From NCBI RefSeq assembly GCF_024228315.1, contig NZ_CP100455.1, positions 496,001 to 560,000 on the forward strand: 64,000 nt of DNA, in the 5' to 3' direction. The notes beneath the pieces are model-generated. The model searched no databases. It was not told the origin of the DNA and worked only from the letters and a program-made list of their open reading frames with translations. Numbering within the stretch: the stretch's first letter is position 1; each line of letters begins with the position of its first letter. Shown in pieces: positions 1-64,000 of the stretch. The stretch is from Halomarina pelagica (GTDB taxonomy: Archaea; Halobacteriota; Halobacteria; Halobacteriales; Haloarculaceae). Position numbers and translations under genes: made by a program.

Positions 1-1565
1 AGGGGAGGACGTCGTCCGCGCGATCGAACCCGCGCTCGTTGTTGAAGTGGCGCTCGAGCGTGACGACCCGACTCCCGACCGCGAGGAGGTCCTCGAAGTC
101 CGCGCCGAACAGCGCCTCGTAGCGCTCGGGAGTCATGTAGTCCCGGGAGAACTTACAGACGATCCCGCTGTCGTTGAGCGCCATCAGGTTCTCCTTCTCG
201 ATCAGTCGCCGGGGCTTTCCCTCCAGTCCGACCGGGTCCATGGCGTCCGACTCGTCGACGAGCGGGTACTCCTGGGCGTAGAAGACCGCGTACATGTGGT
301 CCGCCCCCCGGTTCGCCACCGCGTAGGAGAGCGCCTGGCCGTGGAGGACGCGCCCCTCGTGGGCGGCGAAGTCGAGTCCCTTCACGGTCCAGTTCTCCAC
401 GCCGAGGTCGTCGTGGACGCGGGCGATCCCCTCGGCGAGCGCGTCGCCGACCCCCTCGCGGCGGGCGATCTTCCCGACGAGGTCGTGTATCAGGTCCGCG
501 TTACCGAACTCGTCCTCGCTCGCGAGGTACGCGGCGATGGTGTTTCCCGCCGAGATGGCGTCGAGCCCGTACCGATCGCAGAGTTCGTTCGACCGCATCA
601 CCTCGACGACGTCGTCGACGCCGGCGTTCGACCCGAACGCCATCGCGACCTCGAACTCCGGGCCCTCGGTCTCGACGCCCGCCGCCTCGTCGCGCGTCGG
701 AAGCTTGCACGCGAACGCGCAGGCCGAACACGTCCCCTTCTTGTACTTCTTCTCCTCGACGGCGTCGCCGTTGATGCCCTCGACGCCCGCGAACTGCTGT
801 TCGGAGAAGTAGTAGGAGGGTAGACCGTTCACCTCGTTCGCGAGGTCCATCACCGCGACCGTCCCCTGGCGCTTCATGATGTGGTCGTCGGTAGCGGCCT
901 CGCGGTGGATCTCCATCTGCGTCGCCGGGATCTCGATCTCGGGCGCGGAGTCGCCGCCGAAGGTGAGCGCCTTCACGTTCTTCGCGCCGAGGACGGCACC
1001 GAGGCCGCCGCGACCGAACGCCCGCTCCCCGCTGGTCATGATCGAGGCGAAGCGGACGCGGTTCTCGCCGGCCGGACCGACGACGGCCGTCTGATCCGCG
1101 CCGATACCGTGCTCGGCGTCGAGGTAGGAGAGGGTCTCGGGGACGGTCGCGCCTTCGAGGTCGGGTACCGGTTCGAACTCGACGCCCTCGTCGGTGACGT
1201 GGACGACGACGAGGTCGTCGCTCGCGCCGACGAGTTCGACCGCCGCGTACCCGGTGTCAGCGAAGTTCCGCGAGAGGAACCCGCCGGCGTTCGACGAGAG
1301 CAGGCCGTCGGTCAGCGGCGAGACTGCGGTGCAGTTCGTCCGCCCCGTGAAACTCATGTTCGACGCCTGCATCGGCCCCGTCGCGAAGTAGAGGCGGTTC
1401 TCCGGGCCGAAGGGATCGGCGTCGAACGGGATGCGGTCGTGGGCGAGCCTCGTCGCGACGCCCCGGCCGCCGACGTACGACTCGAGCACGTCGTCTATCG
1501 CCTCGGTCCGCGTCTCCCGCGCCCCCACGTCCACCGTGAGCAGTCGACCTTGCGTGTGTAGCATT
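1..1565 (-). CDS. Aldehyde ferredoxin oxidoreductase (tungsten enzyme), C-terminus cut by window edge
   Basis: The reverse strand is open from the ATG at 1565 to the window edge, giving about 521 residues of a family that usually runs to 600 or more. The family oxidises aldehydes to carboxylic acids with a tungstopterin and a [4Fe-4S] cluster, passing electrons to ferredoxin in the cytoplasm. Seen here: the N-terminal beta-rich pterin-binding region ([13 protein letters not shown] near residues 64-75, [13 protein letters not shown] near 185-196) and the cluster ligands CxxCxxxC at C279, C282 and C286. The fourth cysteine is probably in GIVCKFSRD further on. The neighbours are aminotransferases, so an amino-acid-derived aldehyde is a reasonable substrate; this is inference. 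An AT-rich TATA-like stretch near 1592-1598 sits about 27 bases upstream of the ATG, consistent with a leaderless mRNA. Confidence 0.93.
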
Positions 1566-1602
1566 GGCGTGAGCGTCGTCCGCGAACCGTCAAATCGGTT
1601 GC

Positions 1603-1669
1603 GGTTCACGCGCCGATCGCGGTTCACGACTGCGGTTCACGACTGCGGTTCACGACTGCGGTTCGCGCA
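1603..1669. repeat. 13-bp tandem direct repeats between divergent genes
   Basis: The unit GGTTCACGACTGC occurs three times head to tail at 1621-1633, 1634-1646 and 1647-1659, followed by a diverged copy starting GGTTCGCG at 1660. An extra GGTTCAC core lies at 1604-1610. The array is in the gap between the divergently transcribed oxidoreductase and aminotransferase genes, where a multimeric regulator would bind. No function can be proved from the sequence. Confidence 0.75.
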
Positions 1670-1783
1670 CCCGCGGGACGGACCGCGGTTCGCCATCCCC
1701 GCGTCGACGGGTGTGGCCCCTGCGTCCATCCGCCGCGGGAGTCGTGGACAAACTATTTACGACTGTTTCTCATGCTCTCGGAC

Positions 1784-3163
1784 ATGGCCGCAGGCCCACC
1801 GATAGACGAACTCCACTACGACGACGCGCCGAGCGTGGACGCGGTTCCTGGTCCGAAGTCCCGTGCGCTACTGGAGAAACAGCGGCGGATCGACAGCAGC
1901 GCGGTCGCGTACCCCGAGGACCTCCCGATCGCGTTCGAGGAGGGGAGGGGCGCGACGGTCCGCGACGTCGACGGCAACACGTTCATCGACATGTTCGCCG
2001 GCATCGGCGTGCTCAACGTCGGCCACGCGAACCCCTACGTGCTGGAGGCGGTCCACGAACAGGCGGACAAGCTCGTCCACACGGTCGACTTCCCGACCGA
2101 GGCGCGCCTCGAACTCATCGAGGCGCTCGACGGGATCGCCCCCGGCGACCTCCGGGGGAACAACCGGGTCGTCTTCGGCGGGCCGACCGGGAGCGACGCC
2201 GTCGAGGCGTCGATCAAGCTCGCCAAGCACAACACGGGCGGGACCGGTCTCATCGCCTTCCGCGGCGCGTACCACGGCGCGACCAGCGGCGCGATGAGCC
2301 TCACCGGCAATAAGGGGTTCAAGGGGCGCTACGCGCCCCTGCTCTCGGACGTGGTTCACGCCCCCTACCCGAACTCGATCGAGATGGACAAGGACCCCCA
2401 GGAGGCGGTCGATCACTCGCTCGAGGAGGTGCAGGCCATCCTCGAGGACCCGTACGGAGGCCTCGCGAACCCGGCCGGCATCTTCGTCGAGCCCATCCAG
2501 GGCGAGGGCGGCGTCGTCGTCCCCCCCGAGGGGTTCCTCCGGGGGCTGCGCGACCTCGCGGACGACAACGGCGTCCCGCTCGTGTTCGACGAGATCCAGA
2601 GCGGCCTCGGTCGCTCCGGCCAGTGGTGGGCCTGCGAGTGGGACGGCGTCACGCCCGACGTGATGACGTCCGCGAAGGCGCTGGGCGGGACCGGCTTCCC
2701 CCTCTCGGCGACGATCTACCGCGAGGACCTGGACACGTGGGGTTCCGGCGACCACGCCGGCACCTACCGCGGCCACGTCGTCGCGATGCGCGCCGGCACC
2801 CGCGCGATCGAGTACGTCCGCGAGCACGACCTGCTGGCGCACGCCCGCGAGGTCGGGTCGTACCTCCGGACGCGCCTCGAAGAGGCCGCCGACGGCAACC
2901 CGCGCGTCGTCGACGTGCGCGGGCGGGGCCTGTTCGTCGGCGCGGAGTTCGTCGACGCCGACGGCGCTCCGGACGACGACGCGGCCGACGCCGTCCAGGA
3001 CTACTGCTTCGAGCGCGGCGTCCTCGTCTGGAAGGCGGGACGGCACGGGAACGTCCTCCGCCTGCTCCCGCCGCTCGTGCTCACGGAGGACCTGGCCGAG
3101 ACAGCGATGGACGTCGTGGTCGACGCCGTGGAGTCCGTCACCGCGGGGACACGGCGGGTCTGA
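1784..3163 (+). CDS. Class III PLP aminotransferase, diaminobutyrate-2-oxoglutarate aminotransferase-like
   Basis: 459 residues from the chosen ATG. An in-frame ATG lies 12 bases upstream at 1772, but a TATA-like AACTATTTAC at 1751-1760 places the expected transcript start next to 1784. It is a fold-type I class III aminotransferase. The motif [13 protein letters not shown] carries the PLP-binding aspartate and TSAKALGG carries the Schiff-base lysine. The stretch [16 protein letters not shown] followed by [11 protein letters not shown] and SLTGN resembles bacterial diaminobutyrate-2-oxoglutarate aminotransferases more than GabT or ArgD, as far as I can recall those families. That would make it interconvert L-2,4-diaminobutyrate and aspartate semialdehyde. 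The RidA gene follows after 72 bases, probably in the same transcript. Exact substrate is uncertain. Confidence 0.85.
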
Positions 3164-3235
3164 ACGGGCCGGTCCTACCCCTCGCACCGACTGAAACCAT
3201 CCAACTGAAACCGTCCAACCGAACCACCCGAACAC

Positions 3236-3622
3236 ATGCCGACGAAGCGAATCACCACCGACGAGGCACCGCGCAACGACAACCCGTACTCGCAGGGGGT
3301 CAGAGCCGGCGACGCGCTGTACGTCTCCGGCTTCGGACCCGTCGATCCGGAGACGGGCGAGGACGTCGAGGGCGACGTTCGGAGCCAGACCGAGCGGGTG
3401 CTCGACAACGTCGCCGCCGTCGTCTCCGAGGCGGGCGGCGACGGCCTGGCGGACGTGGTCACGGTGACGGTCTATCTCACCGACCTGGACGACTACGACC
3501 GCGTCAACGAGGCCTACGGCGCGGCGTTCCCGGGCGACCCGCCCGCCAGGGCGTGCGTCGAGGTGTCGCGACTGCCCGGCGACGTCCGCGTCGAGATGGA
3601 CGCCGTCGCCCACCTCGGCTGA
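3236..3622 (+). CDS. RidA family reactive enamine/imine deaminase
   Basis: 128 residues, the normal length for the YjgF/YER057c/UK114 (RidA) family. These trimeric cytoplasmic enzymes hydrolyse reactive 2-aminoacrylate-type enamines and imines released by PLP enzymes such as threonine or serine dehydratases. Visible family features are the NPYSQGV start, LYVSGFGP, and the C-terminal ARACVEVSRLPGDVRVEMDAVA, whose first arginine is the carboxylate-binding residue. A PLP dehydratase is encoded about 3.4 kb downstream, so the protein may protect the cell during dehydratase-driven catabolism. It lies 72 bases after the aminotransferase with no obvious promoter of its own. Confidence 0.9.
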   Translation: MPTKRITTDEAPRNDNPYSQGVRAGDALYVSGFGPVDPETGEDVEGDVRSQTERVLDNVAAVVSEAGGDGLADVVTVTVYLTDLDDYDRVNEAYGAAFPGDPPARACVEVSRLPGDVRVEMDAVAHLG

Positions 3623-3797
3623 CGTCGAGCGCCCCGATCGTCACCTCTCGCTCATCGACCTCGACCGTCGACCTCGACCGTCCGGAGCAGCGAACGGTCT
3701 TCGGGACCGTGACGCCGTTCACCGTAACCTTTATCCATCTCATTCGCGATGCACGTGACGTACGGCACCGAACGACACGGTAACGGAGGGTACGTCC

Positions 3798-3941
3798 ATG
3801 ACTCACACGAATCACGACGCAGGCGGACGGACGGGGGTACAGCGCGCGAGCCGATCACGGGGGGCAGACGGCGGACGGAGCCGTCCGGACGGGTCGATCC
3901 GTTCGGCCGCCCCGCGCCGGGGGCGGGGTGATCGCCCGTGA
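3798..3941 (+). CDS. Possible 47-residue leader ORF overlapping the BCCT transporter start
   Basis: An ATG at 3798 follows a GGAGGG ribosome-binding-like site at 3785-3790 and opens 47 codons ending in a TGA that overlaps the transporter's GTG start in a GTGA arrangement. A TATA-like CCTTTAT near 3732 could drive it. The predicted peptide is rich in Arg, Gly and Ser and is basic, unlike typical haloarchaeal proteins, so a stable product is doubtful. If translated, it may serve only to deliver ribosomes to the transporter start. Confidence 0.3.
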   Translation: MTHTNHDAGGRTGVQRASRSRGADGGRSRPDGSIRSAAPRRGRGDRP

Positions 3942-5557
3942 GCCTCTCCGACGGGGACGGACCCGTCGCGGAGTTCGTCGACGAGATCGAGCCGACGGTG
4001 TTCGGCTTCGGGGCGGCGATCACGCTCCTGTTCGTCGCCGCCTTCGCGCTGAGTCCCGACACGGCGTACAGGCTCGTCGACGGCCTCCGGGTGTGGATCC
4101 TGGCGCAGTTCAACTGGTTCTTCCTCGTCGTCATGCTCGGGTTCGTGCTCTTTCTCGGGTTTCTCATCTTCGGCCCCTGGGGGAACCTGCGGCTGGGAGA
4201 GGAGGATCCGGAGTACAGCTACCTGTCGTACTTCGCGATGATGTACTCCGCCGGGCTGGCGGCGGGGATCGTCTTCTGGGGCCCGGCCGAGGCGCTGTTT
4301 CACTACTCGACGGTCCCGCCGCTGTACGACGCGCAGGCGAAGACGGCGGCGGCGATGCCGATCGCGGTCCAGTACACCCTGTTCCACTGGAGTCTCACCC
4401 AGTGGTCCTGCTTCACCGTCATGGGACTGGGGATCGGGTACTACGTCTACAACTACGACGCCCCGCTCCGCGTCTCGGCGGTGCTGACGCCGATCGTCGG
4501 CGCGGAGAACGTCGACGGCTGGCTCGGGAAGGTCGTCGACGTGCTCGCGGTGTTCGCGACGATCGGCGGCGTCGCGACGTCGCTCGGCTTCATCGGGAGC
4601 CAGTTCATCACCGGGCTCCAGTTCCAGTGGGGCATCCGGCTCGGCGACGTCGGAACGATCCTCGTCATCACCGGGATGACGGTCATCTTCACCGTCTCGC
4701 TGGTCCTGGGCGTCGACCGCGGGATCCGGCGGCTCTCGAACTTCAACATGGTCGTGTTCCTCCTGCTGATGGGTGCCACGCTGCTCTTCGGTCCCACGGT
4801 CCGGATCCTCGAACTCGGGACGCAGGCGATGGGCGGGTTCGTCGGCGACTTCTTCGAGATGAGCCTGTTCACCCACTTCACCGGCGGCGGCGAGTGGGCG
4901 AACGCCTGGACGGTCTTCTACTGGCTCTGGCCGCTCGCGTGGTCGCCGTTCGCCGGCCTGTTCATCGCCCGCATCTCGCGCGGCCGGAGCGTCCGCGAGG
5001 TCGCGTTCGCCGGCATCGGCGCGACCTCGATGGCGACGATCCCGTGGTTCGTGATCGTCGGCGGGTCGGCCGTCATCATGCAGAACACCGGAGCCGCGAA
5101 CGTCCTCGGCCCCGTCACGGAGTACGGCGAGGCGGTCTCGGGCTACGTCCTCTTCGGATCGCTCCCGGTCGTCGGGAACGCCCTCCTGTTCGTCTTCCTG
5201 ATCCTCGTGACGACGTTCTTCGTCACGTCGGCCGACTCCTCGACGCTCGCGGTCTCGATGATGACGACCGGCGGGGAGGAGCACCCCTCCTCGATCAACC
5301 GCGTCTTCTGGGCGGTGCTCCAGGGGGCGGTCGCGTCGATCCTGATGGTCATCGGCGGCGTCCGCGCGCTCCAGTCCGCGGCGATCATCACCGGCGCGCC
5401 GTTCGCGGTCGTCTGTCTCGTCGCGGTGCTCGGCCTCGTCAAGACCTTCCGGGAGGAGTACGGGAGCGTCCTGCTTCAGGATCGGACGACGCTCATCGGG
5501 TCGACGAGCAGGGGCGAGACGCAGGTGAGCCCCACTCGCTCGGCCGACGACGACTGA
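3938..5557 (+). CDS. BCCT family secondary transporter (betaine/carnitine/choline/ectoine type)
   Basis: 539 residues, a usual BCCT length, with about twelve hydrophobic segments. The GTG start is chosen because GGGGTGATC, a near-perfect complement of the 16S rRNA tail, lies immediately upstream at 3925-3933. The family imports trimethylammonium compounds or ectoines driven by sodium or protons. The signature region YWLWPLAWSPFAGLFIARI with conserved aromatic residues and ISRGR is present. The protein sits inside the aminotransferase/hydrolase island, so import of a nitrogenous compatible solute as a nutrient is plausible; choosing ectoine over betaine rests on context only. The C-terminal tail is short and acidic, without a long osmosensing extension. 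Confidence 0.93.
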   Translation: MSLSDGDGPVAEFVDEIEPTVFGFGAAITLLFVAAFALSPDTAYRLVDGLRVWILAQFNWFFLVVMLGFVLFLGFLIFGPWGNLRLGEEDPEYSYLSYFAMMYSAGLAAGIVFWGPAEALFHYSTVPPLYDAQAKTAAAMPIAVQYTLFHWSLTQWSCFTVMGLGIGYYVYNYDAPLRVSAVLTPIVGAENVDGWLGKVVDVLAVFATIGGVATSLGFIGSQFITGLQFQWGIRLGDVGTILVITGMTVIFTVSLVLGVDRGIRRLSNFNMVVFLLLMGATLLFGPTVRILELGTQAMGGFVGDFFEMSLFTHFTGGGEWANAWTVFYWLWPLAWSPFAGLFIARISRGRSVREVAFAGIGATSMATIPWFVIVGGSAVIMQNTGAANVLGPVTEYGEAVSGYVLFGSLPVVGNALLFVFLILVTTFFVTSADSSTLAVSMMTTGGEEHPSSINRVFWAVLQGAVASILMVIGGVRALQSAAIITGAPFAVVCLVAVLGLVKTFREEYGSVLLQDRTTLIGSTSRGETQVSPTRSADDD

Positions 5558-5645
5558 GGGCGCTCGACGGACGATCGAGCGTCCGTCAGATATAGACACG
5601 TACCCGACACCAAGGTTTAATTGACGGTGTCTCCATTCCTTCGCC

Positions 5646-6998
5646 ATGGACCGGCACAGCGCAGCGCCCGACACGGGCGCGTTACCGGGACCGAACGCGC
5701 GGAAGTGGATCGAGTTCCACGCGGAGCACGCCGCCCCGAGCGAGTACTCACACGAGTTCGTCTGGGACGTCACCGCCGAGGCGGACGGGCCGTTCGTCAC
5801 CGACGTCGACGGTAACGTCTTGCTGGACTTCACGTGTCACATCGGTGCCGCGCCGCTCGGCTACAACAACGAGAAGATCCTCTCTAGACTGCGTGAGTTC
5901 GACCTCGTCGAGCCGATGAAGATCGCCGGGCAGGACATGTACTTCGGCGCGGGGGCGGACCCGGAGACGGCGGCGTTCCCCGGCTCCAGCCACCTGATGG
6001 AGCGGCTGGTCGAGGTCTCGGACCACTACGGGATGGACACCGTCTTCCTCTCTAACTCCGGCGCGGAGGCCGTCGAGAACGCGACGAAGATCGCCCACGA
6101 CCACAGACCCGCGGCCAAGTACGCCTTCGCGTTCGAGGGGAGCTTCCACGGCCGCACCCTCGGCACCCTCTCTCTCACCAACTCGAAGGAGGTGTACACG
6201 CGCCACTACCCGGAGATCGCCGGCGTCAGGACGCTCCCGTTCTGCGACTGCGCGGACGCCGACACCTGCGAGTGCGGGTTCGCCCGCGGCGGCGGATCGC
6301 TGTTCCGCGACACGTTCGCGCCGGAGGGCGGCCACGTCAACCCCGAGGAGGTCGCGTTCGTGATCCTCGAACCGATCCAGGGCGTGGGCGGCTACCGCTT
6401 TCCGAACCGGGAGTTCGCGGCCGAGGTCGGCGACGTCTGCGCGGCGTACGACATCCCGTTGATCGTCGACGAGATCCAGTCGGGCGTCGGCCGCACCGGC
6501 GAGATGTGGGCCGCCGACCACTACCCGATGGAACCCGACGTCATCGCCAGCGCCAAGGGGCTGCGCGTGGGCGCGACGATCTCGCGCGCCGAGATATTCC
6601 CCTCGGAGAAGAACCGCCTCGGGTCGACGTTCGGCGGCGGCGACCTCCTCGCCTCGATGCAGGGGGCGCTCACGCTCGAGGCCATCGAGGAGCACGACCT
6701 CCTCGACAACGCGACCGAGCGGGGCCGACAGGCGACCGAACTCCTCCGCGACGGCGCGCCCGACGGCGTCGTCGACGTGCGCGGGCTGGGGCTGATGCTC
6801 GCCGTCGAGTTCGACACGCCCGAGCGCCGCGACGCCGTCGTCGAGGCGGCGCTCGCCCGCGGGTTGCTCACCCTCGGGTGCGGGAAGAAGACGGTCCGCC
6901 TGCTCCCGCCGCTCGACGCGACCGAACGCGAGATCGAGATGGGCGTCGGCATCCTCCGCGAGGCGATGGCGGCGGTCGCGGCGACGCCCGCTACCTGA
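5646..6998 (+). CDS. Class III PLP aminotransferase (acetylornithine/4-aminobutyrate type)
   Basis: 450 residues. A TTTAA element at 5616-5620 lies about 27 bases before the ATG, predicting a leaderless transcript. The PLP site motifs are LIVDEIQSGVGRTG (Asp) and ASAKGLRVG (Schiff-base Lys), with SNSGAEAVENATKIA near residue 140 for phosphate binding. An unusual cysteine-rich insert reading CDCADADTCECGF lies in the middle; I do not know its role, and four closely spaced Cys could bind a metal. The 3' end overlaps the convergent dehydratase gene by eight bases. The amino donor cannot be assigned. It is not a recent duplicate of the upstream aminotransferase, since motifs and length differ. 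Confidence 0.85.
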   Translation: MDRHSAAPDTGALPGPNARKWIEFHAEHAAPSEYSHEFVWDVTAEADGPFVTDVDGNVLLDFTCHIGAAPLGYNNEKILSRLREFDLVEPMKIAGQDMYFGAGADPETAAFPGSSHLMERLVEVSDHYGMDTVFLSNSGAEAVENATKIAHDHRPAAKYAFAFEGSFHGRTLGTLSLTNSKEVYTRHYPEIAGVRTLPFCDCADADTCECGFARGGGSLFRDTFAPEGGHVNPEEVAFVILEPIQGVGGYRFPNREFAAEVGDVCAAYDIPLIVDEIQSGVGRTGEMWAADHYPMEPDVIASAKGLRVGATISRAEIFPSEKNRLGSTFGGGDLLASMQGALTLEAIEEHDLLDNATERGRQATELLRDGAPDGVVDVRGLGLMLAVEFDTPERRDAVVEAALARGLLTLGCGKKTVRLLPPLDATEREIEMGVGILREAMAAVAATPAT

Positions 6999-8271
6999 GA
7001 TCGCCGTCCGAACCGTGCCCGACGACGGCGCACCCGTCGAGGTCGTCGAGCGCGTCGAGCACGTCCCCGAGGTGGGCGGGGCCGCTCCCCTCGACGCCGA
7101 TCCGGACCGGCGTGCGGTTGGGGTCGTCGCCCGCGCCCGGTCGAGCGCGTTCGAGGGCGTCGAGTTCCGCGCCGCGGTCCTCGACCGTCCGGGTCACGTC
7201 GCCGAGGACGGTCGGCCACCCCGCGAGTTCGAGGCGCGCCTCGGCGTAGCGACCGAGTTCCGCGAGGCCCATTCGAGCGAGTTCGGCGTGGTCGGTGAGG
7301 TTCGCGTTCCCGCCGGAGACGACGGCGGCGACCCGCTCGCCCTCGACGTCGACCGCGCCCGAGAGGAGCGCGGCGACCGGTGCAGCGCCGGCCGCCTCCG
7401 CGACCGTCTTCGCCCGCTCGGCGAGCATGGCCGTGGCGACCGCGAGGTCGGCGTCGCGCACCGCCACGACGTCGTCGACGCGCTCGCGGATCACGGCGAA
7501 CGTCCGCTCCAGCAGCCGGGCGTCCGCGATCCCCTCGGCGACGGTGTCGACCTCGGAGCGCACGTGGATCTCGCCGCGGTCGAGCGACGGCTTCGCGTGG
7601 GCGGCCCCCTCGGGCTGGACGCCGACGACGCGCACGTCGGGGTCGCGCGCCTTCAGGGCCGTCGCGATCCCGGAGATCAACCCGCCGCCGCCGATCGAGA
7701 CGAGGACGGTATCGAGCCCCGGGACCTGCTCCCCGAGTTCGAGGCCGACCGTCCCCTGCCCGGCGATGACGTCCCCGTCGTCGAACGGGTGGACGAACGC
7801 CAGGTCCTCCCCCTCCGCGAGGTCGAGCGCGCGCTCGTAGGACCGCTCGTAGTCCGCCCCCTCGACGACGACGCTCGCGCCGTAGCCCCGCGTGGCCTCG
7901 ATCTTCGCCGCGGGCGTCACCTCGGGGACGACGACGGTGGCGTCGACGCCGAGCAGCCGACCGGCGAGCGCGACGCCCTGCGCGTGGTTGCCGGCGCTGG
8001 CGGTGACGACCCCGCGCTCCCGAACCGCCGGGGGGAGCCGGGCCATCGCGTTGTACGCGCCGCGGATCTTGAACGAGCCGGTGCGCTGTGTGTTCTCCAG
8101 CTTGAGCCAGACCTCGGCCGCGCCGCTGCGCTCCGCGAACGTGGTCGACCCGTCGACGGGCGTCCGGTGGACGACGTCCGCGAGGCGGTCGCGGGCGTCT
8201 TCGACGTCGGCGAGCGTGACGACCTCGTCCGCCGCCGGGATCGCGCCGTCGGAGCCCGACGACGGGCTCAC
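6991..8271 (-). CDS. Threonine ammonia-lyase / hydroxyectoine-dehydratase-like PLP enzyme with ACT-like C-terminus
   Basis: 426 residues from a GTG start whose GTGA overlaps the stop of the upstream M20 gene, so the two are translationally coupled. It is a fold-type II PLP enzyme: the lysine is in TGSFKIRGAYN (K68), the tetraglycine phosphate loop is SIGGGGLISG near residue 190, and SGGNANL lies near the end of the catalytic domain. Residues after about 340 resemble an ACT regulatory domain. The nearest familiar activity is threonine to 2-oxobutyrate plus ammonia (TdcB/IlvA). EutB of hydroxyectoine utilisation belongs to the same family but, as I recall, is shorter and lacks ACT. Coupling to an amidohydrolase and the nearby RidA and M24 genes favour a catabolic role over isoleucine synthesis; this is inference. 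Confidence 0.85.
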   Translation of the reverse strand: MSPSSGSDGAIPAADEVVTLADVEDARDRLADVVHRTPVDGSTTFAERSGAAEVWLKLENTQRTGSFKIRGAYNAMARLPPAVRERGVVTASAGNHAQGVALAGRLLGVDATVVVPEVTPAAKIEATRGYGASVVVEGADYERSYERALDLAEGEDLAFVHPFDDGDVIAGQGTVGLELGEQVPGLDTVLVSIGGGGLISGIATALKARDPDVRVVGVQPEGAAHAKPSLDRGEIHVRSEVDTVAEGIADARLLERTFAVIRERVDDVVAVRDADLAVATAMLAERAKTVAEAAGAAPVAALLSGAVDVEGERVAAVVSGGNANLTDHAELARMGLAELGRYAEARLELAGWPTVLGDVTRTVEDRGAELDALERARPGAGDDPNRTPVRIGVEGSGPAHLGDVLDALDDLDGCAVVGHGSDGDLR

Positions 8272-9548
8272 GGTCCGTCCTCCGCGGCGGCGAGGATCGA
8301 TCCGACGAGCACGTCGAGGCCCGTCTCCAGGCTGCGCTCGTCCACGTCGAACGTCGGCGTGTGGTGGCTCGTGGGGTGGTCGGTGCCGACGACGAGGTAG
8401 GCGGCCAGCCCGCCCGCCTCCTGGACGCGCCGCATGAGGAAGGTTGCGTCCTCGCTCGCGCCGAAGTCCGCGGTCGGGACGACCGCGTCCACGCCGTCCA
8501 CGCCGCGGGCGACGTCGGCCACGACCTCGACGAGTTCGGGGTCGCTGTCGGCGCGCGGGCTCTCGCTCACGACCTCCACGTCGGCCGCACAGCCGTGCAT
8601 CTCCGCGGCGGTCTCGAACGTCCGACGGAGGCGATCCTTCGCGTACTCCATCAGCGCCGTCGTCTCGCCGCGCGCCTCGGCGACGGCCTCGACGCGGTCG
8701 GCGACGACGTTGCTCGCGGTACCGCCCTCGACCCGCCCGACGTTGACGCGCGTCATCCCGTCCGCGTGGCGGGGGATGCCGTAGGCGTTCTGGATGGCGG
8801 TGCCGAGCGCCTGGATCGCGTTGTCGCCCTCGTTGGGGGCCTTCCCGGCGTGGGCGGACGTGCCGCGGATCGTCACGTCGACGTGACACATCGCCAGCGG
8901 GCGCTCGATGCCGGCGACGACCTCGCCGGTCGGGTGGTCGAGACCGACGTGGACGGCGAACAGGTAGTCGAGGTCGGCGGCGTACTCGCTCTCGGCCATC
9001 GGGTGACCCCCGCCCGACACCTCCTCGGCGGGCTGGAAGAACACCACGAGCCGTCCGCCGAAGTCCCGCTCCCGTATCGCCTCGATCGCGGCGAGCCCCC
9101 AGGTCATGTGGGCGTCGTGGCCGCAGGCGTGCATCGTCTCGCCGGTCTCCGAGCGGAACCCCTCGGCGGTCGGGACGTGGCCCTCGTCGGCCGCCTCCTC
9201 GACGTAGAGCCCGTCGATGTCGACCCGGAGGCCGACCGTCGGCCCCTCGCCCCGGTCGAGGACGGCCACGACACCGGTGTTTCCGCCGGCCATCCGTTCG
9301 AGGAGCGCGGGATCGGCCCCCCGGTCCCGCGCGCGGTCGAACCACTCGTCGAGTTCGTCCGCCGCCGGGACGGCCATCCGGTCGTCGGGGTCGTACGCCT
9401 CCGCGCCGACGGCGATCTCGTCGACGCCGATCCCCTCTAGCTCCTCGACCAGTCGGGCGGTCGTGTAGAACTCGCACCAGCCGGGCTCGGGGTACCGGTG
9501 GAGGTCGCGTCGCAGGTCGCTCAGTCGCCCGCGTATCGACTCTGCCAT
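8268..9548 (-). CDS. M20 family amidohydrolase / N-acyl-amino-acid deacylase (AbgA-like)
   Basis: 426 residues. The ATG at 9548 (MAESIRG) is preferred over an upstream in-frame start because the family's conserved DLHRYPEPGW begins near residue 15. M20 enzymes are di-zinc amidohydrolases that cleave acyl groups from amino acids or small peptides. Metal ligands are visible in HACGHDAHM (residues 140-148) and in the AEE of FQPAEEVSGGG near residue 175. The central region carries the dimerisation domain, with SAHAGKAPNEGDNA and the conserved asparagine of GTASNVVAD. An insert between the HRYPE and metal motifs resembles AbgA-type aminobenzoyl-glutamate hydrolases. In this island it could deacetylate N-acetyl-diaminobutyrate in place of the usual M14-type DoeB; untested. 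The downstream dehydratase is coupled through GTGA. Confidence 0.9.
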   Translation of the reverse strand: MAESIRGRLSDLRRDLHRYPEPGWCEFYTTARLVEELEGIGVDEIAVGAEAYDPDDRMAVPAADELDEWFDRARDRGADPALLERMAGGNTGVVAVLDRGEGPTVGLRVDIDGLYVEEAADEGHVPTAEGFRSETGETMHACGHDAHMTWGLAAIEAIRERDFGGRLVVFFQPAEEVSGGGHPMAESEYAADLDYLFAVHVGLDHPTGEVVAGIERPLAMCHVDVTIRGTSAHAGKAPNEGDNAIQALGTAIQNAYGIPRHADGMTRVNVGRVEGGTASNVVADRVEAVAEARGETTALMEYAKDRLRRTFETAAEMHGCAADVEVVSESPRADSDPELVEVVADVARGVDGVDAVVPTADFGASEDATFLMRRVQEAGGLAAYLVVGTDHPTSHHTPTFDVDERSLETGLDVLVGSILAAAEDGP

Positions 9549-9660
9549 GCGTGTCACTATCACGTACCGCCCACTTAACTGTGGCCGCTCCGCCCGCCGC
9601 CGAACACGCAAAGGACTAAGGTTCGAACTCGCCATCGTCCGACTACCGCGAGACTGTCAC

Positions 9661-10632
9661 ATGACCGAGAACCCCGAAATCGTCGTCCTCCGCGAGGGGA
9701 CGGAAGGGCTGTCGATGGAATCGTACGCTGAGGAACTGCGAGCGCGCCTTCCCGACCGGGCGGTCGCGCTCGCCCGGACGCCGAACCGGGAGCGCGAACT
9801 CGTCTCGAGCGCGCGGGTCGTCACGGGCATCACCGTCGACGACGACCTGCTCGACCGCGCCGAGCGCCTCGAACTGTTCGCCTGCACGTTCGCCGGCACC
9901 GACCACGTCCCGATGGACGCCCTCGCCGAACGCGGGGTGGCCGTCACCAACGCCGGCGGCATCCACGCCCCGGGCATCGCGGAGCAGGCCATCGGTAACA
10001 TGCTCGTGTTCGCCCGCCGACTCCACGAGGGGTGGCGTCGCAAGGAGCGCGCGGAGTGGCGGCACTTCCAGTCGGGCGAACTCACGGGCAGCACGGTCAC
10101 GGTCGTCGGGCTGGGATCGATCGGCCGGGCGCTCGTACAGCGCCTCCGGGGGTTCGAGGTGGAGACGATCGGCGTCCGTTACACCCCCTCGAAGGGCGGT
10201 CCGACCGACGAGGTCGTGGGGTTCGACGACGACGCGATCCACGACGCACTCTCGCGTAGCGAGTACGTCGTGCTCGCCTGCCCGCTCACCGACGCGACGC
10301 GGGGACTGATCGGCGAGGCCGAGTTCGCGACGATGCGGCCCGACGCGGTGCTCGTCAACGTCGCCCGCGGGGGCATCGTCGACACCGACGCGCTCGTGGC
10401 CGCGCTCCGCTCGAACGCGATCCGGGGGGCCGCCCTCGACGTGACCGACCCCGAACCGCTCCCCGGGGATCACCCGCTCTGGACCCTCGGGAACTGCCTC
10501 GTCACGCCGCACACGGGGGGACACACGCCGAGACACTGGGAGCGCCTCGCCGACATCGTCGCGCGGAACGTCGAGCGACTCGACGCGGGGGCGGAACTGG
10601 AAAATCTGGTGCTCGACCCGGGATCGCGCTGA
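9661..10632 (+). CDS. D-isomer-specific 2-hydroxyacid dehydrogenase
   Basis: 323 residues from the ATG at 9661, a usual family length. The NAD(P)-binding motif VVGLGSIGRAL lies mid-protein, and the catalytic Arg (NVARGGIVD), Glu (DPEPLP) and His (TPHTGGHTPRHW) are all present. The family reversibly reduces 2-oxoacids to D-2-hydroxyacids. It starts divergently from the M20 gene with a gap of 112 bases. In this island it might reduce a 2-oxoacid released by the PLP dehydratase, but the substrate cannot be deduced. Confidence 0.9.
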   Translation: MTENPEIVVLREGTEGLSMESYAEELRARLPDRAVALARTPNRERELVSSARVVTGITVDDDLLDRAERLELFACTFAGTDHVPMDALAERGVAVTNAGGIHAPGIAEQAIGNMLVFARRLHEGWRRKERAEWRHFQSGELTGSTVTVVGLGSIGRALVQRLRGFEVETIGVRYTPSKGGPTDEVVGFDDDAIHDALSRSEYVVLACPLTDATRGLIGEAEFATMRPDAVLVNVARGGIVDTDALVAALRSNAIRGAALDVTDPEPLPGDHPLWTLGNCLVTPHTGGHTPRHWERLADIVARNVERLDAGAELENLVLDPGSR

Positions 10633-10674
10633 CGGCCGTCGATACCTCGGTACCCGTGGGGAGCCCCGGGGCGG

Positions 10675-11853
10675 TCAGACGCTGAACAACCGCCGGGGGA
10701 AGTCGGCGAGCGGTTCGGCACCGTTCGACGTGACGCGGAACGTCTCGCTCAGCTCCACCCCGAAGTCGTCGAACCACAGCCCCGGGATGGTGTGGAACGT
10801 CATGTTCTCCTCCAGGACCGTCTCGTCGCCGGGGCGGAGGCTCGCGGTGTGCTCGCCCCAGTCCGGCGGGTACCCCAGCCCCATGGAGTAGCCGATGCGG
10901 TCGCCCTTCTCGATGCCGTACTTCGCCACGGTGTCCCGCCAGGCGCGCTCGACCGCCTCGCAGGTGACCCCGGGTTCGACCGCGTCCAGCGCCGCCTCCA
11001 TCCCCTCGACGACGACCTCGGCGGTCTCCTCGATCTCCGCCGGGGGATCGCCGACGAACGCAGTCCGGGCGAGCGGCGAGTGATACCGGTGGCGACACCC
11101 CGACAGTTCGACGATGACCGGATCGCCGTCCTCGAACGGGCGGTCGGTCCAGGTCAGGTGCGGCGTGCCGGTGTGATCGCCCGACGGCATGAGCGGGACG
11201 ATGGCGGGGTAGTCGCCGCCGTACTCGTCGGTCCCGTCGACGAGCGCCGAGTAGATGGCCTCGGCGACCTCGTACTCGGGGACCCCCTCCTCGACGGCGT
11301 CGAGGCCTGCCCGCATCGCGTTCTCGGAGATCCGGGCGGCCTGACGCATGTACTCGAGTTCCCGCTCCGATTTCTTCACGCGCACCCAGTTGACCAGCAG
11401 CGTCGCGTCCTCGAACGACGCCTCCGGCAGGTTCTCCCGCAGGCGCGTGTACGACTTCGCGGTGAAGTAGTACGCGTCCATCTCCAGTCCGATCCGGCCG
11501 TCGTCCACGCCGAGATCAGAGAGCACCGTCGCGAAGGCGTCCATCGGGTGGAGGTCGTGCGGCGAGTGGACGTGGTCGTCGCTGTACGCGACGATGCTCT
11601 CCTCGTCGAGGCGGGTCGTCGCCCGCGCGCCGTTGGCGTCCATCTCCCGGCCGATCCAGACGGGTTCGTCGCGGTTCCGGGTGACGACGACGCCCTGGTG
11701 GACGTAGAACGACCAGCCGTCGTATCCGGTGAGGTAGTTCATGTTCGCTGGGTCGCTCACCACGATCGCGTCCAGGTCCGCCTCGGCCATCCGCTCTCTC
11801 GTCCGGGCGATCCGCCGCTCGTACTCCTCGCTGTCGAAGGGTGCTCGGGACAT
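10675..11853 (-). CDS. doeA: M24-fold hydrolase, probable ectoine hydrolase (DoeA/EutD-like)
   Basis: 392 residues from the ATG at 11853; a TATA-like CTTTTAC lies near 11890 on the reverse strand. The N-terminal creatinase-like domain holds NYLTGYDGWSFYVHQG (residues 39-54), a string I associate with ectoine hydrolases rather than Xaa-Pro peptidases. The C-terminal pita-bread domain has VELSGCRHRYHSPLART at about 248-264 where metal-dependent M24 peptidases carry two aspartate metal ligands; here one position is Glu (E249) and the other is lost. Known DoeA/EutD enzymes are metal-independent and form a covalent intermediate on a glutamate. The predicted reaction is ring opening of ectoine to N-acetyl-diaminobutyrate. 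The alternative is a creatinase-like amidinohydrolase. Confidence 0.68.
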   Translation of the reverse strand: MSRAPFDSEEYERRIARTRERMAEADLDAIVVSDPANMNYLTGYDGWSFYVHQGVVVTRNRDEPVWIGREMDANGARATTRLDEESIVAYSDDHVHSPHDLHPMDAFATVLSDLGVDDGRIGLEMDAYYFTAKSYTRLRENLPEASFEDATLLVNWVRVKKSERELEYMRQAARISENAMRAGLDAVEEGVPEYEVAEAIYSALVDGTDEYGGDYPAIVPLMPSGDHTGTPHLTWTDRPFEDGDPVIVELSGCRHRYHSPLARTAFVGDPPAEIEETAEVVVEGMEAALDAVEPGVTCEAVERAWRDTVAKYGIEKGDRIGYSMGLGYPPDWGEHTASLRPGDETVLEENMTFHTIPGLWFDDFGVELSETFRVTSNGAEPLADFPRRLFSV

Positions 11854-12355
11854 GGTAACGTCCGGTGAACCGATTCGTGGAGACCTCGTAAAAGCGTTTC
11901 GTGTACCTCGGAACCGACGAACGCGGGACTTCGTCGACGGCGCTACCCCCGTCTCGGACGGTCTGACCCTCGGGCCGCTCGGATCAGTGGGATGCTTCCC
12001 CTCGGTGTCGGCCCGCGAGGGCGCATCGCCCGAGGTGCGTCCGGAATCTCTCACCTCCCGTCGATCGGAAACGGACGACTCTCCCGACTCGGTTCGTCGA
12101 ACGGGCCCCGGCGATCGGAATTCTATATAGCAACATATGATTTACGTGTGGGCGGTGCTATTCCGCGGAAAATTGGCTTGTTCGGTTGTCTCGCGCAGAC
12201 AACCGAACAAGCAAACTACTAAGTACGCCGACTCGTTCGGTCTACCTGACGTTCATGCCACTCTCAGCACCGGGTCGGGACGCGGCGAACCGCCTTCACC
12301 CGTTCGGCGCGACTCGCACCACCACCCGATCGCCTCCTGCGTTTCCGAGGACCGC
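11854..12355. other. Intergenic region upstream of the recombinase gene
   Basis: About 500 bases with no convincing gene. The left part is GC-rich and carries the promoter of the M24 gene on the reverse strand. From about 12118 to 12220 the composition drops to AT-rich and contains TATATAG, a 10-bp palindrome TTCCGCGGAA at 12161-12170, and the long inverted repeat described separately. A start at 12137 in frame with the recombinase would translate through this hairpin and is unlikely to be used. Confidence 0.6.
12176..12212. repeat. Perfect 16-bp inverted repeat with 5-base spacer
   Basis: The arm GCTTGTTCGGTTGTCT (12176-12191) is followed by CGCGC (12192-12196) and the exact reverse complement AGACAACCGAACAAGC (12197-12212). 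It lies 144 bases upstream of the recombinase ATG, in locally AT-rich DNA. Possible roles are a recombination core site (two inverted recombinase-binding arms around a short crossover spacer), an operator, or a transcript hairpin. The 5-base spacer is slightly shorter than most tyrosine-recombinase crossover regions. Confidence 0.8.
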
Positions 12356-13585
12356 ATGACCTATCGCTGGACCACCCGGGATCTCGACGACCTCGAACGG
12401 TTCTACTGGACCGAGGTCGCGCCGGCGATGGAGGCGGACGACCGCGATCCGGAACGCGACCGCCCGCCGTACGCGTGGATGGTCGAGCACGGCTTCTCGG
12501 GGTTCATCAAGGCCCTCCGGCGCGATCACGGGCTCACGCCGGGGGAGTTCTACGATCGCCTCGACGTGGGACGCGAGGGGGACGAAGACTACTGGGGTAT
12601 CGATCACGATCCGACTCGGCGGACGCTCGACGGCTACGTCGACGAGCTGCGCGACCGGCGCGGCCACCCCCGGACGACCGTCCTGCCGATTCGGTCCCGG
12701 TTGAAGAAGTACGTCCGACTCTACGCGGACGTCCACGGGACGTCGAACCTCCTCGGCGCGTTGCTGGAGGAGCGCGACCGGCCCGACGAGATCGACCGGG
12801 CGCTCGCCGTCTTCGACGTGCTCCACGAGGTCCTCGGGACGACCGCCTCGAAGTTCAAGTACCTCGAGGACGTCCGGCGGTTCTACGACTACCTCGTCGA
12901 CGCCGGTCGCGCCGTCTACAACCCGCTCGAGCGCATGGAGAACCGCTTCGGCTGGGATCGCCCGGAGTGGGACAACCCCGCGCTCTCGGCGGACGACGTT
13001 CGGGCGTTGTACGGGGCGTGCGAGACGCTCGAGGAGCGTCTGCTCGTCGTCGGTCTCGCGGGGTGGGGGCTTCGCCCCTCGGAGCTGTGCGCGCTTCGCG
13101 TCGACCAGCTCGTGCTCGACCCGTCCGAGGGGCGACCGTACATCGCGTTCGGCGACGGCGAGCGGAAGAACGGTCCGGGGACGGTCGCGCTCCTCGTCGG
13201 CGTCGGTGAACTGCGACGGCGCGTCGCGTCGCTCGACGAGGGGGCGCGGGGATACCTGTTCCCCTCCGCAACGGCGGCGGGCGGCCACGTCGTGACGGAC
13301 ACCGTTCGCGGCCGCTTCGCCGCGCTCGCAGAGCGGGCCGACGTGACCGTCGCCGGCGAGACGCCGACGCCGAAGATGGGCCGTCGGTTCTGGTACTCGC
13401 TCTACGGCGACGCCGTCCGGCGACTCGTCGATCGCTACGCGCCGATCGCCGCCGATCAGGGGAGTTCCGACCCGGGGGTCGTGCTCGACAACTACCTCTC
13501 CGAGGCCGAACGCAGGAAACACCGGCGGGACGCCATGCAGGACGCGTTGACCGGCGTACTCGGTGACGGTCGCTCCGCGGTCTGA
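12356..13585 (+). CDS. Tyrosine-recombinase/integrase-like protein with altered catalytic histidines
   Basis: 409 residues from the ATG at 12356. An N-terminal SAM-like DNA-binding region (about residues 90-190) precedes a catalytic domain. GWGLRPSELCALRV holds the first catalytic Arg (R240) and GDGERKNGPG the beta-hairpin Lys (K271). PKMGRRFWYSLYG matches the HxxR box with Arg (R343/R344) kept and the His replaced, and Y380 in VVLDNYLSE is the likely nucleophile. The second His (normally LGH) appears to be Ser. The family cuts and rejoins DNA at specific sites. No phage or plasmid genes lie nearby, so it may be a domesticated or stranded integrase. The fold call is good; activity is uncertain. 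Confidence 0.75.
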   Translation: MTYRWTTRDLDDLERFYWTEVAPAMEADDRDPERDRPPYAWMVEHGFSGFIKALRRDHGLTPGEFYDRLDVGREGDEDYWGIDHDPTRRTLDGYVDELRDRRGHPRTTVLPIRSRLKKYVRLYADVHGTSNLLGALLEERDRPDEIDRALAVFDVLHEVLGTTASKFKYLEDVRRFYDYLVDAGRAVYNPLERMENRFGWDRPEWDNPALSADDVRALYGACETLEERLLVVGLAGWGLRPSELCALRVDQLVLDPSEGRPYIAFGDGERKNGPGTVALLVGVGELRRRVASLDEGARGYLFPSATAAGGHVVTDTVRGRFAALAERADVTVAGETPTPKMGRRFWYSLYGDAVRRLVDRYAPIAADQGSSDPGVVLDNYLSEAERRKHRRDAMQDALTGVLGDGRSAV

Positions 13586-14029
13586 CGCCGGTCGACGACG
13601 GATCGCCGTCCCCGCTCGCGCGCGCTCCCCTCGAGCACGGCGACGCCTCTCTCCGCGTTCGTCGAAATGACCGACCGAACGTCAAAAAATATCGGAAAAT
13701 ATCCACTATTTTGAGTAAACGTCGTCGAGTTTGTTCGATCGGCGTCGCGTCACGGCGGAGTCGGGCGCTCGTCGCCCCAGGAACGTGACGAACGGTCCCG
13801 TTCGCGGGCCGATCATTGCCCGCGAGCGGGACTGCGGGTGTACGGTGCGCTACGTACGCCCGAGAGTTCGACATCTCTGGCGGTGCGAGGTGAGGGTCTC
13901 GGAGCGTCGTTCTGTTTCCTCGCACCGAACGCTATCGAGGTCTAAACCTGGGACGTGAATGTATCTACGATTTATGAATCTTCGAAGGGTTTGTGTACGT
14001 ATCGGCGTTCTCCGATCTCGATTCCGGCG
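13586..14029. other. Gene-free region between convergent genes, with an AT-rich patch
   Basis: No supported gene. An AT-rich island at about 13680-13730 contains tandem near-repeats AAAATATCGG (13686-13695) and AAAATATCCA (13696-13705), then ACTATTTTGA, which can pair with the upstream TCAAAAAATA. Since both flanking genes point inward, no promoter is expected, and this patch may hold transcription termination signals. Confidence 0.5.
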
Positions 14030-15400
14030 TTACTGACCGCCGGTCGATTCGTCCCCGTCTCCGGACGACCGATCCGGATCCGTCGCGAACGTACCGAAGA
14101 GGACGCCGGCGAGGGAGTGGGGGCTGTGCTCGCGAACGACCCACAGGACGTTCGCGAGAAAGAGGACCGCACCGACCAGGACACACGCGCCGCCGATCGC
14201 CGGACCCGGTGACGGGAGGAGAGAGAGGTCGCCGGCGACGAGGAGGGTCGTTCCGGTGACGAAGAACGCGAAGTCGACGGCAGCGACGCGCCCGTCGTAG
14301 AGGTCGTCGATCATCGGTACCGCCTCGTACCCCAGCAGGTTGCTGTAGCGGTGCACCCAGACGATGAACGGGACGACGTGATAGAGCGTCCCGAGGACGA
14401 CGAAGCCGACGACCCCGAGGACGAGCAGGTGGACCGTCCCCGGTGCGCCGAACGTCGCCTCTCGAGCGAGCGGGTTTTCGATCCACGACGGGAGGGTGAG
14501 GACCGCCCACAGCGCAAGCGCGGGTACCACCACGGCGTACCGGGAGAGCATCGGCGTCCGGTCGACCCGCGTTTCGTAGAGGCGACGGCCGAGTATCGCG
14601 CTGAATCCGAGGAGCGCGACGACGACGAGCGCGCCGCCGAGACGCCCGAGCAGCACCGAGTCGGTCAGCCGGGCGCTCGCGAGGAGGAGAACGCCGAGGG
14701 GGTATCCAACCTCCTCGAGTCGGCGTAACGGGAGATCGATCCCGTGCAGTTCGGTCTGGGTGAACATCGTTCCGAGCTGGTAGAGCGCGCCCAGGATCGT
14801 CGTGACGACCGCACCGAACACGGCGAGCGTCGCGTGTGTCTGGACGACGCGCGCGCGAGCCACGGAGAGCGGCGCGAAGACGGGGCGGACGAGATCGACC
14901 GCGAGGAGGAACCCCAGGGTGGTCAGGAGGAGGAAGAACCCCAGCGCGAGCGCGAAGTGGCGTTCCGTGACGTCGTAGGACGGGAGCGTCAGGAGAGTTC
15001 GGCCGACGTTGTACACGAACGTCCAGAAGCCGAGCAGCATCGCGCCGCCGAATATCGGGAGCCAGGTGAACCGACCCGCGAGGAGGCTGACGGCGAACCC
15101 GAGCAAGCCGCCGGCGACCAGCCACAACTGGACGGTCGAGAGCCGCCGGGAGTGGAGTCGGACGCCCGACCAGACGGGGACGAACTGCGTCATCGCTCCC
15201 ATGATCGTGATGCAGATCCAGCCGGCGAGGAGGAGGTGGACGTGCACGAGGGTGACGCGCCCCGGAGCGACGCCGAAGACGACGCCGAGACCGACGAGTG
15301 TACCCAGAAGGAGAAACCCGATGCCGACGACGAAGTGACGGAGCGGAACCGTCATCGGCGGCTGCCGATCGGTTTCGAGGGTTCCTGGAACGACGCTCAT
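14030..15400 (-). CDS. Haem-copper-oxidase-like (COX1/NnrS-like) polytopic membrane protein
   Basis: 456 residues with about twelve hydrophobic segments. Intramembrane histidines occur in TLVHVHLLLAGW (second helix), VQTHATLAVFG, GTVHLLVLG and LYHVVPFIVWVHRYSN. This pattern recalls subunit I of cbb3 or nitric-oxide-reductase type enzymes and NnrS. I do not see the adjacent His-His pair that ligates CuB in true oxidases, so it may bind haem without oxygen chemistry. The neighbours, a one-helix protein and a halocyanin, support a role in copper or haem electron transfer or nitric oxide handling, but no other oxidase or denitrification subunit is present. An in-frame Met 15 residues in (MTVPLRH) is an alternative start. 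Confidence 0.65.
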   Translation of the reverse strand: MSVVPGTLETDRQPPMTVPLRHFVVGIGFLLLGTLVGLGVVFGVAPGRVTLVHVHLLLAGWICITIMGAMTQFVPVWSGVRLHSRRLSTVQLWLVAGGLLGFAVSLLAGRFTWLPIFGGAMLLGFWTFVYNVGRTLLTLPSYDVTERHFALALGFFLLLTTLGFLLAVDLVRPVFAPLSVARARVVQTHATLAVFGAVVTTILGALYQLGTMFTQTELHGIDLPLRRLEEVGYPLGVLLLASARLTDSVLLGRLGGALVVVALLGFSAILGRRLYETRVDRTPMLSRYAVVVPALALWAVLTLPSWIENPLAREATFGAPGTVHLLVLGVVGFVVLGTLYHVVPFIVWVHRYSNLLGYEAVPMIDDLYDGRVAAVDFAFFVTGTTLLVAGDLSLLPSPGPAIGGACVLVGAVLFLANVLWVVREHSPHSLAGVLFGTFATDPDRSSGDGDESTGGQ

Positions 15401-15631
15401 ACGCGGTACACGTCGCCGGTGCCCCTGCCGCTACCCCCGAACGTGTTCGTACGCGGGTCGTAGCGGTCGTGTCCATCCGTATCGATCGCTGGAGTCGCGT
15501 CCGACGGCCGCGTGGCGGTGACGGCCGTCTACAGGTGAGCGAGGCGAGCGCCTCGGGGTCGTACGGAAATCGAGGAGTTCCGTGATGACGAGACGCCGAA
15601 GACGCCTCGAACTACTCGCCCCCGAGGTCCT

Positions 15632-15796
15632 TCACGCTCCGAGCGTCAGGAGCAGTACGTAGAGGAACAGGGCAGCGGTGACGCCGAGCAGGACGTGCCC
15701 GGCCACGCCGACGGCCAGGACGAGGCCGCCGAGCGCTCGCTCTCCCGGCTCCAGCGGTGCGTCGAACATCTCCCGTTCGAGGTCGGCTACGGTCAT
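15632..15796 (-). CDS. Small single-helix membrane protein
   Basis: 54 residues starting MTVADLEREMFDAPLEPG, with an acidic N-terminal tail followed by one or two hydrophobic segments (LGGLVLAVGVAGHVLLGVTA and LFLYVLLLTLG) to the C-terminus. I do not recognise a named family. It lies 231 bases upstream of the oxidase-like gene on the same strand and could be an accessory subunit of it. It is divergent from the halocyanin gene. Confidence 0.6.
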   Translation of the reverse strand: MTVADLEREMFDAPLEPGERALGGLVLAVGVAGHVLLGVTAALFLYVLLLTLGA

Positions 15797-16085
15797 CGTG
15801 TTTCCCTCACGTGATGCGTGGCGTGCCGTCGACACGATACGCCACGATGATTCCCAGCCGCGTAGAAGCCGGGCGAACACCTTCGGACTCGTCTCGCGTC
15901 CTCGCCGGGGGAGGTGTCGTCACTGGCGCTCGTGGGGCGAGCGCACATCCGCCTCCGAAGGTCGGCCTTCGACGGCGTCGATCGGCCGTACATACGATCG
16001 ACGCCGAACGCGTTCGCCCGCGTTCTCGATCGATAGGAACCGACGCACACCGCTATCTCTCACTCCTCCTATACCTGCGCGTACC

Positions 16086-16766
16086 ATGGACGGAAAACAG
16101 AACGAGAGCGTCGAGGGTACACCTCGATCCACCGCTACCCCCACGACCGCGTCGCCGTCACCCGCCGATCCGACCGTCACCCGGCGAGCGGTTCTGCGAG
16201 GGGCCGCTGGCGGCGTGACAGTAGGGCTAGCTGCGAGTGCCGCGTCCCCCGTGGCGGCGCAGTCATCCGGCGAACCGGAGTACGGGGGCTGGTTCGAAAA
16301 CACCGGGAACTACGACGGCACCGTCGACGGAACCGGCCGAGAGGAGGTGAGGATCACCGTCGGGGCGAAGGGAAACGGGGGGCACTTCGCGTTCGATCCG
16401 CCGGCGGTCCGGATCGATCCCGGAACGACTGTCGTGTGGGAGTGGTCCGGGAAGGGGGGCGCACACAACGTCGCCGCCGAGAACGGGGACTTCGAGAGCG
16501 AGATGACCGACGAGGCCGGCCACACGTTCGAACGGACGGTCGAGCGCCGGGGGATCGTCAAATACGCCTGCGTCCCCCACGAGGCGATGGGGATGAAGGG
16601 GGCGCTCGTCGTCGGCGGTGCGGGCACGGGCAGCCCGCCGAACGCCGATCTCGCGGACACCCTCGCCATCGGCGGGGGGATCGGACTCGCCGGCGCACTG
16701 TTCGCGGTGTTCGCGCTCGGCACGCGTAGCGAGGCGCGGAAACGCCGACGAAACGCCGATCGGTGA
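16086..16766 (+). CDS. Halocyanin-type blue copper protein, Tat-exported, C-terminal membrane anchor
   Basis: 226 residues. A twin-arginine motif (TRRAVLRGAAGG near residue 35) with a hydrophobic stretch and an AQS cleavage-like site predicts Tat export. The cupredoxin domain follows, with type I copper ligands His in KGGAHNVAAE, then Cys, His and Met in KYACVPHEAMGMKG. A C-terminal hydrophobic helix (GGGIGLAGALFAVFALG) and a basic tail would anchor it to the membrane, facing outward. Halocyanins carry single electrons between membrane complexes; the oxidase-like neighbour is a possible partner. Confidence 0.92.
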   Translation: MDGKQNESVEGTPRSTATPTTASPSPADPTVTRRAVLRGAAGGVTVGLAASAASPVAAQSSGEPEYGGWFENTGNYDGTVDGTGREEVRITVGAKGNGGHFAFDPPAVRIDPGTTVVWEWSGKGGAHNVAAENGDFESEMTDEAGHTFERTVERRGIVKYACVPHEAMGMKGALVVGGAGTGSPPNADLADTLAIGGGIGLAGALFAVFALGTRSEARKRRRNADR

Positions 16767-17097
16767 GCCCCTGACGCGGTCTGTGAGTCCCCCGGGCGTC
16801 CGCCGACCGTATCCCCCACCCGGTCGCCGCGACTCGCGCTACGTTCTCGCGGTTTCTCTCTACCTCTCGAACGCTGATGACTCCGGCAGATTCGGACTGG
16901 ACGTACTCCGGGAGGAGTAACTGACCGTCGGGCCGTTTCGGAAGTACGCTCGGGAGGTTCAGGTCGTGACCGCGCACAGAGCCTCGCGCGACCGGAACGA
17001 GCACGCGGCGACGCAGGTCCCCGAACGGTGAAAAAATGTTGTGGTAGTATTACACCCCAATTTATATATACCTCCATTCCACACGGATAGTCGGACT
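16767..17097. promoter_or_regulatory. Intergenic region with strong TATA element for the Opp-type ABC operon
   Basis: No gene is seen. The element TTTATATATA at 17061-17070 is centred about 27 bases upstream of the predicted transcript start, close to the ATG at 17098. A similar core (AAATTTATATAT at 33026-33037) precedes the other plus-strand binding-protein gene. Confidence 0.65.
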
Positions 17098-18909
17098 ATG
17101 ACGAAAGATGACCAAGGAGGAACCGCCGGCGGACTGAGCCGGCGTGGTCTCGTGAAGGTCCTCGGAGCGACCGGGATCGCGGGCGCACTGGCGGGCTGTG
17201 GGGGCCGTCGCGCGGCGAGCGACAACGGTGGCGGCGGCGGGGGCGGCGACGGATCGACCGACACGGCGCTGACGTTCGCCCAGTGGGCGGTTCCGCAGGA
17301 CTCCCAGTACAACCCCTGGAACAGCAAGAACTTCGCCGAACCGCGCCGCATGCTGTGGGACCGGTTCATGCGCTACAATATCGCCGAGCAGAAGTTCTAC
17401 CCGTACGCGATCTCGGACTGGACGTTCGACGACGACTCGGCGACGTTGACGGTCCGAGACGGCCTCTCGTGGCACGACGGGACGCCCGTGTCCGCGACGG
17501 ACGTCGTCAACCAGCTGAAACTGGACATGTACACCGGCGGGTCGCTGCAACAGTACGTCGACGACATCGCTGAGGCGGTGACGAAGCGGGACGAGAAGAC
17601 CGTCGAGATCGCCCTGAATCAGAAGCTCAACGAGCAGATCCTCCTGTCGTACCTCCAGCCGAAGCGGCTGATCGCGAAGGACAGCGTCTACGGGGAGTAC
17701 GTGAAGCGGGCCGACGAGGCCGGCGGGGAGGAGGCCCGTTCGAAGGTCATCTCCGAGCTACAGACCACGGCGATCACGGACCCCGTCGGAAACGGCCCGT
17801 TCAAGTTCGAAGACGCCGACAGCCAGCGCACGCTACTCACGAAGTACGAGGACCACCCGGACGCGGGCAACATCAACTTCCCGAAGATGGAGTACCTCTA
17901 CATGCCGACGAACCAGAAGCGCTGGAACGCGCTCATCAACGACCGGACCGACGGTTCGGCGACGCTGTTCATGCCCGCGAACAAGCTCAAGCAGCTACCG
18001 GAGCACACCCACGTCGGTCTCATCCCGCGCCACTGGGGGCTCGGCCTGGTGTTCAACTTCCGCAACGAGCACCTCGCGAAGCCCGAGGTCCGCAAGGCGC
18101 TCGCCTACGTCATCGATCGGAAGTCCGTCGCGAAGAACTCCGGTGCCGGGACGGACTCGAAGCTCCCGGTGAAGTACCCGAGCGGCCTCACCGGTCAGTT
18201 CAGCGGCGCGATCGAGGACCGGTGGCTGAAGGGCGTCGCTGACACGTTCGAGAAGTACCAGCCAGATCCCGCGAAGGCGACCGAACTGCTCGAGTCGGCC
18301 GGCTACGCGAAGGAGGGCGGCACGTGGAAGGACGGCAGCGGCGCGGCGCTCCAGCTCGACATCTCCGCGCCCGCGGGCTTCACCGACTGGGTGGCCGGCG
18401 CGAAGACCGTCACGAGCCAGCTCTCGTCGTTCGGGATCAAGTCCCAGCTCAACGCGCAGGACACCTCGACCTACTGGGGGAAGGTGTACACGAACCACGA
18501 GTTCACCATCGGCCTGCAGGGGTGGGCGGACTACGACAACAGCTACCCGTACTTCCACTTCGACTTCCTGTTCAACAGCACCGACGCCAACGACTACTGG
18601 AAGGTGCCCGAGCGCTTCGAGGTCCCCCCGCTGTCGGACCCGTCGGGCGAGCCGCGGTCGGTCACGCCCGGCGAACTGGTGACGACGCTCACCGAGAGCA
18701 GCGGCGAGGCCGCGCTGAAGCAGATCCAGGAACTCGCCTGGATCACCAACCAGACGCTCCCGGTGCTCCCGCTCCAGGAGAAACTCGCCCAGACGTTCCT
18801 CACCTCCGACGACTGGAACGTCCCCCCGGCGGACAGCGAGAAGATCCAGCTGTACTGGCCGACGGAGTGGCTCCCGCGCACGGGCGACTGGACGGCCAAA
18901 CAGGGGTAA
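17098..18909 (+). CDS. Family 5 (Opp/Dpp-type) ABC substrate-binding lipoprotein
   Basis: 603 residues, the usual length for family 5 binding proteins. The twin-arginine lipoprotein signal LSRRGLVKVLGATG, with lipobox LAGC near residue 37, predicts Tat export and lipid anchoring, followed by a Gly-rich linker. The mature part has SBP-bac-5 features such as WDRFMRYN, LTVRDGLSWHDGTPVSATDV, GNGPFKF and RKALAYVIDRKSVA. Homologues bind peptides, nickel or oligosaccharides. The adjacent TrmB regulators and GH15 glucoamylase favour an oligosaccharide ligand. It opens a five-gene operon. Confidence 0.92.
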   Translation: MTKDDQGGTAGGLSRRGLVKVLGATGIAGALAGCGGRRAASDNGGGGGGGDGSTDTALTFAQWAVPQDSQYNPWNSKNFAEPRRMLWDRFMRYNIAEQKFYPYAISDWTFDDDSATLTVRDGLSWHDGTPVSATDVVNQLKLDMYTGGSLQQYVDDIAEAVTKRDEKTVEIALNQKLNEQILLSYLQPKRLIAKDSVYGEYVKRADEAGGEEARSKVISELQTTAITDPVGNGPFKFEDADSQRTLLTKYEDHPDAGNINFPKMEYLYMPTNQKRWNALINDRTDGSATLFMPANKLKQLPEHTHVGLIPRHWGLGLVFNFRNEHLAKPEVRKALAYVIDRKSVAKNSGAGTDSKLPVKYPSGLTGQFSGAIEDRWLKGVADTFEKYQPDPAKATELLESAGYAKEGGTWKDGSGAALQLDISAPAGFTDWVAGAKTVTSQLSSFGIKSQLNAQDTSTYWGKVYTNHEFTIGLQGWADYDNSYPYFHFDFLFNSTDANDYWKVPERFEVPPLSDPSGEPRSVTPGELVTTLTESSGEAALKQIQELAWITNQTLPVLPLQEKLAQTFLTSDDWNVPPADSEKIQLYWPTEWLPRTGDWTAKQG

Positions 18910-18915
18910 CGGGGG

Positions 18916-18936
18916 ATGGGGGGCACTACCACATGA
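18916..18936 (+). other. Possible 6-codon coupling mini-ORF before the first permease
   Basis: ATG GGG GGC ACT ACC ACA TGA spans most of the gap between the binding-protein stop and the permease start; its TGA overlaps the permease ATG as ATGA. This may be chance, since any ATGA start creates such an ending. Confidence 0.2.
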
Positions 18937-19940
18937 GCTATCTCCTCCGTCGCACCGGGCAGGCGGTGTTCACCGTCTTCGCGGTCGTCTCGCTGTCGTT
19001 CGGCATCGTCCGCCTCCTCCCGGGGGGGCCGGCCGACTACCTCCGGGCGCAGCTCATCCAGCAGGGCGGCGGCCTCACGCAGGAGCAGATCAACCAGCGC
19101 ATCGCCGCGCAGACCAACATCGCCACCGACGAGCCGCTGTACGTCCAGTACGTCGACTACGTCTGGGACGTTCTCCACCTCGACTTCGGGACCTCCATCT
19201 GGTACAACGAGCCGGTGACCGCCGTCCTCGGCCCGGCGCTACCGTGGACCGTCTTCCTGATGGCGTCGGCGCTGTTCGTTCAATTCGTCATCGGCGTCTC
19301 GCTGGGCGCGTTCATGGCCTACCGGGAGGGGAGCCGCTTCGACACGGGGGCGACGGCGGTGTCGCTCGTCTCGAACTCCATCCCCTTCTACGTCATCGGA
19401 CTCCTGTTCATCGCGTTCCTGGGGTACCGGTTCGACCTGTTCCCGACGGGCGGTCGGTACGCGTCGAGCGTCCCGGTCGGCCCGAACCTCGACTTCGTCC
19501 TGAGCGTCCTGTATCACGGCGCGCTCCCCATCCTCTCGCTGGTCGTCGCCAGCTTCGGCGGCTGGGCGCTGACGATGCGGGGCAACAGCATCCGCGTCCT
19601 CGGCGAGGACTACCTCCGGGTCGCGCGCCTGCGCGGCCTGCCCGAGCGCCGCATCGCGCTCCGGTACGTCGGGCGGAACGCCATCCTCCCCATGTACACG
19701 GGGCTGCTCATCTCGATCGGGTTCATGTTCGGCGGGTCGGTCATCCTCGAGCAGATCTTCGCCTACCCCGGCGTCGGCTACTACCTCATCCAGGCCATCG
19801 GGCAGCGGGACTACCCCGTGATGATGGGGGCGTTCATGATCATCGCCGTCGCCGTCACCATCGGCGTGTTCGTCGCCGACCTGACGTACGGCTACGTCGA
19901 TCCGCGGGCGAAGGGAGGTGAGAACAGTGAGTCCTACTGA
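18933..19940 (+). CDS. ABC permease, DppB/OppB type
   Basis: 335 residues from MSYLLRRTGQAVFTV, with about six hydrophobic segments. The N-terminal helix and following periplasmic-type loop (GGPADYLRAQL) are typical of DppB. The EAA-like loop DYLRVARLRGLPERRIALRYVGRNA contacts the ATPase. It forms a heterodimeric channel with the next gene product. Its 3' end overlaps the next start by 14 bases. Confidence 0.93.
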   Translation: MSYLLRRTGQAVFTVFAVVSLSFGIVRLLPGGPADYLRAQLIQQGGGLTQEQINQRIAAQTNIATDEPLYVQYVDYVWDVLHLDFGTSIWYNEPVTAVLGPALPWTVFLMASALFVQFVIGVSLGAFMAYREGSRFDTGATAVSLVSNSIPFYVIGLLFIAFLGYRFDLFPTGGRYASSVPVGPNLDFVLSVLYHGALPILSLVVASFGGWALTMRGNSIRVLGEDYLRVARLRGLPERRIALRYVGRNAILPMYTGLLISIGFMFGGSVILEQIFAYPGVGYYLIQAIGQRDYPVMMGAFMIIAVAVTIGVFVADLTYGYVDPRAKGGENSESY

Positions 19941-20970
19941 GGGGACCGGCGCGAACGCCGCCCAGTCGGACTTCGAGACCGTCGCCGGCACGAACCTCTC
20001 GCGGCGCGAGCGCTACCGGCGATCGTTCGAGGAGGTCGTCGTCGCGCCCGCGAGCATCGTCATGAGCGACCGGCGCGCGCTGTTCTCCGCGGTGATCATC
20101 GCCGGGTACGTGCTGATGGGCACCGTCGGCGTGCTGCTCGTCCCCGAACCGCAACCCAATCAGGGACCGGCGCTTCTCGGCGCGTTCTACAGCCTGGCGC
20201 ACCCGCTGGGAACGACGTACTCGGGGGTCGACATCTTCGCGCAGATCGTCCACGCGACGCCGTCGATGCTCGTCATGGTCCTGTCGGGCGCGGTGTTCTC
20301 GGTCGCCCTCGGCACCGTCCTGGGGACCGTCTCCGGCTACAAGGGCGGCACCGTCGACAGCGTCATCATGACGTTCACCGACGTCGCCATGACTCTCCCC
20401 GGCCTCGTGCTCGTCATCGTCCTCGCGGGCGCGTTGCGGGAAGCTCTCACCGGCAACCCGGCCGTGATCGGCGTCCTGCTCGCGATCAACGCGTGGGCGG
20501 GGCTGGCGCGCTCGATCCGCTCGCAGGTGTTGACCCTGCGCGACGCGCCCTACGTGGAGGCCTCGCGCATCCTCGGCATCCCGACGCGGAAGATCATCGC
20601 GGTCGACATCCTTCCGAACCTCATGCCGTACGTCACCATGAACTTCGTCCAGCAGGCCCGGAACGTCATCTTCGGCTCCGTCGCGCTGTACTTCCTCGGC
20701 ATCCTGCCGTACAGCGAAGCGAACTGGGGCGTGATGATGGACAACGCGTACAGCCAGGCCGGCGCGGTCTCCTCCCCGGCGGCGTTCCACTGGTTGTTGA
20801 TGCCGATGCTCGCCGTCATCGGCCTCGCGCTGGCGCTCACGATGTTCGCGCAGGCCGCGGATCGCCTGTTCAACCCCCGCGTCCGCGCTCGACACCTCTC
20901 CCGGACGGCGACCGACGAGGACGTCGACGACAGGTCGACCGACGCCCGCTCGACGGGGGTGGTCCGCTGA
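19927..20970 (+). CDS. ABC permease, DppC/OppC type
   Basis: 347 residues. The GTG at 19927 is chosen because GGAGGTGA at 19914-19921 is an ideal ribosome-binding site five bases upstream; the GTG at 19918 lies within that site. About six membrane segments follow a 45-residue cytoplasmic N-terminus. The coupling loop reads YVEASRILGIPTRKIIAVDILPN. Its stop overlaps the ATG of the fused ATPase gene. Confidence 0.93.
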   Translation: MSPTEGTGANAAQSDFETVAGTNLSRRERYRRSFEEVVVAPASIVMSDRRALFSAVIIAGYVLMGTVGVLLVPEPQPNQGPALLGAFYSLAHPLGTTYSGVDIFAQIVHATPSMLVMVLSGAVFSVALGTVLGTVSGYKGGTVDSVIMTFTDVAMTLPGLVLVIVLAGALREALTGNPAVIGVLLAINAWAGLARSIRSQVLTLRDAPYVEASRILGIPTRKIIAVDILPNLMPYVTMNFVQQARNVIFGSVALYFLGILPYSEANWGVMMDNAYSQAGAVSSPAAFHWLLMPMLAVIGLALALTMFAQAADRLFNPRVRARHLSRTATDEDVDDRSTDARSTGVVR

Positions 20971-23399
20971 TGGCGACGACCGGCCAGCGCCGCGACGAGG
21001 CCGCGGAGAGCGACACGATCATCGAGATACGGAACACCGAGGTGACCTTCGAGATGGACCGCGGGGTCTCCCGGGTGCTGAACGGCGTCGACCTCGACGT
21101 GAAGCGCCAGGAGATCGTCGGCGTCGTCGGGGAGTCGGGGTCGGGCAAGTCGATGCTCGCCTCCGCGATGCTCGACGCCGTCGAGGAGCCGGGTCGCCTC
21201 ACCGGCGAGGTCACCTACTACCCGCCGGACGGCGATCCGATCGACGTGCTGAACCTCTCGGAGGCGGAACTGAAGCGCCTCCGCTGGGAGGAGATCGCGA
21301 TGGTGTTCCAGGGGGCGATGAGTTCGTTCAACCCGACGATGACCATCGCGAGCCACTTCGAGGAGACGCTGAAGGCCCACGACGCCGACGTCGGAGCGGG
21401 GATGGACCGCGCCCGCCAGTTGCTCTCCGATCTCTACCTCGACCCGGAGCGGGTGCTCGAGTCCTACCCGCACGAGCTGAGCGGCGGGATGAGCCAGCGG
21501 GCGCTCATCGCCCTGTCGCTGATCCTCGAGCCGAACGTGCTCGTGATGGACGAGCCGACCGCCGCGCTCGACCTCCTCATGCAGCGGTCCATCCTCTCGC
21601 TGCTATCCGAGCTACAGGAGAAGTACGACCTCACCGTCGTCTTCATCACCCACGACCTCCCGCTGGTCGCCGGGCTCGCCGATCGCCTCGCGGTGATGTA
21701 CGCCTTCGAACTCGTCGAGGTCGGTCCGGCGGACGAACTCGTCCGGGACGCCACGCACCCCTACACCCGGGCGCTGTTGAAGGCGGTGCCGAACCTCGAC
21801 GCCCCGCTCGAGACGATGGACTCCATCGCGGGGAGCGCGCCCGACCCGGTGAACATCCCGTCCGGGTGCACCTACGCCGACCGGTGTCCCCTCGCCGACG
21901 ACCAGTGTCGATCCGTCGATCCGCCGATGTACGACGCCGACGACGACGGTCACGTCGTCGCCTGTCACCACTGGACGGAGGCGAGCGAGGCGGTCGACTA
22001 CGACCTCGGGTCGCTCGACGACGAGGTCGACGCGGCGGGGCGAACCGGGACGGCCGCGACGGTCGAGACGCAAGAAGGAGCCGGATCGACCCACGACCGC
22101 GTCGACGACAGCGACGCGGTCGTCTCGCTCGACGACGTCGAAGTCCACTTCGAGAAGGAACAGGGATTCCTCGAGGGGTTGTTCAACGACCCCGAGACGG
22201 TCGGCGCGGTCGACGGCATCAGTCTCGCGGTTCCCGAGCGCGACGTCGTCGCGCTCGTCGGCGAGTCGGGCTGCGGGAAGACGACGCTCGGCAAGACCGC
22301 CATCGGCGTCCAGCGTCCCACCGGCGGGAGCGTGCGCTACCGCGGTCGGGACGTGTGGGAGGTGAGAGACGGCGGCGGCGACATCCCCTTCGGGGAGATC
22401 CGGAAGTCGCTCCAGATCATCCACCAGGACCCGGGGAGCGCACTGAACCCGAACCGGACGGTGATGAAGACGCTCGCCGCGCCGCTGAAGCAGTGGCAAC
22501 CGGACCTGGGGAGCGAGGACCGCCAGGCGCGCATCCTCCGGATGCTGGAGCGCGTCGGCATGAAGCCCGCGACGGACTACGCACACCGCTTCCCGCACCA
22601 GTTGAGCGGCGGGGAGCAACAGCGGGTCGCGCTCGTCCGCGCGCTGCTGATGAACCCCGACCTCGTCCTCGCGGACGAGGCGGTGTCGGCGCTCGACGTC
22701 TCCCTCCGGGTGGAGATGATGGACCTGCTGCTCGAACTCCAGGAGGAGTTCGGCACCTCCTACCTGTTCATCTCGCACAACCTCTCGAACGCGCGGTACC
22801 TCGCCGAGACGGCCGGCGGCCGCGTCGGCATCATGTACCTCGGCGAACTGGTCGAGGTCGGGCCGGCCGAGGAGGTGCTCCGAAACCCGCGACACCCCTA
22901 CACGAGGGTGCTCCGGTGGGCGACCGCCGACCTCGACCCCGGCGACGTCGTCGAGGAACCGCCCGTGCGTGACATCGACATCCCCGACCCCGTCGATCCG
23001 CCGAGCGGCTGTCGGTTCCACACGCGCTGTCCGAACGTCGTTCCGCCGGAAGGAATGGAGATCGACCAGGCGGTGTACAACGAGATCATGAGCCTGCGCC
23101 ACGCGCTCGACGAGCGTTCGGCCGAACTGTTCGGCGAGGACCCGACCGGAGCCACGGTCGACGACCTGCGGGAACGCGCCTTCGACGAGACGCTCCCCGA
23201 TCCGCACCGCGAGCGCGTCGACGAGGCGCTCGCCGCGGTCGTCGACGGCGACTGGGAGCGCGCGAGCGCGGGGCTTCGCGAGCACTACGAGAGCGTCTGC
23301 GAGCGGGACCGGCCGGCGGCGACCGCGGGCGGCCATCCGGTCGCCTGTCACCTGTACGATCCCGACCGGCCGGGCGAACCGACGGGGTTCGCGGACTGA
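20970..23399 (+). CDS. Fused double ATPase of the Opp/Dpp-type importer (DppD-DppF fusion)
   Basis: 809 residues holding two complete ABC ATPase domains in one chain. Domain 1 (about 20-290): Walker A GESGSGKSML, signature LSGGMSQRAL, Walker B VLVMDEPTAALD, switch FITHDL, then the C-terminal Cys-containing oligopeptide-ABC module. Domain 2 (about 375-680): GESGCGKTTL, LSGGEQQRVA, LVLADEAVSALD, FISHNL, with a second Cys module CRFHTRCP. About 100 extra residues follow near the C-terminus, interrupting the last Cys module (CERDRP...ACHLYD). Both sites keep catalytic residues. In most systems these are two genes. Confidence 0.93.
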   Translation: MATTGQRRDEAAESDTIIEIRNTEVTFEMDRGVSRVLNGVDLDVKRQEIVGVVGESGSGKSMLASAMLDAVEEPGRLTGEVTYYPPDGDPIDVLNLSEAELKRLRWEEIAMVFQGAMSSFNPTMTIASHFEETLKAHDADVGAGMDRARQLLSDLYLDPERVLESYPHELSGGMSQRALIALSLILEPNVLVMDEPTAALDLLMQRSILSLLSELQEKYDLTVVFITHDLPLVAGLADRLAVMYAFELVEVGPADELVRDATHPYTRALLKAVPNLDAPLETMDSIAGSAPDPVNIPSGCTYADRCPLADDQCRSVDPPMYDADDDGHVVACHHWTEASEAVDYDLGSLDDEVDAAGRTGTAATVETQEGAGSTHDRVDDSDAVVSLDDVEVHFEKEQGFLEGLFNDPETVGAVDGISLAVPERDVVALVGESGCGKTTLGKTAIGVQRPTGGSVRYRGRDVWEVRDGGGDIPFGEIRKSLQIIHQDPGSALNPNRTVMKTLAAPLKQWQPDLGSEDRQARILRMLERVGMKPATDYAHRFPHQLSGGEQQRVALVRALLMNPDLVLADEAVSALDVSLRVEMMDLLLELQEEFGTSYLFISHNLSNARYLAETAGGRVGIMYLGELVEVGPAEEVLRNPRHPYTRVLRWATADLDPGDVVEEPPVRDIDIPDPVDPPSGCRFHTRCPNVVPPEGMEIDQAVYNEIMSLRHALDERSAELFGEDPTGATVDDLRERAFDETLPDPHRERVDEALAAVVDGDWERASAGLREHYESVCERDRPAATAGGHPVACHLYDPDRPGEPTGFAD

Positions 23400-23402
23400 C
23401 CC

Positions 23403-24461
23403 ATGAGCCGGAACGGAACCGTCGACGACGAGACGCTCAGGCGCGAGTTGCACACCTTCGGCCTCTCGGAGAAGGAGATCGAGACCTACCTCGCCGTGCT
23501 CGACCGCGGGGAGGCGACCGCGAGCACGATCGCGGACCACGCCGACGTCTCGAAGCGGTACGTCTACAGCATCGCGTCGCAGCTGGCCGATCGGGGGCTC
23601 GTCCAGATGAACGATCACGCCTCGCCGACGACCGTCCGGGCGCGCCCGCCGTCGGAGGCGATCGCCCGGATGTCGGAGCGGCTCCAGTCGCTGACGCCGA
23701 CGCTGGAGGACCGCCACGCGGAGACCGAGCCGCTGACCGCCCGGTTCCAGACGGTGAAGTCCCGACAGACCGCGCTGAAGTACCTCCGCGAACTGATCGC
23801 GAACGCCCGCGAGGAGGTCTTTCTCTGTCTCCCCCTCTCGGTGCACGAGTCGGTGGCCCAGGACCTCGCGGACGCCGTCGATCGCGACGTGCTGGTGATC
23901 GGTCTGTACAGCGACGCGGGACCGGAGCCGGCGGCCCCGTCCCGCTTCGAGGGACGCGCCAGCGTCGTCCGCACGTGGACGGAGAACACCCCCTTCATGC
24001 TCGTCGCCGACAACTACGACGCCATCCTCGGCGACGCCGACCTCCTCGCCGGCTCCCACGCCGACGAGACCGCCGTCGTACTCTCGGAGGTCCACCTCGC
24101 CGGGTCCGTCCTCGGCTCGTTCATCGGGAGCTTCTGGCCCGTCGCGAGCCAGCGGTTCGTGACGGAGCCCGAACCCCTCCCCCGCCGGTTCGCGTCCTTC
24201 CGCCACGCGGTGGTCCAGACTGTGCTCCACCTCCGCGCCGGCACCGACCCGTTCGTCGAGGTGGAGACCGCGGCGGGGGAGGAACTGTCCGGTCGGGTCG
24301 TCGACGTCAGACAGAGCCTCGTCGAACCCGAAACCGGCGACTTCCCGGTCGAGAACGGGATCATCGTCGAGACCGGGGACGGCGGGACGGCCAGCGTCGG
24401 CGGTCCCGGCGCGTTCGTCGAGGACTACACGGCCGAAACGATCACCGTGCGGAGGGCGTGA
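23403..24461 (+). CDS. TrmB family sugar-sensing transcriptional regulator (paralogue 1)
   Basis: 352 residues. An N-terminal winged helix (residues about 10-80) has recognition helix DVSKRYVYSIASQL, followed by a sensor domain ending in a beta-rich region (SLVEPETGDFPVENG). TrmB proteins bind sugars and repress or activate sugar uptake and metabolism genes. The gene starts three bases after the ATPase stop, so it belongs to the importer operon and probably regulates it. It is a paralogue of the regulator at 26947-28008, with an identical SKRYVYSIA recognition segment. Confidence 0.9.
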   Translation: MSRNGTVDDETLRRELHTFGLSEKEIETYLAVLDRGEATASTIADHADVSKRYVYSIASQLADRGLVQMNDHASPTTVRARPPSEAIARMSERLQSLTPTLEDRHAETEPLTARFQTVKSRQTALKYLRELIANAREEVFLCLPLSVHESVAQDLADAVDRDVLVIGLYSDAGPEPAAPSRFEGRASVVRTWTENTPFMLVADNYDAILGDADLLAGSHADETAVVLSEVHLAGSVLGSFIGSFWPVASQRFVTEPEPLPRRFASFRHAVVQTVLHLRAGTDPFVEVETAAGEELSGRVVDVRQSLVEPETGDFPVENGIIVETGDGGTASVGGPGAFVEDYTAETITVRRA

Positions 24462-24474
24462 GGGGGAACGAGGC

Positions 24475-24666
24475 ATGTCAGCTACGACCGTCTGGCGGAC
24501 GATGTTCGCGCTCGATCTCGTGCTGTTGACGCTGCTCGCCCTCGCCTACCCGTTCCAGCCGCCGGGGTCCGCCGCCCGGACGATCTCGCTGATGGCGTTC
24601 GTCGTCATCGTCGTCTCGCTGCTCGGCCTCGGCCTGCTCATTCGGGCGGACTGGGACCCGTTCTGA
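24475..24666 (+). CDS. Small two-helix membrane protein
   Basis: 63 residues with two hydrophobic helices (LDLVLLTLLALAYPF and LMAFVVIVVSLLGLGLLI) joined by a short PGSAART loop. It starts 13 bases after the TrmB gene and is probably the last gene of the importer operon. No named family is recognised; it could be an accessory membrane subunit. Confidence 0.7.
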   Translation: MSATTVWRTMFALDLVLLTLLALAYPFQPPGSAARTISLMAFVVIVVSLLGLGLLIRADWDPF

Positions 24667-24768
24667 CGGCGGACGACGCGCCGAGGCGGACGGGGACGCC
24701 CGCTCGGACGCTCGGAATCGCCGTCGGGGTGTCGAACCGCCGCGGGCGATCATCCGGCGGTCGTTCGC

Positions 24769-26769
24769 TCACCGCTCCAGTAGCCCGTACTCGTCCATCA
24801 GGGCCACCGTCGCCAGCCTGAGCGCGTGGGGCCACCCGAGCGGGGTGGCGCTGTCGGGCGTCCCGTCGTCGAACACCTGCTCCGGGAGGTAGCCGCTGTC
24901 GAGGCAGAGCGGCCCGCCGGGGAGGACGAGCGCGAGCAGGTCGCGCGCGGTCGCGGCCAGTCGGTCGGCGCGCCCGTCGCCGCGATCCGCGAAGATCGCC
25001 GCCAGCGTCGCGGCGGCGTGGGCACCCCACGCCGTCGAGACGGTCCAGATCTTCTCGCGTTCCTGCTCGCGCCGTCGCCACTCGTCGCCCTCGTATCGGA
25101 CGAGACCGGCGACCGCGGCCGTGTCGCGGGTCAGTTCCGCGACGACCGTCTCGACGTGCGAGACGAGCCGATCGAGCCGACGGTCGTCGAGGTCACCCAC
25201 CCGGGCGTAGGCGCGGTGTGCGCTCGCGAGCGCGAGCGTCGCCGAATCGCATCGCCCGTCGAGGTCGCCCGCCCGCTCGTGGTCCCCGCCGTACTCCCGC
25301 AGGGCGTAGACGCCGCGGTCGTCCACCCAGAGGTCGTCGAGGGCGTCGTAGACGCGCTCGGCACGGGCCGCGGCGCGATCCGCGACCCCGTCCATCCCCG
25401 TCGCGGCGAGCGCGGAGTACGCCTCGAGGAAGGTGGCGGCGGTGTGCGCGAATCGCCCGGTCGTGTCCTCCCAGGCGTTCTGACAGGTGACCGGCCGACC
25501 GTCGGCGGCGAGGCCGTCGTCGAGTCCGTCGAGCGCGCGTTCGAGCGTCTCCCGGCCGTCCCCGTCGGCCGCGGCGAGGAACGCCGCGACGCTCCCCGTC
25601 TGGTCGGCCTGGTAGTCGACGCCGTCGCCGGCCTCCAGCCGCGCGTTGGCCCACCCCGGGGCGAGCGTGGCGTCGAACGGCCAGACGCGGTGGGGCCACG
25701 TCCCGTCGTCGAGTTGCGTCTCGCGGTAGACCGCCGCGCTGCGCGCGTGCCAGTCGTCGAGCCCGAGGTCGAAGTGGCGGTCGGCCTCCAGGAGGAAGCG
25801 GGAGATCTCGGAGTCGTCGCGGAACCACGAGTAGCCGTAGCCGCCGGAGTGGGCGTAGTACGGGTCGAAGTCCGGGCCGGCGACGCGCAGGCCCGTCCGA
25901 CCGGACAGCGACGAGAGGACGCGCAGGTCGGCCGCGAGCGCGTCGGCGTGTGGAAGGTCCGGGTCGACCGTCGGCGGTCCGCGGCGGTCCGCGACCCGCT
26001 CCAGCGACGCGCGGTCGCGGTCGCGCGCGGCCGCCCGGACCGCGTCGAGCGCCGCCTCGCGCGGACGGTCGGCGCGCGTCGTCAGGAGCGTCGCGAGCGT
26101 CGCCGCCCCGGCGTCGGTCGGAACGACACACACGACGTCGCCACTCAGCGGGTGTGCGTCGGGAGTCGCCGAACCGCCGCGGGGGTACTCTGCGGGCGTC
26201 CGGTCGAGCAGTTCGTCGAAGCCGCCGAACGCGACGCCCCGAACCGCCTCGAACCCGGTCGCGCTCGCGAGGTAGTCGGTCTCCTCCGCGTGGTACACCT
26301 CGACGGCGTCGCCGTGGTGGAGCTGTCCGACGCGCGTGTCCCGGCCGTCGGGGGCGAAGCCCACGCAGGCGACGACCTCGAGCGATCGGCCGGCCGCGCT
26401 CGCGTCGAAGTGCGTGACGTGAACGTCGTCGAGCGTGAGGTCGTACTGCACGACGCGTCCGTACGCCGTCTCGTGGTCGGTCACGACGAGCGCGGTGCCG
26501 TCGCACCAGCGCTGCGTCGCGCCGGCGTCGAACCACGTCACGTCCGCGTCCGCGCCGTCGGCGGGGCGGACGCCGAACCGGGAGCGAGCGATCCCGGCCA
26601 AACCGACGAGCGGGTAGCTGAAGTCCCGGATCGAGCCGTCCGTCTCCACGTGGACGAGTCGACCGCCGTCGCCGGAGAAGCGACCCGTCGTCGTCCGCCG
26701 CTCCCCGGGGACCCTCGTCCGGTCGCCACGGTGCTGGTTGTAGTCGTTCAACGCGTCGCGCAGGTGCAT
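24769..26769 (-). CDS. GH15 glucan 1,4-alpha-glucosidase-like glycosidase
   Basis: 666 residues, cytoplasmic (no signal). The N-terminal half is a beta-sandwich domain typical of archaeal GH15 enzymes (VETDGSIRDFSYPLVGLAG, RSRFGVRP). The C-terminal alpha/alpha barrel holds YSWFRDDSEISRFLLEAD and, near the end, EQEREKIWTVSTAWGAHA, whose glutamates are candidate catalytic residues. GH15 releases glucose from alpha-1,4-glucans or trehalose. It is convergent with the importer operon and divergent from TrmB 2. A reverse-strand GTTATTAC at 26793-26800 sits 27 bases from the ATG, predicting leaderless mRNA. Confidence 0.88.
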   Translation of the reverse strand: MHLRDALNDYNQHRGDRTRVPGERRTTTGRFSGDGGRLVHVETDGSIRDFSYPLVGLAGIARSRFGVRPADGADADVTWFDAGATQRWCDGTALVVTDHETAYGRVVQYDLTLDDVHVTHFDASAAGRSLEVVACVGFAPDGRDTRVGQLHHGDAVEVYHAEETDYLASATGFEAVRGVAFGGFDELLDRTPAEYPRGGSATPDAHPLSGDVVCVVPTDAGAATLATLLTTRADRPREAALDAVRAAARDRDRASLERVADRRGPPTVDPDLPHADALAADLRVLSSLSGRTGLRVAGPDFDPYYAHSGGYGYSWFRDDSEISRFLLEADRHFDLGLDDWHARSAAVYRETQLDDGTWPHRVWPFDATLAPGWANARLEAGDGVDYQADQTGSVAAFLAAADGDGRETLERALDGLDDGLAADGRPVTCQNAWEDTTGRFAHTAATFLEAYSALAATGMDGVADRAAARAERVYDALDDLWVDDRGVYALREYGGDHERAGDLDGRCDSATLALASAHRAYARVGDLDDRRLDRLVSHVETVVAELTRDTAAVAGLVRYEGDEWRRREQEREKIWTVSTAWGAHAAATLAAIFADRGDGRADRLAATARDLLALVLPGGPLCLDSGYLPEQVFDDGTPDSATPLGWPHALRLATVALMDEYGLLER

Positions 26770-26922
26770 CGCCGAGGGTTCGGCGGCACGTAGTAATAAC
26801 TTTGGTGTACTTCTACTTCACAAATTTTTCGAGCGTCGTTCGGCTCACCGACGCCGTCCCGCCCGCGGTGACCGTAGCGGGGCGCTTCGAGGAGCGACGG
26901 ACACGTCTACCGAGCGATGTAA

Positions 26923-26937
26923 GTACGATCCTCGTAC
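26923..26937. promoter_or_regulatory. Palindromic candidate operator before TrmB paralogue 2
   Basis: GTACGA-TCC-TCGTAC is a perfect 6-bp dyad around three bases, ending nine bases before the ATG at 26947. It lies where bound protein would block transcription start, suggesting autoregulation or regulation by paralogue 1. Confidence 0.45.
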
Positions 26938-26946
26938 AGTACGCCC

Positions 26947-28008
26947 ATGGACGACGCGTCGCTGGAGGAATCGTTACGGCGGCTGGGGTTCTCGGCCAAG
27001 GAGGTCGACACGTACCTGACGATCCTGGAACTCGGAGAGGCGAAGGCGAGCACCGTCGCGAACGAGTCGGGCGTCTCCAAGCGGTACGTCTACAGCATCG
27101 CCGAGAAGCTCGCCGAGAGGGAGTTCGTGGCCGTCGACGACCACGTCGTCCCGACGATCATCAGGGCCAACCCCCCCGAGCGCGTCGTGACGGCGCTGAC
27201 GGACGACCTCGAACGGATGCGCCCGGCGCTCGAATCGCGCTTCTCGCGGGCGACGCCCCGCTCGGCCCGCTTCGAGGTCGTCAAGTCGCGCGTCACGGTG
27301 ATAAAGCGCGTCTCGGAGCGACTCGGTCGCGCCGAGACGGAGGTGACGCTCGCGATTCCCTACCGACTGATCGACGAGGTGGCGGCCGAACTACGGGCCG
27401 CAGTCGAGCGCGGCGCACTCGTCCTCCTGCTGGTCACCGGCGTCAGCCCGGACGGCGACCTCGATCTCGACGGTCTGGCCTCCGTCGCTCGCGCCTGGGA
27501 GCAACCGATGCCGACGATGCTGACGGTCGACCAGCGGGCGGGACTCGTCGCGCCGGGCGAGATGCTCTCGCGATCCGACAGCCCCGCACAGGCCATCGTC
27601 TTCGAACAGGAGCAACTCGGCCCGGTCATCGTCGGATCGTTCCTGGGGAACTACTTCCCGATGGCGACGGAGGTGTACACCGCCGACCCCGCCGCGCTCC
27701 CGTCCACGTACCGGAACTTCCGTCACGCGGTCCTGCAGGCGGCGCTCCACCGACGCGCCGACGCCCCTGTCCGTGCGCGAGTCACGGGCCGCCCCCTCCA
27801 CGACGCGGATCTATCGACCGAACTCGAGGGGGTCGTCGTCGACGTGCGGCAGTCGCTCCTCGAACCGCAGACCAGTTCGTTCCCCGTCGAGAACACGCTC
27901 ATCGTCGAGACCGCCGAGGGGACCTACAGCGTCGGCGGTCGCGGCGCGTTCGTCGAGGACTTCGAGGCCACCGACGTCGAACTGCGACCGGCGGACGCGC
28001 CGAACTGA
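26947..28008 (+). CDS. TrmB family sugar-sensing transcriptional regulator (paralogue 2)
   Basis: 353 residues with the same layout as the regulator at 23403-24461: winged helix (GVSKRYVYSIAEKL) and a C-terminal sensor with VDVRQSLLEPQTSSFPVEN and SVGGRGAFVEDF. It is transcribed divergently from the GH15 gene with 177 bases between starts. The shared recognition helix implies that the two paralogues may compete for the same operators, while their sensor domains differ. Confidence 0.9.
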   Translation: MDDASLEESLRRLGFSAKEVDTYLTILELGEAKASTVANESGVSKRYVYSIAEKLAEREFVAVDDHVVPTIIRANPPERVVTALTDDLERMRPALESRFSRATPRSARFEVVKSRVTVIKRVSERLGRAETEVTLAIPYRLIDEVAAELRAAVERGALVLLLVTGVSPDGDLDLDGLASVARAWEQPMPTMLTVDQRAGLVAPGEMLSRSDSPAQAIVFEQEQLGPVIVGSFLGNYFPMATEVYTADPAALPSTYRNFRHAVLQAALHRRADAPVRARVTGRPLHDADLSTELEGVVVDVRQSLLEPQTSSFPVENTLIVETAEGTYSVGGRGAFVEDFEATDVELRPADAPN

Positions 28009-28090
28009 CCCGTCACGGCGGGGCGATCTCGATCCGGTCTCGTCGGATCCGCTCTTGCGAGTGCAGGGCGTGGCCCCCGGACTCGCGCCG

Positions 28091-28390
28091 TCAGGACGGC
28101 GCGGAGATGGAGAGGGGGAGGTAGGTGTCTTCCCAGTCGTGGCGGGCGGCGAGCGCTTCCCGCCCCTCCTCCGAGAGCGCGTACCAGTTGGTTCGACGGT
28201 CGATCTCGCCCTTCTCGACGTATCCGCGATTGACGAGGGTGTCGAGGTTCGGATACAACCGCCCGTGCGTGATCTCGCGATCCATCTGCGCTTCCAGTTC
28301 GCTCTTGACCTGCTGGCCCGACGACCGGTCGGAGCCCGCGATCACGTACAACAGGTCGCGCTGAAAGCCAGTGAGCTCGAACAGTGTCAT
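28091..28390 (-). CDS. PadR family winged-helix regulator
   Basis: 99 residues, the size of short PadR proteins common in haloarchaea. GRLYPNLDTLVNRGYVEKGEIDRRTNWYALSEEG is split across the recognition helix and wing: the LYPNLDTL segment and the Arg-rich wing are typical. It is convergent with TrmB 2, and its target is unknown. Confidence 0.88.
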   Translation of the reverse strand: MTLFELTGFQRDLLYVIAGSDRSSGQQVKSELEAQMDREITHGRLYPNLDTLVNRGYVEKGEIDRRTNWYALSEEGREALAARHDWEDTYLPLSISAPS

Positions 28391-29199
28391 GATACTCTCG
28401 TACCCCGGTGGTACGCCGTCCTATTCGTGCGAGTGGTAAAGACACGCACGGATCGTTGCCGGCACAACACTCACGCTGCCGTGCCTGATTCGGGTAGCGA
28501 GTCGACGGGTCGATACATTCGGCGCTCCGGGGTCCCCCGGTCCGCTCTCTGATCGTCGCTCGGAGACGACGTTCGCGCTTAAGGATGGATTTACATCACG
28601 AGCGAGCGCGACGCCGGACTCGGAGGCGGACGTATCGGACGCGCGACGGTCCGAACAGATACCGGTCGTCCCTCTCGCCGGTCGAACCGTCGGTACGTCA
28701 CCTCCGCGTAGACCCATCGCGCTCGATCCGACCTCGAGGGGCGATCTATTTATTATTAACTACTCGTTTAGAGCGTCAATATGCGGTGATCGTTCGGTCA
28801 CCTTCACGGTGAGTCCGCAGGGGTCCCTGGAACCGCCTTGCTGGCGTAGTACTGAACAGATCACGACACGTACTGCTCGATTTTGATGGCTGAACCCGCT
28901 ATCTTCGAGGGCAGTAGAACCTCACCAAATGATTTATAAAACGAGGTTCGGGACAGTATCGTAGTGCTAAGTCATATAATACGTTGGTGTTTTGAAATTC
29001 TGTATAGCTCGAAAATAGAGTTTCTATCTCTACCGTCGAACGACCCGGCGTCGTGTGACGACCGCGGTCGCGGAGAGCGGGATGACGTCCGTACCCGGAG
29101 ACGTTCGCTCGAGCGAACTGGTCAGAGAGCGTGGAAGTCGGGCTGGGATAACACCACTATCGTTGTTAGTGCGACCGGGGGTACGACCCTTCGGTCGGG
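28391..29199. other. Gene-poor region with AT-rich island and a broken ORF relic
   Basis: About 800 bases without a supported gene. The GC-rich left half holds the PadR promoter. From 28740 to 29040 the DNA is clearly AT-richer. It includes ATTTATTATTAA near 28746, a dyad GAACCTC (28917-28923) / GAGGTTC (28943-28949) flanking a TATA-like ATTTATAAA, and on the reverse strand between about 28920 and 28800 two open stretches separated by a single TGA (LLPSKIAGSAIKIEQYVS stop SVQYYASKAVPGTPADSP). It may be the remnant of a transferred or mobile element, but I could not identify a transposase. Confidence 0.4.
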
Positions 29200-30543
29200 T
29201 CAGTACTCGCGGTATCCGGGGTCCTCGAACCGCCGGATGTCGGGTTCGTGGCCCTCGACCCGTTCGATGTGCGCCGCGAGGCGTTCCCGGAGGTCGTCAG
29301 CCACGTCGCGGTAGTCGTACCGGCCGACGAGGTTGACCGACTCCTCGGGGTCGCGCCCGAGGTCGTAGAGGTACCGCTCGAGGTAGACGTCGCTGTTCGG
29401 ATCACCGTTGCCGCCGCGCCACCCGTTCTCGGTCGGGGCCGCGACGGCGTACTTCCAGCGCGGGGTCCGGATCGCGCGACCGATCTCCGACTCGCTGATC
29501 TGGACGAACGCCTCGCCGCCGCCGTCCGGTCGCTCGCCGCGGATCACCGGCAGGAGGCTCTCGCCGTGCAGCCCGTCGGGGATCGGGACGCCGGCCGCGT
29601 CGAGGAGCGTCGGTGCGAGGTCGACGAGGCTGGTGACGCGCTCGACCGTCCGACCCCGATCGAACCCCGGGCCGGAGAGGATCGCCGGGACGCGGATGGC
29701 GGACTCGTGACACGTCCGCTTGTGCTCGCCGGGTCGCGTGCGGAAGTGACAGCCGTGATCGGACGTGTACCCGACGACGGTGTCCTCGCGGAGGCCGCCG
29801 CGGTCGAGGACCGAGAGCAGTCGGGCGACGCACTCGTCGAGGCGCTCGCACATCCCGTAGTAGTCGGGGAGTTCGTCGTACCACTCGCCCGGACGACCCC
29901 GCAGGTCCGGCGGCACGTAGGGGTTCGTCGCGTGGCGATCCGCGTACCCATCCGGTGCCACGAAGGTCCACCTGTCGTTCTGGTCGTGCGGTTCCAGGTA
30001 GGACACGACGAGGAAGAACGGTTCCTCGAGCGCGTCGAGCGCCTCGGCGGCGAAGTCGGTGAACGCGTCCGCCCGGTACCGCTCGAACTCGACGGGCTCG
30101 CCGGACTCGTCGTAGAGGTGGCCCTCCTCGGGGGACGTCGTGAACTCGGGGACGTCGGCCGCGATCCAGACGTCCTCGTACCCGCCGCGCCGGTCGCGCG
30201 GGACCGGCGCGTCGTGCGTGCCGGCGATGTGCCAGCTGCCGACGAACCCGACGTCGTACCCGGCGTCGCCGAAGTGGTGAGCCAGCGTTCGCTCGCCGGC
30301 GATGGAGCGCGAGAGCCGCCAGACGCCGGTCTCGGTGGCGTGCTTCCCCGTCTGGAGGGCGGCCTTGGCGGGGCCGCACGTCGGCTGGGGCGTGACCGCG
30401 TTCTCCAGTCTCGTTCCCCGTCGGGCCAGCGCGTCGAGCGTCGGTGTGAGGTCCATCGGCGACCCGTACGCGCCGACCGTGTCCCAGCGCTGCTGGTCGG
30501 TCAGGATCAGGAGGACGTTCGGCCGTTCGCGAGATGATGACAT
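29200..30543 (-). CDS. Sulfatase family protein with variant active-site motif
   Basis: 447 residues from MSSSRERPNVLLILTDQQ, cytoplasmic type (no signal). Type I sulfatases hydrolyse sulfate esters using formylglycine made from a Cys or Ser in C/S-x-P-x-R. Here the motif reads CGPAK (C56 to K60) followed by AALQTGKHATETG, so the usual Arg is Lys. Metal ligands are visible in LTDQQ and YTSDHGCHF. GlcNAc-sulfate, sulfated polysaccharide or phosphonate-type substrates cannot be told apart. It is convergent with nothing and lies 105 bases downstream of the IclR gene on the same strand. Confidence 0.88.
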   Translation of the reverse strand: MSSSRERPNVLLILTDQQRWDTVGAYGSPMDLTPTLDALARRGTRLENAVTPQPTCGPAKAALQTGKHATETGVWRLSRSIAGERTLAHHFGDAGYDVGFVGSWHIAGTHDAPVPRDRRGGYEDVWIAADVPEFTTSPEEGHLYDESGEPVEFERYRADAFTDFAAEALDALEEPFFLVVSYLEPHDQNDRWTFVAPDGYADRHATNPYVPPDLRGRPGEWYDELPDYYGMCERLDECVARLLSVLDRGGLREDTVVGYTSDHGCHFRTRPGEHKRTCHESAIRVPAILSGPGFDRGRTVERVTSLVDLAPTLLDAAGVPIPDGLHGESLLPVIRGERPDGGGEAFVQISESEIGRAIRTPRWKYAVAAPTENGWRGGNGDPNSDVYLERYLYDLGRDPEESVNLVGRYDYRDVADDLRERLAAHIERVEGHEPDIRRFEDPGYREY

Positions 30544-30648
30544 ACGAGCACGTTCGCACCGATCCACTTGAAGACTCTGTCTCCGCACCGACCGTTCGCG
30601 CTGTGGAAACGCGCGGGTTCGACCGACGACCGTACCGGCGTCACGCAG

Positions 30649-31425
30649 TCACGACCGGAGGCGGTTCCGGATCGAGTTCGCCGTGCTCCCGAGGAAGCTC
30701 GGGACGTCCGAACGCGCGAACGTCTCCGTCATCCGTTCGGCCGATCCGGCGACCGAGACGGCGGCGATCGCCCGCCCCTCCTCGTTCGTGATCGGCGACG
30801 CGACGCAGTACTCCCCCTCGACGTACTCGCCGCGGTCGTACGCGATTCGCGTATCGTGAACGTTCTGGAGTTCCGCCGCGAGTTCGTCGCGGTCCGTCGT
30901 CGTCTGTTCAGTGAGTGAGTCGAGTCCGCGGTGGTCGAAGACGCGTTCGCGGACCGCCTCGTCCGTGTACGCCAGGATCGCCTTTCCCCCCGCGGTGGCG
31001 TGGAGCGGGACGCGCTCGCCCTCGTACTGGAACACCCGGTCGACGTCCGCCGGGACGACCTGGTTCACGTAGATCCCGCGACCGTGTTCGGGGACCATCA
31101 GGGTCGCCACTCGACCGGTCGTCTCGGCGAGCCGTTCGAGGGCGTCCTGCGAGGCCCCGTAGACGTCGAGCCGCGACCGGGCGGCGACGCCCAGCCCGAG
31201 GAGACCGACCGCCAGCCGGTACGAACCGTCGTCCTTCACCACGTAGTCGAGGCGGTGGAGCGTCGAGAGGTGCTTGTGGACCGTCCCCTTCGCGAGGTCG
31301 AGTTCCCCCGCGAGTTCGGTGACGCCCGCCCCGTCGAGGCGTTTCAGCGCCTCGATGACGCGGAAACTCGTCCTGGTCGCTTCGACCGTCCGCCCTTCCT
31401 GTTCGGGGATGTCACCGACGTCCAT
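30649..31425 (-). CDS. IclR family transcriptional regulator
   Basis: 258 residues: winged helix-turn-helix (SFRVIEALKRLDGAGVTELAGEL, AKGTVHKHLSTL) followed by an effector domain with VNQVVPADV, GGKAILAYTDEAV and CVASPITNEEGRAIAAVSV. IclR proteins sense small metabolites, often sugar acids. Its promoter region holds two copies of a 19-bp dyad described separately, suggesting autoregulation and control of flanking genes (GH4, sulfatase). Confidence 0.93.
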   Translation of the reverse strand: MDVGDIPEQEGRTVEATRTSFRVIEALKRLDGAGVTELAGELDLAKGTVHKHLSTLHRLDYVVKDDGSYRLAVGLLGLGVAARSRLDVYGASQDALERLAETTGRVATLMVPEHGRGIYVNQVVPADVDRVFQYEGERVPLHATAGGKAILAYTDEAVRERVFDHRGLDSLTEQTTTDRDELAAELQNVHDTRIAYDRGEYVEGEYCVASPITNEEGRAIAAVSVAGSAERMTETFARSDVPSFLGSTANSIRNRLRS

Positions 31426-31467
31426 GGCGATCCGGTACCCGCCCGACTACATAAGCGTGTCCGTGTC

Positions 31468-31486
31468 CGTTCGCGCAGCGTGAACG
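31468..31486. promoter_or_regulatory. Candidate IclR operator, copy 1
   Basis: CGTTCGCG-CAG-CGTGAACG is a dyad with one mismatch, 43 bases upstream of the IclR start and next to a reverse-strand TATA-like CGCTTATGTAG at 31446-31456. Confidence 0.55.
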
Positions 31487-31563
31487 AACGGCCGCGCGAC
31501 CCGCGAATCGACCGGCGACGCGCGGCCGCGAAAACAGTTCCACCCGGGCGGTCGATCGCAGTG

Positions 31564-31582
31564 CGTTCACGCATCGTGAACG
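31564..31582. promoter_or_regulatory. Candidate IclR operator, copy 2
   Basis: CGTTCACG-CAT-CGTGAACG is a perfect 8-bp dyad around three bases. Its centre is 96 bases from that of copy 1 and the consensus is the same. It lies between the GH4 stop codon and the IclR promoter. Confidence 0.55.
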
Positions 31583-31592
31583 GAACGCGTGC

Positions 31593-32948
31593 TCAGTCGT
31601 CCGCCTCCATCCGAACCGGCCGGTCCGACGGGGAATCCGGCCAGTCGAGGTCGGGGAGGTACTCCTCGTTGGCCTCGATGAGGTCCTCGACCATCTCGTG
31701 GATCTCCTCGAGCGTCAGCCGGGCGCTCGTCAGCGGGTCGAGCGTGACGGCCTGGTGGACCTTCCGGCGGTCGTTCTCCAGCGCCCCTTGAACGGCGAGG
31801 TCGTAGACGGCGGTGTGCTGGCGGTCGAGCGCCGCGAGCTGGGGCGGCAGTTCGCCGACCGAGCAGGGGTGGAGTCCCGCGCCGTCGACGAGGACGGGCA
31901 CCTCGACGCAGGCGTCGTTCGGGAGGTTCGCGACGGCGTTCGTCTCGTTGCTCACGTTCAGGTTGAACCGGCGCGGCGTGCCCGTCTCCAGCGAGTGGAT
32001 GAGCCGCGAGGCGTACTCCTCCGAGCGCTCCGCGCCCACCTCGCCGAGGTCGGGCTCGAGGGCCGGATCGTCACGTGCCGCGGAGCGCTCGGTCCATCCC
32101 TCCAGGTAGCTGGCGGTCGGCATCCGCTCGGCGTAGTCCGTCCCGGTCATCGCCTCGACGACCGCCGGGTCCGTCCGGAAGTAGGGGACGTACTCGCTCA
32201 CGTGGTGGCTGGACTCGGTGGGGAACGCGCCGAAGTGCTTCATCATCTCGAAGCGGACCGTGTCCCGCTCGTACGTCTCGGGGTCCTCTGCGGCGGCTTC
32301 AAGTTCCGGGTAGACGGAGTCGCCGTCGTGTTCCGCTTCGAGGAACCACGCCATGTGGTTGATGCCGGCTACCCAGTAGTCGAGTTCGTCCTCGGGGACG
32401 CCGGCGTAGTCCGCGATCGCCGCCGCGGTGTGCGGGACGCTGTGGCAGAGCCCGACCGTCTCGACGGTCGTCGCGTCGAACACGGCCTTACAGAGGATGG
32501 CCATCGGGTTCGTGTAGTTGAGGAGGAGGGCGTCGGGACAGAGGCGCTCCACGTCTCGGGCGACGTCGAGCAGGGTCGGGATCGTCCGCAGGCCGCGGAA
32601 GACGCCGCCCGGACCGGTCGTGTCGCCGATGGCTTGCTCGACGCCGTACTCCTCGGGGATGCGGATCTCGTTCTCGAACGGTTCGATGCCCCCGACGTTG
32701 ATCATGTTCACGACGTAGTCCGCGCCGTCGAGGGCCGCCCGTCGATCCAGCGTGGCCTCGACCGTCGCGTCGAGCCCCTCGTTCTCGACGATGGCGTCCG
32801 CGACCCGCCGGGTCCGATCGAGGCGGCGTTCGTCGACGTCCATCAGGACGATCTCGCTGTCGGAGAGGTCGTCGAAGGAGAGGACGTCGCCGACGAGCTT
32901 GGTCGCGAACACCATACTGCCGGCCCCGATGAAGGCTATCCGTGGCAT
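31593..32948 (-). CDS. GH4 family glycosidase, alpha-galactosidase-like
   Basis: 451 residues from the ATG at 32948. A second in-frame ATG at 32960 is less likely because the reverse-strand TATA (GTATAAA, 32974-32980) places the transcript start near 32950. GH4 enzymes use NAD and a divalent metal in a redox-assisted hydrolysis. Visible: Rossmann motif FIGAGSMVFATKL, GGVFRGLRTIP, metal-site Cys/His in GLCHSVPH and INHMAW, and LNYTNPMA. MelA-like alpha-galactosidases share these; alpha-glucosidase or galacturonidase activity is possible. It is divergent from the sugar importer starting at 33067. Confidence 0.9.
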   Translation of the reverse strand: MPRIAFIGAGSMVFATKLVGDVLSFDDLSDSEIVLMDVDERRLDRTRRVADAIVENEGLDATVEATLDRRAALDGADYVVNMINVGGIEPFENEIRIPEEYGVEQAIGDTTGPGGVFRGLRTIPTLLDVARDVERLCPDALLLNYTNPMAILCKAVFDATTVETVGLCHSVPHTAAAIADYAGVPEDELDYWVAGINHMAWFLEAEHDGDSVYPELEAAAEDPETYERDTVRFEMMKHFGAFPTESSHHVSEYVPYFRTDPAVVEAMTGTDYAERMPTASYLEGWTERSAARDDPALEPDLGEVGAERSEEYASRLIHSLETGTPRRFNLNVSNETNAVANLPNDACVEVPVLVDGAGLHPCSVGELPPQLAALDRQHTAVYDLAVQGALENDRRKVHQAVTLDPLTSARLTLEEIHEMVEDLIEANEEYLPDLDWPDSPSDRPVRMEADD

Positions 32949-32971
32949 GCGTCTGAGCATGCCAGCTTCTC

Positions 32972-33037
32972 CCGTATAAATCTATACGTCCACCGGTCGG
33001 AGAGGGTGTCGACTCCTGTCGACCGAAATTTATATAT
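32972..33037. promoter_or_regulatory. Divergent promoters of the GH4 gene and the CUT1 importer
   Basis: GTATA-AATC-TATAC (32974-32987) is a palindrome serving as the reverse-strand TATA of the GH4 gene. AAATTTATATAT (33026-33037) is the plus-strand TATA of the binding-protein gene. The two lie only about 50 bases apart, so one regulator could control both. Confidence 0.6.
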
Positions 33038-33066
33038 GCCTCTACCTCGGTTCTTCGTTGTCTACC

Positions 33067-34407
33067 ATGCTAGAAGACGCCATGCCGCCCGGCGTGAGCC
33101 GGCGCTCCGTGCTGGCGGGAGCCAGCGCGACGATCGCTGCATCGCTGTCCGGTTGTGCCGCGCTCGGGGGAAGCGGCGGTGGAGGTTCCGGGAAGCCGAT
33201 CTTCTGGACCGAATACTTCGCCGACGAGGTCGACGACCCCTGGGAGAACTGGTACCACGAGTCGTACGAGAAGGAGACGGGGACCGACGTGACGGTCGCG
33301 GGCTTCCCGTACGCCGACCGGCGGAAGAAGTTCCTCACGTCAGCGCGGAGCGGAAATCCCGACTACATCGAGGGAGTCCTCTCGCACCTCAGCGAGTTCG
33401 TGAAGGCCGACCTCCTCGAACCCATCACCGACCGGGCGAAAGACCTCGAGCACTTCGACGGCTACGTCGACGGGGCCATCGACGCGGTCTCCTACCGGGG
33501 GGAACTCTACGGCCTCCCGTTCACCGGGAACGGCCGCGCGCTAATCTACCGGAAGGACGTCTTCGAGAAACACGGACTCGAACCGCCGGAGACGGCAGCG
33601 GACTTCCTCGAGGCGGGCCGCGTCATCAACGAGCGCGAGGACGACATGTGGGCATTCCACAACTGCACGAAGAAGGGGAGTACGCGCGCCTTCCAGGAGT
33701 GGATGTCCCACGTCTATCAGCACGCGGACGCCCTCTACACCTACGAGGGGGGGAGTCCCACGCTCGTCGCCAGCGCCGACGCGCTCGGTCAGGTGTTCGA
33801 TAATTTCTACTACCAGGTGTGGGCGTCCGACGAGCCGATCGCGAACCCCGACCAGCGCGGCACCGGCTGGCAGGTCAACGACCCCGGCTACCTCAACGGC
33901 CAGTTCGCGATGATCGAGTGTGGGCCGTGGCTCCGCGGTTGGACGACCGGTGAGGAAGTCACGAACTCGGAGCGGACGAAGACGATCCTCAACGAGAAGA
34001 CGGCCGTCGCACACCTCCCCCACGCCGGTACGGCGAGACGAGGGACGTACCTCGAGGTGAAACCGGTCATGGTCAACAAGCACTCCGAGCAGACGGACCT
34101 CGCCTGGGAGGGCGTCAGCCTGTTCACCAGCCCCGAGTCCTTCCGCCAGTTGAAGCAGGCGGAGCCGAACAGCGGCGACCTCGCCACCCCGGTCCACGAG
34201 GACATCGAGTCGACGCTCAGCGACGAGGACTGGCTCCCGTTCGTCGACGTCTTCGAGACGGGTACCCCGCTCGCGAAGATCAGTTGGGGACCGGTCAGGA
34301 AGGCGTTCTACGGCGAGATGCAGCGGGTCATCTACGGGAAGAAGGCACCCGATCGGGCAGGCAAGGACCTCCACAGCCGACTGAAAGAGCTGGAGTCCGA
34401 GGTGTAG
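33067..34407 (+). CDS. CUT1-type sugar ABC substrate-binding lipoprotein
   Basis: 446 residues from the ATG at 33067; a TTG nine bases upstream is a weaker start. The Tat lipoprotein signal is SRRSVLAGASA, with lipobox LSGC near residue 26. The mature protein is a family 1 extracellular binding protein (YTGNGRALIYRKDVFEKHGL-like region, MIECGPWL). It opens an operon with two permeases and a MalK-like ATPase. Its ligand is probably an alpha-galactoside or arabinan-derived oligosaccharide, judged by the GH4, GH51 and GH43 neighbours. Confidence 0.92.
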   Translation: MLEDAMPPGVSRRSVLAGASATIAASLSGCAALGGSGGGGSGKPIFWTEYFADEVDDPWENWYHESYEKETGTDVTVAGFPYADRRKKFLTSARSGNPDYIEGVLSHLSEFVKADLLEPITDRAKDLEHFDGYVDGAIDAVSYRGELYGLPFTGNGRALIYRKDVFEKHGLEPPETAADFLEAGRVINEREDDMWAFHNCTKKGSTRAFQEWMSHVYQHADALYTYEGGSPTLVASADALGQVFDNFYYQVWASDEPIANPDQRGTGWQVNDPGYLNGQFAMIECGPWLRGWTTGEEVTNSERTKTILNEKTAVAHLPHAGTARRGTYLEVKPVMVNKHSEQTDLAWEGVSLFTSPESFRQLKQAEPNSGDLATPVHEDIESTLSDEDWLPFVDVFETGTPLAKISWGPVRKAFYGEMQRVIYGKKAPDRAGKDLHSRLKELESEV

Positions 34408-34410
34408 ATC

Positions 34411-35340
34411 GTGACGACGAACACGGAGTCCAGCCGTGCATCCCACCGCTCGCGGTACGTGGACGAGTTCCGCTCGCTGATCGGCGAGACGTGGCTGGGC
34501 GTCGGCCTCGTCCTCCCGGCCACGCTCCTGCTGTGCGTCATCGTCCTCTACCCGACGCTTCGGGGGATCTCGCTGGCGTTCCTCGAGAAGTCGCTGCTCC
34601 ACCCGAACTCGGCGGAGTTCGTCGCGCTCCAGAACTTCTCCCGAATGGCGAGCGATCCGACGTTCTGGCTCGCGCTGAAGAACACGGTCCTGCTGACGGG
34701 CGTCGCCGTCTCGCTCGAGTATCTCCTCGGGTTGGGTCTCGCGCTCGTGCTCAAACAGAAAGTCCCCGGCATGTCGATCTTCCGGAGCGTCTCGATGGTC
34801 ACGTGGGTGCTCCCGATCGTCGTGATGGTCATCATCTTTCAGTGGATGGTGCAACTCGACTACGGGATCGTCAACGTCGTGCTGGGGGCGCTCGGACTCC
34901 CGACAAAGTACTGGTTCGGGAGTACGACGTGGGCCTTCCCACTGATCACCGTGATGCACGTGTGGCGCAACATGCCGTTCTTCGCCATCGCGCTCCTCGC
35001 GAGCATGAAGAGCATCCCCGAGTCGCAGTACGAGGCAGCACGGATGGACGGTGCGAGCCCGCTCCAGCAGTTTCGGTACATAACCCTCCCGCAGATCTCG
35101 TACGTCTCGATGATCATGATCGTCCTCCACGTCATCTTCACGTTCAACAACTTCGACATCGTCTACCTCTCGACGGGCGGCGGCCCGCTCCAGTCGACCG
35201 AGGTGCTCGCCACGTACGTGTACAAGCAGGCGTTCGGCTCCTACGCGCTCGGGTACGCCGCCTCCATCGGCGTCGTGATGCTCGTGCTCATGCTGTCGTT
35301 CACCGTCGTCTACGTCAAACTCGAGGGGGTGGGCGAATGA
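34411..35340 (+). CDS. CUT1 sugar ABC permease, MalF/UgpA type
   Basis: 309 residues from a GTG start three bases after the binding-protein stop. Six membrane segments, with coupling loop YEAARMDGASPLQQFRYITLPQ. Typical of the first CUT1 permease, which pairs with the second permease at 35423. Confidence 0.93.
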   Translation: MTTNTESSRASHRSRYVDEFRSLIGETWLGVGLVLPATLLLCVIVLYPTLRGISLAFLEKSLLHPNSAEFVALQNFSRMASDPTFWLALKNTVLLTGVAVSLEYLLGLGLALVLKQKVPGMSIFRSVSMVTWVLPIVVMVIIFQWMVQLDYGIVNVVLGALGLPTKYWFGSTTWAFPLITVMHVWRNMPFFAIALLASMKSIPESQYEAARMDGASPLQQFRYITLPQISYVSMIMIVLHVIFTFNNFDIVYLSTGGGPLQSTEVLATYVYKQAFGSYALGYAASIGVVMLVLMLSFTVVYVKLEGVGE

Positions 35341-35423
35341 CGCTCCCGTCGCTCACACCGGCCGGAGTGCAGGGTGCGCGCGAGGCGTCCGACGCGGCCC
35401 GCATCGACGGAGGTGACTGGTGA
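35337..35423 (+). CDS. Possible 28-residue coupling mini-ORF between two permeases
   Basis: An ATG overlaps the first permease's TGA (ATGA) and opens 28 codons that end in a TGA overlapping the second permease's ATG (TGATG). It exactly bridges the 82-base gap. The peptide (starting MTLPSLTPAGVQG) resembles no known protein; its role would be to carry translation across the gap. Confidence 0.35.
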   Translation: MTLPSLTPAGVQGAREASDAARIDGGDW

Positions 35424-36310
35424 TGTCGACGCGGTCGCCGAACGGCCTCGTCGAACGCTTCGACGCGTGGCTCGGCACGGAAGTGAGCGCCAGGAGGGGC
35501 GTCGTCGTCTACGCGGTCCTCGGGGTGTACTTCTCCTTCCTCCTCCTGCCCATCGCCTACCTCGTCCTCTCGACGCTGGTCGCGGAGAGCGTCCTCTACT
35601 CCGGGCGCGTCCTCCCCGCGCTCTCCGAGTTGACGATCGGTCACTACGTGACCGTCCTCACGAAGGGGGAGTTCCAGCGCTACGCGGTCAACTCAATCGT
35701 CGTCGCGACCGGGACCACGACGCTGACGCTCCTGTTCGGATCGCTGGCAGGGTACGCGCTCAGCCGGTTCGACTTCCCCGGCAAGCGCGTGTTGCTGCTC
35801 GGCTACGTCTCCACACAGATGCTCCCCTGGGTGCTGGTGCTCATCCCGTTCTTCCTGGTGATGTTCAACCTGCACCTCATCGACACGCACACCGGGATCG
35901 TGCTGGCGCACACCGCGTTCGCGCTGCCGTTCGCCGTGTGGCTCCTGAAGGGCTACTTCGACGACATCCCCGAGTCGCTCGACGAGGCGGCGAGGATGGA
36001 CGGCTGTTCGCAGTACGAGGTGATGCGCCACGTCGTCTTCCCCCTGGCGCTCCCCGGCATGGCCGTCGCGGGCTTCTACACCTTCGTGCTGTCGTGGAAC
36101 GACTACCTCGCCGTGTCCATCCTCTCTCAGACGGCCGCGACGCGGACGCTCCCATTCGGTCTCCAGTTGTTCCAGTCCTCGAACACCGTCAACTGGGGGC
36201 TGGTCCTCACCGCCGCGACGCTGACGATGCTCCCCGTCGTCGTCCTGTTCTCGCTCGTCCAGCGGTGGGTCGTCGAGGGGCTGGCGGGCGGCGGCATGAA
36301 GGGCATGTGA
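35423..36310 (+). CDS. CUT1 sugar ABC permease, MalG/UgpE type
   Basis: 295 residues. ATG at 35423 is chosen because GGAGGTGA lies at 35409-35416, six bases upstream. Six membrane segments; the coupling loop reads LDEAARMDGCSQYEVMRHVVFPLALPG. It forms the channel with the 34411-35340 product. Confidence 0.93.
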   Translation: MSTRSPNGLVERFDAWLGTEVSARRGVVVYAVLGVYFSFLLLPIAYLVLSTLVAESVLYSGRVLPALSELTIGHYVTVLTKGEFQRYAVNSIVVATGTTTLTLLFGSLAGYALSRFDFPGKRVLLLGYVSTQMLPWVLVLIPFFLVMFNLHLIDTHTGIVLAHTAFALPFAVWLLKGYFDDIPESLDEAARMDGCSQYEVMRHVVFPLALPGMAVAGFYTFVLSWNDYLAVSILSQTAATRTLPFGLQLFQSSNTVNWGLVLTAATLTMLPVVVLFSLVQRWVVEGLAGGGMKGM

Positions 36311-36394
36311 CCGTCCGTCTCCGGCGGGGCCCGTTCCGTTCGCCGGCGCGGGAGAAGAAGATTTAACACTGATAACCGACAACGAGAAACTCAC

Positions 36395-37579
<1,185 letters not shown>

Positions 37580-38780
37580 CGGTCCGTCTCCGAACGCCTC
37601 GTTCTCCCCGGCCTGTGAACCGCTCTCGGAGCGGCCGGGAGCGACCGCTCGGCTCGTACTCCGATCGCGTGGCGACAGACTCGAGTATCGACTTCACCTC
37701 CTCCGTCGGACGGCAACTCCCGACCTCCGATCGACGATATACATCAGTAGTGATTTCTCGAAAGTTATTACTTAAATACTATCTCCAACTATTGATGTTA
37801 CGGCCGGAGTAGCGTCCCGCGACGACGCCGACCGGACCTGGGTACCGGGTCCGGACTGCGCGGCAGTCCTCGTTCGTACCGCTTCGGCGCGGGACGCACA
37901 CCGAGGTACAGACGAGTACCGGTAGAATCGCCGGACGTTCCGGAGGCGGACGTTCCGGAGGCGGACGGGGCGGGTGGACGGAACCGCCCGCGCGGTGGTG
38001 CGGAGTTTCCCTCCCCGATAACGGGAGAACGTGGGGGTCTGCGCTCGTCCCGAGAGCGAACGTACCGAACGACGTGCGCCCGACGGGCACGGTTTCGCGC
38101 GGATCGATGTCCTGCGGGGAGGTACGGCGATCTCGCGAGCGTCCACGCGCGCTGGTTTCTCGAGGTGACGGACCACTCGGCGCGCCCGAGGTCGGTTCCG
38201 ACGTCCGCGAACGGGACGCCGTGTACCAGTCCGAAATCGCGGAGCCAGGACCCGAGAACGCCGGCAAGCGCGTCACCGCTGCTGATCTGACCCGCCGGTC
38301 GACGGATCAGGACGAACGGGTCGAGCGCCGCGGAAACCCCACAGACCGGGTCTCGAACCCGTCGGCGATCTCGGCCGATCCGGCGATCGCCTCGGTCGTA
38401 CAGCGGACGGTCCTACTCGGCGGATACGGTCATTCGACCGACTGTGACTGAGACGGGTTCCGAGTGACCGTCCAGCCCCCGTCCGTCTTTACCGACTACG
38501 TTGATATTATCGGCATCTTCGCTTCGAAGAAGGGGGTACTTACTTTCACGGTTATCGGTACCGCTTCGCGACCCGTTCGACCTTGCTCGTTCGGGCGGGG
38601 CGATCCCGTTCGCCGTCTTCGTCTTCGGCCTCGTCCTCGTCTTCGGCCTCGTCCTCGTCTTCACCCTCGTCCGGGTGCACGTGCCCCGATAGAGGTACCG
38701 TCCGGGGGGTACGGTTACCGTTCACCGCGCGCGGGGTCCCGGGACCAACGTTAAGCGACCGCTCCGCGACGTCCGAGGTG
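37580..38780. other. 1.2-kb gene-poor region with short repeats
   Basis: No convincing gene; the reading frames present have the Arg/Pro/Ser-rich composition of random high-GC DNA. It contains an AT-rich patch at 37730-37800 (ACTTAAATACTATC), a 15-bp tandem repeat GGACGTTCCGGAGGC at 37933-37947 and 37948-37962, an 18-bp tandem repeat at 38621-38656, and the GH51 promoter (TTAAG at 38751-38755) at its right end. It may contain decayed genes. Confidence 0.5.
38501..38692 (+). CDS. Doubtful small hydrophobic ORF built on 18-bp repeats
   Basis: 63 codons from a TTG end in one hydrophobic segment AIPFAVFVFGLVLVFGLVLV, generated by two copies of GTCTTCGGCCTCGTCCTC (38621-38638 and 38639-38656) and part of a third. 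A single-helix membrane protein is possible, but no good ribosome-binding site or ATG supports it. Confidence 0.2.
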   Translation: MILSASSLRRRGYLLSRLSVPLRDPFDLARSGGAIPFAVFVFGLVLVFGLVLVFTLVRVHVPR

Positions 38781-40916
38781 ATGACCGAACGCCAACTCCT
38801 CCGACACCGGGACGCGGGCGACCCCGCCGAGGCGACGATCCGCGTGACCCCGGCGGTTCGAGGCGACGCCCCCGTGACGCCGTTCCTCCTCGGGAAGTTC
38901 TGCGAGCACCTCGGGCGGAACGTCTACAACGGCATGGACGCGCAGATCCTGCTCAACCCGACGTTCGGGCGGTGGGAGTTCCCGGTCGGCGACGACCACC
39001 CCGACGGCGGTATCCAGCCGGAACACGACCCGAACTCGCTCCGCGTCGCCATCGAGCGGTACTGCGAACGGTGGGACCTGCCCCACCCGGTCGGGCTCTG
39101 GGAGTCGTATCGCGCCGGGGGTGCGTTCGGGTGGCTACCGGCCGGCGGTGCGACGCTGAGTCCCGAGGTCGGACGGGCGGGAGATCGGGCCCAGCGCGTC
39201 TCTGGCGCGGACGGAACCGGACTGCGACAGTACACCCACCTCCCGTTGCACCGGACGCGGACCTACGAACTCGGCGGGAGCGTCCGGGCGACCGAGGCCA
39301 CCGCCGTCGAGGTGTCCGTTCACCGAACGGACGACGACGCCCGGCCGACGGCCGAACTCGCGCGCGTCGAGGTTCCGGTCGGGCGGGCGTGGACGACGAT
39401 CGACAGCGAGATCACCCTCCCCGAGGACGCCGACGCACCGCTCGACGACGCGTTCTGCGTCACGGTCGCGGCGGAGGGCGACGCGGACCTCGTCCTCGAC
39501 CGACTGACGCTCTCGCCCGACGATCACCTCCACGGCGCTGATCCCGAGGTGATCGCGTATCTCCGTGCGGCCGACCTCCCGCTCCTCCGGTGGCCCGGCG
39601 GGAACTTCGCGTCGGGGTACCGCTGGCGCGACGGCGTCGGCCCGCTCGACGAACGGCCGTCGCGCGTCAACCCAGCGTGGGGTCGCGCCGAGTCGAACCT
39701 GTTCGGAACCGACGAGTTCCTTCGGTTCTGTGAGACGGTCGACTGCGAACCGATGATCTGCGTCAACGCGGGCGACGGACGCCCCGAGGACGCCGCCGCG
39801 TGGGTCGAGTACTGCAACGGATCGACGGAGACGGAGATGGGCGCGCTCCGGGCCGACCACGGGCACCCCGAACCGTACGGCGTCACGTTCTGGGAGATCG
39901 GTAACGAGCTGTTCGGCCGCTGGCAGGTCGGGTGGACGACGCCGGCGGGGAACGCCGACCGCTACCGACGCTTCCGCGAGGCGATGCTCGCCGCCGATCC
40001 CGACGTCGAGATCGTGGCGTGTGGAAACCGCACCTCGCCGGAGAGCCGCTGGAACGAGGAACTCCTGACGAGAGCGGGAGCCGACGCCGCCGTGCTCTCC
40101 GATCACGTCCTGACCGGCGGCGCGGTTTCATCCGCGACGGACGGAGACGAACTGTTTCGCGCCTTCCTCGGCTACGCGGACCAGCTGGGACGGGAGTACC
40201 GGGAACTCCGCGATCGGATGGCGGCGGTCGGCGTCGACGCGCCGGGGCTCGCGATCACGGAACTGCAGTTGTTCGCCGACTTCGTCCGCGATCGCGAGGT
40301 GGAGACCCACGGCGGACCGCTCTCCCCGGAGACGATGCCGACCCGGACGACGATCTCGGAGCCGCTGTACGACGCGACGATACTCCACGAGTGCATCAGG
40401 ATGGGCGAGTTCGTCCGGCTGGTCACCCACTCGGCGACAGTCAATCACGGCGGCGGCCTCCGGAAGCGACGGGAACGGACGTGGGCCGACCCCGCCCACT
40501 ACGGCCACGTTCTGTTGAAACCGCTCGCCGGCGGGACGCCGCTGGGGATCGACCTCGCGTGCGGTACCGTCTCGACCGGTCGCTCCTTCGGCCGGATCGA
40601 TGCCTTCGACGGCGTGCCGGCGGTCGACCCGATGGCGGTGCTCGCGGCGGACGGGTCGGCGGTCCACCTCTCGCTCGTGAACCGGCGGAGCGGCGAGCCG
40701 ATCTCGCTCTCGCTCGACGTCGAGGCGGTGACCGACGGGGGTACGGCGGCGGTGACGACGCTCGACGCGGAGACGATGCACGCCGAGAACACCTACGAGA
40801 CGCCCGAACGCGTGTCGCCGTCGGAGGGAACCGCGAGCATACGCGACGGGAGGCTCTCGCTCTCGCTTCCGCCCTTCTCGCTGACCCGGGTGACGGTCCC
40901 CGCGTCCGATCCGTGA
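38781..40916 (+). CDS. GH51 alpha-L-arabinofuranosidase-like protein
   Basis: 711 residues, cytoplasmic. The start is the ATG at 38781, exactly where a leaderless transcript from TTAAG (38751-38755) would begin. GH51 features: GKFCEHLGRNVYNGM at the N-terminus, LRWPGGNFASGYRW near 270, acid/base E376 in FWEIGNEL, nucleophile E494 in AITELQ, and a C-terminal beta-sandwich. The family removes arabinofuranose from arabinan or arabinoxylan. The GH43-like gene downstream fits the same polysaccharide. Confidence 0.9.
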   Translation: MTERQLLRHRDAGDPAEATIRVTPAVRGDAPVTPFLLGKFCEHLGRNVYNGMDAQILLNPTFGRWEFPVGDDHPDGGIQPEHDPNSLRVAIERYCERWDLPHPVGLWESYRAGGAFGWLPAGGATLSPEVGRAGDRAQRVSGADGTGLRQYTHLPLHRTRTYELGGSVRATEATAVEVSVHRTDDDARPTAELARVEVPVGRAWTTIDSEITLPEDADAPLDDAFCVTVAAEGDADLVLDRLTLSPDDHLHGADPEVIAYLRAADLPLLRWPGGNFASGYRWRDGVGPLDERPSRVNPAWGRAESNLFGTDEFLRFCETVDCEPMICVNAGDGRPEDAAAWVEYCNGSTETEMGALRADHGHPEPYGVTFWEIGNELFGRWQVGWTTPAGNADRYRRFREAMLAADPDVEIVACGNRTSPESRWNEELLTRAGADAAVLSDHVLTGGAVSSATDGDELFRAFLGYADQLGREYRELRDRMAAVGVDAPGLAITELQLFADFVRDREVETHGGPLSPETMPTRTTISEPLYDATILHECIRMGEFVRLVTHSATVNHGGGLRKRRERTWADPAHYGHVLLKPLAGGTPLGIDLACGTVSTGRSFGRIDAFDGVPAVDPMAVLAADGSAVHLSLVNRRSGEPISLSLDVEAVTDGGTAAVTTLDAETMHAENTYETPERVSPSEGTASIRDGRLSLSLPPFSLTRVTVPASDP

Positions 40917-40934
40917 GCGGACGTCGAGGACGAC

Positions 40935-40978
40935 GACCGATCGATGGTCGATCGACGGCCGATCGACGACCGATCGAC
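40935..40978. repeat. Four 11-bp tandem palindromic repeats
   Basis: Four consecutive 11-bp units match the pattern G-R-Y-CGATCGA-Y, each containing the palindrome CGATCG, at about one helical turn per copy. They lie 57-100 bases upstream of the GH43 start, just before its TATA. They could be stacked operator half-sites or a transcript-folding element. Confidence 0.6.
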
Positions 40979-41000
40979 GGCGCGTCGTTTCCATGCGTAA

Positions 41001-41010
41001 GCATATATGC
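41001..41010 (+). promoter_or_regulatory. TATA element of the GH43 gene
   Basis: GCATATATGC, itself palindromic, is centred about 29 bases upstream of the ATG at 41035, predicting a leaderless transcript. Confidence 0.6.
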
Positions 41011-41034
41011 CCGCGTTCCGTGACTCTCGTTGTC

Positions 41035-42063
41035 ATGAGACGACGGCAACTACTGCGTACGCTCGGCTGCGCCTCGACGCCGGCGGTGGCGGGCTGTTCG
41101 GGGGCGCTGGAATCCGTGACGCCCGAGACGGAGACGTACTCGAACCCGGTCTTCGAACCGATCTTCGCCGACCCGACGGCGCTCCGGACCGAGGACGGCA
41201 CCTACTACGCCTACGCGACGGGCGACGACTGGTACGACGGCGAGGGGACGCGTCTCGTCCCCATCGTCCGCTCGACCGACCTCGTGCGCTGGGAGTACGT
41301 CGGCGAGGCGCTGACCGAGCGCCCCGACTGGAAGGACGAGGGGGGCATCTGGGCCCCCGGAATCGCCCGCCACCGCGGTCGCTATCTGCTCTACTACTCG
41401 GTGTCGGTCTGGGGCGACCCCAACCCGGGCATCGGCGTCGCGGTCGCCGATTCCCCGGCGGGACCGTTCGAGGACCGGGGGAAGCTGTTCACCAGCGAGG
41501 AGATCGGCGTCGAGAACTCCATCGATCCCTTCTTCTACGTGGACGAGGGCGTGCCCTACCTGTTCTGGGGGAGTTTCCACGGGATCTACGGCGTCGAACT
41601 CGCCGCCGACGGGCTGTCCGTCGCGGGCGAACCGTTCCAGATCGCGGGCGACGCGTTCGAGGGACCGTTCGTCTTCGAGCGCGACGACCGGTACTACCTC
41701 TTCGGCTCGGTCGGCTCCTGCTGCGAGGGGATGACGAGCACGTACCACGTGACGGTCGGGCGATCGGAGTCGCTGCGGGGGCCGTACCTCGACGCCGACG
41801 GGACCGACCTGATGACGGGAGCGGGACGCCTCGTCGTCGAGGGGACCGAGACGTTCGTCGGACCGGGCCACAACACCGTCGTTCGCGACGACGCGGGCGA
41901 CGACTGGATGCTGTACCACGCCTACGAGGACCCGAACTACTTCGTCCAGAGCACGCCCCGACGCTCGCTCATGCTCGACAGGCTCGTCTGGAGGGACGGC
42001 TTTCCCACCGTCGAAGGGCAGGCCCCCTCGGCGGAAGCGCCCGTTCCGAGCGCACGGAAGTGA
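41035..42063 (+). CDS. GH43-like arabinanase/arabinosidase, Tat lipoprotein
   Basis: 342 residues. MRRRQLLRTLGC with lipobox VAGC near residue 20 predicts a lipid-anchored extracellular enzyme. The five-bladed propeller of GH43 shows IFADPTALR (catalytic-base Asp), GIWAPGIA, NSIDPFFYVDEG (pKa-modulating Asp) and FEGPFVFERDDRYYLF (general-acid Glu). It probably releases arabino-oligosaccharides for uptake by the nearby CUT1 system. A C-terminal fragment of a related gene lies about 1 kb downstream. Confidence 0.88.
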   Translation: MRRRQLLRTLGCASTPAVAGCSGALESVTPETETYSNPVFEPIFADPTALRTEDGTYYAYATGDDWYDGEGTRLVPIVRSTDLVRWEYVGEALTERPDWKDEGGIWAPGIARHRGRYLLYYSVSVWGDPNPGIGVAVADSPAGPFEDRGKLFTSEEIGVENSIDPFFYVDEGVPYLFWGSFHGIYGVELAADGLSVAGEPFQIAGDAFEGPFVFERDDRYYLFGSVGSCCEGMTSTYHVTVGRSESLRGPYLDADGTDLMTGAGRLVVEGTETFVGPGHNTVVRDDAGDDWMLYHAYEDPNYFVQSTPRRSLMLDRLVWRDGFPTVEGQAPSAEAPVPSARK

Positions 42064-42142
42064 CGATCGGATAGCGAACGGTTCTATCGGAAGCGATTAC
42101 CGAAATGCGAGGTGTTTCGGGGTGGTCGGTCCATCTCTCGGT

Positions 42143-43105
42143 ATGGAGTACGTCTCCCTCGGTTCCACCGGCACGAAGGTATCACCGCTCTGCTTCGGTA
42201 CGTGGCGATTCGGCCACGAGTCCGACGGCACCCTCGAGACCGACCGCGACACGGCCCACGAACTGCTCGACGCGTTCGCCGAACGGGGTGGAAACTTCAT
42301 CGACACGGCGAACGGCTACGGCGGCGGCCTGAGCGAGGAGTGGATCGGCGACTGGCTCGCGGAGCGCGACCGCGAGGACTTCGTGATCGCCTCGAAGGTG
42401 TACTGGACGATGGAGTCCCCGGTGAGCGAGAACCTCTCGCGGAAGACGATCCGCGCCGAGATCGAGGGGACGCTCGACCGCCTCGGCACCGACTACCTCG
42501 ACGTCTACTACATCCACCGCTGGGACGACGAGACGCCGATCGAGGAGACGCTCTCGACGCTGAACGGCCTCGTCGAGGAGGGGCGGGTGAACTACCTCGG
42601 CGCGTCGTCGATGGCGGCGTGGAAGCTGACGAAGGCGCTCTGGAGGAGCGACGTGCACGACTGGGAGCGCTTCGAGGTCACCCAGCCGAAGTTCAACGCG
42701 GCCCACCGCGACGAGGTGGCGGAGTACCTCGAGGTCTGCGCCGATCAGGACCTCGCGGTCTGCCCGTGGTCGCCTCTGGAGGAGGGCTTTCTCACCGGCA
42801 AGTACGAGCGCGACGGCGAGAGCCCGGCCGGGTCGCGCGGCGACCGCTACTCGTGGACCGACCGCTTCGACGACCGGCAGTGGCGGACCCTCGACGCCGT
42901 CCGCGCGGTCGCGGAGGAGGAGGGGGCGACGCCCGCGCAGGTCGCGCTCCGCTGGCTGATGGACCGGACGGCGTTCACGTGCGTCCCGATCGTCGGCGCG
43001 AGGAGCGTCGAACAACTGGACGAGAACGTCGACGCGGTCGACGTCTCGCTCTCCGACGACCAGCGCGACCGCATCACCGCCGCCTACGACGAGCACGACC
43101 GGTAA
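42143..43105 (+). CDS. Aldo/keto reductase
   Basis: 320 residues. The catalytic tetrad is visible: Asp and Tyr in FIDTANGYGGG, Lys in IASKVYW, His in DVYYIHRWDDE. The N-terminal MEYVSLGSTGTKVSPLCFG and C-terminal GARSVEQLDENV are typical of the potassium-channel-beta-like AKR group. NADPH-dependent carbonyl reduction is expected; a sugar or aldehyde substrate is likely from context. Confidence 0.93.
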   Translation: MEYVSLGSTGTKVSPLCFGTWRFGHESDGTLETDRDTAHELLDAFAERGGNFIDTANGYGGGLSEEWIGDWLAERDREDFVIASKVYWTMESPVSENLSRKTIRAEIEGTLDRLGTDYLDVYYIHRWDDETPIEETLSTLNGLVEEGRVNYLGASSMAAWKLTKALWRSDVHDWERFEVTQPKFNAAHRDEVAEYLEVCADQDLAVCPWSPLEEGFLTGKYERDGESPAGSRGDRYSWTDRFDDRQWRTLDAVRAVAEEEGATPAQVALRWLMDRTAFTCVPIVGARSVEQLDENVDAVDVSLSDDQRDRITAAYDEHDR

Positions 43106-43109
43106 CGAG

Positions 43110-43427
43110 GTCGCGCGGTCCGACTCCCTGCTCGGTCCCTACCGCAACGAGTACGGCCGGGACGTGATCGACTCGCACGGTCGGCTCGTCGTCGACGACA
43201 GCGAGCAATTCGCCGCCCCTGGGCACAACTCGGTCGCCACCGACGACGCGGGAAACCGCTGGCTCCTGTATCACGCCTACGAGCGCGACGAACCCGCCTC
43301 CCTGCCCAGCGGCGCACCCCGACGGCCGATGATGCTCGATCCGCTACGCTGGAAGAACGGGTGGCCGATCGTCGACGGGACGTTCCCGAGCGTCAAGGAG
43401 AAGGTACCGATCGTCCACGAGCGGTAG
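43110..43427 (+). pseudogene. C-terminal remnant of a GH43 family gene
   Basis: The frame from 43110 reads VARSDSLLGPYRNEYGRD then GRLVVDDSEQFAAPGHNSVA and RPMMLDPLRWKNGWPIVDG. This matches segment by segment the last third of the intact GH43 protein at 41035-42063 (GRSESLRGPYLDADG, GRLVVEGTETFVGPGHNTVV, RSLMLDRLVWRDGFPTVEG). The propeller N-terminal blades and catalytic Asp residues are absent; the fragment begins right after the aldo/keto reductase stop. A GTG at 43164 could start an 87-residue peptide, but function is unlikely. Confidence 0.8.
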
Positions 43428-43511
43428 CCGGAAGGCGTCACGGAACCGCGTCACGGGGTCGCTCCGTGACGAAGCCGGATCGGCCGGTACGAACCGTTCG
43501 CGTCCCGCGAC

Positions 43512-44660
43512 CTACCACTCCGCGACGCTGCCGTCGTCGTGTCGCCAGACGGGATTGTGCCAGTCGACCGCCCCCGCCCGCTCACGCACGTAGTCCTCGT
43601 CGATCTCGATGCCTAGCCCCGGACCGTCGGGCAGGCGGACGTAGCCGTCCTCGTACTCGAAGACGTTCGGATCCGCGAGGTAGTCGAGGACGTCGCCGCC
43701 CTCGTTGTAGTGAATGTCGAGGCTCTGCTCCTGGATGAGCACGTTCGGCGAACACGCGTCGACCTGCACGCACGCGGCGAGTGCGATCGGTCCGAGCGGG
43801 CAGTGCGGGGCCATCGCCACGTCGTAGGCTTCGGCCATCGCCGCGATCTTCTTCACCTCCGTGATCCCCCCAGCATGCGAGAGGTCGGGTTGGATCACGT
43901 CCACGACGCCCTGTTCGAAGACCTCCTTGAAGTCCCAGCGCGAGTAGAGGCGTTCGCCGGTGGCGATCGGCGTCGAGGTGTGGGCGGCGATCTCGGGGAG
44001 CGCGTCGGTGTGCTCCGGAAGGAGGGGTTCTTCGATGAAGAAGGGTTCGTGCGGTTCGAGCGCGCTCGCCAGCCGCTTGGCCATCGGTTTCGACACCCGC
44101 CCGTGGAAGTCCACTCCCACGTCCACCGCCGGCCCCACCGCCTCCCGGACCGCCCCTAGACGGTCGACCGTCGCTCCCACCGCGGCCGGGGTATCGACGC
44201 GGCGGAGTTCCGGCGTGGCGTTCATCTTCAGCGCGGTGAACCCCTCCTCGACCTTCTCGGCGGCGGCTCGACCCACGTCCGCCGGTCGGTCACCGCCGAT
44301 CCACTGGTAGACGCGGACGCGGTCGCGCGCCCGACCGCCGAGCAACTCGTAGATCGGCGCGTCGAACGCCTTGCCCTTGAGGTCCCAGAGTGCCTGGTCG
44401 ATGCCGGCGATGGCGCTCATGAGGATGGGGCCGCCGCGGTAGAACCCTCCGCGGTACATCGTCTGCCAGTGGTCCTCGATGGGCATCGGATCCTCGCCCA
44501 GCAGGTAGGTGTCCATCAGTTCTTCGACGGCGGCGCGGACGGTGCGCGCGCGGCCCTCGACGACCGGCTCGCCCCAGCCCACGCGGCCGTCGCTCGTCTC
44601 GAGGCGCAGGAACAGCCACCGCGGCGGGACGGCGTAGAGTTCGTAGTCGGTGATTCTCAT
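43512..44660 (-). CDS. dgoD: D-galactonate dehydratase, enolase superfamily
   Basis: 382 residues, the same length as E. coli DgoD and very similar throughout in my recollection (GGFYRGGPILMSAIAGIDQA, DFHGRVS, FIEEPLL, APHCPLGPIALAA, WRHDDGSVAEW). Metal ligands D184, E210, E236 and acid/base residues H186 and H286 fall within one residue of the E. coli numbering. The reaction is D-galactonate to 2-keto-3-deoxy-galactonate. Its ATG overlaps the stop of the GH2 gene (ATGA), so the two are co-translated: galactoside cleavage and galactose oxidation feed one pathway. Confidence 0.9.
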   Translation of the reverse strand: MRITDYELYAVPPRWLFLRLETSDGRVGWGEPVVEGRARTVRAAVEELMDTYLLGEDPMPIEDHWQTMYRGGFYRGGPILMSAIAGIDQALWDLKGKAFDAPIYELLGGRARDRVRVYQWIGGDRPADVGRAAAEKVEEGFTALKMNATPELRRVDTPAAVGATVDRLGAVREAVGPAVDVGVDFHGRVSKPMAKRLASALEPHEPFFIEEPLLPEHTDALPEIAAHTSTPIATGERLYSRWDFKEVFEQGVVDVIQPDLSHAGGITEVKKIAAMAEAYDVAMAPHCPLGPIALAACVQVDACSPNVLIQEQSLDIHYNEGGDVLDYLADPNVFEYEDGYVRLPDGPGLGIEIDEDYVRERAGAVDWHNPVWRHDDGSVAEW

Positions 44661-47371
44661 TCGCGTACGATGGTTTCGAGGAGGTCGTTCATAAGTACCG
44701 TTGCCGTCGGGTGGTCGCCGTAGCCGTCGGCGAGTCGGAACGTGCAGGCGGTGATCGTTCCGGCCCCCAGGTCGCGCGTCGCGAGCGGCGTCGCCTCGTT
44801 GACGAGCCAGCCCTCGACGTATCCCACGTGTACCTCGTCGGTCGCCTCGAGATCCGTCGCGACCGCGTAGGGGTAGAGTCCGTCGAACGCCCATCCGAGA
44901 CGGCGGTCGACGGTCAGATCGGCCACCAGCGCCGAGTCGCCGTAGAGCAGCGACGAGACGAGGTTCCAGCTCTCCGTGGCCGGAAGCTCGCGGAACTCGA
45001 AGGGGCTCCCGTCGGTCATCGAGCCGTCGGCGTCGGGGACGAGGAGGACCGCGCCGCCCTCCTCGGCGAACGCCCGGACGGAGTCGTCCAGCTCCGTGAC
45101 GATGGCGACGTCGACGTCCCCGTCGAGGTCGTGCTGAACGTCGACGCCGTTGTCCGCGGCCGCCATCTGCGGGCTTATCGCGCCGCGGACGAACGCCGCG
45201 ACGCCGTCGCCGTCGAACTCGCGCTCGGCGACCCAGAGTCGCTCGGTCGAGGTAACCTCTCCGGCGGGCGTTTCGAGCGAGACCGTCAGCTCGTCCGACG
45301 CGACGCCGGTCACGTCCGCGGTGACGGCGAACGCCTCGTCGATGCGCGTCACGCTCGCGGGATCGGCGGTGACCGCGACGGTCCCGGACCGGCCGAACGC
45401 CTCCCACGAGAGGTCGGCGTCGATCGGGTCGGCGGCGTCGTTGACCACGACGACGTCGACCGGGACGTCCTCCCCGCTCCAGGCCGAGCGCGCGTGCGGT
45501 TCGAGCCGGACCATCACCGGCCCGTTCACCGCGGCGAACGCATCACAGAACGCCTTCTCCTCGCGGTGGTAGTCGAGTAGCCCGTTGAACTCCCACTCGA
45601 TGTCCGAGAACTCGGTGATGACGTAGCCCGCGACGTCCTCGCGGGTTCTCATCTGTCCGATGACGTCGGCCACGGAGACGAACTCCCGCTCCTGCCAGAC
45701 GGACGCGAGGTCCTCGAATCCGTCGAAGACCGTCGAGAGGTGGGAGTCCTCGTAGCGCTCGTCCACCCCCGCGGGGCGCTTGATGGGGTCGTCGAAGAAC
45801 TCGTGGTCGAACCACGGCGGCTCGCCGCCGTACCGCTCCCTGAGCGCGTCGACGTCGCACAACCCCCACGTGCCGAACTCGGAGACGACGATCGGCGCCT
45901 CCGACGGGTCGGTCTCGGTCGCGGCGTAGTTGTCCGCCGGGTGGGTGAGGACGTGGTCGAGGTCGTCCGCCCACGCGTCCGCGCGGTCGGGGCTGACGAA
46001 GTACCGGTGGTAGTCGTTGACGTCGGTGGCGACGTGCGCCCACCCGGAGTTGTCGCAGACGGGACGCGTCGGGTCCCACTCGCGGACGGTCTCGTACAGC
46101 TCCACGAGGTACGCCTGTTTCTCCTCGTCGGTCCAGAGGCTCGTCTCCTCGTCGAGACCCTGCGGGTTCCCGATCCCCCACTCCTCGTTGTAGAGGCTCC
46201 AGAGAACCACGCTCGGGGAGTTGTAGTCGCGCTCGACGAACCCTCGCAGTTGCTCGCGGACCTCCCGCTTCGAGCGCTCCGTGCAGACCGTCGGGTTCGC
46301 CGGTTCCTCCCAGACGAGGATGCCGAGCCTGTCGGCCGCCTCGACGAAGTCGGGGTGCGCGGGCTTGATGTGCTTTCGGAGCAGGTTGAACCCGAGTTCC
46401 TTCGCGATCCGGATCTCGCGCTCGAAGAGGTCGTCCTCGAAGGGACGATAGAGCGTCCCGGGGTAGTAGCCCTGGTCGAGCGCGCCGCGGAGCCGTATCG
46501 GCTCGCCGTTGAGGAGGAACCGGTCCCCGGTCGTCTCGAAGCTCCGCATGCCGAAGTAGTCCTCGTAGCGGTCGACGGTCTCGCCGTCGGCGCGGAGGCG
46601 GACCGTGAGGTCGTAGAGGTGCGGGGTCTCGGGCGTCCAGTAGACCGGATCGTCGATGTCGAGTTCGACGCGCGCCGAGCCGTCGGCGTCGAGTTCGGTC
46701 GTCGCCTCGGCGACGGTCTCTCCGTCGGTCGCGGCGGCGACGACAGCCGTCACGTCCCGTCGCCCGTCCGCGATCTCGACCGCTAGCTCGACTTCCGCCG
46801 CGTCCGTCTCGAGGTTCGGCGTGACGCGCGCGCTCGTCGTCCGCGTCCCGGGCCGCGTCCGGAGCGAGACGTCCCCCCAGATACCGCTCACGCGGGTGTA
46901 CCAGGGAGCGCCCTGTTTGCCGTGCGGGATCTCAGAGACGTCCTCGGGGTCCTCGACACGCACGACGACGGTGCTCTCGCCCCCGCCGGACTCGTCCGTG
47001 ACGTCGAACTCGAACGGGAGGTAGCCGCCGCGGTGCGTCCCCACCTCCTCGCCGTCGACCCAGACGGTCGCCTCGTAGTCGACCGCCCCGAACCGGAGCG
47101 CGACGCGTTCGTCACCCCCGACCTCGGAGACCTCGATCCGGCGGCGGTACCACGCGACGCCCGTGTACTCGAGGTACTCCTCCCGCTCCTGCCACGCGTG
47201 CGGTACGTCCACGGTCGTCGTCTCGGGCCAGTCAGCGTCCGGCCCGTACCAGCCGTCGCGACGCCCCTCGTCGTCGGGGTCGAGCGCGAACTCCCACGGT
47301 CCGTTCATCGATCGTTCGGTTCGATACGACTGTGCGTCTGTCCGTTCCCGGGTTCGATCTAGTTCGTTCAT
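44657..47371 (-). CDS. GH2 family glycosidase (beta-galactosidase/beta-glucuronidase type)
   Basis: 904 residues from the ATG at 47371; longer open frame upstream is rejected because it is Arg-rich and overlaps the YesL-like gene. Domains in order: jelly-roll sugar-binding (about 20-175), immunoglobulin-like (180-275), TIM barrel (280-610) with acid/base E396 in LYNEEWG and nucleophile E498 in VVSEFGTWG, then extra C-terminal domains. No signal peptide, so it is cytoplasmic and acts on imported oligosaccharides. Coupling to galactonate dehydratase favours beta-galactosidase activity. Confidence 0.9.
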   Translation of the reverse strand: MNELDRTRERTDAQSYRTERSMNGPWEFALDPDDEGRRDGWYGPDADWPETTTVDVPHAWQEREEYLEYTGVAWYRRRIEVSEVGGDERVALRFGAVDYEATVWVDGEEVGTHRGGYLPFEFDVTDESGGGESTVVVRVEDPEDVSEIPHGKQGAPWYTRVSGIWGDVSLRTRPGTRTTSARVTPNLETDAAEVELAVEIADGRRDVTAVVAAATDGETVAEATTELDADGSARVELDIDDPVYWTPETPHLYDLTVRLRADGETVDRYEDYFGMRSFETTGDRFLLNGEPIRLRGALDQGYYPGTLYRPFEDDLFEREIRIAKELGFNLLRKHIKPAHPDFVEAADRLGILVWEEPANPTVCTERSKREVREQLRGFVERDYNSPSVVLWSLYNEEWGIGNPQGLDEETSLWTDEEKQAYLVELYETVREWDPTRPVCDNSGWAHVATDVNDYHRYFVSPDRADAWADDLDHVLTHPADNYAATETDPSEAPIVVSEFGTWGLCDVDALRERYGGEPPWFDHEFFDDPIKRPAGVDERYEDSHLSTVFDGFEDLASVWQEREFVSVADVIGQMRTREDVAGYVITEFSDIEWEFNGLLDYHREEKAFCDAFAAVNGPVMVRLEPHARSAWSGEDVPVDVVVVNDAADPIDADLSWEAFGRSGTVAVTADPASVTRIDEAFAVTADVTGVASDELTVSLETPAGEVTSTERLWVAEREFDGDGVAAFVRGAISPQMAAADNGVDVQHDLDGDVDVAIVTELDDSVRAFAEEGGAVLLVPDADGSMTDGSPFEFRELPATESWNLVSSLLYGDSALVADLTVDRRLGWAFDGLYPYAVATDLEATDEVHVGYVEGWLVNEATPLATRDLGAGTITACTFRLADGYGDHPTATVLMNDLLETIVRE

Positions 47372-47415
47372 GTAGTGTCCTCGGAGAGTCGTTCGTTCAC
47401 GTGCTGTCCTCAGAG
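47362..47415. repeat. Duplicated 25-bp translation-initiation region before the GH2 gene
   Basis: Plus-strand 47362-47386 and 47391-47415 are 25-bp copies with four differences (period 29). Read on the reverse strand, each contains GAGGACA followed by a start codon and AACGAAC. The upstream copy therefore starts a 10-codon ORF at the GTG at 47400 whose TGA (47370-47368) overlaps the GH2 ATG. Confidence 0.6.
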
Positions 47416-48081
47416 TTCGGTCGGCAGGCGATTCGAGTGGCGGACGATGCCCGCGGTCCCGCGCTCGTCTCCCGCGTCCTCCCGATCGAAGTCGAAGAGG
47501 AACAGGTGCAGCGAGAAGGCGACCGCGGGAAACAGCAGGACGAACCCGACGGTGAGCGCGACGGTCGCGACGAGTACGGTCAGGGTCAGGAGCGCCGTCG
47601 TGAGCGCGAGCGTCGGATGTCCCGTGACCTGTGTGCGGCCGAACCGGAGCGCCTCGACGACCGTCGCGCCGTCGGAGAGCGACACGAACGCCGGCACGAG
47701 CACGAGCACCGCGTACAGGGCGGCGTAGGCGCACGCGACGGTGAGCGCGGCGCTCAGCGCGGTTCCCGACGCGAGGTAGTCGCCCGCGTACAGGCCGGCG
47801 GCCAGCGCGGGGACGATCGGTAGCGCGCCGAGCAACAGCGCGTGAACGCCGTTCGCCCGCAGCCGTTCGGCGACGGTCCCGCGATCGACTCGTCCCGTCT
47901 CGCGCAGCGACCGTATCGCCGCGTACGCGCCGAGGGTCGCCGGGCCGATCGTGACGAGCGGGAGGGAGGCGACGAACCACGCCACGCTCACGCCGACGAG
48001 CGCGGCGGCGTGGCGGTAGACGAACCGCCCCGTCTCGCTGAGGGCCGACCGAAGCCGCGCGAGATCGGAGTCGCCGGTCAT
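47410..48081 (-). CDS. YesL-like (DUF624) membrane protein
   Basis: 223 residues with about five hydrophobic segments. GRFVYRHAAALVGVSVAWFVASLPLVTIGPATLGAY near the N-terminus matches the DUF624/YesL pattern (W followed by LP and GPA). YesL proteins accompany CUT1 importers in bacterial pectin and oligosaccharide loci; their function is unknown. The ATG overlaps the permease stop (ATGA), so it is translated with the importer. Confidence 0.75.
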   Translation of the reverse strand: MTGDSDLARLRSALSETGRFVYRHAAALVGVSVAWFVASLPLVTIGPATLGAYAAIRSLRETGRVDRGTVAERLRANGVHALLLGALPIVPALAAGLYAGDYLASGTALSAALTVACAYAALYAVLVLVPAFVSLSDGATVVEALRFGRTQVTGHPTLALTTALLTLTVLVATVALTVGFVLLFPAVAFSLHLFLFDFDREDAGDERGTAGIVRHSNRLPTEL

Positions 48082-48938
48082 CCGGTCGTCCCCTGGATCT
48101 GCACCGCGTCGATCAGGTAGTCCTGCAGCAGCAGGAACACCACGAACAGCGGGAGCGACGCGATGAGCGTCGCCGCCATCGTCAGCCCCGGCTGGAAGAC
48201 GTTCGTGCTGGTGAGCGTCACCAGCCCGATGGCGAGCGTGTACGATCCCTCCGACTGCAACACGAGCAGCGGCCAGAGGAACTGGTTCCACGTCGTGACG
48301 AACGTGAACAGCGCGAGCGCCGTCAGCGGCGACTTCATCAGCGGGAGCAGGATCCGCAGGTAGATCTGGAGCGACGAGAAGCCGTCCAGCCGCGCCGCCT
48401 CCTCGATCTCGTCGGGGAAGTCCCGGAAGAACTGTACCAGGAGGAAGACCCCGAGCGGTCCCGCCGTCAGGGGGAGGACGACCCCCCAGTAGCTGCTGAG
48501 GAGGCCGAGATCGGCGACGAGCGTGTAGAGCGGCACGATATTGACGTACGCCGGCACCATGAAGCTCGCGACGATGACCGTCAGCACGACGTTCTTCCCC
48601 GGCCAGTCGAGGCGGGTGAGCGAGAACGCGATGAGCGAGTCGAACACGAGCACGATCACCGTCGTCGCGGTCGCGATCAGGATCGTGTTGAGCATCCACG
48701 TCTCGATGATCGACCCCGCGAGCACCTGCCGGTACCACTCGAACGTGATCGTGCTCGGGATCCAGTGGGGGACCTGCGAGAACAACTGGTCTCTCGGCTT
48801 CACCGACGTGGACAGCATCCACAGGTACGGGACGACGAAGAGAAACGCCGTCCCGTACAGCGCGACGTACACGCCGGCGGTTCGGATCGATCCGACGTCG
48901 ATGCGGCCCGCGACGCTCGGTTCGCTTCGGTTACTCAT
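48078..48938 (-). CDS. CUT1 sugar ABC permease, MalG/UgpE type (system 2)
   Basis: 286 residues with six membrane segments; coupling loop EEAARLDGFSSLQIYLRILLPLMK. Its start overlaps the end of the MalF-type gene by eight bases. Partner of the 48931-49860 product. Confidence 0.93.
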   Translation of the reverse strand: MSNRSEPSVAGRIDVGSIRTAGVYVALYGTAFLFVVPYLWMLSTSVKPRDQLFSQVPHWIPSTITFEWYRQVLAGSIIETWMLNTILIATATTVIVLVFDSLIAFSLTRLDWPGKNVVLTVIVASFMVPAYVNIVPLYTLVADLGLLSSYWGVVLPLTAGPLGVFLLVQFFRDFPDEIEEAARLDGFSSLQIYLRILLPLMKSPLTALALFTFVTTWNQFLWPLLVLQSEGSYTLAIGLVTLTSTNVFQPGLTMAATLIASLPLFVVFLLLQDYLIDAVQIQGTTG

Positions 48939-49860
48939 CGTTCCTCCCGATGACGAGGTAGTTCACGAGCGAGACGCCGACGAGCACGACGAACAGGAAG
49001 TAACCGACGGTGGCGGCGTAGCCGAACTCGTGGCTCTGGAAGGCGATGTCGTACAGGTACATCACGATCGTCTCCGTCGAGTTCCCCGGTCCCCCGCCGG
49101 TCATGATGAACACCTGTCCGAACACCTGGAACGACGCGATGAACTGGACGACGGTCACGAACAACAGCGCCGGCTTCATCTGCGGCAGCGTGATGTCCCT
49201 GAGCGTGTTCCAGCTTCCGGCACCGTCGATCTTCGCGGCCTCGTACAGCCGGCCGGGGATGCTCTGGCGGGCCGAGAACAGGATGACGAAGTTGAACCCG
49301 AGCGTCCACCAGATGGTCGTCAGCGCGATGGCCGGCATCGCGAAGAGTTCCGAGTTGAGCAGATCCGGCGGGTTCGCCACGATCAGCCCGAGATAGTAGT
49401 TGAGCAGGCCGTACTGAGCGCCGTAGATCTCGAGCCAGATGAGCGTCACGACCGACACCGTCAGGATGTACGGGCTGAAGAAGACCGCGCGGAGCGCCTT
49501 CTTCCCCTTCACGTTCCGGTTGACGCCCAGCGCCAGGAACAGCGCCAGGACGACCAGCGTCGGGACGGTCAGGACGACGAAGTACACCGTGTTCTTCACC
49601 GAGGTCCAGAACAGCGGGTCCGACAGCATCCGGGCGTAGTTACCGAACCCGATGAACTCCGACTCGGAGGGGTAGATCGCGTTCCAGTCGAAGAAACTCA
49701 TGTAGAGCCCCTTCAACAGCGGATAGAGGAGGAACAGCGAGAACACCACGAGGTACGGGAGGGCGAAGAGGACGCCCTCGAGCGACTCCCGTTCGGCGTA
49801 CCCGCTCGTCACGCCCTTCAGCCGTTGGAAGCGGCCGGTGATTCGAGTTGCGATCGACAT
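48931..49860 (-). CDS. CUT1 sugar ABC permease, MalF/UgpA type (system 2)
   Basis: 309 residues with six membrane segments; coupling loop YEAAKIDGAGSWNTLRDITLPQMKP. The ATG shares one base with the stop of the binding-protein gene (TGATG), so the genes are translationally coupled. Confidence 0.93.
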   Translation of the reverse strand: MSIATRITGRFQRLKGVTSGYAERESLEGVLFALPYLVVFSLFLLYPLLKGLYMSFFDWNAIYPSESEFIGFGNYARMLSDPLFWTSVKNTVYFVVLTVPTLVVLALFLALGVNRNVKGKKALRAVFFSPYILTVSVVTLIWLEIYGAQYGLLNYYLGLIVANPPDLLNSELFAMPAIALTTIWWTLGFNFVILFSARQSIPGRLYEAAKIDGAGSWNTLRDITLPQMKPALLFVTVVQFIASFQVFGQVFIMTGGGPGNSTETIVMYLYDIAFQSHEFGYAATVGYFLFVVLVGVSLVNYLVIGRNDE

Positions 49861-51185
49861 CACGACGAGAGGATCTGGTCGACCCGTTTGGCGGCCTGCG
49901 AGATACCCTGCTTCGGCGGGACCTTCTGCGTGTAGATCTGCGAGAGGTTCTTCATGATCGGCTCCTTGTACTCCGTGACCTTCTCGTTTCGCGGTACGTA
50001 CGCGATCTCGTCGGCCTTCGCGATCTCGTAGAACGTCTTCAGCGACTTCTTCCAGACCGTCGCGTTGCGGAGTTCGTCGGCTTCGAGCGCCGACTGACTC
50101 GCCGGCAGGTGTCCCGCGACGGTGCCCCACGTCAGGCCGCCCTCCTGGGTGAGCCACTTGGCCGCGGTGACGGCGGCCTCGGAGGCCGCGTCGCTCCGCT
50201 TCGGGTTCCGCGGGATCGCGAGCGTGTGGCTGTTGGCCCACGTCGCGTTCTGCACCTTCCCGGGCTGGACGAACGGCCGGAACATGCCGTAGTCGAAGTC
50301 CTGCTGCTCGGCGACGCTGTAGTACCACGTCCCGTTCTGGAGGATCGCGAGGTCGCCGGCGCGGAACGCCTTCGTCCCGCGGTTGTTACCGATCGACGCC
50401 TTGTCCCAGTTCCACGTCCCGCTGACCTTCGCGAGGTACTCGGCCACCTCGACGCCCTTCTGGCTGTCGAACGCCGCCTTCTTTCCGTCCTCCGTCAGCA
50501 GCCGGCCGTCGAGTTGGCGGAGGCGGAGGAAGTAGTCGCGCAGCAGTTCGGTCATGCCGTACGGTGCCGGGCTGAACGCCAGCTTGCCCGTCTTCTCGAC
50601 GATGGCGTTGCAGGCGCGCTCGAACTCCTCGGCCGACTCCGGCGGTTTCTCCGGGTCGAGACCGGCCTGCTCGAAGATGTCCTTGTTGTACCAGTAGCCG
50701 GCCGGGTGCGTGTCGAGCGGGAGGGCGAGGCGCTTTCCGTCCACGTTCATCTTCTTCCAGATGGAGGAGACGTACTTGTCGCCGACGTTCGACCCGGCCA
50801 TATCGCCGAGCGGCTCGACCACGTCGGCGTACTTCGCGAGGCGCGTCGCGTGGACGACCGCCAGGTCCGGCGGGTTACCTCCGGTCAGCGCCGTGTAGAG
50901 CTTGTTGTAGTACTGATCCCAGGGGAGGCGCTGTCGCTTGATCTGGACGGAGTCGTGCTGCTCGTTGAACGTCCCGACCATCTGCTTCATCGCCTTCCCG
51001 TCCCCGCCGCCGAAGAGCGTCCAGAACTCGACGGTGGTGGTCCCGTTCTTCCCGCCGCCTCCGCCGGACTTCGTACCGCTGTTCCCGCCCATACAGCCTG
51101 CGAGTCCGGCGACGCCGGCCGCACCGGCGGTCGCCACGAAGGCGCGCCTGCCGAGGCGCGACGACCTCTCGCTATTGCTTGACAT
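49860..51185 (-). CDS. CUT1-type sugar ABC substrate-binding lipoprotein (system 2)
   Basis: 441 residues from the ATG at 51185. Tat lipoprotein signal LGRRAFVATAGAAG with lipobox LAGC near residue 30, then a Gly/Lys/Ser linker. Family 1 binding-protein features include VVHATRLAKYADVVEPL, GYWYNKDIFEQAGLDPEKPP and AILQNGTWYYS. A reverse-strand TATA (AAATTTATGT, 51212-51221) precedes it. It is the first gene of an operon running through two permeases, YesL-like, GH2 and galactonate dehydratase, so the ligand is probably a beta-galactoside. Confidence 0.92.
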   Translation of the reverse strand: MSSNSERSSRLGRRAFVATAGAAGVAGLAGCMGGNSGTKSGGGGGKNGTTTVEFWTLFGGGDGKAMKQMVGTFNEQHDSVQIKRQRLPWDQYYNKLYTALTGGNPPDLAVVHATRLAKYADVVEPLGDMAGSNVGDKYVSSIWKKMNVDGKRLALPLDTHPAGYWYNKDIFEQAGLDPEKPPESAEEFERACNAIVEKTGKLAFSPAPYGMTELLRDYFLRLRQLDGRLLTEDGKKAAFDSQKGVEVAEYLAKVSGTWNWDKASIGNNRGTKAFRAGDLAILQNGTWYYSVAEQQDFDYGMFRPFVQPGKVQNATWANSHTLAIPRNPKRSDAASEAAVTAAKWLTQEGGLTWGTVAGHLPASQSALEADELRNATVWKKSLKTFYEIAKADEIAYVPRNEKVTEYKEPIMKNLSQIYTQKVPPKQGISQAAKRVDQILSS

Positions 51186-51211
51186 ACCACTCCTACGAAT
51201 CGTGCCCATCT

Positions 51212-51297
51212 ACATAAATTTTCGCTATCGTTCGGCGGGCGGCGTCCGACGTCCGCGTCTCCGAACCGCACCGAGCGTGAGAGAGCATATATTTTTA
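51212..51297. promoter_or_regulatory. Divergent promoters between importer system 2 and its ATPase
   Basis: Reverse-strand TATA at 51212-51221 and plus-strand TATA CATATATTTTTA at 51286-51297 drive the binding-protein operon and the ATPase gene away from each other across a 144-base gap. Confidence 0.6.
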
Positions 51298-51329
51298 TGT
51301 AGGACCGTCCCTATGTGACACGCAATCCC

Positions 51330-52445
51330 ATGAGTAGCGTGAGCTTCAACGGAGTGCGGAAAGAGTACGACGGGTCCATCGTGGCGGTGGACGGGTTCAG
51401 CATGGACATCGAGGACGGGGAGTTCGTCTCCATCGTCGGGCCCTCGGGGTCCGGCAAGTCGACCCTCCTCCGGATGCTCGCCGGACTCGAGGACATCACG
51501 GACGGGGAGATCAGCATCAGCGACCGCGTCGTGAACGACGTCCCCCCGCAGAAACGGGGTATCGCGATGGTGTTCCAGAACTACGCGCTCTACCCCCACA
51601 TGACGGTTCGGAAGAACATGTCGTACGGTCTCAAACTCACGACGGACCTCCCCGACGACGAGATCGAGTCTCGCGTCGAGGAGGCCGCCGAGATGATGGG
51701 CATCGAGGAACTGCTCGACCAGCGGCCGGGGAACCTCTCGGGCGGGCAGCAGCAGCGCGTCGCGACCGGCCGCGCGATCGTCCGCGACCCGGAGGCGTTC
51801 CTGATGGACGAACCGCTCAGCAACCTCGACGCGAAGCTGAAGGTCCACATGCGGACCGAACTCCAGCGGATCCAGGAAGACCTGAACACGACGACCATCT
51901 ACGTCACCCACGACCAGGAGGAGGCGATGACGATGTCCGATCGGATCGTCGTCCTCGCCGCCGGCGCGCTCCAGCAGGTCGGGACCCCGGACGAGGTGTA
52001 TCACCAGCCGGTCAACAGGTTCGTCGCCGAGTTCATCGGGAGCCCCTCGATGAACTTCTTCGACGTCACGCTCCGCGACGCCACCCTCGTCGGGCCGTCG
52101 TTCGAGTACGCGCTCTCGGAGGAGTTCGTCGACCGCGTCGACGCGACCGACGGCGACGCGCTGATCCTGGGCGTCCGTCCCGAACACATCCACCTCGGCG
52201 ACGAGGCGGCCGGCGACAGCATCCGGGCGACCGTCGACGTCGTCGAACCGGTCGGGAGCGACAACTACGTGTACGTCACCGTCGGCGAGGACGAGTGCAT
52301 CCTCCGAACGCCGAGCGGAGTACGACCCTCGGTCGGTAGCGTCGTCGACGTCTCGTTCGACGAGTCGAGCCTCCACCTCTTCGACGCCGAGACCGACCGG
52401 AGCGTGCTCACGCGCCGGACGGACTACCTTCCCGCCTCCGACTGA
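51330..52445 (+). CDS. CUT1 importer ATPase, MalK/UgpC type (system 2)
   Basis: 371 residues from the ATG at 51330 (a GTG 15 bases upstream is possible). Walker [12 protein letters not shown], signature [14 protein letters not shown], Walker [12 protein letters not shown], switch [10 protein letters not shown], and a C-terminal TOBE-like domain ([11 protein letters not shown]). It is divergent from the transporter subunits it presumably powers. Confidence 0.94.
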
Positions 52446-53046
52446 ACGGGATAGTCCGACTCACCACTCGACCGCCTCCCGCGCTCGCTTCGCGCCGTGC
52501 CGTGCCGCGCCGTGCCCCGGTCGATCGCGCGGCGACGTGCTTCGATCACGTTTTCGGTTATCCCTCCGCAGTCCAACGGCTCGCCGCGACGGCCCGCTAT
52601 TCCGCCGAATCGGCGACGAACGGGGAACGACATCGCGTCCTCTCAGCGACGCTTCGAAATGGGAAACGCACGACCGGACGATGGGCCGGCGGTATCGCGA
52701 CGGCCCGCATCTGCTCCCTTTCGGGGGCGAACGGTCGACGTAGAACTCCCGCGACCGACAGACCGCCCCGACGACGCGAGAGGAGTGCTGCGGCGTCGTC
52801 GCCGGAGACCGCCGACGGCGGCCGGCCCCTCCGGTCTCGTTTCGCACCTTCCGCGTCGCTTCACTGGCTCCCTCCGGCCGTTTCCTCACGGGAAACGAAC
52901 CTCCCGCTCTCGACGATCGATCGCCGCGGTTCGTGGTCCGTAGGGGGGAGCGCGACACGACGGGCGGCGCGAACGCGTCCGTCGCTCCCCGACCTCCCGT
53001 TCTCGTTCGAAGTAGGAAACATTATGATCGATGATGCGGATAGTAC
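52446..53046. other. Intergenic region upstream of an IclR gene
   Basis: Six hundred GC-rich bases without a supported gene; the frames are Arg/Pro-rich. A GCCGTGCC motif is repeated near 52494-52516. The promoter of the next gene lies at the right end (ATTATG at 53021-53026, about 27 bases from the start). Confidence 0.5.
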
Positions 53047-53787
53047 ATGATCGTGACTACAGATGACGCGCACGTGATCCAGACCGTGGTGAAGGCGTTT
53101 CGGATCGTGGAGGCGCTGAGAACGCTCGAACGAGCCGGAGTGACGGAACTCGCGACGCGTCTGGGCTACTCGAAGAGTTCCGTCTACAAACACCTCGACA
53201 CGCTCTACCGGGTCGGCTACGTGAACAAGGCGGACTCGAAGTACTCCCTCAGCCTCAGATTTTTCGATCTGGGAAACGAAGTCCGTCGGCGGCAGACGCT
53301 GTTCGAGATCGCGAAACCGTACGTGGACAACCTGGCTCGCACGACCGGCGAATCGGTGGCGCTCGCGGTCCCGGAGCGCGACGAGGTCGTGAACGTCTAC
53401 TGCGCTCACGGAGGGGGATCGAAGGCGCTGGAGGAAGGCGAACGAAGGCCCATGGTCGAATCGACGGCGGGGAAGGCGATCCTCGCCTTCAGCTCACCGC
53501 TCGGCACGGACACGCTCTGTGCCGACATCTCGGTGGAGATCGACGACGAACTGCGGACGGAACTCGGTAGGGTTCGCGATCAACGGCTCGCGATCGATCG
53601 GAGTAGCACCGAACAGGGCGTCAACGCGGTCGCGGTCCCGATCCGGAACGCCGACGACCGCGCCCTGGGGGCGATCTGCGTCTGCGGATCCGCGGCTAGC
53701 CTGTCGGGGAAGCGCCTCGAGGAAGACATCGCCGGTCTCCTGGTGAGTTCGAGCAAGGGAGTAGAGGTCGAACTGCTGAAACGGTGA
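53047..53787 (+). CDS. IclR family transcriptional regulator
   Basis: 246 residues: winged helix (VTELATRLGYSKSSVYKHLDTLYR) and effector domain (STAGKAILAF, VNAVAVPIRNADDRALGAICV). Its promoter predicts a leaderless message. It follows the galactoside importer locus and may control it. Confidence 0.93.
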   Translation: MIVTTDDAHVIQTVVKAFRIVEALRTLERAGVTELATRLGYSKSSVYKHLDTLYRVGYVNKADSKYSLSLRFFDLGNEVRRRQTLFEIAKPYVDNLARTTGESVALAVPERDEVVNVYCAHGGGSKALEEGERRPMVESTAGKAILAFSSPLGTDTLCADISVEIDDELRTELGRVRDQRLAIDRSSTEQGVNAVAVPIRNADDRALGAICVCGSAASLSGKRLEEDIAGLLVSSSKGVEVELLKR

Positions 53788-54426
53788 GCGATCGTGCGCG
53801 CTCGCCCGGAACTGAACCGGTCGGCAGATAACGAACGTAGCTCTGTTATCGCCGAGGCGGTATAGTCGATGTACGTCCGTCCGATCGTCCAGCACCGGGG
53901 ACCGGACGCGCTCCCGCCGCATCACTGTTAAGCATGCCTAAACGTCCCTGCGTCCAGAACTCCCGGCGAAACGCCCCGTCGGTCTCACGACGCAAACTCC
54001 CCGGAAGCGCGTCCAGTCTCTCGAAACCGGGCCCCCTCGCACGACGGGCGCCGCCCGGTCGTCCGTGACGGATGTGCACGCGCTCCTCGCTCCCCGCCGC
54101 GCGAACGAGCGCGTGACCGACCGCCCCGTCGCGTGAGCCGTCGTGTCATCGACCCACCTCGAAATAACGCGTGTATCGTTGTTATTGCCATCCGCACGAT
54201 CGCTCCGCGGGCCGCGCGTCGAACGTCGCAGATCGCCGAATTCGTGGCGTTCGAGCGCGATCTGTCGAGTCGGCGATCGCGCTATTCCGATTACCAGTAC
54301 CGTCGTCGTTCTCGTTGGAGGCGAGTCTCCCCTCGGCCCGGACGCGTCGGTATCGACGGGCGCGTCGGGACGGGGGAGCCGACGTACCGCATCGGGAGAA
54401 TTGCGTTTAGCGTCGCCAAACGGGGA
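53788..54426. other. Gene-free region between two IclR genes, with two matching dyads
   Basis: No gene is supported across about 640 bases. Two dyads share the layout RATAAC-N12-GTTATY: GATAAC 53827-53832 with GTTATC 53845-53850, and AATAAC 54163-54168 with GTTATT 54181-54186. The flanking genes converge here, so ordinary promoters are not expected. Confidence 0.5.
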
Positions 54427-55188
54427 TCAGGAGTACTTCAGGTTGATGCTGATGACGTTGGCCGCGCGTTCGACGAGTTCGGGGACGTCCGATTCGAGTC
54501 GTTCGCCCTTCATCCTGCTCGTGGGGCCCGCGATGCTGACCGCGCCGTACGCCACGCCGCCGTTCGTGGTCACGGGGGCGGCGACGCACCGGATCCCCTC
54601 CGCGCGCTCCTCCATGTCGTAGGCGTAGCCCCGCTCCCGGATCGTCGCGAGTTCCTCGCGGAGGTCGTCGCGGTCGGTGATCGTGTGCGCCGTGGACGCC
54701 GGGAGTCCCTGCACGTCGACGATCGACTCGACGCGCTCCTCGGGGAGGAACGCCAGGATCGCCTTCCCGAGCGCGGTGCTGTGTAAGTTCACCCGCGAGC
54801 CGATGCCCGTGTCGAGCGTCAGCGCCTGCGACCCCTTCGCGCGGTGGAGGTAGACGCCGTGGCCGTGCTCCTCGACGAGGATGTTGGCGATCTCGCCGGT
54901 CTCTGCGGCCAGGCGGTCGATCTCCGGCACGCCGATCTCGTAGATCTTCTTCCGACTCCGCACGTACTCCCCGACCTCGAAGAAGAGTAACCCGAGGCGG
55001 TAGACGTCCCCGTCGCGGACGACGCACTCGTGCTCCTCGAGCGTCGCGAGGTGGTTGTGCACCGTCCCCTTCGTCAGCCCGAGGTGGTCCGCCACCTCGG
55101 TCACCCCGGCCCCGTCTAACTCGCGTAGCGCGTGGACGATCCGAATCGTCGTCCCCACCGACTTCACCGGGTTTTTCGCTTCGTTCAT
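54427..55188 (-). CDS. IclR family transcriptional regulator
   Basis: 253 residues from MNEAKNPVKSVGTT. Winged helix (VTEVADHLGLTKGTVHNHLATL) and effector domain (NLHSTALGKAILAFLPEE, IRCVAAPVTTNGGVAYGAVSI). It lies 279 bases from the divergent SDR-FAH-enolase operon and is the likely regulator of it. Confidence 0.93.
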   Translation of the reverse strand: MNEAKNPVKSVGTTIRIVHALRELDGAGVTEVADHLGLTKGTVHNHLATLEEHECVVRDGDVYRLGLLFFEVGEYVRSRKKIYEIGVPEIDRLAAETGEIANILVEEHGHGVYLHRAKGSQALTLDTGIGSRVNLHSTALGKAILAFLPEERVESIVDVQGLPASTAHTITDRDDLREELATIRERGYAYDMEERAEGIRCVAAPVTTNGGVAYGAVSIAGPTSRMKGERLESDVPELVERAANVISINLKYS

Positions 55189-55432
55189 GGGTACGCGATG
55201 CCCGTCCGGGTACAAAAAGCTTGTTTAGTAACTCCAAACGCCCGACGGCACGCGCTGCCCTCACAACGACGAGCGATAGTGATAATACCGTGGATATCAC
55301 CGAAATGGGCGGAAAGTGCCAGAGGATCTGAGGGTGAGCGGTTTTCCGATGCTAAACAGAGCCGACGACCGCGAACGGGGACGGCCGACGGCGTCGGTCG
55401 ACCGTGAGACGCCGTCCGAACGGAAGAAGAGC

Positions 55433-55438
55433 TTTATA
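55433..55438 (+). promoter_or_regulatory. TATA element of the SDR-FAH-enolase operon
   Basis: TTTATA at 55433-55438 is about 30 bases before the ATG at 55468, predicting a short or absent leader. Confidence 0.55.
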
Positions 55439-55467
55439 CCACCGCTCGTAACTTGATCACGTCAGTC

Positions 55468-56259
55468 ATGGATCTAGAGATAACGGGAAATACCGCTCTG
55501 GTCACGGCATCGAGCAGCGGCCTCGGGAAAGCCTCGGCGAAGGCGCTCGCCCGCGAGGGTGCGAACGTCGTCGTGAACGGTCGCGACGAGGACCGACTCG
55601 CCGAGGCCGTCGGCGACGTCGAGGCGGTCGCGACCGGCGAGGTCGTCGGCCACCCCGGCGACCTCACCAGGGAGGAGGACGTCAGCGCGCTCGTCGAGCG
55701 GACGGTCGACGAGTTCGGGGGGATCGACCACCTGGTGACGAGCGCCGGGGGACCGCCGAGCGGGCCGTTCCTCGAGACTGACGAGGACGACTGGTACGAC
55801 GCGTTCGACCTCCTCGTGATGAGCGTCGTGCGACTCGTCCACGAATCGGCGGACTACCTCCGGGCCGACGGCGGCGGTACCGTCGTCACCATCACCTCGC
55901 GCAGCGTGAAGGAGGCGATCGACTCGCTAGTGTTGTCCAACTCGGTCAGGATGAGCGTCGTCGGACTGGAGAAGACCCTCTCTACGGAACTCGCGCCCGA
56001 CGTGCGCGCGAACGCCGTCCTGCCGGGGCCGCACGAGACCGCGCGGATCCGCGAACTGGTCGAGCAGTCGGTCGACCGGGGCGAGTACGGCTCCTACGAG
56101 GAGGGACTGGAGGCCCGCGGGTCCGGAAACCCGATGGGACGGATCGGCGACCCGATGGAACTCGGCGACCTCGTCGCCTTCCTCAGCTCCGAGCGATCCA
56201 GCTACGTCAACGGCGTCGCGATCCCCGTCGACGGCGGTGCGGGCAGTTCCAACCTCTAG
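55468..56259 (+). CDS. Atypical short-chain dehydrogenase/reductase without the YxxxK pair
   Basis: 263 residues. Rossmann motif TASSSGLGKASAKAL (a variant of TGxxxGxG), NNAG-region equivalent LVTSAGGPPSGPF, and C-terminal VNGVAIPVDGG are clear. The catalytic Ser may be in ITSRSV, but where YxxxK should lie the sequence is SNSVRMSVVGLEKTL, placing Ser and Arg at the Tyr and Lys positions. Such variants exist in the SDR superfamily and may not be ordinary oxidoreductases. Its position next to an FAH-family hydrolase suggests the role of a 2-keto-3-deoxy-sugar-acid dehydrogenase; the missing catalytic pair argues for caution. Confidence 0.85.
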   Translation: MDLEITGNTALVTASSSGLGKASAKALAREGANVVVNGRDEDRLAEAVGDVEAVATGEVVGHPGDLTREEDVSALVERTVDEFGGIDHLVTSAGGPPSGPFLETDEDDWYDAFDLLVMSVVRLVHESADYLRADGGGTVVTITSRSVKEAIDSLVLSNSVRMSVVGLEKTLSTELAPDVRANAVLPGPHETARIRELVEQSVDRGEYGSYEEGLEARGSGNPMGRIGDPMELGDLVAFLSSERSSYVNGVAIPVDGGAGSSNL

Positions 56260-56261
56260 CA

Positions 56262-57083
56262 ATGCCGCACCTCGCACGGACGACCGACGGGACCGCACTG
56301 CTCGGCGACGGCGATCGGTTCGTTCCGCTGGCCGCCGCGGAGCCGTCGCTCTCCAGCGTGAGCGACGCCCTCCCCCGGGCGGCGGCGGGGACGCTCCCCG
56401 AGTGGAAAGGCGCGCCGGCGAAGGCGCGGCCGGCGTCGTCGTTCTCGTTCGCGACGCCCCTCGAGACCCCCGGGAAGCTCTGGGGCATCGGCCTGAACTA
56501 CGCCGATCACGCGGCGGACCTCCGGGAGGACTGGCCCGAGGAGCCGGCCAGCTTCATGAAGCCCGCGACGGCGGCGACGGGACCGGAGGGACCGATCACC
56601 CTCCCTCCCCGGGAACTCTCCGATCGGGTGACCGCCGAGGCGGAACTCGGCGTGGTCATCGGTCGCACCTGCTCCGACGTCGGCCGGGAGGAGGCCGAGG
56701 ACGTCGTCGCGGGGTACGTCCCGGTGATCGACATGACGGCGGAGGACATCCTCGAGCGGAACCCGCGCTTTCTGACCCGCTCGAAGAGCTTCGACTCCTT
56801 CATCGTCATCGGGCCGTGGATCGCGACGACCGACGAGGTCGAGTCGCTCGACGACGTGACGGTGCAGACGATCGTCGACGACGAGGTCGTCGCGGAGAAC
56901 GAGGTCCGGAACATGATGACGCCGCCGCGCGACCTCGTCTCGTTCCACTCGCGGGTGATGACGCTCTCGCCGGGCGACGTCATCTCGACCGGGACGCCCG
57001 GCGCGTACCCGATCACCCCCGGAGACCGGGTGACCGCGCGGGTCGAGGGGGTCGGCGAGGTCTCGGCGGACGTCGTTCGGTGA
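56262..57083 (+). CDS. Fumarylacetoacetate hydrolase (FAH) family protein
   Basis: 273 residues starting three bases after the SDR stop. The FAH fold shows KLWGIGLNYADHA, metal-ligand Glu residues in AEAELGVVIGRTC, then DMTAEDI, KSFDSFIVIGPWI and STGTPGAYPITPGD. The family cleaves C-C bonds of 1,3-diketo acids, isomerises or decarboxylates related compounds. In an oxidative sugar pathway it would cleave a 2,4-diketo-3-deoxy acid to pyruvate and a hydroxy acid. Confidence 0.9.
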   Translation: MPHLARTTDGTALLGDGDRFVPLAAAEPSLSSVSDALPRAAAGTLPEWKGAPAKARPASSFSFATPLETPGKLWGIGLNYADHAADLREDWPEEPASFMKPATAATGPEGPITLPPRELSDRVTAEAELGVVIGRTCSDVGREEAEDVVAGYVPVIDMTAEDILERNPRFLTRSKSFDSFIVIGPWIATTDEVESLDDVTVQTIVDDEVVAENEVRNMMTPPRDLVSFHSRVMTLSPGDVISTGTPGAYPITPGDRVTARVEGVGEVSADVVR

Positions 57084-57164
57084 CGCGCCGGCGGCTCGAC
57101 CCCGCCGAGCGGCCCGTTGACGAAACACTCTTTACCCTCCTGCCGAATGGTGTCAAACGCACTC

Positions 57165-58268
57165 ATGGAAATCACCGAAGTGGAAAGCTTTGCGGTCTCC
57201 ATCCCGCTGAAGGAGCCGGTGGCGTTCGCGACGCGGGTCGTCGAGGAGCGCGACCACGCGATCGTGTACGTCCGCACCGACGACGGGACGGAGGGACTGG
57301 GGTACACCCTCGGGTACGGCGGCGCGGACGTCATCGCGCAGGCGGTCGAGTCGGTGCTCGAACCGATGCTCGTCGGGGAGGACCCACGCGACACCGAGCG
57401 CCTGTGGCGCGAGATGTTCGACGGCACCGTCCAGATCGGCCGGAAGGGCGTGATGGTGCGCGCCATCTCGTGCATCGACATCGCGCTCTGGGACATCAAG
57501 GCGAAGGCCGCGGGCCAGCCCCTCTACAAGTACCTCGGGGCGTACACCGACGAACTACCGGCGTACGCAAGCGGCGGGTACTACCGGGAGGGCAAGGGCC
57601 TGGAGGGCCTCCGCGAGGAGATGCGGACGTACGTCGACCGGGGTCACGACGTCGTGAAGATGAAGGTCGGCCGGAAGTCCCTCGAGGAGGAGGTCGAGCG
57701 GGTCCGCGTCGCCCGGGAGGCGATCGGTCCCGAGCGGACGCTCCTGCTCGACGCGAACGGCAAGTGGAAGAACAAACAAGAGGCGGTCCGCGCCTGCCGC
57801 CGGTTCGCGGCGTACGACCCCTACTTCATCGAGGAGCCGGTGATGCCCGACAGCGTCGACCTCATGCGCGAGGTCAACGAGTCGCTCGACTACGCCGTCG
57901 CGGCCGGCGAACTGGAGTTCTCGCGGTACGGCTTCGCCCACCTCCTCCGCGAGGGTGCCGTCGAGATCGTCCAGCCCGACGTGACCGTCGTCGGCGGCGT
58001 CACGGAGTGGATGCGCGTGGCGAACACGGCGAACTCCTACGACGTCCCCATCGCGCCGCACTACAACTGGGACCTCCACATCCAGCTGCTCGCGGCCGTC
58101 GAGAACGGCCTCTTCATCGAGTTCTTCTACCGCGACTCCGACGTGAAGGCGTTCGACGACGTCCTGAAGCACCCCATCGAACCCGAGGACGGCGTGATTC
58201 GACTCCCCGACCGGCCGGGCCACGGCGTGGAACTCCACGACGACAGGCTCGATCAGTTCCGCATCTGA
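57165..58268 (+). CDS. Enolase-superfamily enzyme (mandelate racemase/sugar-acid dehydratase group)
   Basis: 367 residues from MEITEVESF. Active-site candidates: K165 and K167 of VVKMKVG, metal ligands D196 (LLDANGKW), E223 (FIEEP), E249 (AAGELEF), and H299 of APHYNW. The KxK plus His arrangement fits mandelate-racemase-group enzymes, including dehydratases of L-rhamnonate or L-fuconate, but I cannot name the substrate. It is distinct from the DgoD-type protein at 43512-44660. A gap of 81 bases after the FAH gene contains CTTTACC, a possible weak promoter. Confidence 0.88.
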   Translation: MEITEVESFAVSIPLKEPVAFATRVVEERDHAIVYVRTDDGTEGLGYTLGYGGADVIAQAVESVLEPMLVGEDPRDTERLWREMFDGTVQIGRKGVMVRAISCIDIALWDIKAKAAGQPLYKYLGAYTDELPAYASGGYYREGKGLEGLREEMRTYVDRGHDVVKMKVGRKSLEEEVERVRVAREAIGPERTLLLDANGKWKNKQEAVRACRRFAAYDPYFIEEPVMPDSVDLMREVNESLDYAVAAGELEFSRYGFAHLLREGAVEIVQPDVTVVGGVTEWMRVANTANSYDVPIAPHYNWDLHIQLLAAVENGLFIEFFYRDSDVKAFDDVLKHPIEPEDGVIRLPDRPGHGVELHDDRLDQFRI

Positions 58269-58288
58269 GCGCCGTCCCCCGCTCGCGG

Positions 58289-59011
58289 TTACAGGACGTA
58301 CCGCTCGCCGACGTCGAGCGGGCGGATCTCGGGCCGTCGGGACCGGTCCACTCGCCCGTCGAGTTCGGCCTCGAAGGCCTCCACCTCGCCGCTGCCGGGG
58401 ACGTAGTGGACGGGGACGATCGTCTCCACGTCCAGCCACGACGCGGCGACGGCGGCGTCGTCCGGCGGGAGCGGGGCGAGATCGCCCGGCGCGCCGCCGA
58501 CGGGCAGCAGCACCGTGTCCGGTTCGTATCGCTCGGCGAACAGCCGGAGGTCGCCGAACAGCGACGTGTCGCCGGCGTAGTAGAGGCTCCGCTCGGGGAA
58601 GCCGAAGTAGAAGCCGAGGGGCATCCCCGACAGCCGGTCGCCGCCGGACTCGAAGTACGAGAGGTGCCGCGTCTCGAGGACCCTGATCTCGATCCCGGCC
58701 TCCTCGAAGGTGTTGCCCCAGATCACGCTCCGAACCCGCTCCGGCGGCACCCCTTCGTCGCGGAGGTGATCCGCGAGGGCCGGTTCGGTGATCACGGTCG
58801 CGCCTGACCGGGACGCGATGGCGCGCGTGTCGCCGACGTGGTCGTACGCCCCGTGGGTCACGAAGACGTAGTCCACGTCCTCGAAGTCCTCGACCGTGAG
58901 CGACGACCAGTCCGGCTCCTCGATCCACGGGTCGACCAGTAGTCGGGTCCCGTCGAATTCGATCTCGAACGACGAGAGCCCGTAGTAGGTGAGCGTCGGT
59001 TCCGAGTGCAT
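58289..59011 (-). CDS. Metallo-beta-lactamase-fold hydrolase with altered metal motif
   Basis: 240 residues, similar in layout to UlaG/YtkL-type MBL proteins. The motif HxHxDH appears as HGAYDH (H53 to H58), so the second His is Ala. Later ligands look intact: TRHLSYF, YYAGDTSLF and PVHYVPG. Residues for one metal site remain. Lying convergent with the enolase gene in a sugar-acid cluster, it could be a lactonase, as UlaG is; that is inference. Confidence 0.85.
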   Translation of the reverse strand: MHSEPTLTYYGLSSFEIEFDGTRLLVDPWIEEPDWSSLTVEDFEDVDYVFVTHGAYDHVGDTRAIASRSGATVITEPALADHLRDEGVPPERVRSVIWGNTFEEAGIEIRVLETRHLSYFESGGDRLSGMPLGFYFGFPERSLYYAGDTSLFGDLRLFAERYEPDTVLLPVGGAPGDLAPLPPDDAAVAASWLDVETIVPVHYVPGSGEVEAFEAELDGRVDRSRRPEIRPLDVGERYVL

Positions 59012-59166
59012 CGCTACCGACTGCGCGAGCGAACTACATCAATCCGCCGGGTCCGACGCCGGCGGTGGTCAGGGGAGCGGATCGGGGCGAGCGAGCGACC
59101 CTGGCGACCCCGAACGTCCCGACTTCCCACCGAATCTTTAATACCGCTCTCGGAAATTCGACTCGT

Positions 59167-60024
59167 ATGGACGTCCTGTTGACTGGCGCGTTCGGTCGCG
59201 TCGGCACCGCCATCATCGACCACCTCGCGCCGCGCGAGGAGTACGACTTCACGTATCTCAACCGAAGCGACCGACCGGAGTACGACACGTTCGTCGCCGA
59301 CGTGTCCGACTACGAGGCGATCCGTCCGGCCTTCGAGGGCACGGACGCCGTGATCCACCTCGCCGGGTACCCCGAGACCGACGGCACGTGGGAGCAGGTC
59401 CTCGACAACAACCTCGTCGGCATGGAGAACGTCCTCCGGGCGGCCCGCGACGCGGCCGTCGAGACGTTCGTCTTCGGCTCGACGAACCACGTCGTCGGGA
59501 TGTACGAGGTCGACGACGCCCCGGCGATCTACGAACCGGACTTCGACCTGACCGTCGATCACACGGCCCCCCACCGGCCGGACTCGTACTACGGCTCCTC
59601 GAAGTGCTTCGACGAGGATCACGGGCGATTCTACGTCGAGAACTTCGAGTACCCCGAGCGGTTCTACGCGCTGCGCATCTGCAGCGTCCGCCACGAGGAG
59701 TACGACCACCCCTACGGCGACGCCGAGCGCGGCGTCGACCGCGGGGACTGGGAGCGCGGGAGCGACGAGTACGAGGAGATGGTCGCGCGGATGAAGGCGA
59801 TGTGGCAGTCGCGGCGCGACCTGGCGCACATGGTCGAGTGCTGTCTCCGGGACGACTCCGTCGAGTTCGACGTCTTCTACGGGGTCAGCGACAACGACCG
59901 ACGGTGGTTCGACATCGACCACGCCCGGGAGGTCATCGGATACGACCCGCGAGATAACGGCGAGGAGTGGGACGCCCCGCCCGAGGAGACGCGGGGGACC
60001 GGTGGAGGAGGTGTGAGCCGATGA
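59167..60024 (+). CDS. NAD-dependent epimerase/dehydratase family; uronate- or glucose-6-phosphate-dehydrogenase-like
   Basis: 285 residues. TTTAATA at 59137-59143 is exactly 27 bases upstream of the ATG, predicting a leaderless mRNA. Rossmann motif LLTGAFGRVGTAI, Asp-ribose contact in VADVSDYE, FGSTNHVVG for the Ser, and catalytic YYGSSK (YxxxK). The order resembles uronate dehydrogenases and the haloarchaeal Azf glucose-6-phosphate dehydrogenase. It would oxidise a sugar or uronate at C1 to a lactone. Its stop overlaps the nucleoside hydrolase ATG, so both are co-translated. Confidence 0.88.
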   Translation: MDVLLTGAFGRVGTAIIDHLAPREEYDFTYLNRSDRPEYDTFVADVSDYEAIRPAFEGTDAVIHLAGYPETDGTWEQVLDNNLVGMENVLRAARDAAVETFVFGSTNHVVGMYEVDDAPAIYEPDFDLTVDHTAPHRPDSYYGSSKCFDEDHGRFYVENFEYPERFYALRICSVRHEEYDHPYGDAERGVDRGDWERGSDEYEEMVARMKAMWQSRRDLAHMVECCLRDDSVEFDVFYGVSDNDRRWFDIDHAREVIGYDPRDNGEEWDAPPEETRGTGGGGVSR

Positions 60025-60962
60025 CGCGGAAGCTGCTCCTCGACGTGGACCCCGGACTCGACGACGCCCTGGCGGTCCTCATGGCGCTCGGGAACGACTC
60101 GGTCGAGGTCACCGGCCTGACGACGGTGATGGGCAACACGACGATCGACAACACCACGCGGAACGCGCTCGCGCTGCTCGAGTTCGTCGGGCGGAGCGAC
60201 GTCCCCGTCGCCAGGGGTGCCGCGCGGCCGCTTGCGGACGACCTCGTGATGGCCGAGTACGTCCACGGCCCCGGCGGCGTGCCGGAGCCGGTGCGAGACG
60301 TGCTCCCCGAACCGACGACGCGACCCGTCGACGCGCACGCGGCGACGTTCATCGTCGAGCAGGCGCACGAGTACGGCGAAGAACTCACGATCGCCGCCGT
60401 CGGCCCCCAGACGAACGTCGCGCTCGCACTCGCGCTCGAACCGGAACTCCCCGATCTCATCGGGGGCGTCCACCAGATGGGCGGGGCGCTGAAGACGACG
60501 GGGAACGTGACGCCCCAGGCCTCGTTCAACTTCTACGTCGACGCCGCGGCCGCCAGCCGCGTCGTCCAGGAGGCGTCCCCGCACGTCGTCGGTCTCGACG
60601 TGACCGAACCGGGGTACCTCCCGCCGGAACTGCACGACACCTTCGCGGACGGCACCGAGTACGGGCGGATGATCTTCGACGTCCTCGACTACAAGGCGCA
60701 GGGACCGGACGGGGTCGTAGCGGAGGGCGGCGCCATCGTCAGCGACTCGGTCGTCCTCGCGGGGATGCTCGACGCGGACGTGCTGACCTTCGAGGACGCG
60801 TACGTCGAGATCGACACGAGCGGCGGGCCCTCGAACGGCGCGACCGTCTACGACGAACACGGCGTCTACGGCGAGGACCCGAACTGCCACGCCGCGCTGA
60901 ACGTCGACGTCGATCGGTGCCGGGACGTGATCGTCTCCAGCCTGAAGAGCGCCGCTCCCTAG
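60021..60962 (+). CDS. Nucleoside hydrolase (inosine/uridine-preferring family)
   Basis: 313 residues. The calcium-binding signature DVDPGLDDALAVL opens the protein, with VMGNTTIDNTTRNAL, AVGPQTNVALAL and the C-terminal YGEDPNCHAALNVD following. The family cleaves the N-glycosidic bond of ribonucleosides to base plus ribose. ATGA overlap with the upstream gene and a GGAGGTG site at 60006-60012 support the start. An ECF importer lies 0.5 kb downstream, so salvaged nucleosides could be its substrates. Confidence 0.92.
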   Translation: MTRKLLLDVDPGLDDALAVLMALGNDSVEVTGLTTVMGNTTIDNTTRNALALLEFVGRSDVPVARGAARPLADDLVMAEYVHGPGGVPEPVRDVLPEPTTRPVDAHAATFIVEQAHEYGEELTIAAVGPQTNVALALALEPELPDLIGGVHQMGGALKTTGNVTPQASFNFYVDAAAASRVVQEASPHVVGLDVTEPGYLPPELHDTFADGTEYGRMIFDVLDYKAQGPDGVVAEGGAIVSDSVVLAGMLDADVLTFEDAYVEIDTSGGPSNGATVYDEHGVYGEDPNCHAALNVDVDRCRDVIVSSLKSAAP

Positions 60963-61009
60963 CCGGGGCGTGAGTAACCCTTAAAAAGGATCGAACCGTC
61001 CCCCACGCC

Positions 61010-61468
61010 ATGGACCGAATACTCGTCGTCGCTGAGCCGTCGGAGTCGGGCGTCGCGCTCGTGGAAGAGGCCGGCCGCGTCGCGGCGGAAACGGACGCCG
61101 GGGTCGTCGTCCTCGCTCCGGTCGTCGAAGGGGAGGAAGACGAGTGGCTCGACGCGATACGCGAGACGACGGACCTCGCGGACGAACGGGAGCCCTCCTC
61201 GCCCGTCGGGGACCTCGCGCGCCGGTTCGCCGACTCGCTCGGGAGTGACGTGCTGGCTCCGCTCGGCGTCGAGTACCTCGCGATCGGCGACCACGTAGAG
61301 ACGAACAGACCGTCGGCGGAGATCATGGGCGTCGCGGAGAACCACGCCTGCGACTACATCTACCTCCTCACTCATCGCCGGTCGCCGACCGGGAAGGCGA
61401 TCTTCGGCGACACCGTCCAGTCGGTCATCCTCAACTTCGACGGATACGTCACCGTCACGACGCGGTAG
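61010..61468 (+). CDS. Universal stress protein (UspA) family
   Basis: 152 residues, cytoplasmic. N-terminal MDRILVVAEPSESG and the C-terminal nucleotide-binding-like segment RRSPTGKAIFGDTVQSVIL resemble the G2xG9xG(S/T) pattern, slightly altered. A TTAAAAA element at 60981-60987 lies 27 bases upstream of the ATG, so it is transcribed separately as a leaderless mRNA. Confidence 0.82.
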   Translation: MDRILVVAEPSESGVALVEEAGRVAAETDAGVVVLAPVVEGEEDEWLDAIRETTDLADEREPSSPVGDLARRFADSLGSDVLAPLGVEYLAIGDHVETNRPSAEIMGVAENHACDYIYLLTHRRSPTGKAIFGDTVQSVILNFDGYVTVTTR

Positions 61469-61519
61469 CCCAAGCGAAACGCTTATCTCGGTGCTCCGTC
61501 GCATTGTGGGTGACATACT

Positions 61520-62161
61520 ATGTCAAGCACTGAAGCCAAGACGACGGCCAAGAGAGACGTCGGTTTCGTCGAGCGGTTCCGGGAGAGCGTCGGCGAGGAC
61601 TTCACGATCACGACGTGGGTCCTCATCCCGATCGGGATCGGCATCAACGCCATCGGCGGGTTCATCGCGAGCACGCTCAAGCTACCGCTGTTCCTGGACA
61701 ACATCGGGACGATGCTCATCGGGATCCTCGCGGGCCCGTGGGCCGCGATGCTGACCGGGGGGTTCGCGAACGTCATCCAGGCGATGCTCGGCAACCCGGT
61801 GCAACTGGCGTTCCTCCCGGTTCCGGTGGCGATCGGGTTCGTCACGGGGGTCCTCGCGCGGCGCGGGTGGTTCGACAGCCCGAAGAAGGTCGTCGTGCCG
61901 GCGCTCGTGTTGACCGTCGTCGCGACGCTCATCGCGACGCCCATCGTCGTGCTCGTCTTCGGCGGCGTCACGAGTTCCGGCACCAGCCTCGTCACCGCGA
62001 CGCTCGTCGCGACCGGCCGCAGCCTGGTCGAGAGCGCCGCCTCCGCGCAGTTGATGGTGGAGTTCGTTGACAAGGGCGGGTCGGCGTTCGTCGCCTACTT
62101 CATCGGGCGATCCGTCCCCACGCGCTACCTGCCGCCCCAGGGGCAAGATATTTATTCGTAG
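61520..62161 (+). CDS. ECF transporter substrate-binding S component
   Basis: 213 residues with about six hydrophobic segments; the motif INAIGGFIASTLKLPLFLDNIGT followed by GPWAAMLTGG is typical of ECF S components. It captures a vitamin-like or nucleoside-like substrate. Followed by EcfT and EcfA, it forms a dedicated (group I) system. A nucleoside hydrolase is encoded 0.5 kb upstream, which hints at a nucleoside or its base; not proved. Confidence 0.88.
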   Translation: MSSTEAKTTAKRDVGFVERFRESVGEDFTITTWVLIPIGIGINAIGGFIASTLKLPLFLDNIGTMLIGILAGPWAAMLTGGFANVIQAMLGNPVQLAFLPVPVAIGFVTGVLARRGWFDSPKKVVVPALVLTVVATLIATPIVVLVFGGVTSSGTSLVTATLVATGRSLVESAASAQLMVEFVDKGGSAFVAYFIGRSVPTRYLPPQGQDIYS

Positions 62162-62231
62162 TCCCCGGCATCACGGTATATGATCCCGAGAACCGCATCC
62201 CACCGCGTTCCGCTTTCGGGCGAGGCGATCG

Positions 62232-63005
62232 ATGGCTGAGCGATCCATCTACCAGCCCGGCGAGAGCGTCCTCCACCGACTCAACCCGGTGACGACGTTC
62301 GTCCTCGCGGCGTGTCTCTCGGTCGTCGTGTTCGTCGTCCCCGACTACCGGCTCCCGCTGGGCCTGTCGATCGTTCTGCTCGCGCTCGTGTTCGTCGCCC
62401 GGGTCCACCGGCTAGTCCTCCGGCTGGTCGCGGCGCTCGCGATCCCGTTCGCGTTCTTCCTCCTGCTCATCCACGGGGTCCTCAACCCGGGACCGCAGGC
62501 GGAGCCGCTCGTGACGATCGGGCCGGTGACGGTCTGGGAGGCGGGGTTCGAGACCGCGCGGCTGATCTTCCTGCGCATCCTCGTGCTCATCCTGTCGTTC
62601 CTGCTGTTCGCCACCACGAGCCAGCCACAGCGGATGCGCGTCGCGCTGATGGAGAAGGGTGTCCCGAACAAGCTCGCGTACGTGTTCATCGCCTCGCTCC
62701 AGATCATCCCCGAGATGCGCACCCGGGCGAAGTCCATCGCCGACGCGCAGCAGGCGCGCGGTCTCGACATCCACGCGGACATCAGGACTCGAACGGGGTC
62801 GATCGTCGCGCTGATGGCACCGCTCCTCATCGGCACCCTCATCGCCGCGAACACGCGGGCGCTCGCCCTCGACGCGCGCGGGTTCGACGCGTCCGGCGAG
62901 CGGACGTTCCTCTACGACGTCCCCGACACCGGCGGCGAGCGACTCCTCCGGTACGCCGCGGTCGTCGCCGTGTTCGGCGCGCTCGCGTGGAGGCTCCTCC
63001 CATGA
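62232..63005 (+). CDS. ecfT: ECF transporter transmembrane T component (EcfT)
   Basis: 257 residues. Begins YQPGESVLHRLNPVTTFVLA, the usual EcfT start, with several hydrophobic helices, and holds two coupling Arg motifs: KSIADAQQARGLD and ALALDARGFD (the A-R-G pair that contacts the ATPases). Its stop overlaps the ATPase ATG by four bases. Confidence 0.93.
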   Translation: MAERSIYQPGESVLHRLNPVTTFVLAACLSVVVFVVPDYRLPLGLSIVLLALVFVARVHRLVLRLVAALAIPFAFFLLLIHGVLNPGPQAEPLVTIGPVTVWEAGFETARLIFLRILVLILSFLLFATTSQPQRMRVALMEKGVPNKLAYVFIASLQIIPEMRTRAKSIADAQQARGLDIHADIRTRTGSIVALMAPLLIGTLIAANTRALALDARGFDASGERTFLYDVPDTGGERLLRYAAVVAVFGALAWRLLP

Positions 63006-64000
63006 CGCTGATCGACGTGGACGACGTGACGTTCCAGTACGCCACGCAACCCGACGACGAGTACGCGGTGCGGGACGTCAGCTGCGAGATCGACGCCGGG
63101 AGCTTCGTCGGTATCACCGGTCCGAGCGGTGCCGGCAAGGCGACGCTCTGTCGGTTGATCGCGGGGCAGATCCCCCACTTCTACACCGGGGAGCTGAGCG
63201 GGTCGGTCACCGTGGACGGAACGCCGACGAGCGACGAGTCGCTGGGCGACCTCTCGAAGCGGATCGGGTTCGTCTTCGAGAACCCGTACGACCAGCTCAC
63301 GGGCGCGACCTCGACCGTGCTGGAGGAGGTCGCGTTCGGGCTGGAGAGCAGGGGTTTCAGCCGGGACGAGATGCGGGAACGCGCCAGGGAGAGCCTCGCC
63401 GCGATGGGCGTCGAGACCCTCGTCGACCGCGACCCGCAACAGCTCTCGGGGGGGCAGTGCCAGCGCGTGGCCATCGCGTCCGTGCTCGCGATGCAGCCCG
63501 AGATCCTCGTCCTCCAGCAGCCGACGGCGCAGCTCGACCCGGAAGGGACCGACGAGGTGTTCGACGTCGTCGGCCGGATGAACGAGGAGGGGTACACCGT
63601 GGTGATGGTCAGTCAGGACCTCGAACGGCTCACGCCGCTCCTCGATCGCCTCCTCGTGATGACAGAGGGGAGGATCCGACTCGACGGTCACCCCGAGGAG
63701 GTCCTCCTCCGCGCCGCGGACGACGACCTCCCGGTCGTCGTCCCGAAGACGATCGCCGTCGGTCGTCGCCTCCGCGAGGCGGGGTACGTCCCCGCGGACG
63801 AGTCGATCCCGGTAACGGAGGAGGGCTGTCTCGCCGAACTTCAGCGGGCGATCGGTCGCTCCATCTCGCGGGAGGGATCGAGCGTCGACGCCGGTACGGA
63901 CGGGAACCGACGGAGCGTGGACGACGTGGACGAGAGTGCGCAGATCGTCCTCGACGGACTCCACTACAGCTACCCGAGCGGCGTCGAGGCCCTCAGCGAC
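63002..64000 (+). CDS. ECF transporter ATPase (EcfA), first domain degenerate, C-terminus cut by window edge
   Basis: 333 codons are visible. The first ATPase domain has Walker A GPSGAGKATL (A47 replaces Ser/Thr), signature LSGGQCQRVAIA (intact), Walker B ILVLQQPTAQLD (Q172 and Q173 replace Asp-Glu), and switch region VMVSQDLERL (Gln replaces His). After a linker, a second domain begins at about residue 316 (IVLDGLHYSYPSG) and runs out of the window, so this is a fused two-ATPase chain. The intact signature of domain 1 would still complete the active site of domain 2. Substrate is set by the S component upstream. Confidence 0.88.
   Translation, partial: MTLIDVDDVTFQYATQPDDEYAVRDVSCEIDAGSFVGITGPSGAGKATLCRLIAGQIPHFYTGELSGSVTVDGTPTSDESLGDLSKRIGFVFENPYDQLTGATSTVLEEVAFGLESRGFSRDEMRERARESLAAMGVETLVDRDPQQLSGGQCQRVAIASVLAMQPEILVLQQPTAQLDPEGTDEVFDVVGRMNEEGYTVVMVSQDLERLTPLLDRLLVMTEGRIRLDGHPEEVLLRAADDDLPVVVPKTIAVGRRLREAGYVPADESIPVTEEGCLAELQRAIGRSISREGSSVDAGTDGNRRSVDDVDESAQIVLDGLHYSYPSGVEALSD

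Follow-up and report, generated by a model that had tools for sequence, protein, structure and literature searches.

A fused ECF ATPase from haloarchaea with one predicted degenerate and one complete ATP site

The stretch of DNA analysed here (the window; 64,000 nucleotides of Halomarina pelagica, G000:C2:496001-560000) ends inside an operon for an ECF transporter (Table 1). The ATG of its EcfA1-A2 gene, at 63002, overlaps the stop codon of EcfT, and the gene exits the window at position 64000 with 759 further bases to contig position 560759 (L031:3002-4759); this 3' remainder was read from the host genome. The product, of 585 amino acids, carries two ECF ATPase domains in a single chain with a variable linker between them, and it scores 418 bits against both TIGR04520 (cut-off 315) and TIGR04521 (cut-off 330), so that two ECF-type ABC ATPases are present. 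Its AlphaFold model has a mean pLDDT of 88.9, with residues 287-308 disordered. EcfT contains both ARG coupling motifs, at residues 175 and 215, and therefore the two XRG motifs of such proteins. The membrane S component, identified by PF12822, is a relative of the CD3073 family that falls outside it by the curated rule, since its score against NF045596 lies below the cut-off of 180, although the alignment spans nearly the whole model. The predicted structure of this protein resembles ThiT, FolT and RibU, and its 16 best structural matches are all S-component or ECF entries, with E-values above 0.01.

Table 1. Genes and motifs at the ECF locus. Positions refer to the window, except for the one prefixed L031.
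Feature	Position	Strand	Evidence or remark
IclR regulator	54427-55215	-	
SDR	55453-56259		
FAA-hydrolase family enzyme	56262-57083		
MR/MLE-type dehydratase	about 57165-58268		
Metallo-beta-lactamase-fold protein	58289-59011	-	
Azf-like NAD-dependent dehydrogenase	about 59167-60024		
Nucleoside hydrolase 1	60021-60962	+	PF01156, 258 bits; DVDPGLDD motif
Universal stress protein	61010-61468	+	PF00582; same place in relatives' operons
S component, CD3073-like	61520-62161	+	PF12822 above cut-off; NF045596, 123 bits
EcfT transmembrane coupling protein	62232-63005	+	PF02361, 104 bits (cut-off 25)
EcfA1-A2 fusion	63002-64000	+	Residues 1-333 of 585; TIGR04520, TIGR04521; two ABC_tran stretches
Domain 1 Walker A, GPSGAGKATL	63119-63148	+	Mg-binding Ser/Thr to Ala (codon 63140-63142); Lys kept
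Domain 1 Q-loop, FVFENPYDQL	63269-63298	+	Gln to Glu (63278-63280); FVFENP versus FVFQNP
Domain 1 signature, LSGGQ	63443-63457	+	Intact; completes ATP site 2
Domain 1 Walker B, EILVLQQPTAQLD	63500-63538	+	Asp-Glu to Gln-Gln (63515-63520)
Domain 1 switch, VVMVSQDLER	63599-63628	+	His to Gln (63614-63616); VSQD
Nucleoside hydrolase 2	L031:4808-5764		264 bits; directly after the EcfA1-A2 gene

The gene neighbours suggest that the importer probably takes up nucleosides. The DxDxxxDD motif is retained in both nucleoside hydrolases. Relatives conserve the S-T-A gene order together with the nucleoside hydrolase genes, and in the haloarchaeal clade described below the block reads MLE, dehydrogenase, hydrolase, Usp, S, T, A, hydrolase. 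A nucleoside hydrolase gene also adjoins the S gene in several loci of Bacillota (several Lachnospiraceae and one Bacillota MAG). Nucleosides would be imported and cleaved to base and ribose, and the ribose would then be broken down oxidatively. The genes at 54427-60962, taken with L031:4808-5764, resemble a diketo-hydrolase oxidative sugar pathway, perhaps for nucleoside-derived ribose. Salvage of queuosine, for which QueK is a nucleoside hydrolase, was considered and set aside as nothing at the locus points to it; haloarchaea use archaeosine. The operon is a patchy, replicon-borne trait: it is absent from seven sampled genomes of the genus Halomarina, its host contig in H. pelagica measures 617 kb, and in three Haladaptatus species it lies on plasmids of 0.5-0.6 Mb (L066, L141). 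Haladaptatus caseinilyticus has a relocated S gene, which lies after the second nucleoside hydrolase (L141:9532-10161) instead of ahead of the T gene; the product is more diverged, with 54% identity to the S component of the window.

The initial annotation, made from the letters of the window, had described an ATPase whose first domain has lost four catalytic positions while keeping an intact LSGGQ signature. The signature and all four replacements are as described: Ala stands in place of the Walker A Ser/Thr, and Gln in place of the Walker B Asp, the catalytic Glu (the stretch reads VLQQPTAQLD) and the switch His. A fifth loss, that of the Q-loop Gln, had been missed. Domain 2, which lay largely beyond the window and had been proposed as the place to look for intact motifs, has an intact Walker A (GQNGAGKSTL), Q-loop (LSFQNPDDQL) and Walker B (VVLDEPTSGQD), and keeps the His of its switch (THD). 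Its signature, however, is gone, with YDLSEAWRKR at the position of LSGGQ, and this is the only motif that domain 2 has lost. The ATP sites of ABC proteins are composite: one domain contributes Walker A, Walker B and the Q-, A- and H-loops, and its partner contributes the signature (PMC7544095). Because the signature of domain 2 would complete site 1, the same site is predicted to be dead on both of its faces. As read from the motifs, site 1 is without its Mg ligands (Ser/Thr, Q-loop Gln and Walker B Asp), its catalytic Glu, its switch His and its trans signature, and site 2, built from the motifs of domain 2 and the LSGGQ of domain 1, is complete, with nothing lost.

This division holds across the family. 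When ten key positions of each site were scored in 39 related ATPase pairs, site 1 was non-canonical in 173 of 390 cells, corresponding to 17 parsimony changes, and site 2 in none of 390. In EcfA1-A2, one composite site combines a non-consensus signature with a missing catalytic Glu and the other is fully consensus, in agreement with the one degenerate and one working ATP site that had been predicted. Neither domain varies at the Walker A Lys or the A-loop Tyr, which makes nucleotide binding at site 1 plausible. His to Gln by itself is weak evidence and not diagnostic, because the His is kept in one member of the clade (L114) and because Gln occupies the switch position in several other ATPases of the host genome, which presumably are LivF-like. 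In other haloarchaeal ECF pairs, one of them in the host genome (L126, G000:C1:111500-117000; L041; L042), the Q-loop of the first ATPase is altered (VLDSPENQ, VFSDPELQ) and the second has FSKGQ or LTKGL as its signature, and partial asymmetry may thus be wider among haloarchaeal ECF modules.

Relatives were collected by a genome scan and from haloarchaeal genomes, and a maximum-likelihood tree was built on 392 columns from which every motif column had been removed. A mixed alignment with the separate bacterial genes placed domain 2 rows on domain 1, and was left out of the tree and the model. Read along the tree, the motifs support an ordered series of losses, beginning with the domain 2 signature, followed by the Q-loop and then by Walker A and B in one haloarchaeal clade. 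The signature of domain 2 is lost in all 36 ingroup pairs, Bacillota included, and domain 1 of the Bacillota members is otherwise canonical, except for a variable fourth Gly of the P-loop. The CD3073-type pairs of Bacillota (L065, L070, L078, L083 and others; about 6842-7683) illustrate this half-degenerate state, with Walker B, Q-loop and switch residues kept and a second ATPase without LSGGQ (DVPYSTRKF, DLPLSIRKF). A Streptomyces plasmid copy with HHLSLGD, which stands outside the tree, may represent an earlier stage of signature loss. The change of the Q-loop Gln to Glu is common to one Chloroflexi MAG and all haloarchaeal ingroup members; it is the least secure step of the order, as it depends on a single long-branched Chloroflexi row and a node support of 84/75. 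In haloarchaea the two genes are fused, the His has mostly become Gln, and the fourth P-loop Gly is often changed. Finally, the Walker A Ser/Thr became Ala and the Walker B DE became QQ or RQ in a single clade with a support of 100/99, which has six rows on the tree and with which further loci (L134-L137, L141) agree. The annotation had singled out GKAT and LQQP as motifs whose conservation in haloarchaeal homologues should be informative: GKA and xQP are present in every member of this clade, with Arg in place of the Walker B Asp in three rows and Gln in three, whereas the sister haloarchaeal clade keeps the Walker B DE. Together with the Q-loop Glu, they recur in eight species. The carriers are Halomarina pelagica, Haladaptatus litoreus, H. 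pallidirubidus, H. halobius, H. caseinilyticus, Halegenticoccus tardaugens and two further genomes; the sequences of H. halobius and of H. caseinilyticus were inspected separately from the tree.

Among known systems, the canonical group II ECF transporters (EcfA-EcfA'-EcfT, such as ECF-FolT2 and CbrT of Lactobacillus delbrueckii) share with this one the ECF ATPase families, an EcfT with XRG motifs and the S-component fold. All the motifs are stated to occur in both EcfA subunits of one structurally described system (PMC4820897), whereas here one composite site is lost and the ATPases are fused. The nearest bacterial relatives, the CD3073-type ECF transporters of Bacillota, have likewise lost the domain 2 signature, but they have separate ATPase genes and their domain 1 keeps the Walker A Ser/Thr, Q-loop Gln, Walker B DE and switch His that are lost here. 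The exporters TM287/288, BmrCD, TAP, BSEP, CFTR and Pdr5 offer the same arrangement, a degenerate site made of the NBD1 Walker motifs and the NBD2 signature next to a consensus site, in proteins of another fold; every human degenerate site has a changed NBD2 signature, and Pdr5 has changes in all motifs (PMC7756269), including loss of the Walker A Lys, which is kept here. Such asymmetry had been considered unusual for ECF importers and familiar from exporters. Our search of the open-access literature found no degenerate ATP site reported for an ECF transporter, and no paper under the CD3073 name. The comparison with exporters has to be widened, since one degenerate site is also described in each of the fused Bacillus importers RbsA and NupO (PMC11466899). 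NupO imports guanosine and is without the Walker B Asp and Glu (PMC11466899). RbsA and NupO, for ribose or guanosine uptake, thus resemble EcfA1-A2 in their fused ATPase domains and single degenerate site, but they are type II importers with binding proteins and their degeneracy affects the second Walker A, with loss of the Lys, whereas here S and T components are present, the first domain is affected and both Walker A Lys residues remain.

We consider it likely that EcfA1-A2 powers a dedicated ECF importer, probably one specific for nucleosides, and that this importer has turned into a machine with obligate asymmetry. From the motifs, hydrolysis can be expected from site 2 only, and one ATP would be spent per cycle. 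Site 1, which retains its A-loop Tyr and Walker A Lys, could still bind nucleotide and serve the dimer as a hinge or glue, by analogy with exporters with degenerate sites, whose domains are proposed to be held together by ATP bound at the dead site (PMC5216877; PMC7756269). In the ECF module of Lactobacillus, the ATPases close when they bind Mg-ATP, and the S component is thereby expelled (PMC10368641); here, hydrolysis at site 2 would reopen the dimer and reset EcfT for the S component. Since replacement of the catalytic Glu by Gln in either EcfA or EcfA' severely impairs uptake by a canonical module (PMC10368641), operation with a single working site would need compensation. In ABCB1 and ABCB11, ATP becomes trapped and transport ceases when only the catalytic Glu is lost, and transport by ABCB1 with this Glu replaced is restored by a changed signature and changed Q-loop-adjacent residues of the same site (PMC7544095). 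The order found in the tree (signature, Q-loop, catalytic Glu) fits this logic by analogy: early loss of the signature would have blocked ATP occlusion in site 1, and we propose that the later loss of its catalytic residues was therefore tolerated.

Other readings have to be weighed against this one. Sequencing error or chance is excluded by the recurrence of GKA, xQP and the Q-loop Glu in the eight species; the 41 distinct other ABC domains read in the host genome all retain both the Ser/Thr of Walker A and the Asp-Glu of Walker B. A domain without catalytic residues could also belong to a dying gene or a pseudogene with fixed damage, but the 585-residue frame is open, the partner genes are intact and the state is shared by eight species. 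In close Haladaptatus pairs, moreover, domain 1 has a dN/dS of 0.04-0.05 and domain 2 one of 0.06-0.085, while that of the linker is about 0.3; both domains are under equally strong purifying selection, with values far below 1, and decay of the gene is very improbable. Neither of the outcomes that the initial annotation had named as fatal to its reading, an equally degenerate domain 2 or variants absent from relatives, was encountered.

It is possible, although we do not favour it, that constraint was only relaxed: site 1 would have become useless after the signature was lost in a bacterial ancestor, its residues would have drifted, and it would now be functionless and may not bind nucleotide. 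The sequence in place of the signature does differ freely from one relative to another (YDLSEAW, YDFGEPW, YDLVISW, DVPYSTRKF), and about six changes have occurred at the P-loop Gly of domain 1. The Walker A Lys and A-loop Tyr, however, never change, and the new residues are fixed within the clade, with GKA and xQP in all members, rather than scattered. An improbable alternative is that site 1 might have acquired an unusual chemistry, such as Mg-free nucleotide binding in which Mg would be replaced by the Gln or Arg found where the Walker B Asp used to be. Alteration of all three Mg-ligand positions, with Arg and Gln shared equally among the six rows, points in that direction, whereas the catalytic Glu, the His and the trans signature have been lost as well. 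The preferred reading, an obligately asymmetric importer, could be extended to an ECF importer running on one ATP per cycle, in which site 1 is a static, possibly Mg-free nucleotide clamp with Gln or Arg in place of the metal, a state arrived at through losses in a fixed order and in parallel with the unrelated fused nucleoside importer NupO; we offer this extension tentatively, as doubtful in its full form.

How much ATP an ECF transporter spends per substrate, and how labour is divided between its two sites, is unsettled: both catalytic glutamates matter in the Lactobacillus module, yet a turnover structure has hydrolysis in one site only (PMC10368641). The family described here provides natural intermediates, from pairs that have lost the signature but have intact Walker halves (Bacillota), through the change of the Q-loop, to full loss (Haladaptatus and Halomarina pelagica), and one-site operation and the order of compensation are therefore directly testable. 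Degeneration of the site formed by the NBD1 Walker motifs and the NBD2 signature is not peculiar to exporters, and NupO, without its Walker B Asp and Glu, is a notable parallel to this fused, putative nucleoside ECF importer.
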